A DNA stretch of 64,000 nt from Symbiodinium sp. CCMP2592 (Eukaryota; Sar; Dinophyceae; Suessiales; Symbiodiniaceae), in the NCBI GenBank assembly GCA_905221615.1, contig CAJNDT010005334.1, positions 1,179,001-1,243,000 of the forward strand, in the 5' to 3' direction. Position 1 is the first letter of the stretch. Each line of letters begins with the position of its first letter. A model generated the notes under the pieces. It was given only the letters and a program-made list of their open reading frames with translations. It was not told where the DNA came from and searched no databases. The translations under genes were made by a program, and so were the position numbers. Of this stretch, positions 1 to 64,000 are shown one piece after another.

Positions 1-409
1 GTTCAGGGTTTAGGTTCCCCGGGTAGCACATTATTGTAATGCAAAACCCTATGATAACCCAGTGCATAGGTTACTGGGCTTGTACTCTCAGCCACGAAAT
101 TTGAAGACCCTGAACCCTTTTTCCTAAACCGCCACGGGCTTCGATTCGGCTGCTTTAATCAAAGGGCCTGAACAGTTTCGAAGACTACTCCGAAATTCCC
201 TAAATCGCAATTAATGGCTAAGTCCCCTGTACCAGATTCTGCACCTCCGACAGGTGAATTCCTTGCCGGGTTCTGGGTTACAAGTCCGGCGTTTGGGCTC
301 TAGAAGCGGACCTTGCAAGACCATCCCAAAGGGACACACATGGACCCAAACGGTTCTGGGATTTGTCAGACATAGATCATAGAGCCCAATAATGCCCAAA
401 AGCATGGAC

Positions 410-705
410 CTACACTTGCAATTCGCGGCGCCTTTTTGCTGTGATGGCTACGAGCTCATAAAAGCGCGAACGGAGGTACTTGAAATGCACAGGAATTTCT
501 GATAAGTCAATCTTGGCCACCTCCAGGCCAAGCAACGCACAATCATCCAGAAACTGGGGATAAACGGATACCTCGGACTTCAGCGTCGTGGCAGAGAAAT
601 ACACTCGTTTCTCCAAGGACATGTACAGCGCAGTAGCGTTCGTCTTCCTTGGTTCTGCTGGGCGGAAACACTTATCAGGAGCTTCTTGAAAGGTGTCTTC
701 GGAAG
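410..705 (-). CDS. Unidentified coding exon of a spliced gene (partial)
   Basis: The minus strand has an open frame with protein-like composition that ends at a stop just after a possible donor (CAA|GTGTAG). It contains 'YPQFLDDCALLGLEVAKID' and 'VHFKYLRSRFYELVAITAKR', a mixed hydrophobic and charged pattern unlike the surrounding simple sequence. The same frame runs upstream into a TC/GA microsatellite, where it would encode an implausible Arg/Glu repeat, so the true exon probably begins between the microsatellite and about 705. I do not recognise the family. It may belong to the same minus-strand gene as the exon-like pieces at 1024-1253. No start codon is convincing. Exon status is an inference from composition only. 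Confidence 0.4.
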
Positions 706-743
706 GACAAACCCAAGGGCCAAGACAAAGATTCCAGTGCCGT

Positions 744-866
744 CCCTCTCCCTCTCTCTCCTTCTCTCTCCTTCTCTCTCCTTCTCTCTCCTTCTCTCTC
801 TCTCTCCTTCTCTCTCTCTCCTTCTCTCTCCTTCTCTCTCTCTCCCTCTCTCTCTGTCTCTCTCTG

Positions 867-932
<66 letters not shown>
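744..932. repeat. TC-rich microsatellite (TCTC with CCTTCTCTCT variants)
   Basis: About 190 bases of nearly pure pyrimidine on the + strand, made of TC dinucleotides with regular CCTTCTCTCT and TGTC interruptions. Long open frames here in several registers are artefacts of the repeat. Confidence 0.95.
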
Positions 933-936
<4 letters not shown>

Positions 937-1023
937 GCTCACGAGCAGCTGCAACCCGTAAACTCAAAATCTGTCTTGCAGTATGCCTCCAGGCCGTAGA
1001 CCGTCAACCCCAACAACACAAAA

Positions 1024-1253
1024 CTAGATCGGGTCGAGCTTCAGCAGCTTGGCCACAAGTTGGGCAAACGACTGGGCAGCTGCGGCATCATAAATGACCT
1101 AACATGGTTGGGATAACAGTAAAAATTTACAATTCTATTCCTTGTTGGTTTTAAGTACCGACAAGAATGTAAAATGTTACCCAACTGTGACAAAATGACG
1201 TCCGCGGCCAAGAGGACCTCTGCGGCCCACACATCGCCTGCTTTGGCGCTCAA
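1024..1253 (-). CDS. Two possible exons of a kinase-like gene (partial)
   Basis: On the minus strand one stretch (about 1190-1253) reads 'AKAGDVWAAEVLLAADVIL', resembling protein-kinase subdomain IX (DVWxxGVLL). After a plausible acceptor (TTAG|GTC near 1104) a second stretch reads 'SFAQLVAKLLKLDPI', resembling subdomain XI (LLxxDPxxR). Order and strand fit a split kinase domain, but no catalytic loop (HRDLKxxN) or DFG is visible nearby. Subdomain IX normally has Gly where this has Glu. Both similarities are short. It could equally be an unrelated helical protein or a relic. Confidence 0.25.
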
Positions 1254-2496
1254 GAGACTTATCCAGTGGGTAGATGTTGCTAGCCTAGAGACATTAATTG
1301 TGAACAGCGTCTAGAGGTCTATTCCGGTGCAGGTATACGGGAGATTATGTCTAATATAGCTCTGCTCGGTATAGTCAACAGGCCGGGACTTGTGAGAATG
1401 GCCTGTAGTTCAGAAAAATTTCCGCTAGGGTTATGATCTCGAACCTAACCGGCTAGCCCCTATGACCCGACCAACATCAGCTTTTCTTGCAGCTAACCTG
1501 CAGGTGCATCTGCCAGGGACGCAAGGGAGGCTAAGAGCAACATTTTGATCCCCAAACTCGAAGCCCTTGAACCCCTAAGCCACCAAAGCCTGGATCATGG
1601 AAGTTGAAGGGCAGTTTCCGGTTGAAAGAAGATCCGCCCTGCAAAAGTCCCACGGTCCTTCAAGCCCATGTTTAGAACCTGACCTGAAGTCCCTCAATAC
1701 CCCCTTGAAGAAGGCAAACCCGAAAACCCGGCACCATCCATAACTCCTAAGCCCTAAAACCCAGGAGTCTCATGCGCCCTACACTCTAAAGCGACAGACC
1801 CTCTATACCCCAAACAACCGAGCCCTAAACCCAAAACCCCTAAACCCACAACATCCCCAGCGCCTGCGGGGCTCTCCTGTGAGCTTGGTGGCGCCTCCCA
1901 GCGCAGCACCTCCACAGGCACCTCGCTGGCACCGTTCCTGGAATAAGGTTTAGGCTTTAGGGTTTAGGGGTTTAGGAAGCTAGTGGTTTAAGATATGTTG
2001 CGCTGTGATCTTAACGTAACTCGAGCAGCTAAGAAGTTTCCAATTCGAGTCTGCCTGCGCTGCGTGAGTATAGGGACCCAGTGGTTAGACTCAGGGTGTC
2101 GGTGTACACTATAGCACAAAACTGTGAAGAGGAGCCACTACGAAAAAGTCTACATTGCCTTAAACCCGGAACACTTCGTCTTGTTCCTGGCTTTGGTCAA
2201 CCGTCGCTCGAACAAGCTCGCAGCGTTGGGCTGTGGCTTCTTGGGAGCTTACAGTCGGTGCTGCCAAAAACAAGAACTGATCATGCAGAGAGGTCGAAGA
2301 AACGAGCCCCCCCCCACCCCCGCCTAATACTGGGGGTGTGGGCGGCGCTATGATGCATCTTGGAAATTTTCACTTTCCAATACACTTTCTCCCTCAACTT
2401 TACACCCCAACCCGAACCGTGCCACGCATCCTTTGGAGGTTTGCCTTGCAGTTCGCCACAGCCTGACGAGATTTTCAGAGCTGTGCCTTGACACCA
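1254..2496. other. Intergenic, telomere-like words, no gene recognised
   Basis: This stretch contains scattered CCCTAAACCC-like words (densest at 1720-1860), then TTTAGGG words at 1950-1980 in the opposite orientation. A weak coding-looking frame at 2124-2327 (+) has no splice or family support. Confidence 0.6.
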
Positions 2497-2608
2497 TACG
2501 GGAGTTTCCGAAAATTAGGGGTACCTTATTTGGGGGTCCTTAAAATAAGGCTCCTACGCCATTTAGGGTACTATATTGGGGTCCCCTGTTTTCGGAAACC
2601 CCCCCATA
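2497..2608. mobile_element. MITE, family B copy 1 (GTTTCCGAAAAT termini)
   Basis: Inverted termini GGGAGTTTCCGAAAAT and TTTTCGGAAACCCCC enclose about 110 bp, with TA on both sides. The same termini recur at 3345, 48095 and 51795, and in part at 62268. The TA duplication and size suggest a Tc1/mariner-type non-autonomous element, which is an inference from structure. Confidence 0.75.
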
Positions 2609-2676
2609 TTCTTCAGAACTCTACAGGTTTCCACTTTCCCGAAACCCCGAAGGCTCTTTCTGCTACTCAAGTCTAG

Positions 2677-2795
2677 CCAGACCCCCGGGAGGATCCAGAA
2701 AGTAGATCCCATAATTTGGGGCTTCATACTACCAAGGGTACCTTATAGGAACCCCCATTAAGGGATCCACTTTTTGGATCCTCCCGGGGGTCTGG
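2677..2795. mobile_element. MITE, family C copy 1 (CCAGACCCCCGGGAGGATC termini)
   Basis: A 119-bp palindromic element with near-perfect inverted termini CCAGACCCCCGGGAGGATC / GATCCTCCCGGGGGTCTGG. GTCTAG lies on both sides as a likely target duplication. A second copy at 3454-3572 has the opposite orientation, the same length and high identity. Confidence 0.8.
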
Positions 2796-2864
2796 GTCTA
2801 GCCAGATCACCACCTGCAATCATCTTGACCGAGGCCCTAAGCCCTGCACCCCTGAACCCTGCAG

Positions 2865-2997
2865 GGGGCAGAAGTTTATTTTGGGGCCTTAATAATTAGA
2901 ATAGGGCTTGGGGGTTGATTATAATATAAACATGATAAGGACCCCCCCAAAATAGTATAGGTACTTTTTTAAACCCCTATAGTATCCGACAGTCTCC
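2865..2997. mobile_element. MITE-like element, family J copy 1
   Basis: It shares TTGGGGCCTTAATAATTAG, a central TATAATAT...ATAAGGA block and TTTAA(A/G)CCC with the segment at 60545-60665. The two copies are divergent, so the ends are approximate. Confidence 0.5.
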
Positions 2998-3170
2998 AGG
3001 AATGTTGAGCCTCAAGGGTGCGACCTTGAGCCTTATCGTTGTGATGCTGCGAAGGGGACTTTACTAAGGGCAGAGGCAACGACCTAATCTAAATCCGAAA
3101 TCCAATCAAGCCCGGTAGAACCAATTAACTTTCCCACTTTGGAACCACATTGATAAACAAAAACCCTGTC

Positions 3171-3250
3171 CCTAAACCCCCCAAAGTACGCACAAAGGAT
3201 GGCCCAATTCCCCTAAAAGGCTATTATTCTACATACGTTTGGGGTCCAGG
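3171..3250. mobile_element. MITE, family A copy 1 (CCTAAACCCCCCAAAGT termini)
   Basis: One of five 72-85 bp elements with termini CCTAAACCCCCCAAAGT / ACGTTTGGGGTCCAGG and a conserved core AGGCTATTATTCTACATAC. This copy has TA on the right only. Confidence 0.8.
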
Positions 3251-3344
3251 TATAGGGTTTAAAATCCTGTAGAAGCCTATGACACCTGAAACCCTACACC
3301 CTTCAATCCCACACAAACCTCTAGAACCCTAGGTAACAGAGCTA

Positions 3345-3452
3345 TATGGGGGTTTCCGAAAATAGGGGACCCAGATAAAAGACACTGACTAGTAGGACCC
3401 TTATTATAAGGACCCCAAAATAAGGCACCCCCTATTTTCGAGAACTCCCATA
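3345..3452. mobile_element. MITE, family B copy 2
   Basis: Termini GGGGGTTTCCGAAAATAGGG / CTATTTTCGAGAACTCCC, with TA at both ends. It abuts family C copy 2 with only about one base between them. Confidence 0.75.
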
Positions 3453-3453
3453 C

Positions 3454-3572
3454 CCAGACCCCCGGGAGGATCCAAAAAGTAGATCCCTTAATGGCGGTTC
3501 CCAATTGGTACCCTTAGTAGTATAAGGCCCCAAATTACGGGATCGACTTTCTAGATCCTCCCGGGGGTCTGG
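3454..3572. mobile_element. MITE, family C copy 2 (inverted relative to copy 1)
   Basis: It is 119 bp long and matches the reverse complement of 2677-2795 over its whole length with scattered substitutions. It lies directly beside a family B element, as copy 1 does at a 70-bp distance. Confidence 0.8.
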
Positions 3573-6500
3573 ATATAGAGCCCCTCTGATACCTTCAACC
3601 CCGGTCCTCTTCGCTGCCGTCCGTGCAGAGCACCCGAGCTCCAAGGCGATTTGCGAGGAGAGAGCAGAGCCCCAAGCCCGCCCCCAGCTCGCAAACGAGC
3701 CTTCCAGGGGGTTCCTTTAAGGGCTCCTTCTTGGGTTTTGGCTTTCGAGATTTAGGGTTTTGGAATTAGAACTTAGGGATTAGGAATTAGAACTTAGGGA
3801 TTAGGAATTAGAACTTTGGGTTCTGGGGGTTAAGAATTTTAAGCTTGCGGTTTAGGAGTTTAGGACGCAAGCCCACCAAAGCACGGCCGCCTCCATATAC
3901 TGCAACAAGTCCTGTGATTTCTCAAGTAGCAGACGAAAGACCCAATCCCTGAAATTCAAGATTCTGTCCTTGGCCCTCCTCTTCCAAGCACGGTTGTATA
4001 AAACTTCCCTAAATCCTACACTCTAAACGCTGCACTCCAAACCCTAAACTTTTAAACCCTAAGCCCCACATAAACGCTAAACTCTAAACCCTAAACCTGT
4101 TTCTGCCACATCGGAGCCTGCCGCGCACCAGCTCCGGGCGAGTGAGGAGGAGGTCGCTAAGGACCAAAGCGCCCGCCCAGAGCTGCAAGCCAACCTGCTC
4201 TAACCTCGCGCTGTCGGAGGTTTGGGGTTTTAGGGTTTAGGGGTTTCGATTCTAGGGCTTGGGATTTAGACGTTCGGGGGCTTCGGCTTTATAAGGATAA
4301 TCCGGACGTTTCTGGCCAGGGTTTCGGTATAGGGTTTTGGGTTTACCCTAAACCCTACACCCTGAACCCTAGGCTTGTGCTTTGGGGTCTGCTTTGAGCA
4401 ATGAAAACCCAGCTTAGTGTATTGTCCGTTTTGACACACAGACACACAAAGTAGGTCAAAATCCCAAAGGGTTGCTCAGTACCTCCGGGATGGTTTGTTT
4501 TGAGATGAGGGGTCTCGAGCCGCTTCAGAGGGGTGTCGGCGCCACTGCAGTGGATCGAGGTTCCGGGCTTATCTGGCAAGCAAGCAGCCAAGCCTTCAAT
4601 ACCGGGATTACAGGATCCAAACATGAGCTACCGCGAGCCACCATAATACTATGTAGGCCTGCCGCCCTTCGCTTATGAGGCACGACACAAGATCCCGTGA
4701 CCAGTTTTCGTCTGCTTCTGGGCTTACGAGTGGCAACCATGAACATTGCAAACTAATGTAGAAAAAGTTGCTATAACTACTTCGCCTGCTTTTATGTACC
4801 CTATCTTGTTGCACCGCCATTTCCATCCTGCACCCTTCAAGATAAGCTTTTGCACAAAATGTGAATGGAATCCCGGTTGCTGACAGTGAGCCCGGACGGC
4901 CGGAACCCTAAACCCCACACCCAGAAAATCAAAGCCCTAGAATCCTTCCGTACAAAACCCTACTATACCCCGTACTCCCTCCACAGAACCACCAAAAGCA
5001 CCCTAAAGCCGTTTCGCAGCGGGCTTGCCTCGTCGCGCGGAAGGCCCCTCTAAAGCATGAAGCCTGAATCATAATCTACTACATGTATCAACATATATAT
5101 ATATATATATATATATTTTTACATATAATATCAAGACCCTCAAGCCTTCTTGAAACACTAAAGCCCCGGTTCAAAGCCCTAAGCAAGTCCTATCCCTCTA
5201 CAGTAGAAGCCCAAAAAGTTGGAAACCCCATAGCCTCAATCCTTGAGAGTCATCTATAGGGAATCCCAGCACTATTTGGCCTTAATCCGATTCCAACTTT
5301 ATGGGGTTTACTGTATCCCATTCTATCCCTACATGCAATGAACAGTCCGAAGAGCTGAGAGGACGCCAGCCGCTCCAACTCAATGCGCCAGCCGATGAGA
5401 CCTTGTTCACTACCAAAATGTCACCCCTGGGCTTAATAGTTGTTTCGTAGTAGGGCTGTGTCCCTCCTCTTTCGTAGGGTTTTCTACCTTCAACTAGTCT
5501 ACGGTCCCTGTGTTTGGGGGATACTTTTTGCGATTATTGTGACCGCTTTGTTACCATAACCTCCCTTTTGGCGGGCTCTTCTTCCAAACCCTAGTGTGCT
5601 AGAGAATTTCTTGGGACCCTGCATAAGGACGTAACATGTGTTTGTTTTTCATAGATGCATGATTGTCATATGGACATCGGCCATTGTAAAGCCGTCGTAA
5701 AAGAAGGACTTTGGGCATCAGAATCTCAGCGGGTAAGCTTAGGGCTTATTCGGCGATAAGCTACGTACTTGTAGTGTGGCAACTGGTGTATTTTAGATAG
5801 CCCTTTATTGGCACCATAAGGAGACTACTTATTCAGACTAATTATTGACTACTGGGGCATGAGGCTCAAGCGCGTTTTGTTGGTTGCCACGTGCTGCCAC
5901 TTATTGCGCTAAGAGCTCGGCGGGGTATTCCGTCAATCAAAGCCGCTAAACCCCAAACGAAAACCCCGACACATTGCACCCAAACTCTGAACCTCAGCCC
6001 CTGCACCTAAACCCGAAACCGTAAAGCACAGTTTACAATCTTGTTCCGTGCTGAATGTCCGGGCATTTGGCAGGTCTTTCACGAGTTCAGGGAGTGCAGG
6101 CGTTTCGGATAGAGTTTAGGGTTGGGGAGCAATCTCGTATAGCAATCTAGACCATTTTGTAGCAAAGTTGTGCATCTTCTCGGTAGAGGTCTCGTATCAC
6201 CGAGTGAAAGCAGGTACCCGGAACCCTAGAGCTTATCGACGAATCCACCAAAGCACTAGAATCGCTAGAAGCCTTTAATAGAAACCTCATCTCAAATCTC
6301 AACTGGTCTCAACTCTTTCTTTAAAACCCCGAAACCGTGAACACCAGATGTGTACCGCTCCCTTGTTTCCGCCTGTGTCGGCATACTCCGGAGCTGCGGC
6401 TCTTGGCATTTCCAAATCACCATCCTTCAGCAATCAGCCCAACCGATAAGCCCGAACTCCCCAAAGCATCTTCAAGAGGGTGTAGAGTTTAGGGAAATTC

Positions 6501-7581
6501 TGAACCCATGAACCCTAACTTCGAAACTCCCTGAGTCCCAAAACCGCCAACCCTAAACACAAGCCGCTCAAGTGCCGATTTCATGCAGGGCCTCGTAGTT
6601 TTGGGGGTCGGGGTCCGAGGTAGAAGGATCCCAACGTTCGCTGTGCAGGCTTTAATTTGAGGGTTTAAGGGTGTCTGTGGAGGTTTAAAGTGATCGCTGG
6701 GTTCAGGGAGTAGGCTTTGCTCACTTTTGTGATTCAGAAGGAGCTGCAAGTCTTAAGCTCCAGGATATTGCTTGATCTTAAACCCGAGAGCACCAAGAAT
6801 CTCTCCGAAGGCGGTAGCCCCCAAAAGCTTATAAAATCTCAAGGCAGTAAACCCTAAACCCTAACAGTTTGATGCACTTGTCATACTATAGCTGTGCTTT
6901 GGTGAGTGTACATAGGACTCCCTGGGTATGTGTTGGGTGTTCTTATGGGATCTTGGACTCTGCCAGCCCGAAGCCCAAGTAGTCTAGGTCGAACCACCTC
7001 CGAAAGGTCTCACCTCGGCATGTCCGAGAGTGCCGACATCCGAAGCCTTTACTATGCTCTTCATGGGCCCAGGCCTCCCCCTGACCATCCCTAACCAGTG
7101 TGGCCATGAATGCCAAATCCTCCGCAACATGCACAGCCCTTCGTCGTCGTGAACCTTGAGACATCCTGCACCCCTAGGTATCTACCCTTAATAAAGCTAC
7201 TATATACCCATTATATAGCCCATTATAGGGTAGTCCCTCTTGACCCTGCATTCCCCAAAATCCCAGAATCCTGCGCCCCTGAGCCCCATGCCTGTCAGTG
7301 AAGCCTCAAAGCGATCCACCAAACAACGGGATTCCCCAAAACAAGGAGCCCTAAATCCGGTCCCTGACCTCATCCTCCTGACAGGGAGGCTGGGGAGGTC
7401 TGATCTCCAAAGCCTGGAATAGGTCGGGATAGGGTTTTTCAGGGGGTTTAGGGGTTTGTTTGGGCTTTCCCCTTTCGCATGGCTAGGATCGATGCCCACA
7501 AGCCAGGTTGCCTTGGTGTAGACAATAGGATCTTTCGAAAGTTTTGATCGAGCTTACAAGGGATCTTACAGGGATTTCTGT

Positions 7582-7670
7582 AGGAGCCTGAATAACTAGA
7601 AGAAGTTTTGGGGACCTCGATATCAATGAACCCCCAAGCAATTCTACTAGTTACTCAAGCACCTACGTAC
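7582..7670. mobile_element. Short inverted-repeat element (MITE-like)
   Basis: Imperfect inverted termini GGAGCCTGAATAACTAGAA and TTCTACTAGTTACTCAAGCACC-like sequence (16 of 19 pairing) around a 50-bp core. Related weakly to family J. Confidence 0.45.
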
Positions 7671-7990
7671 AGAGCTTCCGGTTCCCGGTTAGAGTCTTGG
7701 GCCTCAGGGCTCTGGGCCTCTGATTAAGGCTTGCAGTTTAGAGGGCATGGCTCAGTGTTTCTGTGAGGAAGGATCAGGTGTACTGGTTGGGGTTTATCAA
7801 AACTACTATGGCGGCCTTGGTCATTCGCACAGGGTTTCGCGGCATGTTATACGTTTCTGGAATACTGCTGTGGGGCTGCAGACCTGCAAAGGCCGGAGGC
7901 TGCTTCCTGAACCGGTATGAGGTTTCAAGACTTCGGATTCTTCACTTGCGGCTTTAGGGTGCCTGATCTCCCATGAAGGGGTTGTAACTC

Positions 7991-8092
7991 TAAGGGTCCA
8001 AAGCACCCCATAATTAGGTACTCGGTTGTGATGCTAGGAATTATGTAGGATAATACAGTTACGTATATGGTTAGTAGGCATTTGGACCCTTA
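7991..8092. mobile_element. MITE, family F (TAAGGGTCCAAA termini)
   Basis: A perfect 12-bp inverted repeat TAAGGGTCCAAA / TTTGGACCCTTA encloses 102 bp. The outermost TA may be the target duplication. It shares TAAGGGTCC with family E (19691, 52953). Confidence 0.75.
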
Positions 8093-8845
8093 ACGTAATT
8101 CAGTAAGACATAAACACCCCGAGTTGGCAAAGTACGCGACAGCATGCCTGCTGGAATGATTTCACAGGCGGCCGAACTCTAGACAATATGTCCTGATTTC
8201 ACGCCCCACAACCTCAAGTCCAACCCTGAAGCCCTCAGACGTTCACACAAGAACGGCCGGATAACGAGCATGGCCTCTCCGATATACTACACGAGCCAAG
8301 CTTCGGGGCAGCGGCAGGATGACACAACCCTCAAACACCCGAAACACTAAATCTCAACCCCCTCAGGCCGCAAAGACCCCGGCAACAAATCACTACGCAA
8401 ATGAACCCTACAGTATATATAAAATATAAATACTTCCCTTACCCCCGCATTGAAAAAACCTTGACCCTCTTGATCGTTTTGCAGCCAAGAGGGACTGACA
8501 GTCGCCAAGAACGGCTTCCTCGACTTAGGGGCGGCAGCTCCTGCAGCTGGTGCCGGCTGGGGATTTCGGGGTTTGGGCTAATGAAGGGGCCTTAATGATC
8601 AGAATCGGGTAGAGATTTCGGTGTTTGGGGCCTAGGTTTTATCACGGGGGGAACAAGGTTTAGAGGGGTGGAGGCTGTAGCAGGAGATTCTGGAATCTGA
8701 GAGGAGATTGTCAGCGATCTGACAGAAACCAGGCAGGTGTCGCGGTTTTCGAGCTTGTCTTCATTGGCCTTTTGTGTTATGGGCTTGATAGTTCCATGCA
8801 GCGGGCATTTATGGTTTTAAAGCATTTGTGGTTGAATTTGGACAG

Positions 8846-9041
8846 GTTGCCCTCGCTGCCCTCAGTGTCAAGGGCGAGTTCACGGTACTTGGTGACAGCA
8901 TGCCCAGCCGCTTCACCAGAACCGCTCAGGGCGACTCATTCCTTGTGCAGGAAAGTAACGGCCACAAGTTTGCGTCTGCGGCTGTTGACCTTCGTCGCCT
9001 TGCCCACGCCAGCGAGTCGGCGATTCTTGGCTCTGCTTCCG
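8846..9041 (+). CDS. Isolated coding exon, function unknown
   Basis: After an acceptor-like GACAG|G, a 65-codon open stretch has strong protein character, including 'FTVLGDSMPSRFTRTAQGD' and 'LRRLAHASESAILGSASG', with GC-rich third positions. It is followed by GTGTGG as a possible donor. No neighbouring exon was found on either side within several kb, so it may be a relic of a gene otherwise lost, or one exon of a gene with large introns. I do not recognise the family. Confidence 0.4.
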
Positions 9042-9679
9042 GTGTGGGGGTTGTTACTTTCGTGTGCTCCGGCTGTAGGGTTCAGGCTGGCTGGGGTTTT
9101 CAAGAGGGTACGAGGTTGAAAGGCTCGGGTTAAAGCAGAAAAACCTGAGAGACACTACAAACACACTGGAAGAAAGGAAGCCAATCTGGAAAGGCAATGC
9201 AACAAAACCAAGACACCCAAACTCTCAGAGTAGGTTGTAGAGAGCTTCATTTGCAGGGCCCCTCGCAATCTCGCTAAACCACCGAACCTTTCACCCTATG
9301 GTATATCTTTTTGTTAACGCTCCTTTTTCGTCCTTGCAGCAAACTTTAAGCTCCTAAGCCCGAAATCCCTAAAGGCCCAAACCTTAAACTCCTAGCCTTT
9401 GACCTGCAAACCCCAGAACCCCTAAACCTTAAATCCCTGCACGTTAAACACCGTATAGACCTCAAACTCCAAACCCTGAACCCTAAGCCCCTAGCCTAGA
9501 CGACTAGACCCCAAACTCCGGAACCCCCCTAAGCCCTTTGCCCCGCCGAAACCCATGAACCATGAACCCTCTATCGAGCTTAAACCCCAAACTCCTGAAC
9601 CCCAGAACCCTAAACAGACATCAAACCCTCTGTAGACACTCTATAGACCTTAAACCCCAAAATCCTGACCCCCAGAACC

Positions 9680-9697
9680 CCTCTCTCTCTTCTCTCT

Positions 9698-9786
<89 letters not shown>
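9680..9786. repeat. (TC)n microsatellite, about 107 bp
   Basis: A nearly uninterrupted TC dinucleotide tract, flanked on both sides by CCCCTAAACCC-like words. Confidence 0.95.
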
Positions 9787-9787
<1 letters not shown>

Positions 9788-11270
9788 AGGCATTCGAAAC
9801 CGCAGAACCCCTAAACCCGAAACCCCGAAAACCCGAAGGTACATGTGCACCGAGGGCCTCCAGAGCTAGGCCATCGGCCTGGTCAGGGTCTTAGGATTTG
9901 GGATTTAAAGTTTAAGGTTGCGGGTTTGGGATCCTTTTTTTTTTTGAACCCTCTTTTCCCCCTGTCCGGGTTTGGGATCCAGAGTTTAGGGTTTAGTGTT
10001 TGGGATTTAAAAGCTTCGGGTTGAGGGTTTGCGATTTAGTTCAGGGTTTTTTTCCCCTCCTACCTAGCAAGGACGAAGCCCTAGGGTTGGGTTCAGGGGT
10101 GGGCCTTAATCAAAGGGCCCCAAAGGTTGGATGAAGGTGGCTGGGCTGATCCCTACTTAAAGCATACTGAAGCCGAGGGAACTTAGCAAGTAGATTCTAA
10201 ATGGGCGGAGGACTCAAGGACGACACATTTTGAGTTAAGGGCCCGGGCTTGGATTTGAGGTTCTGGGATTGGGGTTGGGGCTGCCTGGCGAGGATTAACA
10301 ACAGCTGTCACTTGTCTTGGTAGACCCTGTTGAGGGCAGCGTTCAAGGTTTCAAGAGACGCGCTTGGCTAACGAGGCGGTCTTCAAGGCCTGTCATTCTT
10401 GGCATTTATAGGAACTTTCCTTACTTTCCTTGGGCTTCTGGAATGGGAGGACAAAGCGACAGGCTTAAAACTGGCCCTGGACTTGCAACGGTGCCTAGTC
10501 GAAGAACGCAAGGAACATTCGTCACCCGTCCCCGGCACCTCGATGATGCCACAGATGTCGCCCTCCTGCCAAGCAAAACATGAAGACGAGTGACCGTCTG
10601 CGTTCTTAGCAATGATGGGGGTGCGGGCGGTAGCAGTAGCAGTCGTCGTCGTAGCTGTCTAGTGTGCCGGGAGTTTGTACGGCAAACTTGTCCATGTTGC
10701 GCTTTGTTTGTTTTTGTTTGGGGGGGCAAGAGGGACGCGCAAGCTTGCCAAAAACCACCTGCAGCAGCAGCAGCAGCAGGAGCAGCAGGACTCTATTCCG
10801 ACCGCTGCCCCTGCGTACCGAATAAAATTTGCTCAATCCCCCTTGCAGTGTCCATTTTCACGATGGGTTAGCAAAGCTGCAACTTCGAGTGCTCCCTCAT
10901 AATTATTAGTTGCCCCTTAACCTTGTCTACTGGAGTACCGACCCGAGATTGCCAATCTACCCCCCAAAACACCGAAGAAACACACAAAAATCCCAAAACC
11001 CCAAACCCCAAAATGCACTGAAACCCTAAACCCTGAACCCCCGAAAACGCTAGACCCTGAGTCCTTAGCCCTACCTTCACCTACCAAAACCTATATACTT
11101 TTTTGGGGTCGCTATAAATTCCATATTAGGGTTTATAATAAGAACCTACAAAAAAGTAGGGTTCGGTAGTTTAAAGTAAACCCAGAAGACCCGCCTCATC
11201 GGATTCCGAGCTCGGAAGATCCATGGCGGCGATCTCCGCACGCGCCATGTCCGGAACGAAGGCGCCAGGG

Positions 11271-11341
11271 CTTTTAGGGCTTAGGGTTTAGGGCTTAGGG
11301 TTTAGGGTCTAGGGCTTGTAGGCTTTAGGGCTTAGGGTTTC
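11271..11341 (+). repeat. Degenerate TTTAGGG array
   Basis: About ten head-to-tail copies of TTTAGGG or CTTAGGG. The alternating GCTTAGGG/TTTAGGG register suggests local expansion of a two-unit repeat. Confidence 0.85.
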
Positions 11342-11654
11342 CTGTAGTCTCCATTGTACTTCCTGTTTTGGTTTAACCAACTGCAACTGAAGGATCCTAG
11401 AAGCTAAGCCCCAAAGGGAACTACAACGGAGACTCTACGTGGGGTCTTTGAGTTTTAGGGTTTTTGGGGCCCTTAGAGCTTAGCTTCCGAAGCGGGGGTA
11501 CCACAGAAGGCTTGAGGGCTTAGAGTGGCAGACCCGGGGTTCGGGGTTTAGGGCTTAGGACTTATATGGCTTGAAGGTTCAGAAACTTAGGGTTGGGTTC
11601 CTAGGGTACCCCGCCTGAAACTGCATTTTTTTGAGCCCAGGCTCTATGCCATCA

Positions 11655-12062
11655 TCAGCTGAAACTGCACTTAGATATCCAACTAGGCGGCCAAAAGTAC
11701 ACAAACTTGCAGCATATCACGTTGCGGCTGAGAGCTTGCATTAGTTCAAGGAAGTCAAGGTTTACCTTCTCGGCCACCATGGTAAAGCGGCGAAGCTTCG
11801 AGACTATCATGCGGAACACTTGTCTCGACGGACTCCTGGAAGTCTGCAGCACGTTGAGCAGGGCTTTTCAGATATGGTGAGGGAACCGAATAATGAAGCC
11901 CAAATGTTGTACATCCTTGTTCAGGGCCGAGAAATCCTAAACCCTGAAAGCGCTGCACCCCAGCGCAAGCCCGAACTTGTCAAAGCTCTAAACTCTGCAG
12001 GCCGACACATGGAAATGCCGCATGCTATTCGGTCGTACTCTCGGATTAAGCCAGAGTCTCTT
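11655..12062 (-). CDS. Possible exon pair of an unidentified gene (minus strand)
   Basis: Two minus-strand stretches have protein-like composition. An upstream one (about 11950-12062) contains 'LIREYDRIACGISMCRPAE'. A downstream one (about 11655-11875) contains 'VFRMIVSKLRRFTMVAEK' and 'LDFLELMQALSRNVICC'. The second looks like a helical-repeat segment of the kind seen in RNA-binding organellar proteins, but that is only an impression. They are separated by telomere-like sequence, and no splice model joins them cleanly. The gene may be degraded. Confidence 0.35.
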
Positions 12063-12924
12063 TGAGCAAATCCTTGAGCCGACTTGTTAGACCCTACTTA
12101 GAGACTGTGGGATAAATCCCGATCCGGGCACCGATGATGCCAGCTGCAAGAGTCCTTGCGACTAGTACAACCGTCCCTGAAGCAAACCCTACAATGCCCC
12201 ATTGGGAGCTGGGATTAGGGGGACCCTTGGGGATATAGACCCTGTCAGTAAGGCCTCTTTTAAGAGAGCCAGAAGTAGGGTTCAGAAGGGGTACCCTTTA
12301 AGGGGTCTCCCTAACAATACTACCTAATTACCCATGGCTGACAGTCCAGCTCTTCCGTGACGGCATGGTCCATCGCCTTGTCACACGGTTTAGGGTTTAG
12401 GATTTAGGGTTTTTAGCGCCCGGATTAAAGGTTATTGAGGGCAAGGGGAGAGCCATGATTTTTAGCGGCGGCAGATAGAAACAACTACCGTTGTAGTTAC
12501 GAGCTACACGTACCCTTCGCCTGTGCAAGAAAGAATGTCGTTCAACCCCGAAATTCCAAACCTTAAAACACTAATCTGAACTCACACCCTAGAAACTAGA
12601 CAACAGGTGAAAGCCGACGTCATGACAACACAGTGGACTAGCCTTTCCCCATGCGCCAGCACGTTACGACTTAAGAAATGAAAACTTGCAGTAGTCGGGT
12701 TACGGGGAATATCAGACGGGGAAGATTAGAGGATATCATGTTGAATTGTTCAAATCTCTTATTAACGCATCTGGACGCGAAGGTAGGAGTGGAAAAGCTT
12801 GCAGGGTTCAGGTAGGTTGAGCTTGTGGTATGCTGGTGGCTGCGGGTTTTGAGGTGGAACTAAACACTAGACTCAGGAAAGTCAAGCGTGGAGCACACTG
12901 GAGCTGTAGTGCTGCACAGCTTGC

Positions 12925-13016
12925 AAACCCTAAACCCTAAACCCTGAAGCCCAAAACCCTAAACCCCTAAGCCCCTAAACCCTAAACCCCCAAACCCCTA
13001 AACTCTAAACCCTCAA
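12925..13016 (-). repeat. Degenerate CCCTAAA array (about 12 units)
   Basis: Head-to-tail AAACCCT units with CCCCTAA and CCCTGAAG variants, i.e. the TTTAGGG telomere word on the minus strand. Confidence 0.9.
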
Positions 13017-13926
13017 CCACTACCCTGAGAGAAGGTACTATCAACATGCAGCTTCACTGTCTCTCCACTGTTTGTGCGCCGGAGCCCCGGGCAGAATCTG
13101 GCGGGCGAGAGCTTCAAGCCATCGAAAAATACTGAGCGAAGAGGTTTCCAAATCTTAAAACAGATGTTTCGACAGCTTCACCTGATGCAAAAAGGCTCTA
13201 ATTGAGTTTGATAAGTAAGAACATGAAACTCAGACTATCCTCGTATCTTGTGACCTGGTGACTTGAAGGGGCTTGTAGCTGAAGGGGTTGTGGATAGCTG
13301 ATGCCTTCTGCAAAGATGCCTTGAATCTCTGGGTCGGGATAGCATAACGAGAGTGTGGATAGGGATCTTTTGCACCTTGAATTAGGGCTGGCCACCACAA
13401 ATGGAGCCAAGAAGACGCACGCCAACGCTATTTGTTTCCGCTCACTGGGTAGACAGCGGGGCCAGCAGTGTCTGGGGCCCCAACCCTTGATATCTCGTGA
13501 TGCTACACGCAGAACCTTGAATGTGATTCTGCTGGCCGGACTGCCAGCATGTGAGGATGAATACAGTTACGGGAAACTTAGGCCCTAAACCCCACAACTA
13601 AAGCTAAGATCCAGTTGGGGATTTGTGTCCTCGGCTTTCTGCAAAGGGAAAGTTTCGCAAGTGCCGGAGTTCCAACTCTGCGGCGTATGTTCGAAGAGGC
13701 CTCTATAGGTACTCTAGCCGAGTATTTCTGTGGAGGCTCCTTGCTTCACTGAGGGGGTTTAGGGTTTAGGGTTTGGCCAATTAGACAATGCGCGGATTAA
13801 GGTGGAGGTTGGCAAGTTTAAGGCTTGGGGTTTGGGGCAAAAGTTTAAGGTCTCGAAAATCTATTTGCCCGGGACAGTCTTATAGGAGCTCAAGCAAGCA
13901 AGCAAGGCCTTCGGGTGTATAAGAGA

Positions 13927-13984
13927 TGATATATATATATATAAATAAATAACATATGTATATATATATATATATACATATACA
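13927..13984. repeat. AT-rich microsatellite
   Basis: ATATAT tracts with a central AAATAAATAACATATG interruption. Confidence 0.9.
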
Positions 13985-15063
13985 CAATAAGTAGTATGAT
14001 AAGGAACCCTGCAGAAATATAGCTGGTAGGACACTTCTCCTACGGATACCAAACAAGGATCCTTGACAGAAATCCCCAAGTTCCACACCGAGACACAGCT
14101 CGCCGCAATGTTTTGCGAGCGCCCATGCCGCTAAAGCTCACTTCAAGAGCCCCCGCCCGTGTCTTAGGTCTTAGGATAGCCTTCGACACAGGGCATACCA
14201 TAGTGCAATGGCCCGGGCAGCTTCCATCAAGGATGCCGGGCTTTCGCGAGCGAACGGACAGTGACAGAGGTCAGAAAAAAAAACAAAGGGGTCCTTATAA
14301 AAGTACGGCACCTAACATTTAGGGTACCCAAAAAGGGGCCATGAGGCAGATCCCAAAGCCCCAAGTTTCAAGCAGACTTCTACCCTTTGCCCCGAGCCCG
14401 ATAGCCGTAGCAGTAGCAGCCCTGACCCCATCCAGAATCCAACTCATAGTTTTACATAGGCTAAACCTACAAATAACTGAGTGTTCACAGCCTCGTGAGG
14501 CGGAGCCAACCAGCAAGTTCAGGGTGTCGGTGTTCAGGCGTAACAGCTCAGTGTCGAGGCTTAAATAAAATGAAACAAGCAGTTTCAAATCAAAACCCAT
14601 GACTTCTTGCCGTCCGCTCCTATGCATCCGTGAAACAGACAGAGGCCTTAAGCCTCACGCGACTCCTCGAAACACACTCTCTGCTCTGTCTTCGTTTGAG
14701 GTTCAGCAAGCCTATGTGTGATTACTTGAAGATTTTTGTGGTGTCTGCCAACTAGGTAGGCAAGCTTCTGCACCCTGAAAAAATGCCGTAACCTCATAAT
14801 CCTGATTGCCCCAGAAATCATTCAAACCTTAAGCCCAATAAATCCTAAAAGCCTTAATCCCTACATATAAGCCGTAAACCCTACATCCTATAAATCTTAA
14901 GCCCTACATATAAGCCCTAAACCCCAAAAGCCCTCATACAGAGCCAGCGCAGGATAGGCGTGTAGACACATTTGCTCAAGAGCCGCCCTGGGTCGTCTGC
15001 TGCTGGTTTGTCATGCCTGGCATCGACGAATTAGCAGACCATATAATATGTGATACAAAGAGC

Positions 15064-15088
15064 CAAGCTATATGTACACATATGTATG

Positions 15089-15122
<34 letters not shown>

Positions 15123-15491
15123 CATACATATGTGTGCGCACACAAACGCTGCATATCATATGTATGCGTTGATACCAGTGCAGGCAGACAGGCAAACAAA
15201 CGAACGAAGAGAAACCAATTTACGTACATTGTATTTGCATGGATATATAACAGAAATATACATACGCATACATATATAATTACATGCATGCATGCATGCA
15301 TGCATACAAACAAACATACATACATATACAACTCCTTACATACACAACTCCATGCATACATACATCCATACATACATACACATATACATATATACACAAG
15401 CATACACACGCATACATATACACATACATATATACAGAGGGAGATGTATGTATGCAGAGAGAGAGAGAGAGAGATAGAGATAGACAGAGAG

Positions 15492-15526
<35 letters not shown>

Positions 15527-15531
15527 CTGCG

Positions 15532-15570
<39 letters not shown>
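15064..15570. repeat. Compound microsatellite (AT, ACAT/GCAT, GA)
   Basis: Successive AT (15090-15120), CATACATA and GCATGCAT (15240-15440) and GAGA (15452-15570) tracts. The many open frames over this region are low-complexity artefacts. Confidence 0.95.
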
Positions 15571-15574
<4 letters not shown>

Positions 15575-16573
15575 TATAATATTATCATAGTATCACAATT
15601 GCTGTAATGTCCCGCGCAGGGGCTTGAACAACATGGGATTGAAGTCTGGCGCTTCAAACGGGCATCCATCGGCCATGCTGCGTGTACAACCACGGAGCCC
15701 TGTAATTACGAAACTAGTTGCGCGATGTTGAAGCCTGGGTCTCAACCCCTGAACTTTAAGTATCAGTCCTGGGAAGGACGGATCTTCCTCCTCGCTGGTC
15801 TCGGCCTGCAACTCGCAAACAGGGGATTTGCAACCGCTGCAAACGTCGCAGGGTCAGTCTAAACGATGGCAACATCACCAATGCGAAAAGCCTGGCCTAG
15901 CTCGGTAAGGTACGTCACGTGAAGGTAAGCGTGACGCTTTTAACATTTTCTGAGATTGAATCTTCCCAGCGGCAAACTGTCTTGAGCCACTTTGACTGTG
16001 AATCTTCGTATATTGGAACATTCCATGTGCAACTAGCCTATAAACTATATAAACGATATAAACTATAGGCTGTACTGGCTGATCCTAGTGGAGGGCGGCA
16101 TAGGCCCGGAGTCGAACGAACATTAGGAGACTTCGGGCTCCGCTCCGCTTCCTCCCTGAGTGCACAACCCATGCTTGCGGGTTCATGGTTTAGGGTTTAG
16201 GGTTTTGGGTTTAGGGTAGTACGGGTTCATGGCTTATGCAATAATTGAGGGCTTGTAAAGCAACAAGTTTCTAGATCATTCCGGGTAAGCGCCGTCAGAT
16301 GTGCTGCTTGACGGCTGCCAACATGTAAGCTGTACAGTATGAGGTCAGAATCCTTAAGTTGTACGACTGGGTATGGAGCGTCATCGGGATGTCGGATTTG
16401 CCCTGGTATGTTAGTCGGCTTCGGTCAACTCAAGAACCAAACACGTCGCAAGTGCAGGCCGCGAATACAAACGAACCTCGAGATGGTAGCCCCTGAATTT
16501 CAACCACATGCTGCATCTCCGTCACGTCTGTCAGAGGCGTGGCTGTGCAACAACATACTGCGATAAGTTTAAG

Positions 16574-17662
16574 TCAACTCTGGCCCTGCAAAGCGCGATA
16601 CACCCTGCTCGTCAGTCTGAGCAAGTCGGTATCTTGTGCTTTGGCCTGGGAAATCACATCTAACGCGGCTCGTCGATGCTCCGGGCCTGCTTCATCGACG
16701 AGCTTTCGCACCTGTGCTTTGCTTTTGACCCTCGATGTCCGCGAGAGGCTTCCAAGCAGTGATGCCACATGAACGTCCACGAAGAATCGGTCCAGGGTGT
16801 CCATGCCCAACTGCGCAGCCCTCGAGGCTACTTCGTTGACTTGCTGCCATGGCCTTCCAGCATATGCAGCCATCACACATCTGAAGTGAACCTCGTTGGC
16901 AGATATGTTTCCTTGTGCCATTAGCTCCAAAAAGTACTCCGCGACCTTAGGCTTTGCTGCCAGCTTGCAGCCATTCAAGGCAGCACCCCAGGTCCCGGCA
17001 TCAATATCCATGCCCTCTTTCACGATCTCATCAAGAAACATAGAAACTCGTGTCAGATCAGCGGCAGTTGCTGCATCAATTACCATTTCGTTCAAGAACA
17101 AATATTTCTGCCTCGGTGTCCATGTCGACCAGGTACCGTTCTTGGCATCCTCCCATAAAGAGTATGCCTTTGCATGATTCTTCAGCTTTGTGAAGAGCCG
17201 GACAGCCGATGTGTACGTAATAGCAGTTGGCGGTGTGCCGGCATCGCACATGTCAGCAAACACATTGGCACCGTACCTAAACTGTCCGCACCTGAAGGCT
17301 GCATGCATTATTCCATTACACATCGGAGCCTTGTAGACCTTGCAAGATTCCCAGGCTTTCTTGGCAGCAGGCCACTTCAACTTCTTTGACGCACTCGAGA
17401 TGATGTTCAAGCTTGAGGTCTCCTGAGGTGTGAGTTTCACTGCGTCCGCTCCGACCTTTGATATAGGGCTCCTAAGGAGGAGACCCCTATCTTCGTTGAG
17501 CTTCTCCATCTGCTTGCTTACCCTGTGGCGCGGCACGCTGAACACAGATGATCTGACCGACCCTAACTGCCATGATGTTAGCAGCAGGATCAGTATCAAG
17601 CAGGAGACTACACCAGGCCGTGTCGGTTTTCTTGGACGATTAGTCTCCGAAAAGGCAGCCAT
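16574..17662 (-). CDS. Pentatricopeptide-repeat-like protein, probably organelle-targeted
   Basis: A single uninterrupted frame of 362 codons from an ATG at 17662 to TGA at 16574. An in-frame TTG two codons upstream is not needed. Residues near 18-36 form a hydrophobic segment (VVSCLILILLLTSW) followed by 'SVRSSVFSVPRHR', which resembles a dinoflagellate plastid bipartite leader: a signal sequence, then an aromatic residue close to the cleavage point, then a basic, Ser-rich region. From about residue 95 helical pairs of roughly 35 residues follow, including 'MCNGIMHAAFRCGQFRYGA' and 'TAITYTSAVRLFTKLKNHAK', in the helix-turn-helix style of PPR proteins that bind organellar RNA. Repeats are degenerate. 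No intron is apparent and the gene is isolated. Targeting and RNA role are inferences. It is the clearest intact gene of the left half. Confidence 0.8.
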   Translation of the reverse strand: MAAFSETNRPRKPTRPGVVSCLILILLLTSWQLGSVRSSVFSVPRHRVSKQMEKLNEDRGLLLRSPISKVGADAVKLTPQETSSLNIISSASKKLKWPAAKKAWESCKVYKAPMCNGIMHAAFRCGQFRYGANVFADMCDAGTPPTAITYTSAVRLFTKLKNHAKAYSLWEDAKNGTWSTWTPRQKYLFLNEMVIDAATAADLTRVSMFLDEIVKEGMDIDAGTWGAALNGCKLAAKPKVAEYFLELMAQGNISANEVHFRCVMAAYAGRPWQQVNEVASRAAQLGMDTLDRFFVDVHVASLLGSLSRTSRVKSKAQVRKLVDEAGPEHRRAALDVISQAKAQDTDLLRLTSRVYRALQGQS

Positions 17663-20225
17663 GTCCAAGAAAAGGACCGGAGAGACCCAAAGCTGCAGCT
17701 ACGACGGCAGAGCAGCGAATGGCACAGAGCTGGCCTACGCTTTGGGACTACAGTACAGTCGGGATCGGGTAAACGGCTGAGGGAACAAGTCATCCAACTG
17801 ACACACACCTCGACTGATGCCGGAATGAACTCAGGTTGTGGAGGCCACAGGACGCAATGATGTCTCACCTTTTGTCTTCGTTTTCTGACTTCCAACTTCG
17901 GCAGCAGCCCATCTCAGGGAGCCCAATACCTTGAAGTTATCTCAACTCACTAAGCACTCAAGCCATTCCATTCCATACACGAAGCATCCAAACCCAAAAC
18001 TCAAAATCCTAGGCCTTCAGTTCCTTAACACCAAACTCGAAATCCAAACCTCAACCATTCCTTGAACACTCCTAGCCCTGAGGTCTCACACCCCTCACAG
18101 CCCCGAAATGAAGAGCCTCATCTTCGAAGTCTTCATCGAACTCAACCTTCAGCCAGAACGGGTGTCCGGGGTTTGGGAGTTAAAGATGTTTTTTAAACAT
18201 CCCTTCTTTCCGTCTCGCATGATTAGGGCTTAGGGGATTAGGCCGGATTCTAAAAGTGCGGATCAATTAGCGGGGGGTCCCGGTTAAAGGATTCCAGGTT
18301 CCAGGCTTCAAGAGTGCTTTCCGACGCACGAAGTAGCAATCAAATCTAATGACTCTACTGGTTCTGGCTCAGTCCAAGCGGAGCTTCCGACTCCAGCGTA
18401 CACACTGTGATTTGAGCTCCGAGAATTAGCTGGTGTGACGGTCGAAGTCGGGTCTCAGGGGTCGGGGAAGTCCAGCCCCAGAGCTCGAGAAGCGGCTGGA
18501 TCTTGGCACCTCAACCTTATACGTGCTACATTCATTGCAAGAGCCGTGATGGGGCTCATTTCCTGAAGTTTCACGACATACTTTCCCGAAGAGGTCGACC
18601 TCCGTTGAAGTTCCTCTTCCCAGCACATCCAAGCACACAATTTCGACACCATCCCAAAACCAATCCCTTCATTCGGAACCATCCCGCCTGCCTCCTCTAA
18701 TTCAATAACCTAAAACCATGTTCGCAATCCTAAACTTCGTGAGGCCTGCATACTTGTAGAGCTCTCCGAACTGTCCATATGATCACTCAACCCCAGACCG
18801 TGTAATTACACCTCGACATCATCGTCGTGCTCTGACAGGTCGTCGGCAACGACGGGGTCCACCCCTGCGACCTGCTCTGCCTTCCACGGATTTGGGGTTG
18901 CGGCTCATCATGGCAAGGCTCACTGTCATGATGGGGATGGTGATGCTGACTTGAATGGTGATGGCGAAGAGGGTGAACATGAGGACCATGCTGGTGATGA
19001 TGAACAAACAAATGCTCGCGATGGCGGCTGCTGTGATAAAGGACCATGCGCATGTTTCATGCGGATGATGGTGAATAAACAACCATCGTGCAAGTGACGA
19101 TGTGCTGAGGGACACTGACATTCATAACGATGATCGTGGAAGCAATGATTCTAAAAGCGATGGCGATGGCGTGCGACTTTGTTGGTGGTGATGAGAATTC
19201 AACATGACAGTGCCGTTGAAAGTGGCACTAGCGAGTTTCCGCGGTGTCCTCCTGCAACCGCGCACACCGTGCTTTTAATCTATTGCTCCTCGTTGCCACA
19301 GGCTTCCAGAAATTATCATAGTCGCATAAAAAGCTCTCCAAGCCATCATGGTTGCCACTTCACAACAATCACCATGTTTCCAATTTTTCCAGCATCGGTC
19401 AACATCATCAGCAGCAGGAGTGGCACCTACAACAGCAATATCGTCACGATTTTCTTGGTGTAGCCATTTCTCTCCATCCAGAGCCTGTATGACCATGGCG
19501 CATGCTAGTCGGTGTTCTTGTGCACATAAAAATTGCGCAAAAGCTTCAGTCACTCCTACCACTGTTCATAAGCACAGCAGGCCACGCCTCTGATTCGGTG
19601 GCTCCCGGCTGGCTCGGCTCCATCGCTGAGGGCTGCGGCTTTGACAAGAACTCCTCAAAGTCCGAGTCGTAGTTGTAGGCCTTCTTGCCCTAAGGGTCCA
19701 TGTACTCATATAGTGTATACATTGGCCTTAAAGTACTCCCTATGTAGCTACATTGGGCTCAAAGTATATACTATTTGGGTACATGGACCCTTAGGGTTGG
19801 TTTAGGAGTTTAGGAGGCTTGAGGTTTAGGGCTGAAGCCTTTGGATCATGTTTAGGATAGTTAAGGCTTGGGGGCTTAGATGCTTTTAGTGGAGGTCGGG
19901 ATTGAACTACAGGATTTGCATCTTTTTTTGTGGGTTTTGTTGATATTTTGTTTTCCGGTTTCGGTCTGAAGCTTGAATGCATTAGCGCAAACGCGAAGTA
20001 CAAGTTCGTTATGTTTGGCGCAGTGTATAAACTCTTTGAAACAGTAGCTGCCACAACGCATTGCCGTCTCGGACACTGTTGTAGTAGGGGGTTAAGACTG
20101 TTGACCGCTCTTTAGGGCCTCTCTCGCAAATGCCCACGATGCCCGATGAGTTGGAGTCTGGAGCACATCATCCGTTCCCAAGAGCAGAAGTACCGGTACC
20201 CGAGCATGGAGACGACCCCTAAACA
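17663..20225. other. Intergenic, degenerate GATG repeat, one MITE
   Basis: A degenerate GATGGTGATG-type trinucleotide/hexanucleotide repeat occupies about 18890-19190, with CATCAT/AACAAT words continuing to 19450. The histidine-rich frames opposite it are artefacts. A family E MITE lies at 19691-19793. Nothing else supported. Confidence 0.55.
19691..19793. mobile_element. MITE, family E copy 1 (TAAGGGTCCATGTAC termini)
   Basis: A perfect 15-bp inverted repeat TAAGGGTCCATGTAC / GTACATGGACCCTTA around a core with TTGGCCTTAAAGTACTCCC and TTGGGCTCAAAGTATATAC. A second copy in the opposite orientation lies at 52953-53052. Confidence 0.85.
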
Positions 20226-20640
20226 TTAGCCTAGGCATTCCATCAAAGCTTCAAGCCCCGTCATCAATGTTTTCATGAGAAGCAGCCTGTCCTCTTCTTC
20301 TGCTTCCTCTGGAAGGTTCGACGCTGCCGTTCCAGTGGTTCCTCTGGGTGGCTTGTGCAATGCTCGACTGGCATATCCAGCACTTGGGGCTTTCAAGAGT
20401 TCCGGGCCTCTGCTTGTGTTGCGAGCTTTCAGTTTCATTCAAAGTACATGGCTGAACAGTTTCGATCCAGGGTGCAGGATAAAGCGCCAAACCCTGATCT
20501 TTGCAAGGTTTAGGGACTTCTGGTTTGGGTCAAACTGTGCTTTAGGATGCCGGGTCAAGCCTTCGAGCTTCGTAAATCTTTCCAGCTCTCCGATCGCTGC
20601 AGTCTGGAATTCGAGATGGTGGACATGGACTTATATCGGG
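20226..20640 (-). CDS. Possible two-exon gene fragment (minus strand)
   Basis: Minus-strand stretches of coding character: about 20505-20625 contains 'TAAIGELERFTKLEGLTRH' and 'PKAQFDPNQKSLNLAK', and 20226-20400 ends with 'EEEDRLLLMKTLMTGLEAL' before a stop. A competing frame over 20251-20400 contains a CxxC ('KCWICQ'). The join between the two is unclear. I do not recognise the product. It may be the 3' end of a gene or a remnant. Confidence 0.35.
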
Positions 20641-22456
20641 ACCTGAACACCTGATAGTGATAGTACAGCTAGTAAGAACAAAAACCAAGAATAACGGCAA
20701 TGCTAAGAAAAGTATGACAATGATACTTTACTTGTACCCCTAGTCAATCTTTAACTCGACGGCCAGAGCAAGACCAAAGTCTACTTGTTGTCTGTCAGGA
20801 CCCTGCAGCGAATCTGCTCTGTTTAATCCCATGAAGACCAATACCAATACCTCTGGGCCCTTGAGTAGCTATAGGTAGTCTTTCAAAAGAGCATATTGAA
20901 GGCTTGCATAAAGTTGGGAACATTTGGACTAAATGGGGGCTAAATCCTGAAAGACCCGACGCCAAAGAACACCAAAGCATGCAGAGCCTAGCAGTTCCGA
21001 ATCGGGCTGTGCGTCCGCGGCCTTCGCAAGCGATTTGGTGCATGGCGTCGGTGCTCAGACGCAGACACTCCAGGCGAGGCAGGTTTGCTGAGGTCTGATT
21101 GAGAATTATCCCTGTAAGCCCTAACCCAGGCAGCTCGACTTGAGGCCTGATATCTCCACAGGTTTATGAGGTTTCCGTTTCGCATAGCTTGAATATCTTG
21201 CGACAAGTGAGGCCTTGTCGCGGCGTTATTATAGCCCTCCTTGGGATTCATCATAATGCTTCACAGCATACAGCAAGATCCGTCTTGGAACGACCTCAAG
21301 AAAGGGCACATCGCTACTTGTTAAGAAGCCTCCGAAATCAGCAAGAGCTCAGCCCTTTTCTAGCTGGGCCTAGGGTTTAGGGCCATCAGCCCTAAGCCGA
21401 ACATCTCTTACACAAACTTGCGGCGCCCTTCTGAGTCAATCCCACAACACAGACAACAGTCCGGGAACGCCGGCGCATCACACCCCAAAGCCCAACGCAG
21501 ACAAAGCAAGATCTAAAATTCAAAAAGCCTAACGCTGCAACAAAAAAGCAAACCGAACAAAGTCGCTTGGGAGCCATGTTTTATCAGATCCTACTCGCAG
21601 CCCTCAGCCCACCAAACCTGCGGTTCCAGTCTTAACAACCTCTGTACCCACACAAAACCCCTAAGTCCTGTTCCAAAACTCCAAACCCACCTCGGGCTTG
21701 GGAGCTTCATCCGAAGAAGGCTCTGAGGGCCTCTCACCATCTGTGCCTGCGGAATGACTTCGGGGACTCTGGAAAGAGCCTTCGATTCCCGGGCTTGGGG
21801 ATACGAGCTCCCCGAAAGACCCGCTAAGACCCTTTAAGTACCACTAGATCCACATGTTTTGGTCCCCAGTAGTGGGTCGTTTAGTAGAGGGTACTTGAGG
21901 GCACTAAGGGCAGCAGTTTTCAGCACCGAAACCCCGAAAGCCCGAAGCTTTCCCCTAAACACCAAAACCCCGGATGCAACCCTAAAGAACTGCAAACTCG
22001 CAAACCTCATAGGTTTGTCACACAGATGAACCCAAAAACATCCGGATCCCAAACCCCAAACCTACTCCCAGCCTTCTTCCCGAGGCCCTACCGAAAGCTC
22101 ATCCGCGGTGCCAATGGCGTCCTGAGCGAGTGTGGCAAGGCTCTTTCGTCTTTAAAGCTTCGGGTTCTAGGCTTTTTCAGGTTTTAGGACAGGATCCAGA
22201 GTGAGCATGTAGGTCGATAGTGGTTGGATTCAGGGTTTTAAAGTGAGTAGGGATTCGGACTGCAGGGGACTCCGTTGGGAGACCTTAGGAAAATCACTTG
22301 CAGCAGGAGTGAATACTGCGAGCGGTGACTGGAAGCATGCGCCCACTTTACCAGTGTGTGTGGATAATGTTTTCACGATTAGACCCTACCTAAAACCCGT
22401 TAGGTTTTGGTTACTGTTTGGGAGCTGGCTGTGAGGATAAGCCGTTCGCTTGACAG
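20641..22456. other. Intergenic, one uncertain exon-like stretch
   Basis: A minus-strand frame at about 21080-21254 ('EGYNNAATRPHLSQDIQAM') has protein-like composition but no support from splice sites or a family. The rest contains scattered telomere-like words and no supported feature. Confidence 0.45.
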
Positions 22457-22991
22457 ACTAAGCTTCGCGCCGGAGAAAGGCTCACATTGCTGTTGGCTGC
22501 CTGCAGAGTATGGGAAGTTTCCCACAACGACGGCTTGCTTGAAGCATTGTCACAGGACTTGAAGCCTAAGCCGTAAATGGTGCCACAAGTCGTAAGCATC
22601 GTGACGATTTGTGAAGTCCAAGTCTCATGCAGAGTTTAGACTTCAGGAGCGGTTGAGGATCAAAAAAACTGATACGCACGAGTCTTGCATGCACTTGGTG
22701 GGTCGAGCTTCGCAACTCTCCAGACATATGAAAAATGCCCAGGCCAGGAAGAAATATCTTGGTGATGAATGGATGCACGACCTGATGGAAAAGGAACGGC
22801 TCTTGCTTGTAAGCTTTTACGCATGCAGGCTTGCATGTGGCATGTGTACCTAGAACATCAAGACAGCCAATGCAATCACACAGATGCAAGCGATCGAAGG
22901 ACACAGCAGGAAGCACATGAGAGCGTACATGGGCTTCGTCGCACAAAGCTACACGCTCGCACTTCCAGCCTGCACATTCCAACAAATGTAG
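22457..22991 (+). CDS. Three-exon 3' part of an unidentified gene
   Basis: Three stretches on the + strand fit a splice model. About 22457-22563 ('LTLLLAACRVWEVSHNDGLL') follows GACAG|A. 22647-22808 follows CTTCAG|G, is exactly 54 codons ('HMKNAQARKKYLGDEWMHD') and ends at GTAAGC. 22884-22991 follows CACACAG|A, keeps phase 0 and ends '...LPACTFQQM' at TAG. The donor after the first exon is unresolved. The first exon resembles a helical repeat of FASTK/RAP-type organellar RNA proteins (weak). The 5' part was not found. Confidence 0.55.
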
Positions 22992-23730
22992 GTCTCCACA
23001 GGGTTCATACTTTAAGGGGTTAGGGTGTAGAGTTCGCGATTTACCCGGAGCCTAAACAACCTAATCTTTACTTAAAAACCTCCCAAAATATGTAAAATAA
23101 TGGCCCAATACCCATAAAAGGCTATTATTCTACATACTCCCCCTTGGGGTCCAGGTAAGGATGTATAGAAGGAAAACGTAACGAGGAATCCAGGTAGGTT
23201 CTCTAGGAGCCAGGCCAGATAGGGCTTAGGGAGTCTTTGCGAATGAGTACCCTAGCCACAAAAAAAAGGTTAACCTTTGCAGTTCAGAAGATAACACATG
23301 TGTTGCACTCTCTTTCAATTATTGTAGGATTATGTAAAGCTCCCACTCCTCAAGAAAAACGACTCAGCTACTAAGGAGTTAAGGGGTACCAGGCCTGGGA
23401 GTAATTGTCGTCCTCGGGCGTGCCAGGCTTGTGCAAGCCATTTCCTTGCGATCAGCAAATCACAAGAAGCCAAAAGCTCTGGGGGTTTGGGTTTGGGGTA
23501 CATCTTTTAGGCCCCGGTCCTATACCCTGCGAAGCCCTACATGCCGATCAGGAATGACTTTCCGAAAACCCATCTCTCAGCCAACCTTGATTTATCCTCG
23601 TATGTCCATCAGGTCCCAGCTTGAGTCTTGAGCTGCCTGGCTTGTTGCCTGCCTTCCTGTGAACTATGCTGCCCCCGAGTCCTAGGACAGTTCTGTCCGG
23701 TGTATCATCTTATGCATCATAATCCAAACC
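22992..23730. other. Intergenic with one MITE
   Basis: Family A copy 2 lies at 23071-23155. Otherwise telomere-like words and no supported exon. Confidence 0.6.
23071..23155. mobile_element. MITE, family A copy 2
   Basis: Core AGGCTATTATTCTACATAC, right terminus CTTGGGGTCCAGG, with TA directly outside both ends. Confidence 0.85.
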
Positions 23731-23928
23731 CTAAAGCCAAACCCGCAAGCCGCAACAGTCCCTTTTAATCAGCCTATCAGTTGCCTTGAGGTGTCTTTGC
23801 CCTTCGATTTGTTGAGCTTTGAGGTTCATCATAGCCACTTCCAGCAAATCCGTAGACCTTGGTAACCAGGCCTGAATGTTTTCTTGACCCTGATGTTCGC
23901 TGAAGCCGGTAGCTGCTGATCGGATCAT
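23731..23928 (-). CDS. Possible isolated exon (minus strand)
   Basis: Minus-strand frame with balanced composition, including 'FSEHQGQENIQAWLPRSTD' and 'LLEVAMMNLKAQQIEGQRH', in a region otherwise of telomere-like DNA. No neighbouring exon or known family identified. Confidence 0.35.
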   Translation of the reverse strand: MIRSAATGFSEHQGQENIQAWLPRSTDLLEVAMMNLKAQQIEGQRHLKATDRLIKRDCCGLRVWL

Positions 23929-24762
23929 TTGGAACTGTCAAGCAGAAAAGTTGGGTAACCTAAACCCCCCCAAGAATTCGAATACGAATTCGTATCTGTA
24001 TAGTTGTAGATCACCAAACCCTATTCTACTTCCCCAATCCCTAATTAGACCCTAAACCTTGTTGCTTTGCAACAGGCCTTATACTTCGACTGGGGTCGGT
24101 CGCCCCTGAAGCTTCAGCAGCTTTACTGCTGGCCAAGAACCCTAAACCCTAAAAGCACATCACCAAACCCTATGCTAGGCCCCTGTAGGACCTTCCCCTC
24201 TCTGGAGTCAGGCTGCCTTGCTCCTGCGTGCCCGTAGACATCGCATCGCTGGCCTCGTTCGCCTCGCCCACTCTTCGGTTTAGCGTCTCAGGTTTTGGGG
24301 TTGCGGGCTCAGGAAGGAGCCCAAGTTTAGGATTCTGGGGATGAGGGTTTTAGGAGTTGGCATTCAACCTTGATGTTTTCTTCGTCTTCCTCATCACGTG
24401 AATCTTCGCAATCAGTCGCCACCGCCGTTCCCACTCTCATCGTCATCCTTTTATTTTAGCCTTCCCCACCACCACTAACCCCAAACCCATCCCAGACCAC
24501 GGGCACAGACTTCCCTAAACACCCTAAAGCCTAAACCCTAAACCCTATAACGCCTAATTAAGCCCTAAACCCTAAACTCTGAAAGCCCAAGCCCTCAACC
24601 GTACTCTGGCCGAGCATAGCAGCGCCTCCATCTCCGGCGTAAAAGAGCCGACCTCCTCCTGCCGCCGAAGCCCCCAGAAACTTACCGTTGGTTATTGGGA
24701 ATTAGAACAGGGTTCCTTTAAAAGGTCCATAAGGGCTACTATAACTACCATAAGGGTTAGTT

Positions 24763-24839
24763 TTGGTTAGTAGGGAATGGAAGAATGGTAGTAATAGTAA
24801 TTATAATTGTACCCCATTCCTCCCTTCCCTACTAACCAA
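24763..24839. mobile_element. Hairpin element (TTGGTTAGTAGGGAATGG termini)
   Basis: Inverted termini TTGGTTAGTAGGGAATGG / CCCTTCCCTACTAACCAA around an AT-rich centre (GTAATAGTAATTATAATTG). Single copy in the window. Confidence 0.6.
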
Positions 24840-26101
24840 AGGTAAGGAAAGGGGCTTTCAACAAAGAAAACCGGATTCCTTCGAAGAGATCTTCTTAGGG
24901 GTTCCATACGGAACACTATAGCTTTAAGTGTTTATTAGGGGCCTTAACAACAAAACAAATAGCGGTTCAAAGGGTTCTTTTAAGGGTTCCAGAAGTAACC
25001 CTGTAAAGGTTTAACATAGGGGCCGTAGTAATCAAAACAAGGCTTACGGCTTAGGGGTAGAATAAACTATGCACTCTATGGGGATTGTAAGGGGATGCTC
25101 CCGTAAAAACATTGCGTGCCTTAAGGCAGTTGAGTGTCCAGTCTAGGGCCCAGCTGGGGCTTCAAGCCGTCGGAGTTCAGGATTTGATCGGAGTAGGGAT
25201 TCTCGGGCTCAGGCCTGCGTAGCACAAACCGAAAATGATCTGGTCAAGCGCAACTCTGCCAGCTCTCCTCCGCATCGAACTCATTCGTGTAGGAGAGCTC
25301 CAGTTCATCCTGTCATGCCAAATTACACTATGTAAGCCCGCAAACCCTAGGCGCCCTACCTTTAGCAACTAAGGTGCCTTCAAGAAGGTCAAGGTAGCGA
25401 TCGCTTTGAGGCCGTACCCCTTATTTTGGGGTAGATTGGGTGCTCTTCGTACGTGGACCCTAAAATGTAGACTTGTTTGGATAACCGCTGTTATGGTTAG
25501 GATACCATAATAAGAGATGGTCGGGTCTAGGCGAGCTGGTCGTTAAGAACTGCTGCGTTTGGATAAATGACATTAAAGACCTGTGCAGTAGCATATAGAT
25601 AGACCGAGTCCGTACACCCTAACTCGTTTGACCATTCTGGAAGCCATGGGCGAGGGTAACGACAGCACATATGACATGTCCATGTGGATGCAACATGAGA
25701 ACGGCTCGCACCACAGAAAGCCCCTTTGCGGCTAATTCGTAAAGCCCTTCAACCCTCATCCCCAAATACTTACGGTCCCTAACCCCGAAACCCTACATGC
25801 TAGTCACTATAGGGCTTCGTTGCATTCCGGCGGAAAGCCTTGACCTCATCGGAGACTTCTGGCCCAGTCTCTTCCAAGTTGGGCCCCGGTGAAGGCGTCT
25901 CAGTCGCCAAAGGCTGGTTAGCGTCCACCAAGCTCCTGTTTTGCAGCAACAATCACGCCCAATGAACCACTATGCATCCTAAAGTCCTAAAGCACATACA
26001 CATAGACACAATTTAGTGGCAGTGCATTGGGAGTCAAAACAGGTGAAGCTTCCACGCGTGACTCTGTTACATAAATAGAGATGGGGAGAGACAGGGAGGA
26101 A

Positions 26102-26510
26102 GAGAGAGAGAGAGAGAGAACCATTAAAGCATGTGTGTGTGTGTGTGTGTGTCTGTGTGTGTGTGTGTCTGTGTGTGTGTCTGTGTGTGTGTCTGTGTGT
26201 CTGTGTGTGTGCGTGTGTGCGTGTGTGCGTGTGTGCGTGTGTGCATGTGTGCGTGTGTGCGTGTGTGCGTGTGTGCGTGTGTGCGTGTGTGGGTGTGTGG
26301 GTGTGTGGGTGTGTGTGTGTGTGTGTGTGCATCATTGCTTCGGAATCCACTTGGCCGCAGGAGGGCCTCTCTCTGTCCTAGTTCATCTTTCGCTTTTCTA
26401 CCTCTGTGGTTGCCTCTCTGCCTTGGATTGGGCTTGGGGTGTAGGGCATGCGCTGCAAGGTCCAGCCTTCAGATTGACTTTCTCTGCGGGTGTGTATCTC
26501 TATATAGTAT

Positions 26511-26580
<70 letters not shown>

Positions 26581-26602
26581 TTCTCTCTCTCTCTCCCTCT
26601 CT
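26102..26602. repeat. Compound microsatellite: GA, long GT, AT, TC
   Basis: (GA)n at 26102-26119, about 200 bp of GT repeats with regular TGTGTGC, TGTGTCTG and TGTGGG variants (26131-26328), then unique sequence, then (AT)n at 26506-26578 running directly into (TC)n. Cys/Val-rich frames across it are artefacts. Confidence 0.95.
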
Positions 26603-28371
26603 CCCTTGCCTGCTCTCTCGCTTTGGAATTGCAGACCGAGGGGCTGGCTGCAATCCCCACTGCAACCGAGGCTCGCGTTTGGAGTCGAGGCTTCGGCCCC
26701 TCCCAGACCAAGTGGCTGCAAGGGAGCATGGCTCTGTGGGCCATTTTCGGGGATGGAAGAAGGGGGCTGCGGAGGAGAGGGAGCCGAAGTCAAGGAGGTT
26801 GCCTCCTTCTGCTTCTTGGGCTGGGCGGCTTGCGGCTTGGGTGCGGGTTTGGGGGTCGGGGATTTCTGGCTGCGCTCGCTCCCAACGCGCTGGCTGGGGT
26901 ATGGGCTGTGGCCCTTGCTGTTGTCCGTAGCATGCCTGAGGCAGGGATAACCTTTAGTCTACCACGTATACTTCCTTGTTTGCCTGAGCAAGGTGTGGGG
27001 CTGGGACCTTAAGATGGAAAAGAAGGTAAGCAATAAATCTGCAATGCAGACAATGGGTCCCGCTGTAGAGGGTTGAGTGCCCGCCATAGCGTAATGAGAT
27101 GCGGCTTGGTTCGTGGGAGACGTTATAACTGGTTTGAGTGGCATTTGTGGGGCAGATCCACGGCTTCCACGACACCAACCAAGTGGCTCGATGTTAGCGC
27201 CATCGCTGTGTCTGGCTGGCGCCCGACTCCTCTCCAGTCTTAAGCGCGTCGAAAATAACATTCGTTTGAACTTCTCTGCGCTTAGGGCATAGGGCTTCAG
27301 GTGTTTAAGGTGATGGCTCAGAGTGTGGGTCCAAAGGGTTTTTTGCTTGCGTCAGGACCCACATCTAACATCCAAGATTGGCCGCATGTGGCAACATGCT
27401 GCACACACGAAGGGGGAGGGAGGCCTAACTATGTCTACAGCAACGGGCACGACTCCATGTTCGCTCGTTTCCATCTCAAACCAATCCGCGACATAATCAT
27501 ATTAGTGCAGATAGTCTACATTGCCCGTTAGTCCGTGTGGCTGCAAACAAATAGCCACCTGGCCTGGAAGCCAGATACCTACATCGTGGGTTGCTGCCCT
27601 GGAAGATCATACAGAAACTCATCCTAAACCCTAACCCCGCAAACAAAAGCTCCCCGATCAACGAAACCCCAAACCCGAAACCTTTAACACATTTCAACCC
27701 CAACCCGAACCATGCGGAACCCCGAACTTCGTTCACCCGGAACCAGTATCAAACCTAAGCCGCAAACCCTGAGCCCCTTCCAAAGCCCGACGGCAAAAAT
27801 GTGCGTAGCTCTTTAAGTTAGGGTCCGCTTTAAATCCCCAAACAGTACGGCACACAGAAAACAGGACCCCAAACGAGACCCTAATCTAGAGAACAACCCC
27901 TATCCAAAATAATCCTCGCAGGTGTGGGCGTCGGCTTCGCAGAAGGCGGCGAAAGCACCTCGGCTCTCTGCTATGCTGGAAAAAAGGATGGATTGAGGTT
28001 TAGGGCTTAGGGCTTATAGATCTAGGGCGTCTAATGCTTACGGACTTGACTTGAAGGGGGCACAGGTCGACGAGCTTCGGCGGTTAGTCGTTGATGCTTC
28101 CCGCTGACCAGGGAAGACTAAGAAGTCCAAAGCTTTCAGTTTTTGCCTTTGAGGGGGTCTTCGGGTTGCTGGGGCTCAGGGCCAAAATGGGTGTGCTTAG
28201 CTTTGGGTTGGGACTGAGGGTTGGGTTTCTTGTCTTATGTACTAAACGGGCATCAGACGCACCCTGAACTTCCAAGATGTCCCAAAAAACCCAACCACTC
28301 CTGCTTAGCCTTCTGAGTCTCTGAATACAGAAACCCCGAACCCTGGAAACCCGTACCCTCAGCCCTGAGCC

Positions 28372-28610
28372 TAATGTAGGAACCTGATTAAGAAACCCTG
28401 GCCTATAACCCCAAAATGATAGGATTCATAAAAGGAACCCTAGTAAAGGCCCAAGGTTTCTTAATCAGGTTCCCACATTAATTCCTTAAGCCCTAAACCC
28501 TAAACCCAAGGTTTTTTAATCAGGTTCCCACATTAATTCCTAAAGCCCTAAACCCTAAACCCTAAACCCAAGGTTTTTTAATCAGGTTCCCACATTAATT
28601 CCTTAAGCCT
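28372..28610. repeat. MITE with its right end tandemly repeated between telomere words
   Basis: Termini TAATGTAGGAACCTGATTAA (28372) and TTAATCAGGTTCCCACATTA (to 28480) form a hairpin element. The right terminus plus a (CCCTAAA)2-3 spacer is then repeated twice more, giving three direct copies of AGGTTTTTTAATCAGGTTCC at about 55-62 bp intervals. Confidence 0.85.
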
Positions 28611-29191
28611 GAGGATCCATGTACCCACATCGTATGCATTTCGGCCCAAGGCCTGCAAGGGGTTCCCAAATCGTGACCCTAAGGCCCAAGTCTGAACCAC
28701 ATGGCAGTTTCAGAAAAGGAAAATGGGGGGGGGGGGGGGCCTAACATATATTTTTTTAAAGAAGATGTCTATAATGGTAGCAGTCCTCAATCATGTACGG
28801 TTCGGTTCTGAAATCGCAATGCATCGGTACATGGAGCCTTCGAGTAAGCCAAGCTTCTTCCTTGCCCGCAGGATCCTTCGCCTTGCGCACCGGTCGGTCA
28901 ACGGGCTTCCTCACGGCCCCTTCTGGCGAGGACTGAGCTGCTTCCTGGTTGTTTTAGGGAGTAGGGTTGAGGGTAGGGTGGAGTAGGGTTGAGGGTAGGG
29001 TTTTGCGGCTTTGGGGTGTTGCTGTTGCCGCGACGATTGAGAGAAATAATTCCTTCAAACCCCAATTAAGACCTTAGCCGTGAGCTTTTTGCATAAGGAC
29101 TTGCGCAATCGCCTTAACCTAAAGAAGCTCGGGTCCGGGACTCCTAACTGAAGCTGTGAAGGCTTTCGAGCTCCCGAGCTGGGTGAGGTGC

Positions 29192-29287
29192 GTGGTTGTC
29201 AAAATGATCCCGTTTTGGGTGCCTATTATGATGCAGCACCTAATATTTAGGGTACCCCAAAAAGGGGGACCTAATTTTGACAACCAT
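29192..29287. mobile_element. MITE, family D copy 1 (GTGGTTGTCAAAAT termini)
   Basis: Inverted termini GTGGTTGTCAAAAT / ATTTTGACAACCAT around a core with CACCTAATATTTAGGGTACC. Relatives lie at 52724-52807 and, in part, at 14300-14336 and 52848-52882. Confidence 0.75.
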
Positions 29288-30362
29288 CCATGTATATCCG
29301 ATATCGCTTCCCTTCTGACTACCGGGCTTTCGGGATAGCTCCGAGCTTGACAACAGTGCAGCAACCTTCTTAAGGCCGGAGCTGCCTAGGTCTGAAGGGG
29401 CTTCACAAGGGCTTTGGGGGTTTGTGGGTTTAGAGGTTGCTTCAGGGTGTAGGCTTTAGGGCTTGAGGAGTTTAGTTTAGAGGTTTGGGTTTTATCCCTC
29501 CTACCTAGCAAGGACGAAGCCCGCATTGCAGGGACTTTGGGGGTTTGGGGTTCAGGGGTTTCGGGGTTTAGGGTGGAAGACCGCGGCTCCCTCGCCTCGT
29601 CACTTTTGCTTTTCCGTCGCTTTGGAACTGCCAGGGCCTCGGCAGGTTCAGGTTGGTTGGGTGGAGTCCCAGTCTCTCTACTGCCAAACCGACACTTCGA
29701 AACTTGAAACAACACTACTACGGCCGCCTCTATGGGGGGCCGAATCGTCACGAGAAAAACGGGAGATCCGAAGCTAAAACCTCTTGATCTGCGGCAAAAA
29801 GCCCATGTACCTCCTCAAATTCAGTCTCTCAGTCTCTCTTGTAAGCCCTGCCATGAACCGCATACGCCCTAAATCTGTAAAGCGCAAAAATCCCTGAACC
29901 CCTGAAGCCAAAGCTCCGCCAAGCGCTCCATGGAAACGACGCGCGCCGGCGCGGAGCTCGGAGGCTTCTCCTGGCTCCTCATGGCGCTTAGGACTCTAAG
30001 AGGGTTTAGGGAATTAGGGTTTTAGGGATTCGGGTTCAGGGTTAGGTTCATTAGGGTTCTGAGAGGGATTGTGCGTGTGTTTAACAGCGGACTTTCGAAG
30101 AGTGTCGTTCGGGGTTTATGAGATCTTTGTGAGTGTTTTCATGGGGCTTTAACGATTTGGTAAAGTGTTGGTAAGTGGTTTAAGTTGTATCAAGGTCGTT
30201 CTGCAAACCTCCGAGTCAAAAGCTCGCTCCCTGAGTGCCATGAGTATGAGGATCGATATCTTATATAACCTTTCTTCGAAGCAGGGATGCTTTCAATCAG
30301 GGACCTACATGAAAAGCGAGGAACGAGGGGTGTAGCAGCGAAGAAAATTGCACCAACAACTA

Positions 30363-30364
<2 letters not shown>

Positions 30365-30402
<38 letters not shown>
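30365..30402. repeat. (TC)n microsatellite
   Basis: Thirty-eight bases of CT dinucleotide. The short sequence AGCACCAACAACTAT flanks it as a direct repeat on both sides (TGCACCAACAACTAT before, AGCACCAACAACTAT after). Confidence 0.9.
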
Positions 30403-30403
<1 letters not shown>

Positions 30404-30450
30404 AGGTTCTAGCACCAACAACTATAGCTGTATAAATTTTATTAATCGCG

Positions 30451-32846
30451 GCTAGACTACTTGTTGAATTAGTAGGGGTAGTATAGGCATATTCGGCATT
30501 GCAACAGCAGTTGCCCTTGCATTCCAGGGCACGGCTGTGATGTTGGCTTCTGCAGGGTCACAGTCGACAGAGCCACCAGCGCCTTCGCCCCCGAAAGCTC
30601 TCCGGATAGGATCCTCGGACCAAAACGAATGAACCAGGGTTTGCAGGGTTTCAAGTTTAAGGTTTGGGGCAATGCCATTGTTTTGCTTTCTTTTCTTGTC
30701 GAACCGTTGCGGACTCAATTGAATTTGTTTATCAAATTCGTCCTGTTTCTTACCAGTGCTGTTATGTTTGTTTCTCTCACTATAGGCTTGAGGATACGAA
30801 CTCCAACCTCAACAAAGTTGTGGGCATCTTCGGTCTTGCGGGTTTGATCAGAGCTGTTGGGGCTCGGGGGTGCTCGGTCTGTTACACTCTAATGCAAGAG
30901 AGGTCCTTCGAGGGAGATGTGATATGCATTTGCGTTGCAGGTGGCAAAGCTAGGTTCTCAATGGTGCAGCGACCGGGTTCTGTGACTCTTGCGCTGCCGT
31001 GGTGCACGAACACGTGTACCGGACACACTACAAGCCCTGAAATACCAAGTTAAACCACATGAAGTGTGCTCGGCAGAGGACTCCCTCGCGCCTGAAACCC
31101 TGCCTGCTACCACCGCTCCTTGCCTCACGTCTTTGTGCAAAGAAAGGAGAGATTTCTTCTGCAGCCATGACTCTGGGTGGTTGTTGCCCTTCTGTCGAGG
31201 CTTCTGTGCCACTTCGGTGGGTTCTGGTGCTCGGGCCGTTCCTTGGAAACTTCAATCATTGCTTGGACTTCTATCGGCAGCTCTGCTTGCAAACGCCTTG
31301 CTTCTGTGATGTCACCGGTCTCTAAGATTTAAATGTCTTTAGGCTACATGGGGCGATCTGAATTCGTGGCCCTCGTGTATATCTACGTTCGCCTGCAGCA
31401 GCAACAGGCTGCAGCCGCCACCGCCACTGCCAGCGCCGCCGCCGCCACCATCACAATTAGCACCATCACTCTCGGTCATACTGGTAGTAGTCAGTAGTGG
31501 TACAAGCCTGGGCAAAGCAGCAAAGCTCGAAGTGCTACACCAGACCCCAGCCCGCGAACCCCCAAAACTGATATGGGGCCCGAAGAGAAAACTTACAAAA
31601 CGCTGCTCCCTGCAACTTACCTTTTTGCACACGACCCTCGCCAAAAAGAAAATGAAGCCCTAAATTTTCGTTCGACCTATTGCAGTAACAACTATATTAG
31701 AAGGCCTACACCCAAAACCTGAACTCAATGACCGAAAAAATCACCCTTACTCACCAGAAAGAACTGAAAGAACCTACAAGACATACACAGACCCCACTGC
31801 ATCTCCATGGAGCCCTTGAAGCCCCGAACCCTGAAAGCCCCAAAGCCCAAAAACCCCTAAGCCTAAACCCTAAACCCTAAAGCCGCGCAGTCATGGCTCG
31901 GAAGCTCCGGGCCGTTTTCCGGGAGCGTCCTGGAGACTTCCCACGAGCTTGGCCAGGAGCTTCGGGAGGACCTTCCGAGCCCAAAAGACAGATTTCAGCA
32001 TGTACGTCATAGGTGCATACGATTGCGATGGACGTGTGTATGCGTGTATGTCTACATATACCTACATCTAAACCTGTATACCCTGGTCTTCCAAAGACCT
32101 TGGGATCCACGGTCTCAGATCTAGACCCCCATTCCCCCGTGATTAGCGTGAAAGACCTCGCTTTTCTGCCAGGTCGATTCTGACTCGTTCGACCGTGGCT
32201 TATGCAGCTTCGCAACATGCGATGTCGCGATCCTAATCAGGAAAATCTCGTATTCTTAGAGTCTTATTTGATTCGCAGTATGAGAATGAAGCCTTTGGTA
32301 TTCGAAGATAGTTTGCTATTTAATCCCTAGCCCGCCCCGAACCTACGAAAGTGCACATATCATGTGCCATTCAATCCTGAGCCTGCCCCAGCGTGCAAGC
32401 CATGTCTTTTCCTCATGCTCCGCGCAGCTTGGAAGCGATCGCAACGTGCGCCATACAATTAGTGAACCCAACCCTTGCCCTAAGAATTAAGAGCCCTAAG
32501 ATCCTAAGCCTCATGAGCGATGTTTCCAGGTACATGCAAACGAAAGAAATGCCTTTGCGAGACTTCATCAGGCCACGATTGCTTGCCCTGTGCAATATGT
32601 TCCAGAGATTCTGAGATCTATCGCCTACCGCTTTCATGGTTGCAGTAGCTGGGCTCAGCAGAGGGTGTGGACTGGGGGACTTGAGGGAGTCCTTCCTACG
32701 CTGCCCATATTCTCGGTCAGAACAAGACATTTCTTGGATATCTACAATCTAGGACTGATGCTGGGGATCATTTCCTTATCGGTCGAAATTAAATTTGCGG
32801 GTTATATAAATTGCTGCCCAGCTGTTCTCCGCCCTCACCGGCAGCC
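30451..32846. other. Sparse coding-like fragments, no supported gene
   Basis: Coding-looking but unlinked stretches: minus 30452-30650 ('SFWSEDPIRRAFGGEGAGG') and plus 30800-31000 ('LNKVVGIFGLAGLIRAVG'). A plus-strand stretch at 32530-32640 has two competing frames. No consistent splice model. The rest contains a CCCTAAA array at 31845-31880. Confidence 0.4.
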
Positions 32847-35800
32847 ATGCCGCAAGTGCCGTTGGACTTCAAAAGGGTCGAAACCTTGAAGGCCAGGGAT
32901 CATTTCTTTCGAAGGAATTGATTTCAGAATGTTCCCAAAGCATTCAGGTCTTCTATCAGGAGCAGCTGGAGTACATGAATACGATGACGGAGAGGTTCGC
33001 CCATCCATCTTAGAATTAGTTATCTTCGAATATTTGAAAGCTCCAAAATTTTCAGGTTCATCAAGCTTGCCGATGATGTTGGCATATCTGAGAAGAAATC
33101 TACGAAGAAGCTTGCGAACGAGAAGGCAGGCATTCACGGAGCTTCTTTGAGAAATATGTTCCTCGATTCGTCTGATGAGGCCCCCTGTGATTACTCCTTT
33201 GTCGACGTGCCAGACAAAGGAATCACGGTCGATATTGTGGGGCCCTGATACGTTTCAATCTTTAGCTCACAAGCTAATTATAATTGTATTCTTTCAGGCA
33301 GAAGCCCCGCACGGGGCCGACACCTTCGAATTTCTCCTCAACTTTCTGGCGACGTTCTTGGAGAACTACCCTACTTACAGGGAGATGGTGGTCTAGCTTC
33401 CATGTTTGTTCCTGCTTTTGCCTTTTCTCAGGATCGAGTGACATTTTGGATTTGCCAGGCTGCTTTGGTCTTTGTAGCAGAGAAAAAGCCGTTGGTGAAG
33501 AAGTGCAAGCACAAGTACCAGCGGCAGGCGAACTTCTATTATGTGATTTTGCAAACTATTCTAATGTATGTTTCGGATCTTCTGGCAGGCCTGGGCTGAA
33601 GAAGAAAGCAAAGTTCAGCGCGAACTGGTGAGTTACGTCAGGTTGCGAAGCAGAAAGGCTCGCAAAACGAGGTCCACAGCATGGGGTCTTTGGGTTCTTG
33701 GGGTAGGGGTTTTCTGTTGGTTTCTCAGTGTATGTATTGAGAAAGAGACAGTAAGAGAGAGAGAGAGGGGAGAGACAACGACAAGGAGGGAGGGCGGGAG
33801 AGAAACATAAATAGATTCCAAAACGAGAACTTATTGATGTTCCTTCCTAGGAGAAACCTGCCCAACATGACGATTTTGAAAGACATTGTGTTGGAGCACA
33901 AGGCCAGGTCAACGCCAGAGTCAACTCCTTGGTTTCTTGATATGATTCTTTTCCCGTAAAGGCGAAGCTTCAGCAGGAAGGACAAGAGGATCATGATGAT
34001 GTCCAGGAAGGTATGGAGGAAGAGGAGATGGAAGATGATCCAGAGGTATCCGATGGAGGGGAGAAAGATCAGGCTGAAAGCCAGGCTGAGGAAGAGAGCT
34101 CCGACACGGAAGAGGAGGAGGAGAACACAAGCAAGCAGGGAGAGAGAGATGAAAACAACCATGCGATGAAGGAGCCCACAAAAGAGGAACAGGCAAAGGA
34201 GGAGGAAAGCGAAAGGAAAGAAAATGAGAAAGGTGAGAAAAAGGGTCCGATCAAAGAGGAGGAGAAGAAGGCAGATGCGCAGAGAACGGAGGAGGAGAAG
34301 AATGAGGATAAGAGCAGCAAAGCCAATGCCAGCGAAGCCAAAGATAAAAAGACTGAGAAGAAGCAGACAACTCCGAAGACAAAAGAGGTAAAGACAGCGC
34401 AGAAAGAGAAGAGTGGGAAACCATCCAAAGGAAGCAAGGACGAAGGAAGCCTTGAGGACAAGCAGGAAAAGGATACTAAGGTAAAGAAAACCAAGGAGGA
34501 GAAAGAAGAAAAGGAAGATCTCCCCAAGAACAAGACAGAAGAAGAGAAGATGGAGAAGAGAAAGAAGAAGATAGACAAAGATGAGAAGCCGACAAAGAAG
34601 AATGAGAAAAGGTCGAGGAGCCGAAGTGAAGAGCCAAAGAGAAAGTTTCCCGATAAGGATTTCGCCACGCGCAATCGCCGTGGCGACGACTCGATGCCGC
34701 CGGAGGCTTCTAAGGAAGAAATGGAGGCTGCAGCTTCAGATGCAAAGAGACAGAAAGCTTTGAAAGACGAGAGCAAAGCCCAGAAATCCGTGGGGGCTTT
34801 CCCGGCGGGGCTCTCCTTTAGATAGTTGCATGCTACATATGTATTTCGTGTTGTTCATTGATCCAGATATTACTTTCTGATCCAGGACCGAAAGCCCTTG
34901 ACTGACTTGCCCGAGTCGTTTGACTTGTCGGAGCAAGCTGCCATCTTCCTAGCATGTTTAGAAGAGACAAGGGCAAAGAGGAAAGCGGAGGATGATGTTG
35001 AAGACGAAAGTCTTTTGCAGGCGATCTAAATTCTGTGTGATTTTTCCAGATTGCAAGATTAATTCTTCTAGTTGCTTCCCTATTCAGGCCCAGAAAGCAG
35101 TGCGCAAGATGGTCAGGGCTGCTCAAAAAGCCGAAGCCCATGATTCGGAAGACGAAGAAAAGAAAGATGAGGATTCAGAGGACCTGAATCAGCCACGGCG
35201 GGTCAAAGCAAAAGCAAAAGCCAAAGGTAAAGCAAAGGCCAAAGCTAAAGGCAAAGCTAAAAGTAAGCCAAGAATGACCCCAGAAGATGTGCAAGCTGCC
35301 AAGCAGGTTTATGACCAGGAGATGCTGGAGTTCTTCCGCGATGATCCTGCAGAAGACAATTCGGAGGAAAGCCCTGAGGAAGCCCCCAAGAAGGCCCCAA
35401 AGAACAAAGACCCGAAGAAGAAGGACCCAAGACAGAGTGACCCGAAGAAGAAGGACCCAAGACAGAGTGACCCAAAGCAGAAGGACCCAAAGCAGAGTGA
35501 CCCAACGCAGAAGGACCCAAAGCAGAGTGACCCAAAGCAGAAGGACCAGAAGCAGAGTGACCCAAAGCAGAAGGACCCGCAGCAGATTGACCCGAAGCAG
35601 AAGGACCCGAAGCAGAGTGACCCAAAGCAGAAGGACCCGAAGATGGATAAGAAAGCCCCAAAGCCACCCCCCAGGAAAGGCAAAGCTGCTATCCCGTCGG
35701 AGAGTGATGCATCTTCCTCAAGCAGCCAAGAGAATGATGACGATGATGAGGCGACAGAGTGTGCAGCTGACAAGGTTTCCACGGATGATGACCACAAGGA

Positions 35801-36460
35801 CTCAAGTTTGCTTCTGATAGTAAGAGTAAGAATCAAATTTCTGCATTGTGTGCTTAAGGACGTCACAATCAGGTATTCCAATGCTTAGCTGCTTTTCCAT
35901 TTGTCCCGTGAGGAAGACCCAGAACATTCTTCTGACGAAATGCCTATGCTGTCGCCTCACAGCCAAAAGGTAAGGGCCAAGAGTGGAAAGTCGGAGAAGA
36001 AGGTTCTGTCGGAGGCTAGGGGAGGGTTATGTCTGCATATGATTTGTGTCATCTACATGTGGGGGGGATACGCTAATGCTCTTCTTATGTGCATATGGCA
36101 GGACCAGAAACGTCAAAGTCTGGTGCAGGTTGCGATGCTTAAGAAAGCTGTGAAGCAACTCGTGCATCCGTCCCGTAAAATCCTGGACCAAGTGTCCGGC
36201 TGGACAATGAGGGCACCGAAGAAGACCGATGCAGCGGCACCGAGCAGCCTTCAAGTGCAGCTGTCAGGTAAATTCTACATCTACCAGGTCAGCGAGTCTC
36301 GTCTCAAGAAAGTGAACGAGAAGCACAACTTGAACTACAAGGCTGATTGCTCATATCCTGCCAAGCTAACCTGCTGATCTTTTGATGTTCAGGTCAATGC
36401 TTGCCACGGGGTTAACATCCATTGGAACAACAATATTATCGGAGCGCCTGCGGCCTAGCT
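32847..36460 (+). CDS. Multi-exon K/E-rich protein with KDPKQSDP repeats
   Basis: I can follow a phase-consistent model: exons 32847-32891, 32948-32994, 33056-33236, 33298-33387, 33432-33527, 33589-33627, 33851-33907, 33962-34789, 34886-35020, 35088-35819, 35913-35969, then from 36102 (3' end uncertain, near 36377-36460). The first eleven sum to 769 codons without a stop. The ATG opens 'MPQVPLDFKRVETLK'. The first ~185 residues are globular-looking ('LLNFLATFLENYPTYREM', 'TFWICQAALVFVAEKKP'). A very acidic/basic Glu-Lys region follows, then a 9-10 residue repeat (KDPKQSDPKQ, about eight copies, 35410-35640). Introns are 44-223 nt, donors GT or GC, and acceptors all AG|G. Exon 7 has an alternative frame ('LKDIVLEHKARSTPE'), so it is the least certain. 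No family recognised. A charged nuclear or scaffold role is only a guess. Confidence 0.7.
35407..35641 (+). repeat. Coding minisatellite, 27-30 bp unit (KDPKQSDPKQ)
   Basis: About eight tandem units of AAGCAGAAGGACCCAAAGCA-type sequence, always in multiples of three, with first units of the form AAGAAGGACCCAAGACAGAG. It lies inside a single exon. Confidence 0.9.
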
Positions 36461-37387
36461 TTGAAACTTCGATTCGTGAACCCTTTGCCTGTCTTTTAGT
36501 GCATATGATTCCTGGCGTCAGGTACAGAGCGGCCCGAATGATCGCGATGGATCCCAATCGAAGAGGACTGAGCATCCTCATGCAAACGTTCTGAGAAGCA
36601 GACGCAAGCCACGGCAACCATCGCCGTGATTTTGAGGCCTGGAAAACACAATGGCTTTGCAAGTGATGCCTGCACGCATGCACTCTGCATGCAAGAGATC
36701 GTTGCAGACACGGGCCAGATTAGCAACAAATCCTTTGCGCTGAACTTGCTACTGGCTCATCCAGGCAGACGCTGTATTCACAGTATGTATTCATATTGGT
36801 ATAACCCAGTGGGCAATAAACCTTCTAGCTGAACTTGAGAAAACCGAGTAGCTTTCGTATCCAAGCCCGCGGTCACAAAACCTTGTAACTCAACGTAGCT
36901 CACTTGGCAGCATTTAGTATGTCGGGCTGGGACCTCAATAGTCTCCAGGTGCTCAAAATAGGATCATGAGGGGCAAAGGAGGAGATGCATCTGCGCTGGC
37001 TCTTTCCCCATCTACATCTCAGCTCTTGTGGCTGATGGGTGTGCCCTTGGTTCTGCTGGGACCTAAGATTTCAATTTGTCAGGATGCTGGTTGGCCGAAT
37101 CACTGCGTGCCTTTAATTTCCCTCGACTCCGAACCCTAGTCGTCCTAAGCCCTAAACCCCAAACCCCAGAAAACTTAATTTCAATATTGACTTCCCAGCA
37201 CCTAACACCCTAATCAGTATAAATTAAAATAATTAAAGCTCCTCAATCCTAGGGAGACTTAAAGGCATTGTAGCTTCGAAAACCAAAACAATTGAACTCG
37301 AAACCTCCAGTCCTATCTGAGATAACATAACTGACAGAACCATCAATTCCAGACCTGACTCCGCTCAGGATCCATGCCTGCGACTTT
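36461..37387. other. Intergenic, possible 3' exons of the preceding gene
   Basis: A + frame to 36594 ('RMIAMDPNRRGLSILMQTF') is protein-like and may be the true 3' end of the upstream gene. From 36600 to 37387 I see only telomere-like words (37130-37170) and nothing coding. Confidence 0.45.
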
Positions 37388-39303
37388 ATGACCCAGATAA
37401 CACCGGCCGACTCGCCTTTGGCCAAAAGAGCCAGGGCCTTGAATCAATACCTCGCATGTTCGCTGCAGAAATATCTCCCTCACCAGGACTTAAAGTTGCT
37501 GGACTTCTTCGCGGGACAGGGAAATCTGTATAAGGCCTTCTGCCGGGATCTTGAGACTTCCTGTTGTTTGTTGTGTAGCAATCTGCCGGCAATCTCTTGA
37601 GGTTCCGCCAATCAAAGAAGGCCAGGGTGCTAGTAGTGCAATGTGCCAATCAAACAAGTGTCTATGTCCCGTTGTCAGTGCCTACTACGATATCGTATCC
37701 CGGCCAAAAGACAACGATCTGCTGAGTGTGCCTCTAGGCTGCCTCAAGCCTTGGTCGTTTAGGTATGTCATACGCAGACCCAGTAATGATCATTAAGAAG
37801 CTTCCGACAGCTCCAGGACAGGATTCCTGATGGCGATTCGTCTGGTTCTACGTCTCGAAGAAGATGGCCTGATGTCGGCAGGCCTACCCTGCACGTCATA
37901 TGTATGGATGAACAAAGGAACCCATCAACGGTGCGCAGAACGACCTTTGGGAGACTGCACCCTCAAATATGTTTTCGAAGCCAATGTGCCTTTCGAAATG
38001 CATTAGTCAATTGCATGCAGCCGATTGTTTCTCCTGAACATCAATAGAACTCGGCCTCTGCACTCAGGCTGACGACGCGTACGGTCCTATTACTTATGCT
38101 GGCAACAGCTAGAGCTGTGTATTGGCTGGTGGAGCAGCCACGATCGTCCCAGCTTCCGGTTCATCCAGATTGGATCTATCTGGTCAAAACGATGACAGAT
38201 TTGGGTGTTCGCTATCGGGACCAAGCTTTGCCACAGCCTAAGTCGCGTTCTCTACGTCCCTCCTTCAACTCCATTATACCGATCTCGATGTTCGACTGTG
38301 TACTCCAGCATGCATCAAACTAGGCAATAAGTGTAATAGTGGCTCTACAAACGTTTAAATGATTTCCCAGTCAGATCATACTCTTGTGTATTGCAACCCA
38401 ATTACACCCTAAACCCTCTATGCAACTTTGAAAAAGCAAGCCCTCCATAACCAGCCCAAAAGAAATCCCGAGCTAGCCTGACCCCAAATGAATCAACGCA
38501 ATTCCAAATAATGTACATGTAGTTCTTCCTCCACTTGTCAGGAACTACATGCTGACTCCGATAGGTCCCAGTTCCACACTTCATCATTCACTGTATGTAG
38601 ATAGGCCAGTACTACTTAGTAGAATCAACTAGTAGTTTCCCAAAACACTGGAACCCCAACTGCCTTAACTTCAGCCCCCCTGCTGACGACCGAGTTGGAT
38701 GGCCACGTGGGGGCACTTTGCGTCGAAGCCGAGCCGGGCTTTCGCCATCGTGCCAGGGCCTTGCAAGAATCGAGATATTGAGATTGAGGATCTCTGGGCT
38801 GTTCGATACGCAGACTTTTCGATGTGTTGATACTATCAGGCCCTGGGCAAAGAGATTATACAAAAAGCTCACGAAGAAGAGACGAAAAGCTCTTCATCTC
38901 TCCTCTCTGAGTGTGGTTATGAGAAAGAAGAATGCGCAGGGTGAGGAGAAAGTGTAGGGGACTCGATCGTTTCAGCGCTGAGTTTCAAGCTTTTGAAGGT
39001 CGCTTGCTTCCCTAACATGTCTCCCAATCGTTGCCTAGCTAAGGTATGGCGGGGAGAAGCTGAAGGTGTCTCAAGTATATCCACGTGGGTATGCCAAGAA
39101 GATCTTGATAGAGCACACTGCATTCAAGGACCAGTCGTAGTATAAGATCGTAACGGTGCACTTGAAGATCCGAATCGTTCATAGTTTGCATGCAGGAGAG
39201 GCGTAAGCTCTGGTTGCGCGCGACAACTTCAAGTGCTCTGTGGGATGCGGCGAAGTCGAAGAAGTTGCAGGCCTCCGATCCTAATCACCGAAGTTTCAAA
39301 TAG
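37388..39303 (+). CDS. C5-methyltransferase-like protein, dinoflagellate multicopy type
   Basis: ATG at 37388, final exon 39196-39303 (36 codons, after TGCAG|G) ending '...ASDPNHRSFK' at TAG. Motifs in cytosine-C5 methyltransferase order: 'LKLLDFFAGQGNLYKAF' (motif I, SAM loop, near 37490), 'AYYDIVSRPKDNDLL' (acidic strand, 37680), 'LPCTSYVWMN' (motif IV with Pro-Cys, near 37885), and 'VYWLVEQPRSSQLPVHP' (motif VI position, with EQP instead of ENV/ENP, near 38120). The join PLG|FLMAIRL (37735/37824) and the join before 'LTTRTVLLLMLATAR' (38071) both keep frame. Later exons carry 'RPWAKRLYKKLTKK' and 'LKVSQVYPRGYAKK'. I recall many dinoflagellate proteins with this order. Exact exon edges, and whether it methylates anything, are unknown. 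Confidence 0.65.
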
Positions 39304-39983
39304 GGCCTACACCTTGGATTTGTACGCCCCGAATCTACAACCGAAGCCCTAAATCCTCAATCCCTACTTAGACAGAACCTGAACCTTAAAGTTTCCAGAA
39401 CCTAATCATATAAACCCCAAAGCCTAAGTAAATTGATGAAGCCCTGCCTGCCAGGCCAGCCGTCCCACGCACGACTGGTCGTGGGCCGATCTGGAAGAGC
39501 TGAGAAAGTTTCTGGTGGCTAGGGTAGAGGATGGGTCTTTTCGGCCAAAGTTCCGATCTGGGCTTTTTGAACAGACCTGAATGCGATGTCCCACTGGCCA
39601 TTTGACGTGTAGTTCTTCTAATTCATTAGATCAATACTGTTACTAGGAGCTAAAGACGATATGTTCGGCTTGAAGTCAGGCTTTGGCTGGGGAATAGCTT
39701 GACTTGTGCTGTAAATTCGAGATAGAACGGAGTATGTGTGCGAAGCCGCAAAAACCCTTACGCGTGAAGTAGCGTGAAGTTTGCGTGAAAGTCCCCGGAT
39801 CCTCGTGAGAAGTCCCCGGATCCTCGTGAATGCAGCGTGAATCCTGGTGTCCCTAAAACCCCATGTTCCCCATCGATCCGATGAGCAGGTGTATCCATCT
39901 TTGCGACCTATTTCTGAAGGGCCGTTTGAGCTCAAAGATCATTTTGGCATTTTGCCTTCCAGGAAGGCATTGCCTTAGGGGGC
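39304..39983. other. Intergenic with a 21-bp tandem duplication
   Basis: AAGTCCCCGGATCCTCGTGA is duplicated in tandem at 39788-39829, surrounded by GCGTGAAG words. CCCTAAA-like words lie at 39345-39370. No gene seen. Confidence 0.6.
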
Positions 39984-42900
39984 ATGCCGACAAGTAAACG
40001 TGTCGTGGATGAGGCCGTAGCCAAGGCGAAGCAACGGCAGGCAAAAGTTAGGAAGATGATGGAGACCAAGGAGTCTCCTGTGCTGGAGCCTTATCATGAT
40101 CTCATCGCTTGTAATCGGTTCAGAAATACGAATGACCTGCGATTGACTAGATACTGTTTGTTCTTCCAAAGTCTATCTTGTTCTTCTTTTGAGGAACCAC
40201 ATGTTAATAAGATAGGAGACCCCGACATATAAAGGTGCCTAGGAAAGTGAAAGTCCAAACCCCTGAACCCACAAACCCTCTACACTTACACAAGTCAAGA
40301 AGTTAAACGCTAGACCCTACTCTCCCGATCTTTGTTTGGCCCAGGCCGAACCCCGACACCCAAGAGACCCAGATCGACGAGTCATTGATGCAGGCCGGCC
40401 TTGATGTTCTGCGAAGCCGCACAACAGATCCTGCACGTAGTCATGCTTACAGGCTCAGTAACACATGAAGCCTATCTAGCCCCCATTAAAACACTTACAT
40501 GTGTTGTGCCAGGCTACCCAGCCAAATTCCGACGGAGAGCAGCCCCAGGCAACTGCCCCAAAGGACACAACAAGCATCATCGGCAAAGGCAGAGGCCACG
40601 GAACCCCGCTTATGTGTGAAAAGCCGAAGGCTGAAAATATGAAGGAGGCCCCAGAACCCTCTGCCCTGGAAGCTTCCAAGCCAGATGCTGTACCAGACCC
40701 CAAAGCAACGCAGCAAGGAGAGATTCCGCAGGAACAGCAGGAAGGAAAAAACCCAAGGACCCCAATGCCGGCTCAAGCTGGCCGGACTCCTGGGCTAATG
40801 CGACATCTTGGGATTCTTGGGGAAACAATCGTTGGAGTCAGTGGTCTTGGGGCGGGGGCTGGGATTCCAGTCAGCACGATTGGAATTACAAGGATGTGTC
40901 TGAGGATCATCTGTCTTGGCGGCGACGGCACAGCAGCATCGATTCCCTGTCCGACGCCCAAGCTTCTCCCCAAGCTTGGCACAGAGCTTGGTCCCAGGAA
41001 TCTTATAAGAGCTCATCTAGCCTCCAGTCGGAGCTGATAGCTGGGTTTCAACGGCTCAACACCATCGACCGGACCCATGACAAAGACCTTGCAAAGGTAG
41101 CTGCGAACTTAGAGAAAAAGTTTGAGGCGGCAAAGTCGCCAGACAAGTCAGGTATTCCGACGCCCACCACGGACACGCCCCAAGGTTCGCCGTCTCCCTC
41201 TTCTTCCCAGCAGAGTTCCCCAGCTCCTGAGAAAGCACCCCAAGATGCTTCGGAGAAGCCTCAAGATAAGACCAAAGTTTCCAAAGAACAGTCAGAGCAG
41301 AAGCAACCAGACGGCACCGAGAAGACAACCGCAGATCAGAAGGATACCGACAAAGGCAAGCAGGAAGACGAGACCGAAGAAGGCAAAGCTGCCAAGAAAG
41401 CGGCCGCTGCTGCAGAAAGAAAGAAAAAAGCACACGCAAGGTACATGCGCTACTTTCGGTCTGTGCATGGCGGCGATCTCAGATTCTTTATAATAGTAGA
41501 GAGAGAAAGAGAGTGAGAGAGAGAGAGAGAGAGAAAGCGAGAATGCATAGTTCGATTCTGCTCTGCATGGCATGTGGGCTAAGAATGCAAAAAAACGCCG
41601 CCGGAGATTCGAAAGATGGGTGCTGGTGCCAAAGGAGGCTACTTGGTCTGAATCTCGGTAGTTCCAGCCTTGAAGTCTGTCTCGGGCTGCTTGGTATCGA
41701 GCTGTTCCCACCTCGAATCAAAATGGATTGCATGCTGGAGGTCCGGTAGTGCACCTAGAGTCCTAGAGCTTTCAATATGCTGCTTGTAGACTGCATGCAC
41801 ATCGTGCGCACACTCCCATCATGCCCTCAGATTCCGAGAAGAACAGTGTGATGTTCGAAGCATGGCTCAACTGTGGCGGCAACTGGAAGCAGAGCCAACT
41901 GTACATCAACTGCAAGACAAAGAACATAAGCAAACGAAAGGGAGTACGGAAATGGATGCTTCGGACCGATATCGAAGCAAAGTTCGGGGTGGAGAATGCG
42001 GAGGCAATCATTGTCAGGAAACTGAATGATGAGAAGCTTCGTGATACGGAGGTGAAAAAGCATCCGGATCTTCCGGAGTCGGTGGACATGATGCAGTTTC
42101 TCATCTTTGACAGCGAGGAGGAGATCGAGCAGGAGGAGGAGGTCATGGAGATGCTGTACAAGTTGGCAGAAGACGAGGACTCCCAAAGCAGCATGTCATC
42201 CGACGACGACAGTAGCAGCAAGAAGAAGAAAAAGAAGAAGGATAAGAGGGAGGGAAAGTCAGATGCCAAATCTCCGGCCACCCAGCGCAAGAGTTTGCAC
42301 TTCTATTTAAAGTTTCCTATTTGCCTAAGAACCAAATAAAACTAGAATACCAGATTCCATGCATCCGTCTTGTTAGGGGAAAAAAAACAAGAAGAAGAAA
42401 ACCAAGAGCAAGAAGAAGAACCGCAAAGAGAAGAAGACGAAAGAAGGAGGAGAGGAGAAGGAGCTGAAAGAAGCTGTTTCTAAAGCAAAGTCTGTGGTGC
42501 TCTTAGCCAACGCATCTGGGCCAGCGACGTGTATATCATAGGGATTTCCTTTCATGCACCGCCACACCTCAGGCCATTACAAAGGCTGGCAAGAAGATCC
42601 AGGAGAAAGTTGCCCTCGATGGTTCGGCTGCTAAGATGCGCGGGGCTCAATCGAATATCTAGAATCCATGCATAGCTTCATGCAGTTTTGGGTTTTGGGT
42701 TTCAGTCGTAATCTCACGCAAACCAAAGCTTCGGATGCTTCAGTTTTGATCCCATACAAAGCAAACCTTCGATTGTCTTTCCCAGGGCCCAGCATCTCCG
42801 CACTGCTGCCGAGAATGATTTGAAGGTACGGCCGGGGACGTTATGGGATGTGGGCTTATCTGTGTTTGAGATTGGAAACAATAATGAATCCTATTTTGGA

Positions 42901-43766
42901 GATTTTGGGGTTAGGTTTGGGATGTTTTGGGGGGCTGGGATTCACGACGAGGAAGTGTGACTATTGGGATTCACTACGAGGAAGTGTGACTATTGCCCGT
43001 GTTGAGAGCATGAGGACTCTTGCATGAGCTAACTCCTTTGTCAACCCTCAGCAATTATGCCTTGACCCCTCCGAGTTGCGAAGTGCAAACAAAAATGATG
43101 AGGGCTCCTGCTTTGACAAACAAAATTATTGAAGCCTGCATCCCCAAAGAACCCTAGGCTCTAAGTCGGCAACACCAACAATGCGTAGCGCCCAAGAATC
43201 AAAAGAATCTAAATCCCTACTTAAGCAGAAACCTATCTTCGTGAATGCCAGTATGTCATTATTCCTTCTAGTGTCTAGTGCTAAGAGATCGTAGACAACC
43301 CGAGTCCAGAGGCTTCAACTCAAGCAGGCCGTGGCTCTGGAGTAGAAGCATCAGAATATCAACCAAAATACTAGCCCAATGAATGATATTTCCAAACCCA
43401 GCCAAATGGCATGCTTTAGATTTAGTCTCGGGCCTACCAACTTTGCGGGGAGTCCGTAACAAACCAACCCTATGTGCCAACCGAAAACCAAACCCCTCAA
43501 TGCAGGAAGCCGATGTGCAGCTGAAGGCTGCTCGTTCCGAGCTCCAGGCCGCTTTGGACACCAAGGCTGGAACCTTTACGTAGGGTGGAATGTCGGAGTG
43601 GGTGGAAGCCGAACTACAGTTCAATGTTCGGTTACAGGAGAACAGCGAGACGGTCAGCCGATTGACTACGAGTTTGGGCTCAGCAATCGCTGGTTTCGAG
43701 CAGGCTGCTACGGTGATCAAAGGCCAGGCAAAGCCCAAGGCTAAGGCCAAGGCCTCCGCAAAGTGA
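39984..43766 (+). CDS. W-rich and coiled-coil protein with 'WLNCGGNW' domain
   Basis: Exons I can place: 39984-40106 (MPTSKRVVDEAVAKAKQRQ, GC donor), 40513-41440, 41790-about 42290, 42377-about 42530, 42573-about 42655, 42793-42825, then 43506-43766 ending 'KAKAKASAK' at TGA. Order: a low-complexity P/Q/K region, a Trp-rich stretch ('WDSWGNNRWSQWSW', about 40790), a charged helix region, a conserved block 'FEAWLNCGGNWKQSQLYIN' with 'RKWMLRTDIEAKFG' (41850-42040), a poly-Ser/poly-Lys tail and a coiled coil. I recall the W-x-x-CGGxW block from many dinoflagellate proteins of unknown function. Two problems: the frame shifts between 40690 and 40757, and an in-frame TAG stands at 43581. Each could be a small intron or damage. 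Confidence 0.6.
40746..40751 (+). other. Frame change near an A6 tract inside the 40513-41440 exon
   Basis: Upstream coding (EASKPDAVPDPKATQQ) and downstream coding (PNAGSSWPDSWANATSW) are in different frames. Either one A is missing from the tract, or 40690-40756 (GTACCA...CCCAAG|G) is a 67-nt intron, which would restore phase. Confidence 0.5.
42941..42999 (+). repeat. 29-bp tandem duplication in an intron
   Basis: GGGATTCAC(G/T)ACGAGGAAG followed by TGTGACTATT occurs twice in direct succession with one difference. Confidence 0.85.
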
Positions 43767-44069
43767 AGACCCAGCGATGCCATGCTGCTCCATGACTAGT
43801 CTTAAGCTAGTGGGCTACTTCTGGTTCCAGGATCTAGGTCTCATAAGGTCTGTCGGGTGTAGCCTGCGGTGTTTAGAATCTTAGAAAGATATGTGCTGGG
43901 CAACTGGGGCCCTTCGCGACGCTGATTTTGACCCAAGCAGGGGCATGCTTGCGAACTAGTTCATGATTTCAAGCAAAGGCGCTACCGAGACATGTGGGAA
44001 ATCCTGCATAAAGGCCTCGCCCGGTGCATGCTGTGTGCAGCTGTGACAAGGGAGACTTCCTTTCCCTAG

Positions 44070-46874
44070 GTGCGGAATCGGAGCAGTGTTTCACAGTCGC
44101 GATGCAGCAACACGCGGCGGTGGTGCAAAAAAACTATTTCTGCGGCTAGAGCTGCCACTCGATATCATGTCATCATATTATGCTTTAGAATCTTGCTGTT
44201 TGGAGGTGAAGAAGATGAGGACCAGGACAATGAGCAGAACGCAACGGTGCAGGAATTACTGGAAAGAATCGGTGATCGAGAGCCTCGGCAACTACTTAAC
44301 TATTTCCCGAGCGGGTTCTTCTTTGCTAATCGATTCCGGCTCTTTGGGTTCCGGCTCTTTGGTATTCCTTGCTGCAGGGAGAAAGTGCCCGCATGGCAAT
44401 GGAAAGTGCGGTGAATACTGCAAAAGCTCCTTGCCTGAACTTATAGTTTTTCGTTTCTGTGCCCCAAGCAAAGTTTAGGAGGTTTGACAGCATGTAGCTC
44501 GACCAGGAAAGCAAAGGGCACTGTTCCGAGAGAACCAAAAGGCTGGCAAAGTTTAGCAGCGAGAAGAATTCCTCGAGAGATTTTTACAGAGTGGTTCCCC
44601 TGCCCATGGCTGCTTAGCTGTCAGGATCCAGCAAATGTTCCAATCGAAGTTTTTGTGTCATGTATAATAAAGTCTTAGTGTTTAATATCGGAGAATAACA
44701 CATCATGTTTGCAGGAACCAACGATGGTTACCGTTCCGGTAAAGCTGGACAACGATGATCCCGAAGCCGAAATCAAAAAAGGGTCTATGCAAATCCCACT
44801 GCTGTATCCTCATGAAGTTTTGCACTATGTGCACTCTGTGGTGAAGCTGACTGTTCATGACGAATCTGTTCGTAGCTATTGGCGGCGAGCTGCTGAGAAC
44901 GGAGCGAGTTGGGCAACCGATCAACCAGATGACGGTGTGATCCCTGTTGGGATCTATGCTGACGAAACCAAGTATGGGTTACATGAGTCTCAGGAGAAAG
45001 TATTGGCCGTGTTTTTGAATTTGGTGCTGTTCAGACCAAAGAATATTCGACTCAGTCGTTTCTTGCTTTGCACCATCCGCTCCAAATTCTTGCTGCCTGG
45101 CACAGAAACATTGTATCCACTTTTTCACAGAATTGTATGGTCTATGGGATGGGCAAGCAAAGGCGTGTTCCCCACAGCAGGTTTCATGGGCAGCTCTTTA
45201 TCTGAGAAACACGAAATGCAGGCTGGTCAAAGCTTGGGTGCGAAATTTCTGGTGACAGAGCTTCGGGGTGATTTGGCTTGGCACAAGTTGATCTGGGGCT
45301 TCGAAGATGGGTGGTCGTCAACTAGGGTTTGTTTCTTTTGCGAAGCCGTTGGCACTGGAAGCAGAAGATCCTTATACTACGACCACGTTGGGGAGAGAGC
45401 CTTGTGGCGAACTACAATATTCCGAGATACCTTGGAATGGCTCCTGGCAAAGTTGGACTTGAACTGTCTTTGTATCTTGCTTCAAAAGTACCACGACCTT
45501 TTGAAGCCATTCAACTTTGTCCTACCTCAGGTCCCTTGATTCTACTCCCCAATTTCAGCATCGACGTCCTTCGTACCTGCTCGATGCACAATGTCAACCT
45601 CGGCCTGTTGTTCACAGCAAACGGAAGCTCGTTGTGTCGTGGCATGCATAGATCAGTTTTGAGTCACTTTGTCATGAGTGTCGAAAACAAATATGTGGCA
45701 TTAATAGTTGAGGTACACCCTGGCAAAGTCGGGATTTTATGGAGATCCCGATCTGGAATTGCAAATTCTGTTTAACAGAGCTCATGCAGACTTTAGGGCC
45801 TGGGCAAAGGAAAGACAGATTTATTCATACCAGCGCAACTTCAAGTATGGCCTGGAGTCTTTGCTATGGATATTTCAGGGATGCATTTAGGCAGTTTAAG
45901 CTTAGGTAGTTTTTGGTAAATTAAGAACCAGATATGTCTTATTTGTTTTGTGTTTTGGATGCGATCAGGTAATGAAAAAATCCGGAACCCTCCGGATTCC
46001 TGCGATGAGCTGCAAAGCCTTCAATGGTCGTATTGTCTTGGAGTACTTGGCTCACGTTTCTAGATTGGCGGCCACGCGTTCCGTGGCGACGGGGAGGAAG
46101 CGCACTTTTGGGATCTGGCTGGATGGAGAAGTTCGGGCTGGACGTCGGGCCTATCCGAACGATGAAAAGATTCCATTGCAAGCTGTTGCAATGAAACTCG
46201 GCCGCATATCTTCTGAGTTTCTCAATACATACAAAAAGAGACGAAGCTTTTCTGGTTTTGGACAGTTTTGTACGAATATTGACAGGACGGCAATGGCACG
46301 ATGGTTTGGATTGACAGAACGATGCTCCCGCTTCCTTTCACAAGAAGAAGCCGACGCCATCTATGATGAAGGCATGCTATTCGTCACCACGCACCTGCAA
46401 TTGACTAGAACTTCATGCAGGCGGATACATAAGAAATTCAATTTCGCAGTCCTATTGTTTTTGCATGCATACTGTCCCTGACAGGCAAGGCGAGCTCACC
46501 TGGGCCCTCAAACCGAAATTGCATACGTTCGAACATCAGCTGTTGGAGACAAAACGGACAAGCTGCTTGGACAATTAGTTTTGCGACGCTGTACTTCAAT
46601 CAAGCGACACAGGGTTTCAATGAGCAGCCCAGGACAAAATTCGCGCTACCACCATTGCTACACGGATGAAGATGCTATGCGATGGGTGAAAGGCTTAGCT
46701 CGGAAAGCGAATCCGGCAAATTTCGAGGTGGCCCTGATGAAGATGAACCGCACACGATTCGAAAGTATGAAGAGACGAAAAGCGACACTCCTTGCAAGAG
46801 ACACAGCGAAGTGCAGGGCCGACCGAGACAATGAAAGAAGCGCGGGAAAAGTTTTCAGCGCTGCATCGCCGTGA
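44070..46874 (+). CDS. Large dinoflagellate family protein with three acidic blocks (transposase-like?)
   Basis: Phase-consistent exons: 44070-44144 (contains ATG 44102), 44206-about 44290, about 44378-44411, about 44503-44602, 44715-45465, 45531-about 45651, about 45715-45860, about 45969-46420, and 46485-46874 (130 codons to TGA). An apparent frame change near 45.5 kb disappears if 45466-45530 is an intron (GT...CTCAG|G), giving 'LDLNCPLILLPNFSIDVL'. Conserved blocks: 'IPVGIYADETKYG', 'LFRPKNIRLSRFLL', 'FLVTELRGDLAWHKLIW', a CxxC ('VCFFCEA'), 'CSMHNVNLGLLFTANGSSL', 'CKAFNGRIVLEYLA' and 'YHHCYTDEDAMRW'. I recall very many copies in dinoflagellate genomes. The acidic residues in IYADE, ELRGD and YTDED sit as a DDE/DDD triad might. 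Mobile origin is inference. Several internal splice edges are unresolved. Confidence 0.65.
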
Positions 46875-48094
46875 AGCCTGCTCCAACCCAGTAGTATTCA
46901 GGAAGGTTCTTGCGAGGATTGCAGTTGAATTGGGTGGGGGATTTTCGAGAAGGATCTTTCGAGGCTTTGGGTTCCTACATGGGCTCATATGGGCTCATCT
47001 GCACTGGAAGCCTCTCGCGGGCCATTCCAAAGCCACCAGTCAACTGCTAATTTATCCCAACAACTAGTGTAAACTATCCCCAAACCCCTGCAAAGCTGAC
47101 AAGCAACTCCGTGCCACCCCCAAACACAAACATCCGAACTTGAAGCCCTAAAGCCGAGCTTGAACCCCCAAACCCTAAACCCAAAGGCCGAGCTTGAAAG
47201 TAAAGGCCCCGAGCCCGGACAAAGCCACACTTTAACGCTCCTGACAAAGGCTAGCCCGATTTTGAACCCTAAAGGCGTTTACGAGGACGCCAAAACCAAG
47301 CTTGCACTCAACAGACCTGAAACCACGATCCCCAATTCCGGAATCCAGGTGTTTAGGGCTTCAGCTTTATGGTTTTTTTGGTTTAATAGTGGGGACGAAA
47401 AAGCACTAACACACCCCAATGCGTGAGAGGGTGGGGCTGTTTTGGGGATCCGCGGTCTTATCGTGAAAGCCTTGGTTCCTAGGGTCTCTGGAGGGCTAGG
47501 GTATATATAGTTGTGTATGTACTTCTATATAATTTTATGGACGAATCTGTATGTGATGGTGTATATGTGCGTATATTTGTACCAACATATGCAACCAGGT
47601 ATGGATGCTTGCTTTCATGTTTGCTTGGATGGCTCCATGCTCGTATGGACAGATGTAAGTAAGTATGCATGCATCGATGCATCGATGAATGAATCTATGC
47701 ATGTGTGCACATGCATCGCGTTATGTCGCACTTGTCTGACTGCATGCGTGGTTCTTCATGTTTCCCCTTGGAGTATTCATGTATAGGACACTCTCAACCT
47801 CGCACTTGTTGCTTGTGGTGGGCGGTGTGGCAAATTGGCCGTTACTGCAAGCAGTCTTAAAACTAGAGTTCTAGAAGTTATGTAATGACCAACCAGAAGA
47901 GCAACAGCGCTTGAAGGCAGCTTCATGAACATCATATGCGCGAGTTGATTTCAGCAGAGCCCTGCAGGCTTTGCTTCCGGTGGGATTTTTTTTCAGATCG
48001 ACTTCTCCAAGCAGGACAAACGTCATATCTTCGATCTGGAGCACCACGCGATTCTACCGAAACGTCTGTCCGTCTGTCCTTAGACCCCCCAAGT

Positions 48095-48208
48095 CATGTG
48101 GAAGTTTCCGAAAAGAGGGGACCCTAAATAGTACCCTAAATAGTAATTAGGATCCTTATTATAAGGACCCCAAAGTAAGGTACCCCTAATTTTCGGAAAA
48201 TCCCATGT
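48095..48208. mobile_element. MITE, family B copy 3
   Basis: Termini TGTGGAAGTTTCCGAAAAG / TTTTCGGAAAATCCCATG. Core contains ATTATAAGGACCCCAAA as in copy 2. Confidence 0.75.
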
Positions 48209-48373
48209 GCCCACGGGGCGCGCCTTATCCTTGGTCCTTGCATCTCGCGCATACAGGGGCGGGAGCCGGGAGGCGCTATGCCGCGCCCGGTCGATGGGCG
48301 GCAGCTTCGAGCGTCGAAGATGCTGAAGTGCGGGCTCGCTCCTGTCTCAGCCCTAGAGAGCCGAACACCATTA

Positions 48374-48452
48374 CCTAAACCCCCCCAAGTAGGTCAAATA
48401 ATGTCTCAATGCGCCTAAAAGGCTATTATTCTACATACTCTTGGGGTCCAGG
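48374..48452. mobile_element. MITE, family A copy 3
   Basis: CCTAAACCCCCCCAAGTAGG to CTCTTGGGGTCCAGG with TA on both sides and the AGGCTATTATTCTACATAC core. Confidence 0.85.
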
Positions 48453-48900
48453 TATGTCACTAGGAGTTATAAAGTCTTCCGTAAATTACAATAGGAAGAC
48501 CCATCTACTGTTACGCTATTGTTAGTGTTGGGCTGTCTTACGGCCATGCATTGATACTTCTTTCGTGCAGATTGTTGGGGGCGGCAGCAGAGGCAGGAGA
48601 GAGTGGAATGGATGCGCAGGGTTTCAGAAAAGCACAGCGACAAGACATCAAAAGATTGAAAATAAGTTTTAATGGAGGGCAAGCAACTTCTCAAGTGGGG
48701 TAGTTCATGAGTGGGTTATTCTCGTGTCTGTGTATGTGTTTACCCATCTGGGCTAGCAAGTTAGCTTGTACCTATCTAACTACTATTTCTCTATCTATGT
48801 AGATATTCAGTCCACCTATCTAGTAAAAACTGACCTGATCTAATCTAACTTGGCCGAGTGAAACCTACAAATAGTCCAGCCTGTGCAAATCTAACTTCAT

Positions 48901-49000
48901 CCATCTATGTATACACACATATACCTATATGTATGTGTATATATGTATGTATATATATATATATATATATACATATATATATTCATACACATACATAGTA
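48901..49000. repeat. ACAT/AT microsatellite
   Basis: ATATGTATGTGTATATATG and (AT)n tracts. Confidence 0.9.
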
Positions 49001-49631
49001 TAACATAATATTTGCCAATCCCCGGAAGCTCTGTGCATTCAGCTTCCAGGACGCGGTCTACAAGAAATCAGGTCTCGGCCATTGGGTTCAGGGCGTAGGG
49101 TTTAGGGACCTAGGCATCGGAGACCAGAATCCACTACTGAGGATTGTAAGCACCGTTCAGGCGAATGACCCCAACACACTATACCTTAACCAGCCAGAGC
49201 CCTAGAAGAACAACATTAGGTTGTGCCAGTTCTGGTTAAGACCAAGCACAATGTAAAGACCGTAGAAACTAGAATAGGCTTTGGGGGTATCTCACACTCG
49301 AAGTATGAATATGGAACCAATGGAATAGTATCATTAATTATTCAGGCTTCTATTTTTTTGCATCTTGGACCTTACTAGGCTTGCACGAGGACCGGATTCC
49401 TTGAAGTTAGCAGCGTCTGACTGCCTCGCTCCATCTGCATACCTCGAAGTTCCTCCTTGTTCTGTGTTGCTGTTGCGGCTAAAAAGGGTTTAGGCATTGG
49501 TTTAGGGCTTTAAGGGTTCATGGCTTCTTTTAGGGCTTTGGGGATTTCGGAGTGTGGGCTGAAGGTGAGGGGTCGAAGACGTTTAAGGGGTTCGTGGGTT
49601 CAATCGTATAGGGCCTAATTAGGGCTTGGGT

Positions 49632-49687
49632 TCAGGGTTTAGGGTTGAGGGTTGAGGGTTTAGGGTTTAGGCTTTAGGGTTTAGGGA
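49632..49687 (+). repeat. Degenerate TTTAGGG array
   Basis: About eight head-to-tail units, including GTTGAGGG variants. Confidence 0.9.
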
Positions 49688-49826
49688 TCCCGAAGGACTC
49701 CGGGATACGTGACGTAGACTTAGAAGTCATGGGCTTGGTAAGAGTCGTAACAGCACGGTGCTTACATATTTGTTTTTGAAACTGGGCTTGGGGCTAGCCA
49801 GGTACTTACATATCTAAACCGAATAT

Positions 49827-49916
49827 CCCCTAAACCCTAAACCCTAATCCCTAAACCTAAACCTTAAGCCCTAATCCCTAAACCTTAAACCCTAAACATC
49901 CCTAAACCCTAACCCC
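49827..49916 (-). repeat. Degenerate CCCTAAA array
   Basis: About twelve units with CCCTAATC and CCTTAAA variants. It is opposite in orientation to the array 140 bp to its left. Confidence 0.9.
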
Positions 49917-51314
49917 TATAGCATCCTTAACCAGCAATTCGCAGCTTCTTCAGCCTAAAGGCTGCCCTTTGTCTTCGACAAAGGGCGATCCTTAAGCCAA
50001 ACTGCGGCGAACAGCAGATACGGCTTGGCTGTTTCCCCTAGCAGATACGGCTTGGTTTAGGGTTTGGGGTTTACGGTTTTCAGGGTGGAAGGTCTCATGG
50101 TGTGGCCTGACGAACAAAAGAAACCCGAAATCTTCGGGTCCGGGGAAACCTGATCCTTTACCCCGGCTATTCTTGTTTGAGGTGATGAGTTGAGGGGTAC
50201 GGCTTCGGGCTTGCGGGGCTCTGGAGCCAGATATATATGATCCGAAATCGGAATCGCCTGCTTTCCTACCAAAGGGCGGCAACACTGAGAGACGGAATTG
50301 GGTAGATGTGCTGCCAGGCGAAATAAGAAGCCGACTATCTACACCCAATCGCCTTTTTGCTGTAGTTGCGTCCACGCTAGATGTCTCGAGGTAGTTCCCT
50401 TTGTTGGGAGAGTCTTGCTGGTTGCCAGGCGGAGGCAAAATATATAGTAAGGGAACTACCTTGTGAGCTGCCAGCACCCACCCGGCAGCTTGAGCAAAGA
50501 GGTACGGCTTAGCCGTATGCTCATCTGATCAACAGCCAGAGTCCGGCGCTTTCTAAATCCTAAGAACCATGAGGCTTGCAGTCTTTATTGCTAGCACACC
50601 CACAATATATCATCCCCCCTAGGTGGAACGATTGGTAGTTGCAGGGTCAAGGTTCAAAAGCTGAGGATGTAGGGCAGGGGGTGTTAGAGGAACTTCACGA
50701 TTCTAAGTTCCGTACAGTAGCATGAGCTCAACAGCTCTGCAAGGTGCCTTTGGCAACTTAAGACTTCGGCGCCTAAACCCGAAACCGTAAACCCTAAACC
50801 CAGGCGCCTTACTAGAGCCGCCATTATGAATTGAAATCCTGCTCAAGCAAGAGGTCTGCATCAAACCTCAACGCCGAAAACTCTAAATCCAAAATCCCTA
50901 TATGATAAACCTTGAAGCCCTAGACCCTGAACCCCAAAACCCAAAGCCTATAAAACCACATAAAACCCAAAACCGGATCCTTAAACCCCAAGCCCTAACC
51001 GCCTAAGCCGCGATCGAAACCCTCAAACATTCCCTAATCCCCAGACCTAGACCCCTCAACACATTCCTTAAACCCTCAACCCTATACCCTAAACCCTCAA
51101 CCGACTCCAGCTTTCTGGAGGGTGATCCTTCGGCTCTTCATTCTGTAGAGCTCAGGACCTACTTAGGAGACCGGGGAGCCTCGCAAGAGTAATTAAGTAG
51201 GATTTTGGGCTCAGGGGTGGTTAGGGGTTTACGGGTTAGGGGTTAGGGGTTTTTTGACACTCACACTCGGACAAAGCCTGGCAAGGTCTGTAGCAATCCT
51301 GGACATTCGTTAGC

Positions 51315-51387
51315 GGTTAGGGGTTTAGGGTTTAGGGGTTTAGGGGTTTAGGGGTTAGGGGTTGGGGGTTTAGGGGTTTAGGGTTTC
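51315..51387 (+). repeat. Degenerate TTTAGGG(G) array
   Basis: About ten units, mostly GGGGTTTA or GGGGTTA, with a further short cluster at 51226-51253. Confidence 0.9.
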
Positions 51388-51794
51388 GACGCGCGCGCTT
51401 GCTCACAGCAGGCAAGGAAGCGGTTCAGGCGTTTATGGGGGGGAGGAGTCTGGGTAGACCTCTGAATCGGATTTAGGGATTGGGGGTGAGGGCTTTAGGG
51501 GTTTGGGGTTTTGGATGGTGTATACGGGTTGGAATGGTCTGCGGGTCCATGGACTAAGGGGTCTAAGGGCTTCGCGATGCCTGGCATTGCAAAGCTTTGC
51601 GTCCAAAGTCCCCACGGATACTCCCGATAGACTGTAGTGTGACACGTCGTGCAGGAAGTGGACCCCTGACGAATAGACCCCTGTCCCACAGTATGGAATA
51701 GGGATCCTAATATCGAGGACTGTTATATACCCGTTAGGATAGGGCCAATACTTCTCAAGGACCCTTGTGGTAGCGAGGGTACTAGCCAGGGGTC

Positions 51795-51893
51795 TACATG
51801 GGAGTTTCCGAAAATAGGGGACCCTAATATGGTACGATCCTTTTATAAGGACCCGAAAATAAGGTACCCATATTTTCGGAAACTCCCACATTA
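51795..51893. mobile_element. MITE, family B copy 4
   Basis: Termini ATGGGAGTTTCCGAAAATA / TATTTTCGGAAACTCCCA are near-perfect, with TA just outside each end. Confidence 0.8.
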
Positions 51894-52723
51894 ATCGTTG
51901 AATTCAGGACTTGCATTCAGTCGAAGCGGAAGGATCCTGCACAGCACGGCTGGAGCTTCCTAGGCTTTCGGGTCCAGGGCTTACCTGTGGCCCTAAAGAC
52001 CTACCGTTTCAAGGAACTATATATAGAAATCGTAATAAGGAACCCTGAAAGGGTAGGTAGGTCTTTCCGGATACAGGTAGGGTTTAGGGGTGTAAGGTCT
52101 AAGCGTCAGGGACATGAAGAAGGTCTATGCGCAGAAATCAGGACACATGTTAAAGAACAGGGGATACCCTGTACCGATATTCTTTTGGGTCGTTTCCATC
52201 TTCAAGCAGGTTGCGTACTCTAGGTCCAGGTGCAGAATGGTCTCGCCTGCAGGAACGGGCGGATGGATGGTATTCACTCGGTGCAATATCGAATCACCTA
52301 CGTACGCTGTGAGTGGATCAAGAAAGCAAGAGACTCCGGAGTATCAACCATCCAACATCTTGAACCAGGTACATGTGAGCCTCATGCTCAATCGAGCATG
52401 TCTGAATGCTCCGGCTGAGCTCTCACCCCAAGACGTTTTGCAAGCCCTATCCAACAATCCTCGACCAACGAAAGCTAAACCCAAAGCCCTTCGCTGCAAA
52501 ACTTTATCCGAAGAGCCTGGACGAAAATCCCCGTATCCAATCTCTAAAACTTAAACCTTTCCCTCAAAGGGGCCCCTGCCGTGGAACATCCACGTCCAAA
52601 CTATGCCTGCGAGAGCGAAGGTCTGGGTTCCCGGGCTTTATGGGTTTGGGCTGAAGCTCAGGGGGTTTGGGAATTGTGGATGTTGAAGCTTCGGGCCTAG
52701 AAGTGTAGGCTTGGTCAACATTT

Positions 52724-52807
52724 GCGTGGTTGTCAAAATTGTGGCCCCTTTTTGGGGAACCTAAATATTAGGTGCCGTTTTACAATAGGGACCCCAAAAC
52801 CACGTGC
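52724..52807. mobile_element. MITE, family D copy 2
   Basis: Starts GCGTGGTTGTCAAAAT and ends CCCCAAAACCACGTGC. Core CTAAATATTAGGTGCC matches copy 1 in reverse. A further half copy lies at 52848-52882. Confidence 0.6.
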
Positions 52808-52952
52808 ACCAATGAGTGCTTCATGCAAACGACCGACTGATGTCCGTTAATAATAGGGACCCAAAAAGGGACCCTAATTTTGCTTCAGCGCCTCCAGGCC
52901 CGAGTTTGTGCCTCTCTCTGTCATGTTCCCCGCGCATACATGCACGGACTCG

Positions 52953-53052
52953 AAGGGTCCATGTACCCATATAGCATATACTTTGAGCCCAATGTACCGA
53001 TATGGGAGTACTTTAAGGCCAATGTAGATACTACATGAGTACATGGAGCCTC
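52953..53052. mobile_element. MITE, family E copy 2 (opposite orientation)
   Basis: AAGGGTCCATGTACCCATAT to GTACATGGAGCCTCA. Its core is the reverse complement of copy 1 (AAAGTATATAC... becomes GCATATACTTTGAGCCCAAT). Confidence 0.8.
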
Positions 53053-53504
53053 AGGGGGATGGTCCGGTTGCTGGTCATGATACCGAACAGCCATCCGTTC
53101 TTCGTGGCAATTCGTAACCCTGAGAATAAGAACAAGAAGGAGAGGGGGAGGGATATGGTCAAGCAGACAAACAGGGCAAACAACAATTTCGCGAAACTAC
53201 AATCAGACCTAAGATAGTTGAGTAAAGGGTCATAAGACTTGCAGGAGACGCGGGGTTGGACTTTGTCGATGCTATCTTGTACTACATTATACTATCATCA
53301 TAACGGTACAGCCCTAACATACCAAAGCATACTATAACCTACCATAGAATCCGCAACTATACCATAACATACTATATAAGAAGAGGGACCTGCGCTGATG
53401 GGAGGCTTGCCTTCTCGGACCACTCGCTGTTCGACGTTGGAGAGGGCTGTCCTTGGATGCTGCTCGGGGATTTCTGCAGTTCTGGGCTTTTTGGGTCAGG
53501 TTTA

Positions 53505-53582
53505 CCTGGACCCCAAACGTATCTAGAACAATAGCCTTTTATGGGTAATGGGGCATTATTTAACCTACTTTGGGGGTTTAGG
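53505..53582. mobile_element. MITE, family A copy 4 (inverted)
   Basis: CCTGGACCCCAAACGT to ACTTTGGGGGTTTAGG, the reverse complement arrangement of copies 1-3 and 5. TA on the left side. Confidence 0.85.
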
Positions 53583-54185
53583 CAGGGATTCAGGGTTCAG
53601 GGGTTTAGGGCCTAAGGGTTGAGTTGGAACAGTGCAACTCTGAAGTCATGAAACATATCCTGGTTTTAGGTGGGTTTTAGAGTGTTGGGCTTTGGGGCTC
53701 TAGGGTGAGGGTTTTGAAAGCACAAGCGGTGAAGTTTAAGGGTTTCGGGGCTGTCTGGTCTACTGCATGGCTCGTGTAACACCGCATGGCCGTCTGCCTG
53801 ATGTCGCCAACTGACCACACAGATACAAACACACGCACACACACACAAACTCAGACAGATAGATCAAATTTTTGATCGATAGATCGATGGATAGATGTGT
53901 GGATGGATAGATAGACAGATAGACACGCACGGCCGCCAAAGCCTAAACTTAAACTCCTAAATCCTAACTGTAGCCCACAAGCCCTTAACGAAAAGGAGCT
54001 TTGCCAAGCTTCCTGCCGTGGGGTCCCCCTCCGCGGTCTCCTCCCCGCTTTCAAAGGGCTCCTCATACCTGGATGGGTTTGGCAGATATGGTTTGCATAC
54101 TGGTCCTGCAGAACTCAGGGGCCTGAGGGGCGGTAGGAATTAGGGCGTGGCTAGACCTAAGAGTAACCTAGGAATAAAAAAGGTG

Positions 54186-55119
54186 CCCTTTTTGGTTTAA
54201 AGTTGTAAGAATTTCTGGCCTCTAGACCTTGGATTTCATCAAATATTTATTTTGTCATTTATTTGTCATTTTTTTGTCATTTGGTGGTTTTTCCGTTTGT
54301 CATTTTCTAGTCGTTTCTGTCATTCGCCCTTCCTCCCTCTGCGCCCCACGCCCACGGAAATTACAAAAAAATGACGCCAAAATGACAAAAAACGACGCCA
54401 ATGCCAAACAAATGCTTCCAAAATGACAAAAAAATGACTCCAAAATGACAAAACAATGACTCCAAAATGACAACAAAATGACAATGCCTCGGGAAATGTG
54501 CAAATTTCGGTTTGGTGCCCTGCCCCACCCTTCCTCCCTCCCTCCGCGCCCCACCAAAATTACAAAAAACGACGCCAATGCCAACCAAATGCTTCCGAAA
54601 TGACCAAGAAATGGCTCCAAAATGACAAAAAATTGACAATGCCTCGGGAAATGTGCAAATTTCGGTTTGGTGCCCTGCCCCACCCTTCCTCCCTCCCTCC
54701 GCGCCCCACCCAAATTACAAAAAACGACGCCAATGCCAAACAAATGCTTCCAAAATGACAAAAAAAAATGACTCCAAAATGACAAAAAATGACTCCAAAA
54801 TGACAAAAAAATGACACCAAAATGACAACAAAATGACAATGCCTCGGGAAATGTGCAAATTCCGGTTTGGCGGCCTGCCCTACCCTCCCTCCCTCCGCGC
54901 CCCAACAAATTGACACAAAAACGACACCAAAATGACAAAAAAATGACACCAAAATGACAGTGTTAACGTTAACCAAATCCAGAATGACAAAAAAATGACA
55001 ATCCCAATGACACAAAAACGACAAGAGCAAATGACAAAAAAAATACAAATAAATGACAAAATTAATTCTGGAACCCACCTCAAGCTTTGCTGCAGAAATT
55101 CTTACAAGTTTAAAGGGGG
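54186..55119. mobile_element. Inverted-repeat element built on an AAATGACA minisatellite
   Basis: Terminal inverted repeats TTTAAAGTTGTAAGAATTTCTG (left, to 54218) and its complement ending near 55119, with about 22 of 24 positions pairing. Inside, the left arm (54240-54310) carries TTTGTCATTT words, while the rest (54365-55070) carries AAATGACAAA words, i.e. the arms are inverted copies. Three to four longer units of about 155-200 bp repeat a GCCTCGGGAAATGTGCAAAT motif followed by a CT-rich block (CCTTCCTCCCTCCCTCCGCG). No protein is encoded. Long Phe-rich frames on the minus strand are artefacts of the repeat. Confidence 0.8.
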
Positions 55120-56724
55120 TTATAAGGGAACCTAAACCCTAAAACAGGGAATAAGGGCCTACTCTGGGTCCTAGGTGGGGTGCAGGGCTGCTGTTCTTCT
55201 TGATTGTCTGAAGCTTCACAAGCCTGCGACTCTGCACGCTTGTACTCTTTGGCCATGCCCAGTAGAAACATCCTCAACCGTTTCCCTAAAATCCCAGAGT
55301 TACGATCGCCCTAAAGTTCTGAAACATGCCATTGCACCGCTCAGCAACTCGATGTTCTGAAACTGAAGTCCCTAAACCGTAAACCCGATAACCCCTAAAC
55401 CCTAAACCCGATAACCCCTACACCCTAAACCCTATAACCCCTAAACCCCCTCAGAGACAGGGAGCTCGTCATAAGCGGATTCGGAAGCTCCGGTCGTCCT
55501 GATTCACGAATCATGCAGCTTAACGTTCATTTTTTTGTTAAGGGCCTCTTTCTATCCCCAGCTTAACTGTTCCCGGGCTAGGGTTCGGTGGTTTCTAATT
55601 GGGTCTAGGGCTTTGGGGTTGGGGTTTACGGTATCCGTGCTTTTCCTGCTTGCATGCCGTGTGAAACGTGAGCTGAAAGCAATCCCTGATGGTTGTAACC
55701 CTGCCTGCTCCATTCCCGATCTAGATCCCGAGACCCCAAAGCCATAAATCCTGGAATCTTTGTAAGCGTTAAGGCGTTAACCCTACAGCTGTGTCTCTGA
55801 ATTCCAAACTGGAGACAGCCGGGCGGCGGTGAAGCACCACTTCGGACCGTTGTGGGAGCGGTGGCCAGGTCGTCGTCGCTCCCATCTGTAACAAGGGACA
55901 TGGTTTTGAATTCAGGGTTTAGGGCTTTGGCTTTTGGACTTAGGCTCAAGGCTTAGGACTCTGGTTTGAAGTTCAGGGTCCTCTCTGTTTCCGGCCGTGG
56001 ATAAACAGATGATCTAGACAAGCTCAGGATCAAATGGGGCTTCCAACTTCCAAGATAGAATCAAGGGGTCATGGTTATAAGACTCGCTGGGTTTAGAGGA
56101 ACTCCTAAGCCCTAAGCCCCACACCCCTAAACCATCCTATACTCCATAACCCCAAACCCACGCACCCAAAACCACAAAACCCCGAGGGTTGACAGGTTGG
56201 CCGCGAGTTGGCTGTCCGGGCTTCCGGCCGTCGTTCGCTGGGTCTTCTGCAACGCCGGCAGCCTTGGGCACAGGAAGCAAGGGAAGATACCACTCCAAAA
56301 GGGCCCTGGGGGCTGTTGAAGTGGATACTTCCCCTTCCCCAAAGCATAATCGTTATGTTACTCCTAATATAGAATCCAGGGTTAAGGCTTTTCTGCGCAA
56401 CTACTTCTAGGAAAATCTACACGCCGTACATCCCAACTCCTTATCCGGAATTCCTTGAAAGAAGTCTCCTCACCGATCTGTGTAATTTTTTCTGCATTGG
56501 GGGACAGTTTGAGAAGGACGACTCCGAAAGAAGTGACTCTGTCAAAGATGCTAACAAGGCCAGAAGACAAAAACGGAATGTTATGGGGCCTCGTAAGGAT
56601 CTGAAAGACTTTCCGGGGCTTGGCTTTAACCGGACTTGTTAACCGTTCTCGAAATCGAAAAACAATGGCGGCCAAAGTCTAAGCCCTTTTTGGCTCGATT
56701 TCCATCATCAACAAGCTAGCGAAT
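55120..56724. other. Intergenic, telomere-like array, no gene recognised
   Basis: Contains the array at 55371-55450 and CCCTAAA words at 56100-56160. No supported exon. Confidence 0.6.
55371..55450 (-). repeat. CCCTAAA array with a longer repeat unit
   Basis: Telomere words here form a 24-bp higher unit built from AACCCGATAACCCCTAAACC, seen about three times. Confidence 0.85.
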
Positions 56725-57013
56725 ACCATTTCCATTTTCTAACCATGCCCCACCCCCTAGCACCCAAAACCATAACAACCTATACCTCAACCCTAACACC
56801 ACTCAAGACCCATAGGTAGAACCCTAGGAAATACGCACCTGAAGACCCAAAATCACAACAACCTATACCCCAATGCCCACAAAATAGAACCACTAAAAGA
56901 CCCATACGCCACCATATAGAAAAACCCTAACCTCAAACCCATACACCAACACCTCCATAGAAAAAGCCGATAGTATCAACCCGAAATCCCTAACCCTAGA
57001 AAATGGAAATGGT
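56725..57013. repeat. Left terminal repeat region of the virus-like element
   Basis: Begins with the 20-bp TIR and ends with an inverted copy of its inner part (CTAGAAAATGGAAATGGT, 56996-57013). Between them a unit of about 82 bp starting ACCCAAAA(C/T)CA(T/C)AACAAC is duplicated (56764, 56846). The strand is C- and A-rich with hardly any G. Confidence 0.75.
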
Positions 57014-57119
57014 ATTCTCCAATAAAATAACAATAATAGGAATAAGGTTTAGGTATAAGGTAGTCGCCAATGGAATCATATTATGGTTGTTTATTGCTCT
57101 CGTTGTTTCTCTTCCTTCC

Positions 57120-57407
57120 TTAATCTTTGGTATTTTTTCGTCGCTTTTTGTGTTCTTCAATTTGCTCTCGTATGCTTTCTATTTCATCAATAATCATTTG
57201 GAGCCTAGTGGCGTAGTGAACATTTGTTATTATTTCGGATATTTTCGTCTCTGTAAATCTACTTCTATCGGCTTCATTATGGGCAGTGTTAGATGCTTCT
57301 GACCGGAACTTGTCTGACCTCTTCGCTCATTCAAGTAACAAATCATTTATATCATCAATCTTGTCAATCATAAAGTCAAGAATTTCAACCTGTAAATTAT
57401 CGCTCAT
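57120..57407 (-). pseudogene. Small AT-rich virus-like ORF 1, one internal stop
   Basis: ATG at 57407, stop at 57120, 95 codons, with a single TGA at 57327-57329. The product is acidic then basic, ends in a predicted coiled coil ('IIDEIESIREQIEEHKKRR') and has 'ILDFMIDKIDDINDLLLE' before the TGA. The TGA follows GAA and precedes GCG, so it may be a CGA-to-TGA mutation. An alternative is two small overlapping genes. A sequence TTCTAAAGAGAAACACTTAA upstream is repeated upstream of ORF 2. No family recognised. Confidence 0.5.
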
Positions 57408-57623
57408 TCTTGTCTTAATATATACGGTTGTTATTTATTTAAGTGTTTCTCTTTAGAAATTTTTCTTAACATTAACCAATTATAATATCATAGTGAAATA
57501 GTATAACTATTGTTTAAGGCATAAATGTCCACGACCCCACGCCATCCCAGCTTGATTGAATTTGTTGTTTCATTTTATAGTACATTTCACGTTGTTCAAA
57601 TTTGGCTTTGGCATGTGTATTAG

Positions 57624-57938
57624 TCAAAATGTTAAGACTTCAGCAAAAGCAAATGCGTTACATTCCATCGCTTGAACACCACCTAATCTATCAATTTCAT
57701 CACCATTCTTTTTTATAGGTTCAACATCATCAATACATTCATAAATTTCTTGTAAGTATTTATGGGTCTCATGTCTATATTCACCGTTCATCAATAAATA
57801 GTGAAATTTCAGTTCCATATCACCTTTGTTCTTCCACTTTTGAGCTTTATGTAACATAGAGTCTTTCATAATCTCATAAGGTGGATACGAGTTTTTCTTA
57901 ACGAATGCCTTAGTTTTCTTCACGTCTTGTTCGTCCAC
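57624..57938 (-). CDS. Small AT-rich virus-like ORF 2
   Basis: About 104 codons open from 57938. The first in-frame ATG is at 57869 (81 codons), but the coding character begins upstream ('DEQDVKKTKAFVKKNSYPP'), so a non-ATG start, a lost ATG or a splice acceptor (TTAACAG|G just upstream) is possible. Contains 'KFHYLLMNGEYRHETHKYL' and 'EIYECIDDVEPIKKNGDE'. AT-rich codon use. No family recognised. On the same strand as ORFs 1, 3 and 4. Confidence 0.5.
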   Translation of the reverse strand: MDEQDVKKTKAFVKKNSYPPYEIMKDSMLHKAQKWKNKGDMELKFHYLLMNGEYRHETHKYLQEIYECIDDVEPIKKNGDEIDRLGGVQAMECNAFAFAEVLTF

Positions 57939-57947
57939 TTCCCTGTT

Positions 57948-57975
<28 letters not shown>
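57948..57975. repeat. (AT)n tract between virus-like ORFs
   Basis: Part of an intergenic segment shared with the one before ORF 1 (see finding on the repeated spacer). Confidence 0.85.
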
Positions 57976-57979
<4 letters not shown>

Positions 57980-58018
57980 TGTTATTTCTATAAGTGCTTT
58001 TCTTCAGAAATTCTTTTC

Positions 58019-58270
58019 TTATGACTTATTAACGGGAATTTCAATAATTATTCTGTCCTTATGCTTACCGAATAGCACCAAATAATCTTCTGGAAGCTCA
58101 TCATTCATCAGCAACTGATGGACGTGATTGAATACTGTATCAATATCAGGTTCGGGTTTCTCGGGAACCCTTTTCTGCTTTTCGTGATCTGCCTTAACCT
58201 CTGCTTGTAATTTGTCGTCTAGTTTGCCTTCTTTCCTTAAACTACCTAACTTCCTTAAATAATCGTTCAT
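58019..58270 (-). CDS. Small AT-rich virus-like ORF 3
   Basis: ATG at 58270 (a TTG in front is not needed), 83 codons to TAA/TGA at 58019. The N-terminal half is a charged helix ('LRKLGSLRKEGKLDDKLQ'), then a Pro-Glu linker ('RVPEKPEPD'), then a small beta-rich-looking end ('DYLVLFGKHKDRIIIEIP'). No family recognised. Hydrophilic, no membrane segment. Confidence 0.55.
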   Translation of the reverse strand: MNDYLRKLGSLRKEGKLDDKLQAEVKADHEKQKRVPEKPEPDIDTVFNHVHQLLMNDELPEDYLVLFGKHKDRIIIEIPVNKS

Positions 58271-58345
58271 CAATACATTTAGTTCCGAGTTCGGATGTAA
58301 GACACAATGGAAATGGGCATCCCAGTTTTCGTGTTTTATCTTATG

Positions 58346-58528
58346 TCAGCATTCTTCGCTTATTTGGCACCCCTTTGCTCTCTCTTCTCTTCGTGCCTGA
58401 TTGTATTCCTTCTGGTTTTTCTTGTAGCATTTTCTTTTCGCTTCACGGCACCTGTTACAAGTCTTAAACCTGTCAAACTCTTCAACATCTTTAATCGCAC
58501 AACAAGATTTACACACTCGCTTTTCCAT
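58346..58528 (-). CDS. Small zinc-ribbon-like protein (virus-like ORF 4)
   Basis: ATG at 58528, 60 codons, TGA at 58346. 'RVCKSCCAIKDVEEFDRF' followed by 'CNRCREAKRKCYKKNQKEY' gives a CxxC-x14-CxxC zinc-ribbon pattern with a basic tail. This layout (C-x2-C ... K-x3-F ... C-x2-C-R-x2-R-x-Y-x3-N) is frequent in phage and large DNA virus proteins, often near nucleases. Function unknown. The pattern is visible; viral affinity is from memory of the pattern. Confidence 0.6.
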   Translation of the reverse strand: MEKRVCKSCCAIKDVEEFDRFKTCNRCREAKRKCYKKNQKEYNQARREERAKGCQISEEC

Positions 58529-58602
58529 CTTACTATATTCAAAAGTCTAGTCTTTAGGCACGGTTAGACTGCTAAAACAAACATTCTAATCATTGAATTT
58601 AA

Positions 58603-58826
58603 TCAGTCCAAAATAAAAATAAACTTAACCGCTTTTACCCTGAACTAGATGTAGGAGATGAAGTTAAGACATTTAGGAAGAGAAAACCAAATGAAAAAGA
58701 GAGGGTGAGCAACTGGTCACGGAAGGTCTATACAATAGAAAATATTGAAAACAAATTGGGTCAACATGATTACAGAGTTGAAGGTAATCGTAGCAGTATT
58801 TGAGATTTGAAGTTCTGAAGGTTTGA
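58603..58826 (+). pseudogene. C-terminal domain of a retroviral-type (rve) integrase
   Basis: Open from 58603 on the + strand and reading 'RFYPELDVGDEVKTFRKRK', then 'SNWSRKVYTIENI' and 'DYRVEGNRS'. A one-base frame change at about 58795-58797 leads into 'YLRFEVLKV' and TGA at 58826. This is the SH3-like C-terminal DNA-binding domain of rve integrases: xxxGDxVR...K...F/K...NWS...YTI..I......Y.V.......LR.ELLKV. It matches Polinton, virophage and some Ty3-type integrases. The catalytic core and zinc-binding N-terminus are absent: upstream DNA encodes minus-strand ORF 4 instead. So the gene is truncated and frameshifted. Its stop lies 28 bp from the stop of the RCC1 gene on the other strand. Confidence 0.7.
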
Positions 58827-58854
58827 GGGCAGGCACTCTCTATTTTATTCACGA

Positions 58855-60100
58855 TCAGCGGTTGGGCACATGACTCTTCCCGTCAAACTTGTCTCCAAAG
58901 CAGACAAGCTGACTATCTGTGCCCTCTGCGCAGCACAAGTATGGCAATGACCCACTAAACTGGTGCCAAAAGAGCTGGTGCGTCACACTGACCATTCCCA
59001 TTGTATCCAAAGCAAACGAGCTGACCATCTGTCCGCATGGCACAAGTATGAGAATGGCCTGCTGAGACTGCCAAAACTGGTCCCAGATCTGCTGGGACGT
59101 CACACCGCCCAGCACTGTTGTATCCAAAGCAGACGAGCTGACCATCTGTCCGCACGGCGCATGTATGAAAACTGCCTGCTGAGACTGCCAAAACTGGTCC
59201 CAGATCTGCGGGGTCGTCACACTGCCCATCATCGTTGTATCCAAAGCAGACGAGCTGACCATCTGTCCGCATGGCACAAGTATGAGAATTGCCTGCTGAG
59301 ACTGCCAAAACTGGTCCCAGATCTGGGACGTCACACTGCCCAGCACCGTTGTATCCAAAGCAGACGAGCTGACCATCTGTCCGCACGGCGCATGTATGTA
59401 AATTGCCTGCTGAGACTGCCAGAACTGGTCCCAAATCTGCTGGGATTTCACACTGCCCATCACCGTTGTCTCCAAAGCAGACGAGCTGACCATCTGTCCG
59501 CATGGCACAAGTATGAGAAGTGCCTGCTGAGACTGCCAGAACTGGTCCCAAATCTGCTGGGACGTCACACTGCCCAGCACTGTTGTATCCAAAGCAGACG
59601 AGCTGACCATCTGTCCGCACGGCGCATGTATGAAAAATGCCTGCTGAGACTGCCAGAACTGGTCCCAAATCTGCTGGGACGTCACACTGCCCATCACCGT
59701 TGTCTCCACAGCAAACGAGCTGATCATCTGACCGCACTACGCAAGTTTGAGCATTTGCAGCTAAGCGTGCCAAAACTGGTCCCAAAACTGTCACTGTTGT
59801 ATTCAAAGCAGACGAGCTGACCATCTGCCCCATTGCGCATGTATGAAGAGCTGAGACTGCCGAAACTGGTCCGAAATCTGCCTCGCAAACCGCGCTGCAC
59901 ATGTCTGCCGAAGACTTTCCTCACCACACAACTGCTGGAAACTCGAACATTTCCGGAACGTGGTGAGAATGCGCAAGTCCGAGTCCGTCTGCTCTTTTTG
60001 CTTGGCCCCACGAAACGTGACTGACCCTGTGTGGAAACGCACCAGGGAGCCAGGATGGACCGCAAGAAAAGACTGGAAAAAGGCGCCTTGTGTGCCCAAA
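58855..60100 (-). pseudogene. RCC1-type repeat protein, frameshifted
   Basis: About nine tandem copies of a 38-residue unit of the form HTCAxRTDGQLVCFGYN and GQCDVPADLGPVLAVSAG. The main frame (58955-59902) holds seven good copies. At 58955 the frame is lost and the last copy ('DSQLVCFGDKFDGK') continues in another frame to TGA at 58855. N-terminal copies before 59760 are also split between frames ('GADGQLVCFEYNSDS'). RCC1-like units fold as beta-propeller or BLIP-II-like blades. I recall such proteins, often labelled HERC2-like, as abundant in dinoflagellates. Upstream minus-strand sequence ('QTDSDLRILTTFRKCSSF', about 59960) may be the N-terminus. At least two frame changes make it probably non-functional unless assembly errors explain them. 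Confidence 0.75.
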
Positions 60101-60290
60101 AGAACCAGGCAAACGCCAGGCCAACTTTCATGGCCGTTGAGAGATGGATGAGGAATGCTCCAGTGAGGGTGCGGTTGAAGCTGAAAACGGAATTAGACGA
60201 GTAGCTCGTGCTATGCTGCAAGTATCGTTCTCGGCGGTTCGACCTGAGCTTTAAACCTTACTCCTACTCTGGATATCTTGTTTGAGATCA

Positions 60291-60385
60291 CGATTTCCAT
60301 TTTCTAGGTTAGGGATATTCCGGTTGGGAATATGGGTGTTTCTATGGGGGTGTGGGGGTGTGCACGGTTAGAAAATGGAAATGGT
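60291..60385. repeat. Right terminal repeat region of the virus-like element
   Basis: Runs from CGATTTCCATTTTCTAGG (inner inverted copy) to GGTTAGAAAATGGAAATGGT (outer TIR). Its reverse complement matches both ends of the left terminal region, including the block near TCCCTAACCTAGAAAATGG, but lacks the 82-bp internal duplication. Confidence 0.8.
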
Positions 60386-60544
60386 CATTGCTAACTCAAC
60401 AACCATTGCTCCATACTTAAATTACTAGGCTATTGCTTAGGCAACTGGAGCCCCACGGCAAGGTTTAGTTTTCCCCGACATTGACTGTGGATGCCCCTTG
60501 AAGCCTAGCGGAAGTCCTATGAATCCCAGGAAGATCCTAGGGAT

Positions 60545-60665
60545 GATTTGAACAGTAATATATTGGGGCCTTACTAATTAGTGGATTTGGGGGCCCATTA
60601 TACTATAAGTATAATAAGGAAACCCAAGAGTAGTATTGGTAAGTATTTAAGCCCGCTAGTACATT
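60545..60665. mobile_element. MITE-like element, family J copy 2
   Basis: TATTGGGGCCTTACTAATTAG, then CATTATACTATAAGTATAAT and AAGTATTTAAGCCCGCTAGT parallel the 2865-2997 copy. Confidence 0.5.
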
Positions 60666-61287
60666 CCTTGGACAAAAGTCAGATTATATTCTTTGATCAG
60701 CCCCAAACCCTAAGAAAACCACGGAAGCCTGAGCCTCAAGTACACTAGTGAAGGGGCACCCTTGTCGAGATCCTACTGCTGGGCGCATGCCCTCAATAAA
60801 CTCCTCACCACCCCAACATTAGGTTTCGAGTTTGGGAAATCCTTACCTAGAAGAAGGGATACGGAAATCTATGAACCCATTAACCGTAAAACACTACTCG
60901 GGATCCCGATTTAACAAAGGAAGGTATCTAGCGGCCTATGAACCCCATAGGCCCATCCAGAAGCCCTAATGCTCTGAAACTTTGCCCTCAAGAAAGCAAA
61001 TTGCCTAAATCCTAACCCCGAAGCCCCAAAACCAGAAACCTAAACCGTCAACAAATCAAACTCGGAGAACTGGCCTGAATCCTACTGATTTATGGACCGA
61101 AATATCTGTTTAGAGTTTACAGTGTCTGGAACTAGCCTTTTCCCTAAACCCTAAACCCGGTATCCGAGGTCCGGGTTCCCCCTGGTAAGTCTCTTGCTGC
61201 ATCGGGAGCAGTTCAGAGGTTCCGGCGATGCATCCCAAAGCCCTTCTCTGTTTGCTAGGGCACCACATACTGAACCTATGGTCCTCA

Positions 61288-61381
61288 TACCACTATGGGC
61301 TATTAGACCCTATGGGTACCTTAATCTACCCTTAATAGTGTCCTAATAGGGATCTTTAGGGTCTAATGGCTCATAGTGGTA
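61288..61381. mobile_element. Hairpin element (TACCACTATGGGCTATTAG termini)
   Basis: Inverted termini TACCACTATGGGCTATTAGA / TCTAATGGCTCATAGTGGTA pair at about 22 of 24 positions. 94 bp overall, single copy here. Confidence 0.7.
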
Positions 61382-61857
61382 AAGCCCTGATCGAGATAGA
61401 CTTTCGGGCGGAATCGAACGGCATGAGCGAAAGTTTCAGAAACGGGCCTGCCGTTCCTGAGGGCCATCCTCCTCCTCCGCCTGCTCCTGCAGGAATTGGT
61501 CTTAGCTTCGTGAGATTCTCTTGGGTGTTCAGCATTGCCGTCCGGATGCCCCGAAAGTAAAAGTTTGGCAACGAGGCCTACTACTCAGATATCAGCAACG
61601 AGAAATACAAGCAGCTAAGAAGAATCAATGTCGGTAGCCGCCGACACGGCTGCTACTACCGGTCACGTTGCTACCAGCAAGTGATCATAGCCGCCCATGT
61701 TAGGGTCTATTGAGGGTTTAGGGTCAAACCCTAAAGGACCCGAAACCCTTAAGTATCCCCTAAACCCTTTTTTGCCACTGGTCTTGGGGCTAGCCAGATC
61801 CTTGCATCGCGGCCCTTCGTGTTCACCCGACTGTGTGCAGGTGCATTACTCAGCCAA

Positions 61858-62045
61858 AGAACCCTGAACCCTAAACCCTTAAACCCTAAACCCTAAAACC
61901 CTGAACCCTTAAAACCCTGAACCCTAAACCCTTAACCCCTAGACCCTTAAACCCTAAAACCCTAAACCCTTTAACCCTAAACCCGGAAACCCTAAGACCT
62001 GAAACCGAAACCCCAAAACAATAAACCCCAAACCCTGAACCTGCT
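61858..62045 (-). repeat. Largest degenerate CCCTAAA array (about 25 units)
   Basis: Head-to-tail AACCCTAAA, AACCCTTAAA and AACCCTGA units, decaying towards the right end. A shorter TTTAGGG stretch at 62163-62188 and a CCCTAAA one at 62205-62222 follow in opposite orientations. Confidence 0.9.
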
Positions 62046-62529
62046 GCTTTCGGGAATTCAAAACAAAACCGAAGCTTTCGGCTCCACCGCCTCGAAGTCG
62101 TCGTCGAAGTCTTCGTCGTAGTGATCCGAGGTCACGGTCGCCTTCGTCTCCATGAGGCGGTTCAGGGTTTAGGGGTTTAGGGTTTAGGCTATTTTCTATA
62201 CCCCCCTAAACCCTAAACCCTGTATAGAACCCGTATAGCTCCCTTTAAGGAACCCTTAGAGGATGCCTTTAAGGTACCCCTAATTTTCGGAAACCCTCAA
62301 ATGTAGACATGAAGGGTTGATAGGAGGAGGCCATGCTTGCGCGCTCTGTGCAGTCGGGCTCTCGTCCCCGCTCGCGGATCGCGCCGAGGTCTGAGAGTCA
62401 TATAGGGTTCCCTTAATAGGGTTTAGGGTTTAGTTTAGGGTTCCCTTAACCCCACGTGACCTACCTTTTTAGGGACTTATTTAGGGGGGCCCTAAAAAGG
62501 TAGGTTCCGTAGGGTCCAGGTCATGGTTA

Positions 62530-62601
62530 CCTAAACCCCCCAAAAGTGGGTAAAACAATGGCCCAATACTCATATTATTCTACATACTTTTGGCGTCCAG
62601 G
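62530..62601. mobile_element. MITE, family A copy 5
   Basis: CCTAAACCCCCCAAAAGTGG to ACTTTTGGCGTCCAGG, with TA on both sides. 72 bp, the shortest copy, lacking the AAAAGG part of the core. Confidence 0.85.
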
Positions 62602-63411
62602 TAAGGGTTCAGGGTTCGAGATTTAGGGCAGTAGAACGGTTTAGGAGAACTGGTACATTGGTTCTGAAGAGCTTTGAAAGTATCTTTGGAGCTTCTGTTT
62701 GGTTGAGTTGCAATCGGGCTGTCGGGCCCAAAACTTGCAAACCCCGGCCGAGGGTGAGCCAGAAATTCAGGGTGTCTAAGGCTAAATTCAGGGTTATATA
62801 AGGGTTTAAGGGTTAACAATTACGGTTGGGTTTAGGACTCTAGGTATTCGGGGTGTTAGGGTGTAGGGTAACTTGTATGATTTGACATTTCACTTAGTGC
62901 TGCGCCGAGTCCTTACCCTCCAGCGTCACACCAAGACCCGAACCCGACTTGTTCAGACCCTGTTCCTGGTATCTAAGCCCAAAAGCTTCCCCCTATTCTT
63001 CCGGGGACCCTTAAAGATCCCTCGAAGGAACCCTTAAAGATCCCTTAAATGAATCCTTGAGGTAACCCTGAACCTCTGAACTCCGTTTGCAACAGGCTTT
63101 CCACTTCGCCCGGAGTTGGAGCAAGCGGCCCTAGCAGCTCCGAGCTCCTAAATCCGACACTCCTAAACCTGCCCTGAACGCAACGACGCATCACTTTTGT
63201 CTTAGTTTGTTACGTACATCTCACACAATTGCTAATTGTTGTTTATTGTTACGAGTGTGCTATGGTGGGCAGGTAAAATTGTATACGTCATTATTATTGC
63301 TACCGATATACTATAGTATTGATATTCCGAATGCGAGTGCGCTTGTTCATAATGTGCTACCGAAGGCTTGTTTTCTCGAAGCAAAAAGCTAGTGTGCCTC
63401 CGCGAGTCGGA

Positions 63412-63433
63412 GGTTATGAGCCCAACGCTCTCC
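63412..63433 (+). other. Half-tRNA-Met primer-binding site
   Basis: GGTTATGAGCCCAACGCTCT is the reverse complement of a tRNA D-stem edge, anticodon stem and loop: AGAGC, then GTTGGG, then loop CTCATAA with anticodon CAT. Copia- and Ty5-type elements are known to prime from such an internal (half) tRNA-Met. Confidence 0.6.
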
Positions 63434-63469
63434 TCCTAAGTGAGGCTGGTAAGTCGTTGGTGAGCTCCG

Positions 63470-64000
63470 ATGGACGCCAGTGAGGCAGCCCCGCGAGAGG
63501 TCCCGCCGGAGGATGGGGGCGCGCATGACGCTGATGACAACGGGGGCTTGCCGGCGGTGGAACAGGCCATGGAGGAGGGAGACACGCGGCTCATGGGGGC
63601 CAGAGTTGATGATGAAGTTCGAGAACCTGGCTATGATGCGGCAGAGCCGTTAGGGCAGCAGGGTGAGGCGCACGGAAGCCAGGGAAATCACGGTGAGACC
63701 CAGGAGCCGTCACAGGTACCTGCGGTCTCATCCTCTGATCGGCAGCGACCTGTGCCTGCTGCTCTAACTGAGGGCGTGCGAGAAGCGGGAGAGACTGTGG
63801 CACCTCTTCAGAGTGAAGAACGAGCTGTCTCTGTGGAGCGACGAAGTGAAGAAGTGGGCCAAGTGGCGCGAAGCTTGGCCTTTATGACCAATCTGGTCAC
63901 GACTTTGGTTGGCCGTATGGATCGTGTGGAACAGAATCAGTCTCGAGGTGGATCGAGCGCGTCGATGAGGAGGACAACGGCAACGGAAGGGAGAATGGAG
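63470..64000 (+). CDS. N-terminal part of a retroelement Gag-like polyprotein (partial)
   Basis: ATG at 63470, open for 177 codons to the window end without a stop. Begins 'MDASEAAPREVPPEDGG' and is acidic, Gly/Glu/Ala-rich and disordered-looking, then turns into a helical segment 'VGQVARSLAFMTNLVTTLV' followed by 'GRMDRVEQNQSRGGSS'. A short coiled-coil after a disordered acidic leader resembles the start of dinoflagellate copia-like polyproteins as I remember them. No zinc knuckle, integrase or RT is within the window, so the assignment rests on the PBS and position. Confidence 0.55.
   Translation, partial: MDASEAAPREVPPEDGGAHDADDNGGLPAVEQAMEEGDTRLMGARVDDEVREPGYDAAEPLGQQGEAHGSQGNHGETQEPSQVPAVSSSDRQRPVPAALTEGVREAGETVAPLQSEERAVSVERRSEEVGQVARSLAFMTNLVTTLVGRMDRVEQNQSRGGSSASMRRTTATEGRME

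Follow-up and report, generated by a model that had tools for sequence, protein, structure and literature searches.

Endogenous Polinton-like viruses (PLVs) are already known from dinoflagellates. The 'Dino group' MCPs of Bellas et al. (2023; PMC10120064) come from many integrated elements with capsid genes and terminal inverted repeats (TIRs), features shared by the family that we describe here from the genome of Symbiodinium sp. CCMP2592. The main text of that paper does not mention "RCC1," and no cargo slot appears in the passages considered here. A PLV of Oxyrrhis marina (PMC12721341) likewise resembles the present family in its MCP, its A32 ATPase, its pPolB joined to an SF1 helicase, and its TIRs (230 to 860 bp). 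It is reported to have a tyrosine recombinase and GIY-YIG in place of an rve integrase, with no target duplication reported, whereas the Symbiodinium elements carry an rve integrase and have a 5-bp duplication; the words "cargo" and "RCC1" are absent from the main text of that report. Cryptophyte PLVs (PMC12220804) are also TIR-bounded and multi-copy, and the 5- to 6-bp duplications described for PLVs match the short target duplications seen here; the main text of that paper uses neither "cargo" nor "host-derived." Nematode Mavericks carry host cargo (Widen and colleagues, as relayed in a meeting report, PMC10680173) and are, like the present family, Polinton-type elements with host-type cargo genes. 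Their host and cargo differ, however, and the present family has one fixed slot past the integrase, with cargo that varies among the copies of a single genome. Within the open-licence PMC literature, we found no report of such a cargo slot, and where "RCC1" stood beside virophages or PLVs in the papers examined, it belonged to culture numbers such as RCC1105.

The locus described here lies in a 64,000-nucleotide stretch of one contig (the window). We conclude with high confidence that an endogenous PLV family of the Symbiodinium genome gave rise to this copy, which is now dead and has lost its interior, and that RCC1 was the cargo it carried.

Bounds of the window copy

The 20-mer ACCATTTCCATTTTCTAACC occurs at positions 56725 to 56744 of the window and as a perfect inverted copy at 60366 to 60385. 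A preliminary description of the locus placed the element between these outer coordinates (56725 to 60385). Its perfect 20-bp TIR is present, but the actual termini, which are AGTTAGCAGAT-type, lie 11 bp further out on each side, giving an element of 3,683 bp (56714 to 60396; Table 1). Relative to the terminal repeats of its relatives, the left repeat is 84 to 87% identical to several and 69 to 78% identical to others, while the right repeat is shortened by a deletion of ~200 bp. Since the two repeats of the window copy are only 81% identical across their alignable part and one has suffered this large deletion, the copy is old.

Table 1. Features of the window copy and its flanks (window coordinates)
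Feature	Position	Strand	Details
Target-site duplication CAACA, left copy	56709-56713	.	Exact match to 60397-60401
Left terminal inverted repeat, ~340 bp	56714-57051	+	Outer 17-mer 56725-56741, inner inverted 17-mer 56997-57013
Broken small left-end ORF	57123-57434	-	Open pieces 57123-57326 and 57330-57434
AT-rich upstream motif, putative viral promoter	57418-57464	-	Same motif at 57969-58015
104-aa ORF	57624-57938	-	63% identity to relative in full element C5192 (L027)
Remnant of 105-aa left-end ORF	58019-58273	-	61-62% identity to L009 105-aa ORF
Zinc-ribbon ORF (CxxC/CxxC)	58346-58528	-	69% identity to 111-aa left-end gene; cut by a stop codon
Internal deletion join	58599-58600	.	~16.6 kb absent relative to the 20-kb relative C5116
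rve integrase C-terminal end	58600-58800 (ORF fragment 58603-58800)	+	Also interrupted by a gap of 18-19 bp and by a stop
RCC1-repeat cargo gene	58955-60140	-	Antisense to integrase; RCC1_2 8.4e-64 (Pfam)
Right terminal inverted repeat, ~145 bp	60252-60396	-	17-mers 60290-60306 and 60369-60385
Target-site duplication CAACA, right copy	60397-60401	.	Exact match to 56709-56713

When up to 2 mismatches were allowed, the 17-bp core of the repeat occurred four times in the window (three exact copies and one with 1 mismatch), relative to 0.04 occurrences expected. Inverted 17-mers bound each arm, at a spacing of 272 bp on the left and 79 bp on the right, as they would if an AT-rich island and a host RCC1 gene had by chance come to lie between two unrelated MITEs of the same family. 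We regard this coincidence as very improbable, given that the arms are homologous past the 17-mers, that the two arms together are enclosed by the 5-bp duplication, and that the same arms bound ~20-kb viral genomes, 7 of 10 of which contain RCC1.

A family of ~20-kb relatives in the same genome

In the 1.098-Gb genome, the 20-mer has 72 exact matches (the reversed control has none), including 14 convergent pairs, of which 10 are spaced at 19 to 22.4 kb. The TIR thus leads to full-length relatives, as the preliminary description had anticipated, and is not an unrelated dispersed repeat. Whole-length gene content was examined, in separate pieces, for C5116, C5129, and C5192, and the other seven copies of this size were analyzed at both ends only. 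These three elements encode a double-jelly-roll capsid protein, an A32-type packaging ATPase (Pox_A32, 6.5e-13, over the curated cut-off), a protein-primed PolB with an SF1 helicase, and an rve integrase, gene content that bears out the earlier proposal of a Polinton-type identity; the preliminary description had advised looking for capsid and ATPase genes between other TIR pairs.

The full 308-amino-acid integrase of a relative matches Pfam rve at 1.1e-5 and 26.1 bits, below the curated cut-off of 32.6, and sequence searches of the PDB gave chance-level matches only. Sequence searches with the polymerase open reading frame (ORF) returned no Pfam polymerase match and no PDB match; the best PDB matches to a structural model of its homologue P0241 (pLDDT 77) were phi29 polymerase (1.7e-8, with a whole-query TM of 0.23). 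A sequence search of the PDB with the capsid alignment returned no match, and the capsid model, weak overall (pLDDT 58), scored lower against the Sputnik and mavirus capsids than against PBCV-1. IMG/VR yielded no confirmed relative of the capsid protein or the integrase. One listed homologue of the capsid protein is named Skav204780, which we take to denote Symbiodinium/Fugacium kawagutii. ORFs of 206 and 98 amino acids are also conserved among the elements; their labels as minor capsid protein or protease are guesses, and the 206-amino-acid ORF had no usable family match.

Terminal repeats could be aligned over 309 to 495 bp in nine of the ten 19- to 22.4-kb copies and over 237 bp in C2891, which has a duplicated end; those of C39 are identical at 347/347 positions. 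An exact 5-bp target duplication flanks 11 of the 14 paired elements (the remaining 3 lack one), compared with 0/14 at each of seven outward shifts. These shifts served as the control, since re-dealt right flanks performed poorly, matching in up to 7/14 cases through fixed points. Taken together, the long TIRs, rve integrase, 5-bp duplication, A32 ATPase, and protein-primed PolB identify the family as Polinton-like.

Left-end genes and the deletion join

The abrupt AT-rich block reported previously was recovered, with GC values of 0.23 to 0.45 between about 57000 and 58900 (100-bp steps). All four compact ORFs assigned to it were also located, including the one with the CxxC/CxxC zinc ribbon, but they are less intact than had been thought: the leftmost is broken, and a stop separates the zinc-ribbon ORF from the 105-amino-acid remnant, a region that forms one 199-amino-acid ORF in C447 and two overlapping ORFs in C5116. 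Pfam and PHROGs gave nothing usable for the small ORFs of the window; for the broken ORF, the Pfam scan covered the longer piece, without a usable match. Neither Rfam families nor tRNA genes were detected in the window (0 hits in each scan). The AT-rich motif listed in Table 1 also precedes a small number of other viral ORFs, and this sharing suggests that it is possibly a viral promoter.

At the deletion join, the left-end genes are fused straight to the tail of the integrase. We considered whether 27 bp at the join were filler and rejected this, as they are diverged integrase sequence. The fragment beyond the join, correctly recognized at the outset as the C-terminal domain of an rve integrase, shares 83% identity across 58 residues with the integrase that the ~20-kb relatives encode. 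LTR elements have rve integrases as well, and in principle an LTR retrotransposon or some other transposon could be the source of the fragment and the small ORFs; grouping with an LTR element was the outcome that the preliminary description named as evidence against its reading. We give this derivation almost no credence: the fragment's close match is to the integrase of capsid-encoding elements, its neighbors on both sides are shared with the PLV family, and the terminal repeats are inverted rather than direct.

Of the core genes of the relatives (for capsid protein, packaging ATPase, polymerase, and integrase), only the integrase matches the window, and only through its C terminus, in agreement with the earlier statement that no capsid or packaging genes are left. 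The window copy encodes no complete viral protein known in its relatives and is not an autonomous PLV. Could it nonetheless be a mobile, MITE-like or satellite derivative, consisting of ends and cargo only and moved in trans by full-length relatives, as had been suggested? It does keep both recognizable ends and a duplication, and other short family members exist (C1313 at 3.29 kb; C37 at 2.13 kb, flanked by GTTTT as an exact duplication; and C62 and C447 at ~9 kb each, also with exact duplications). However, among 40 scored matches (117 candidates), the join is spanned solely by the window itself, the other 39 ending at or near it, and the age of the copy also argues against this reading. We therefore consider mobilization in trans unlikely. 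Since no other scored match spans the join, the deleted PLV copy appears to be both private and decayed.

RCC1 cargo beside the integrase

An RCC1-propeller gene fills the right 1.4 kb of the window copy inside the terminal repeats (about 58820 to 60140). It contains an open 315-amino-acid frame (58955 to 59902) and a leader-like piece (59796 to 60134) that is not in one frame with it. The preliminary description was silent on this gene and on the true ends of the element.

A cargo gene lies just inside one terminal repeat in all 14 paired elements; it is RCC1 in nine, and five other genes occupy the position in the remaining five. Other cargoes include an HNH protein and an AAA+ ATPase protein. 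In the 12 elements measured, cargo GC content is 48 to 56%, relative to 34 to 38% for the integrase. Two elements have integrase ends that are 98.5% identical but unrelated cargo, whereas two others have near-identical RCC1 genes but diverged integrases, which together imply that the slot is exchangeable. Exchange extends beyond the slot, however: the elements are mosaic in other parts too, C357 and C5129 being anywhere between 74 and 100% identical in different parts of the left end, and this weakens the case for a slot dedicated to exchange.

In the RCC1 tree, 10 of 16 inner branches are unresolved and the element-borne genes, as labelled, do not form a clade, so the number and direction of RCC1 captures are not fixed by it. 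Values of dN/dS were 0.45 to 0.83 in 27 of 28 RCC1 pairs, against a median of 0.062 for the integrase; constraint on the cargo is thus far weaker, and RCC1 may be little used. PADLOC assigned six cargo proteins to 0 families.

Proposed origin of the locus

We explain these data as follows. The ~20-kb parents encode a protein-primed PolB-helicase together with a double-jelly-roll capsid protein and an rve integrase, and would integrate to leave a 5-bp duplication, the protein roles being predicted from gene content and the duplications. Past the integrase, and antisense to it, each parent carries a GC-rich cargo gene that adjoins the inner side of one terminal repeat, and the simplest route for its exchange between elements would be recombination in the conserved sequence on either side of it, the terminal repeat at one end and the integrase at the other. 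The window copy carried an RCC1 cargo and sits between the CAACA duplications. It lacks ~16.6 kb through one internal deletion, its right repeat is incomplete, and several of its reading frames are lost.

We propose, tentatively and at slightly less than even confidence, that the position by the integrase is a dedicated exchangeable slot through which host-type GC-rich genes are captured, swapped, and re-seeded, such that part of the Symbiodinium RCC1 expansion is virus-borne. On its own, the window copy is an ordinary relic. The presence of several alternative cargoes at one fixed position within a single genome, combined with discordant histories of cargo and integrase, makes virus-borne gene movement directly testable in the algae on which coral reefs depend, and counts of RCC1, HERC, or UVR8-like genes in Symbiodinium annotation may contain viral passengers.

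Relatives of the window element and its true ends

The window belongs to a genome of 1.098 Gb (5,383 contigs) in which the 20-bp terminal repeat of the window element had 72 exact matches, whereas its reversed control had none. Convergent pairs of this 20-mer no more than 22.4 kb apart numbered 14. Ten of them, each named here by its contig (C plus a number), were 19 to 22.4 kb apart (C39, C357, C913, C1113, C2891, C4984, C5116, C5129, C5192, and C5271) and are the full-length relatives that the preliminary description had proposed seeking with this repeat; the shorter four were C62, C447, C1313, and the window. Pairs on C4368 (50 kb apart) and C1913 (61 kb apart) were left out of the 14. The preliminary description correctly identified both the element type, a Polinton-like virus relative, and its dinoflagellate host; the strain, CCMP2592, is called S. 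tridacnidorum in one paper (PMC8045281).

All of the features originally noted in the window segment, namely, the perfect terminal repeat, an AT-rich block, small ORFs on one (the minus) strand, and a C-terminal integrase fragment, were present. A 17-bp core occurred four times in the window at two or fewer mismatches (0.04 expected); two of these occurrences were at the element ends, and the other two were inverted and lay farther in. The arms were homologous far past this motif (alignment score of 103 versus a maximum of 36.5 in 200 shuffles). When the flanks of the 14 pairs were compared, 11 extra conserved bases were found outside the repeat, followed by a 5-bp duplication that was exact in 11 pairs, matched at 4 of 5 bases in C5271 and C1313, and was absent in C357; control shifts of 1 to 7 bases outward gave 0/14 duplications at every shift. 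Given the conserved extra bases and the duplication outside them, the extent first assigned, 56725..60385, marks a real repeat but stops 11 bases short of each true end.

Coordinates of features in the window and in elements of the same genome (L plus a number, sequence piece read from a contig, with positions internal to that piece)
Feature	Sequence	Position	Remarks
Window element	window	56714-60396	3,683 bp, CAACA flanking both sides
Perfect 20-bp inverted repeat	window	56725-56744 and 60366-60385	
AT-rich block	window	about 57000 to 58800	
Join of left-end genes and integrase tail	window	58599/58600	
Pentatricopeptide repeat ORF	window	16574-17668 (-)	PPR_2, 8.1e-8
Nested tandem repeats	window	54358-55061	units of 11, 22, 155, and 200 bp
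Repeat pair 50 kb apart	C4368	277211-327529	
Terminal-repeat motif, twice at one element end	C2891 (L021)	295-559	248 bp apart
9-kb element	C62 (L031)	202530-212220	
Piece holding the C447 cargo	C447 (L032)	554306-564165	
Non-RCC1 cargo	L032	6901-8733	610-aa AAA+ ATPase, 8.2e-7, below curated cutoff
Non-RCC1 cargo	C39		482-aa protein
Non-RCC1 cargo	C1113		592-aa protein
Non-RCC1 cargo	C2891		332-aa protein
Non-RCC1 cargo	C62		HNH_2 protein, 2.8e-5
Cargo protein	L013	892-2340	RLRGGG and RGRGGAKRKR stretches in this and the next
Cargo protein	L020	3412-5190	

The window copy is a decayed relic

The left block of the window copy matched the left ends of its relatives up to 58599, and the right block matched the integrase end. 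Since an apparent 27-bp gap between the blocks proved to be diverged integrase sequence (21/27 identical to L010), the join was set directly after the left block; relative to C5116, ~16.6 kb has been removed there. As first described, no capsid or packaging genes remain: the window copy retained no match to capsid, ATPase, polymerase, or integrase core. The accompanying proposal that it could be a nonautonomous derivative mobilized by a larger relative was not supported, as only the window itself spanned the join among 40 scored matches (117 candidates) to a join probe, the others matching on the left only (12) or the right only (27). The two window repeats, 95/117 identical over their aligning part and differing further by a large deletion, were the most diverged among the 14 pairs; those of C39 were identical (347/347). 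The window copy is a relic.

On each side of the join, the closest sequence lay in the C4368 pair, which perhaps contains a nested insertion, with 94% identity on the left and 91% on the right; on the right, C347 (90%) and C5192 (91%) were as close. The C62 element keeps a polymerase-helicase, an integrase with one stop, and its HNH cargo, with no capsid or ATPase match left; it is a virus pared down to something like a transposon.

Genes of differing kinds occupy one slot

A gene-bearing stretch, the cargo, lay just inside one terminal repeat in 14/14 pairs and beyond the integrase in all 13 pairs that keep integrase sequence (none was found in C447). Its GC content was 48 to 56%, versus 34 to 38% for the integrase (12 elements, the window and C447 excluded); the window cargo had 53% GC. 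The cargo was an RCC1-repeat propeller gene (RCC1) in nine pairs (window, C1313, C357, C913, C4984, C5116, C5129, C5192, and C5271). The starts of some non-RCC1 cargo ORFs are uncertain because they begin with TTG or GTG. These genes were antisense to the integrase in the 4/4 cases with an integrase neighbor, as was RCC1. A 201-aa AT-rich ORF sat between integrase and cargo in C39 and C1113, and by eye the AT-rich pattern of viral genes was missing upstream of six cargo genes.

The C-terminal stretch of the C447 cargo looks PD-(D/E)XK nuclease-like by eye, an arrangement presumably reminiscent of Crinkler-type proteins. The L013 and L020 proteins had no Pfam match; by eye, their listed stretches resemble ubiquitin-like tails.

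RCC1 is a large host-type family under weak constraint as cargo

RCC1 belongs to a large family of host type, with 2,316 homologues among 7,996 scored candidates; of those bearing names, the best were UVR8 and HERC-like proteins from Symbiodinium. By sequence, the best solved structure was the bacterial inhibitor BLIP-II (2e-27). A search of the element's own genome gave at least 162 matches, with 103 of 1,502 candidates scored. From its output, 103 entries, with a single entry for most places, collapsed to 100 loci, which were set against the integrases of 62 of 128 integrase-search rows plus 28 join-probe rows. Such an integrase lay within 2.5 kb of 24 of the 100 loci, antisense in 24/24, and at least 27 loci had an integrase or exact repeat. 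The latter count is a lower bound because two of ten fetched, unflagged loci (C758 and C1180) turned out to be elements, with a leader that was related, the parts read containing RCC1, integrase sequence, and repeat-like motifs. Both still carried the host label in the RCC1 tree, which does not settle the number of captures. In C37 (2,128 bp), terminal repeats enclosed RCC1 and an integrase remnant, and the duplication, GTTTT, was exact. Many RCC1 loci on one strand per contig were found on C580, C4201, and C5273, apparently as host tandem gene arrays.

An open RCC1 frame of 357 to 404 aa was present in 8/9 paired RCC1 elements, the exception being the window; C37 had a broken frame, as did C247 and C304 in the portions read. 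RCC1 dN/dS was 0.45 to 0.83 in 27/28 pairs and 2.35 in the remaining pair, whose dS was 0.002. For the integrase, the median was 0.062 (10 pairs, five elements), with C913, C4984, C5271, and C2891 left out for want of a long enough frame, although the C913 frame was open in the integrase search. Constraint on the cargo is weak.

Cargo is exchanged between elements

Over 1,951 bp on the integrase side, C39 and C1113 shared 98.5% identity; from there to the repeat, their cargo was unrelated. Conversely, C357 and C5129 were 97 to 100% identical over the repeat and RCC1 yet 88 to 96% identical over the integrase (dS of 0.002 for RCC1 and 0.427 for the integrase). The well-supported branches of an integrase tree (11 elements) could be reconciled with the cargo types only by two or more switches between RCC1 and non-RCC1 genes. 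The simplest mechanism would be recombination between shared flanks. Mosaicism was also observed outside the slot: identity between C357 and C5129 ranged from 74 to 100% along the left end, and the left ends of C39 and C1113 were far less alike than their integrases. This mosaicism elsewhere in the same elements argues against the slot being special.

Nematode Mavericks likewise carry cargo, according to a published account (PMC10680173). Since that cargo has already been described, cargo on these elements is a variant of something known; the new part is that the cargo slot of the window element's relatives is exchangeable.
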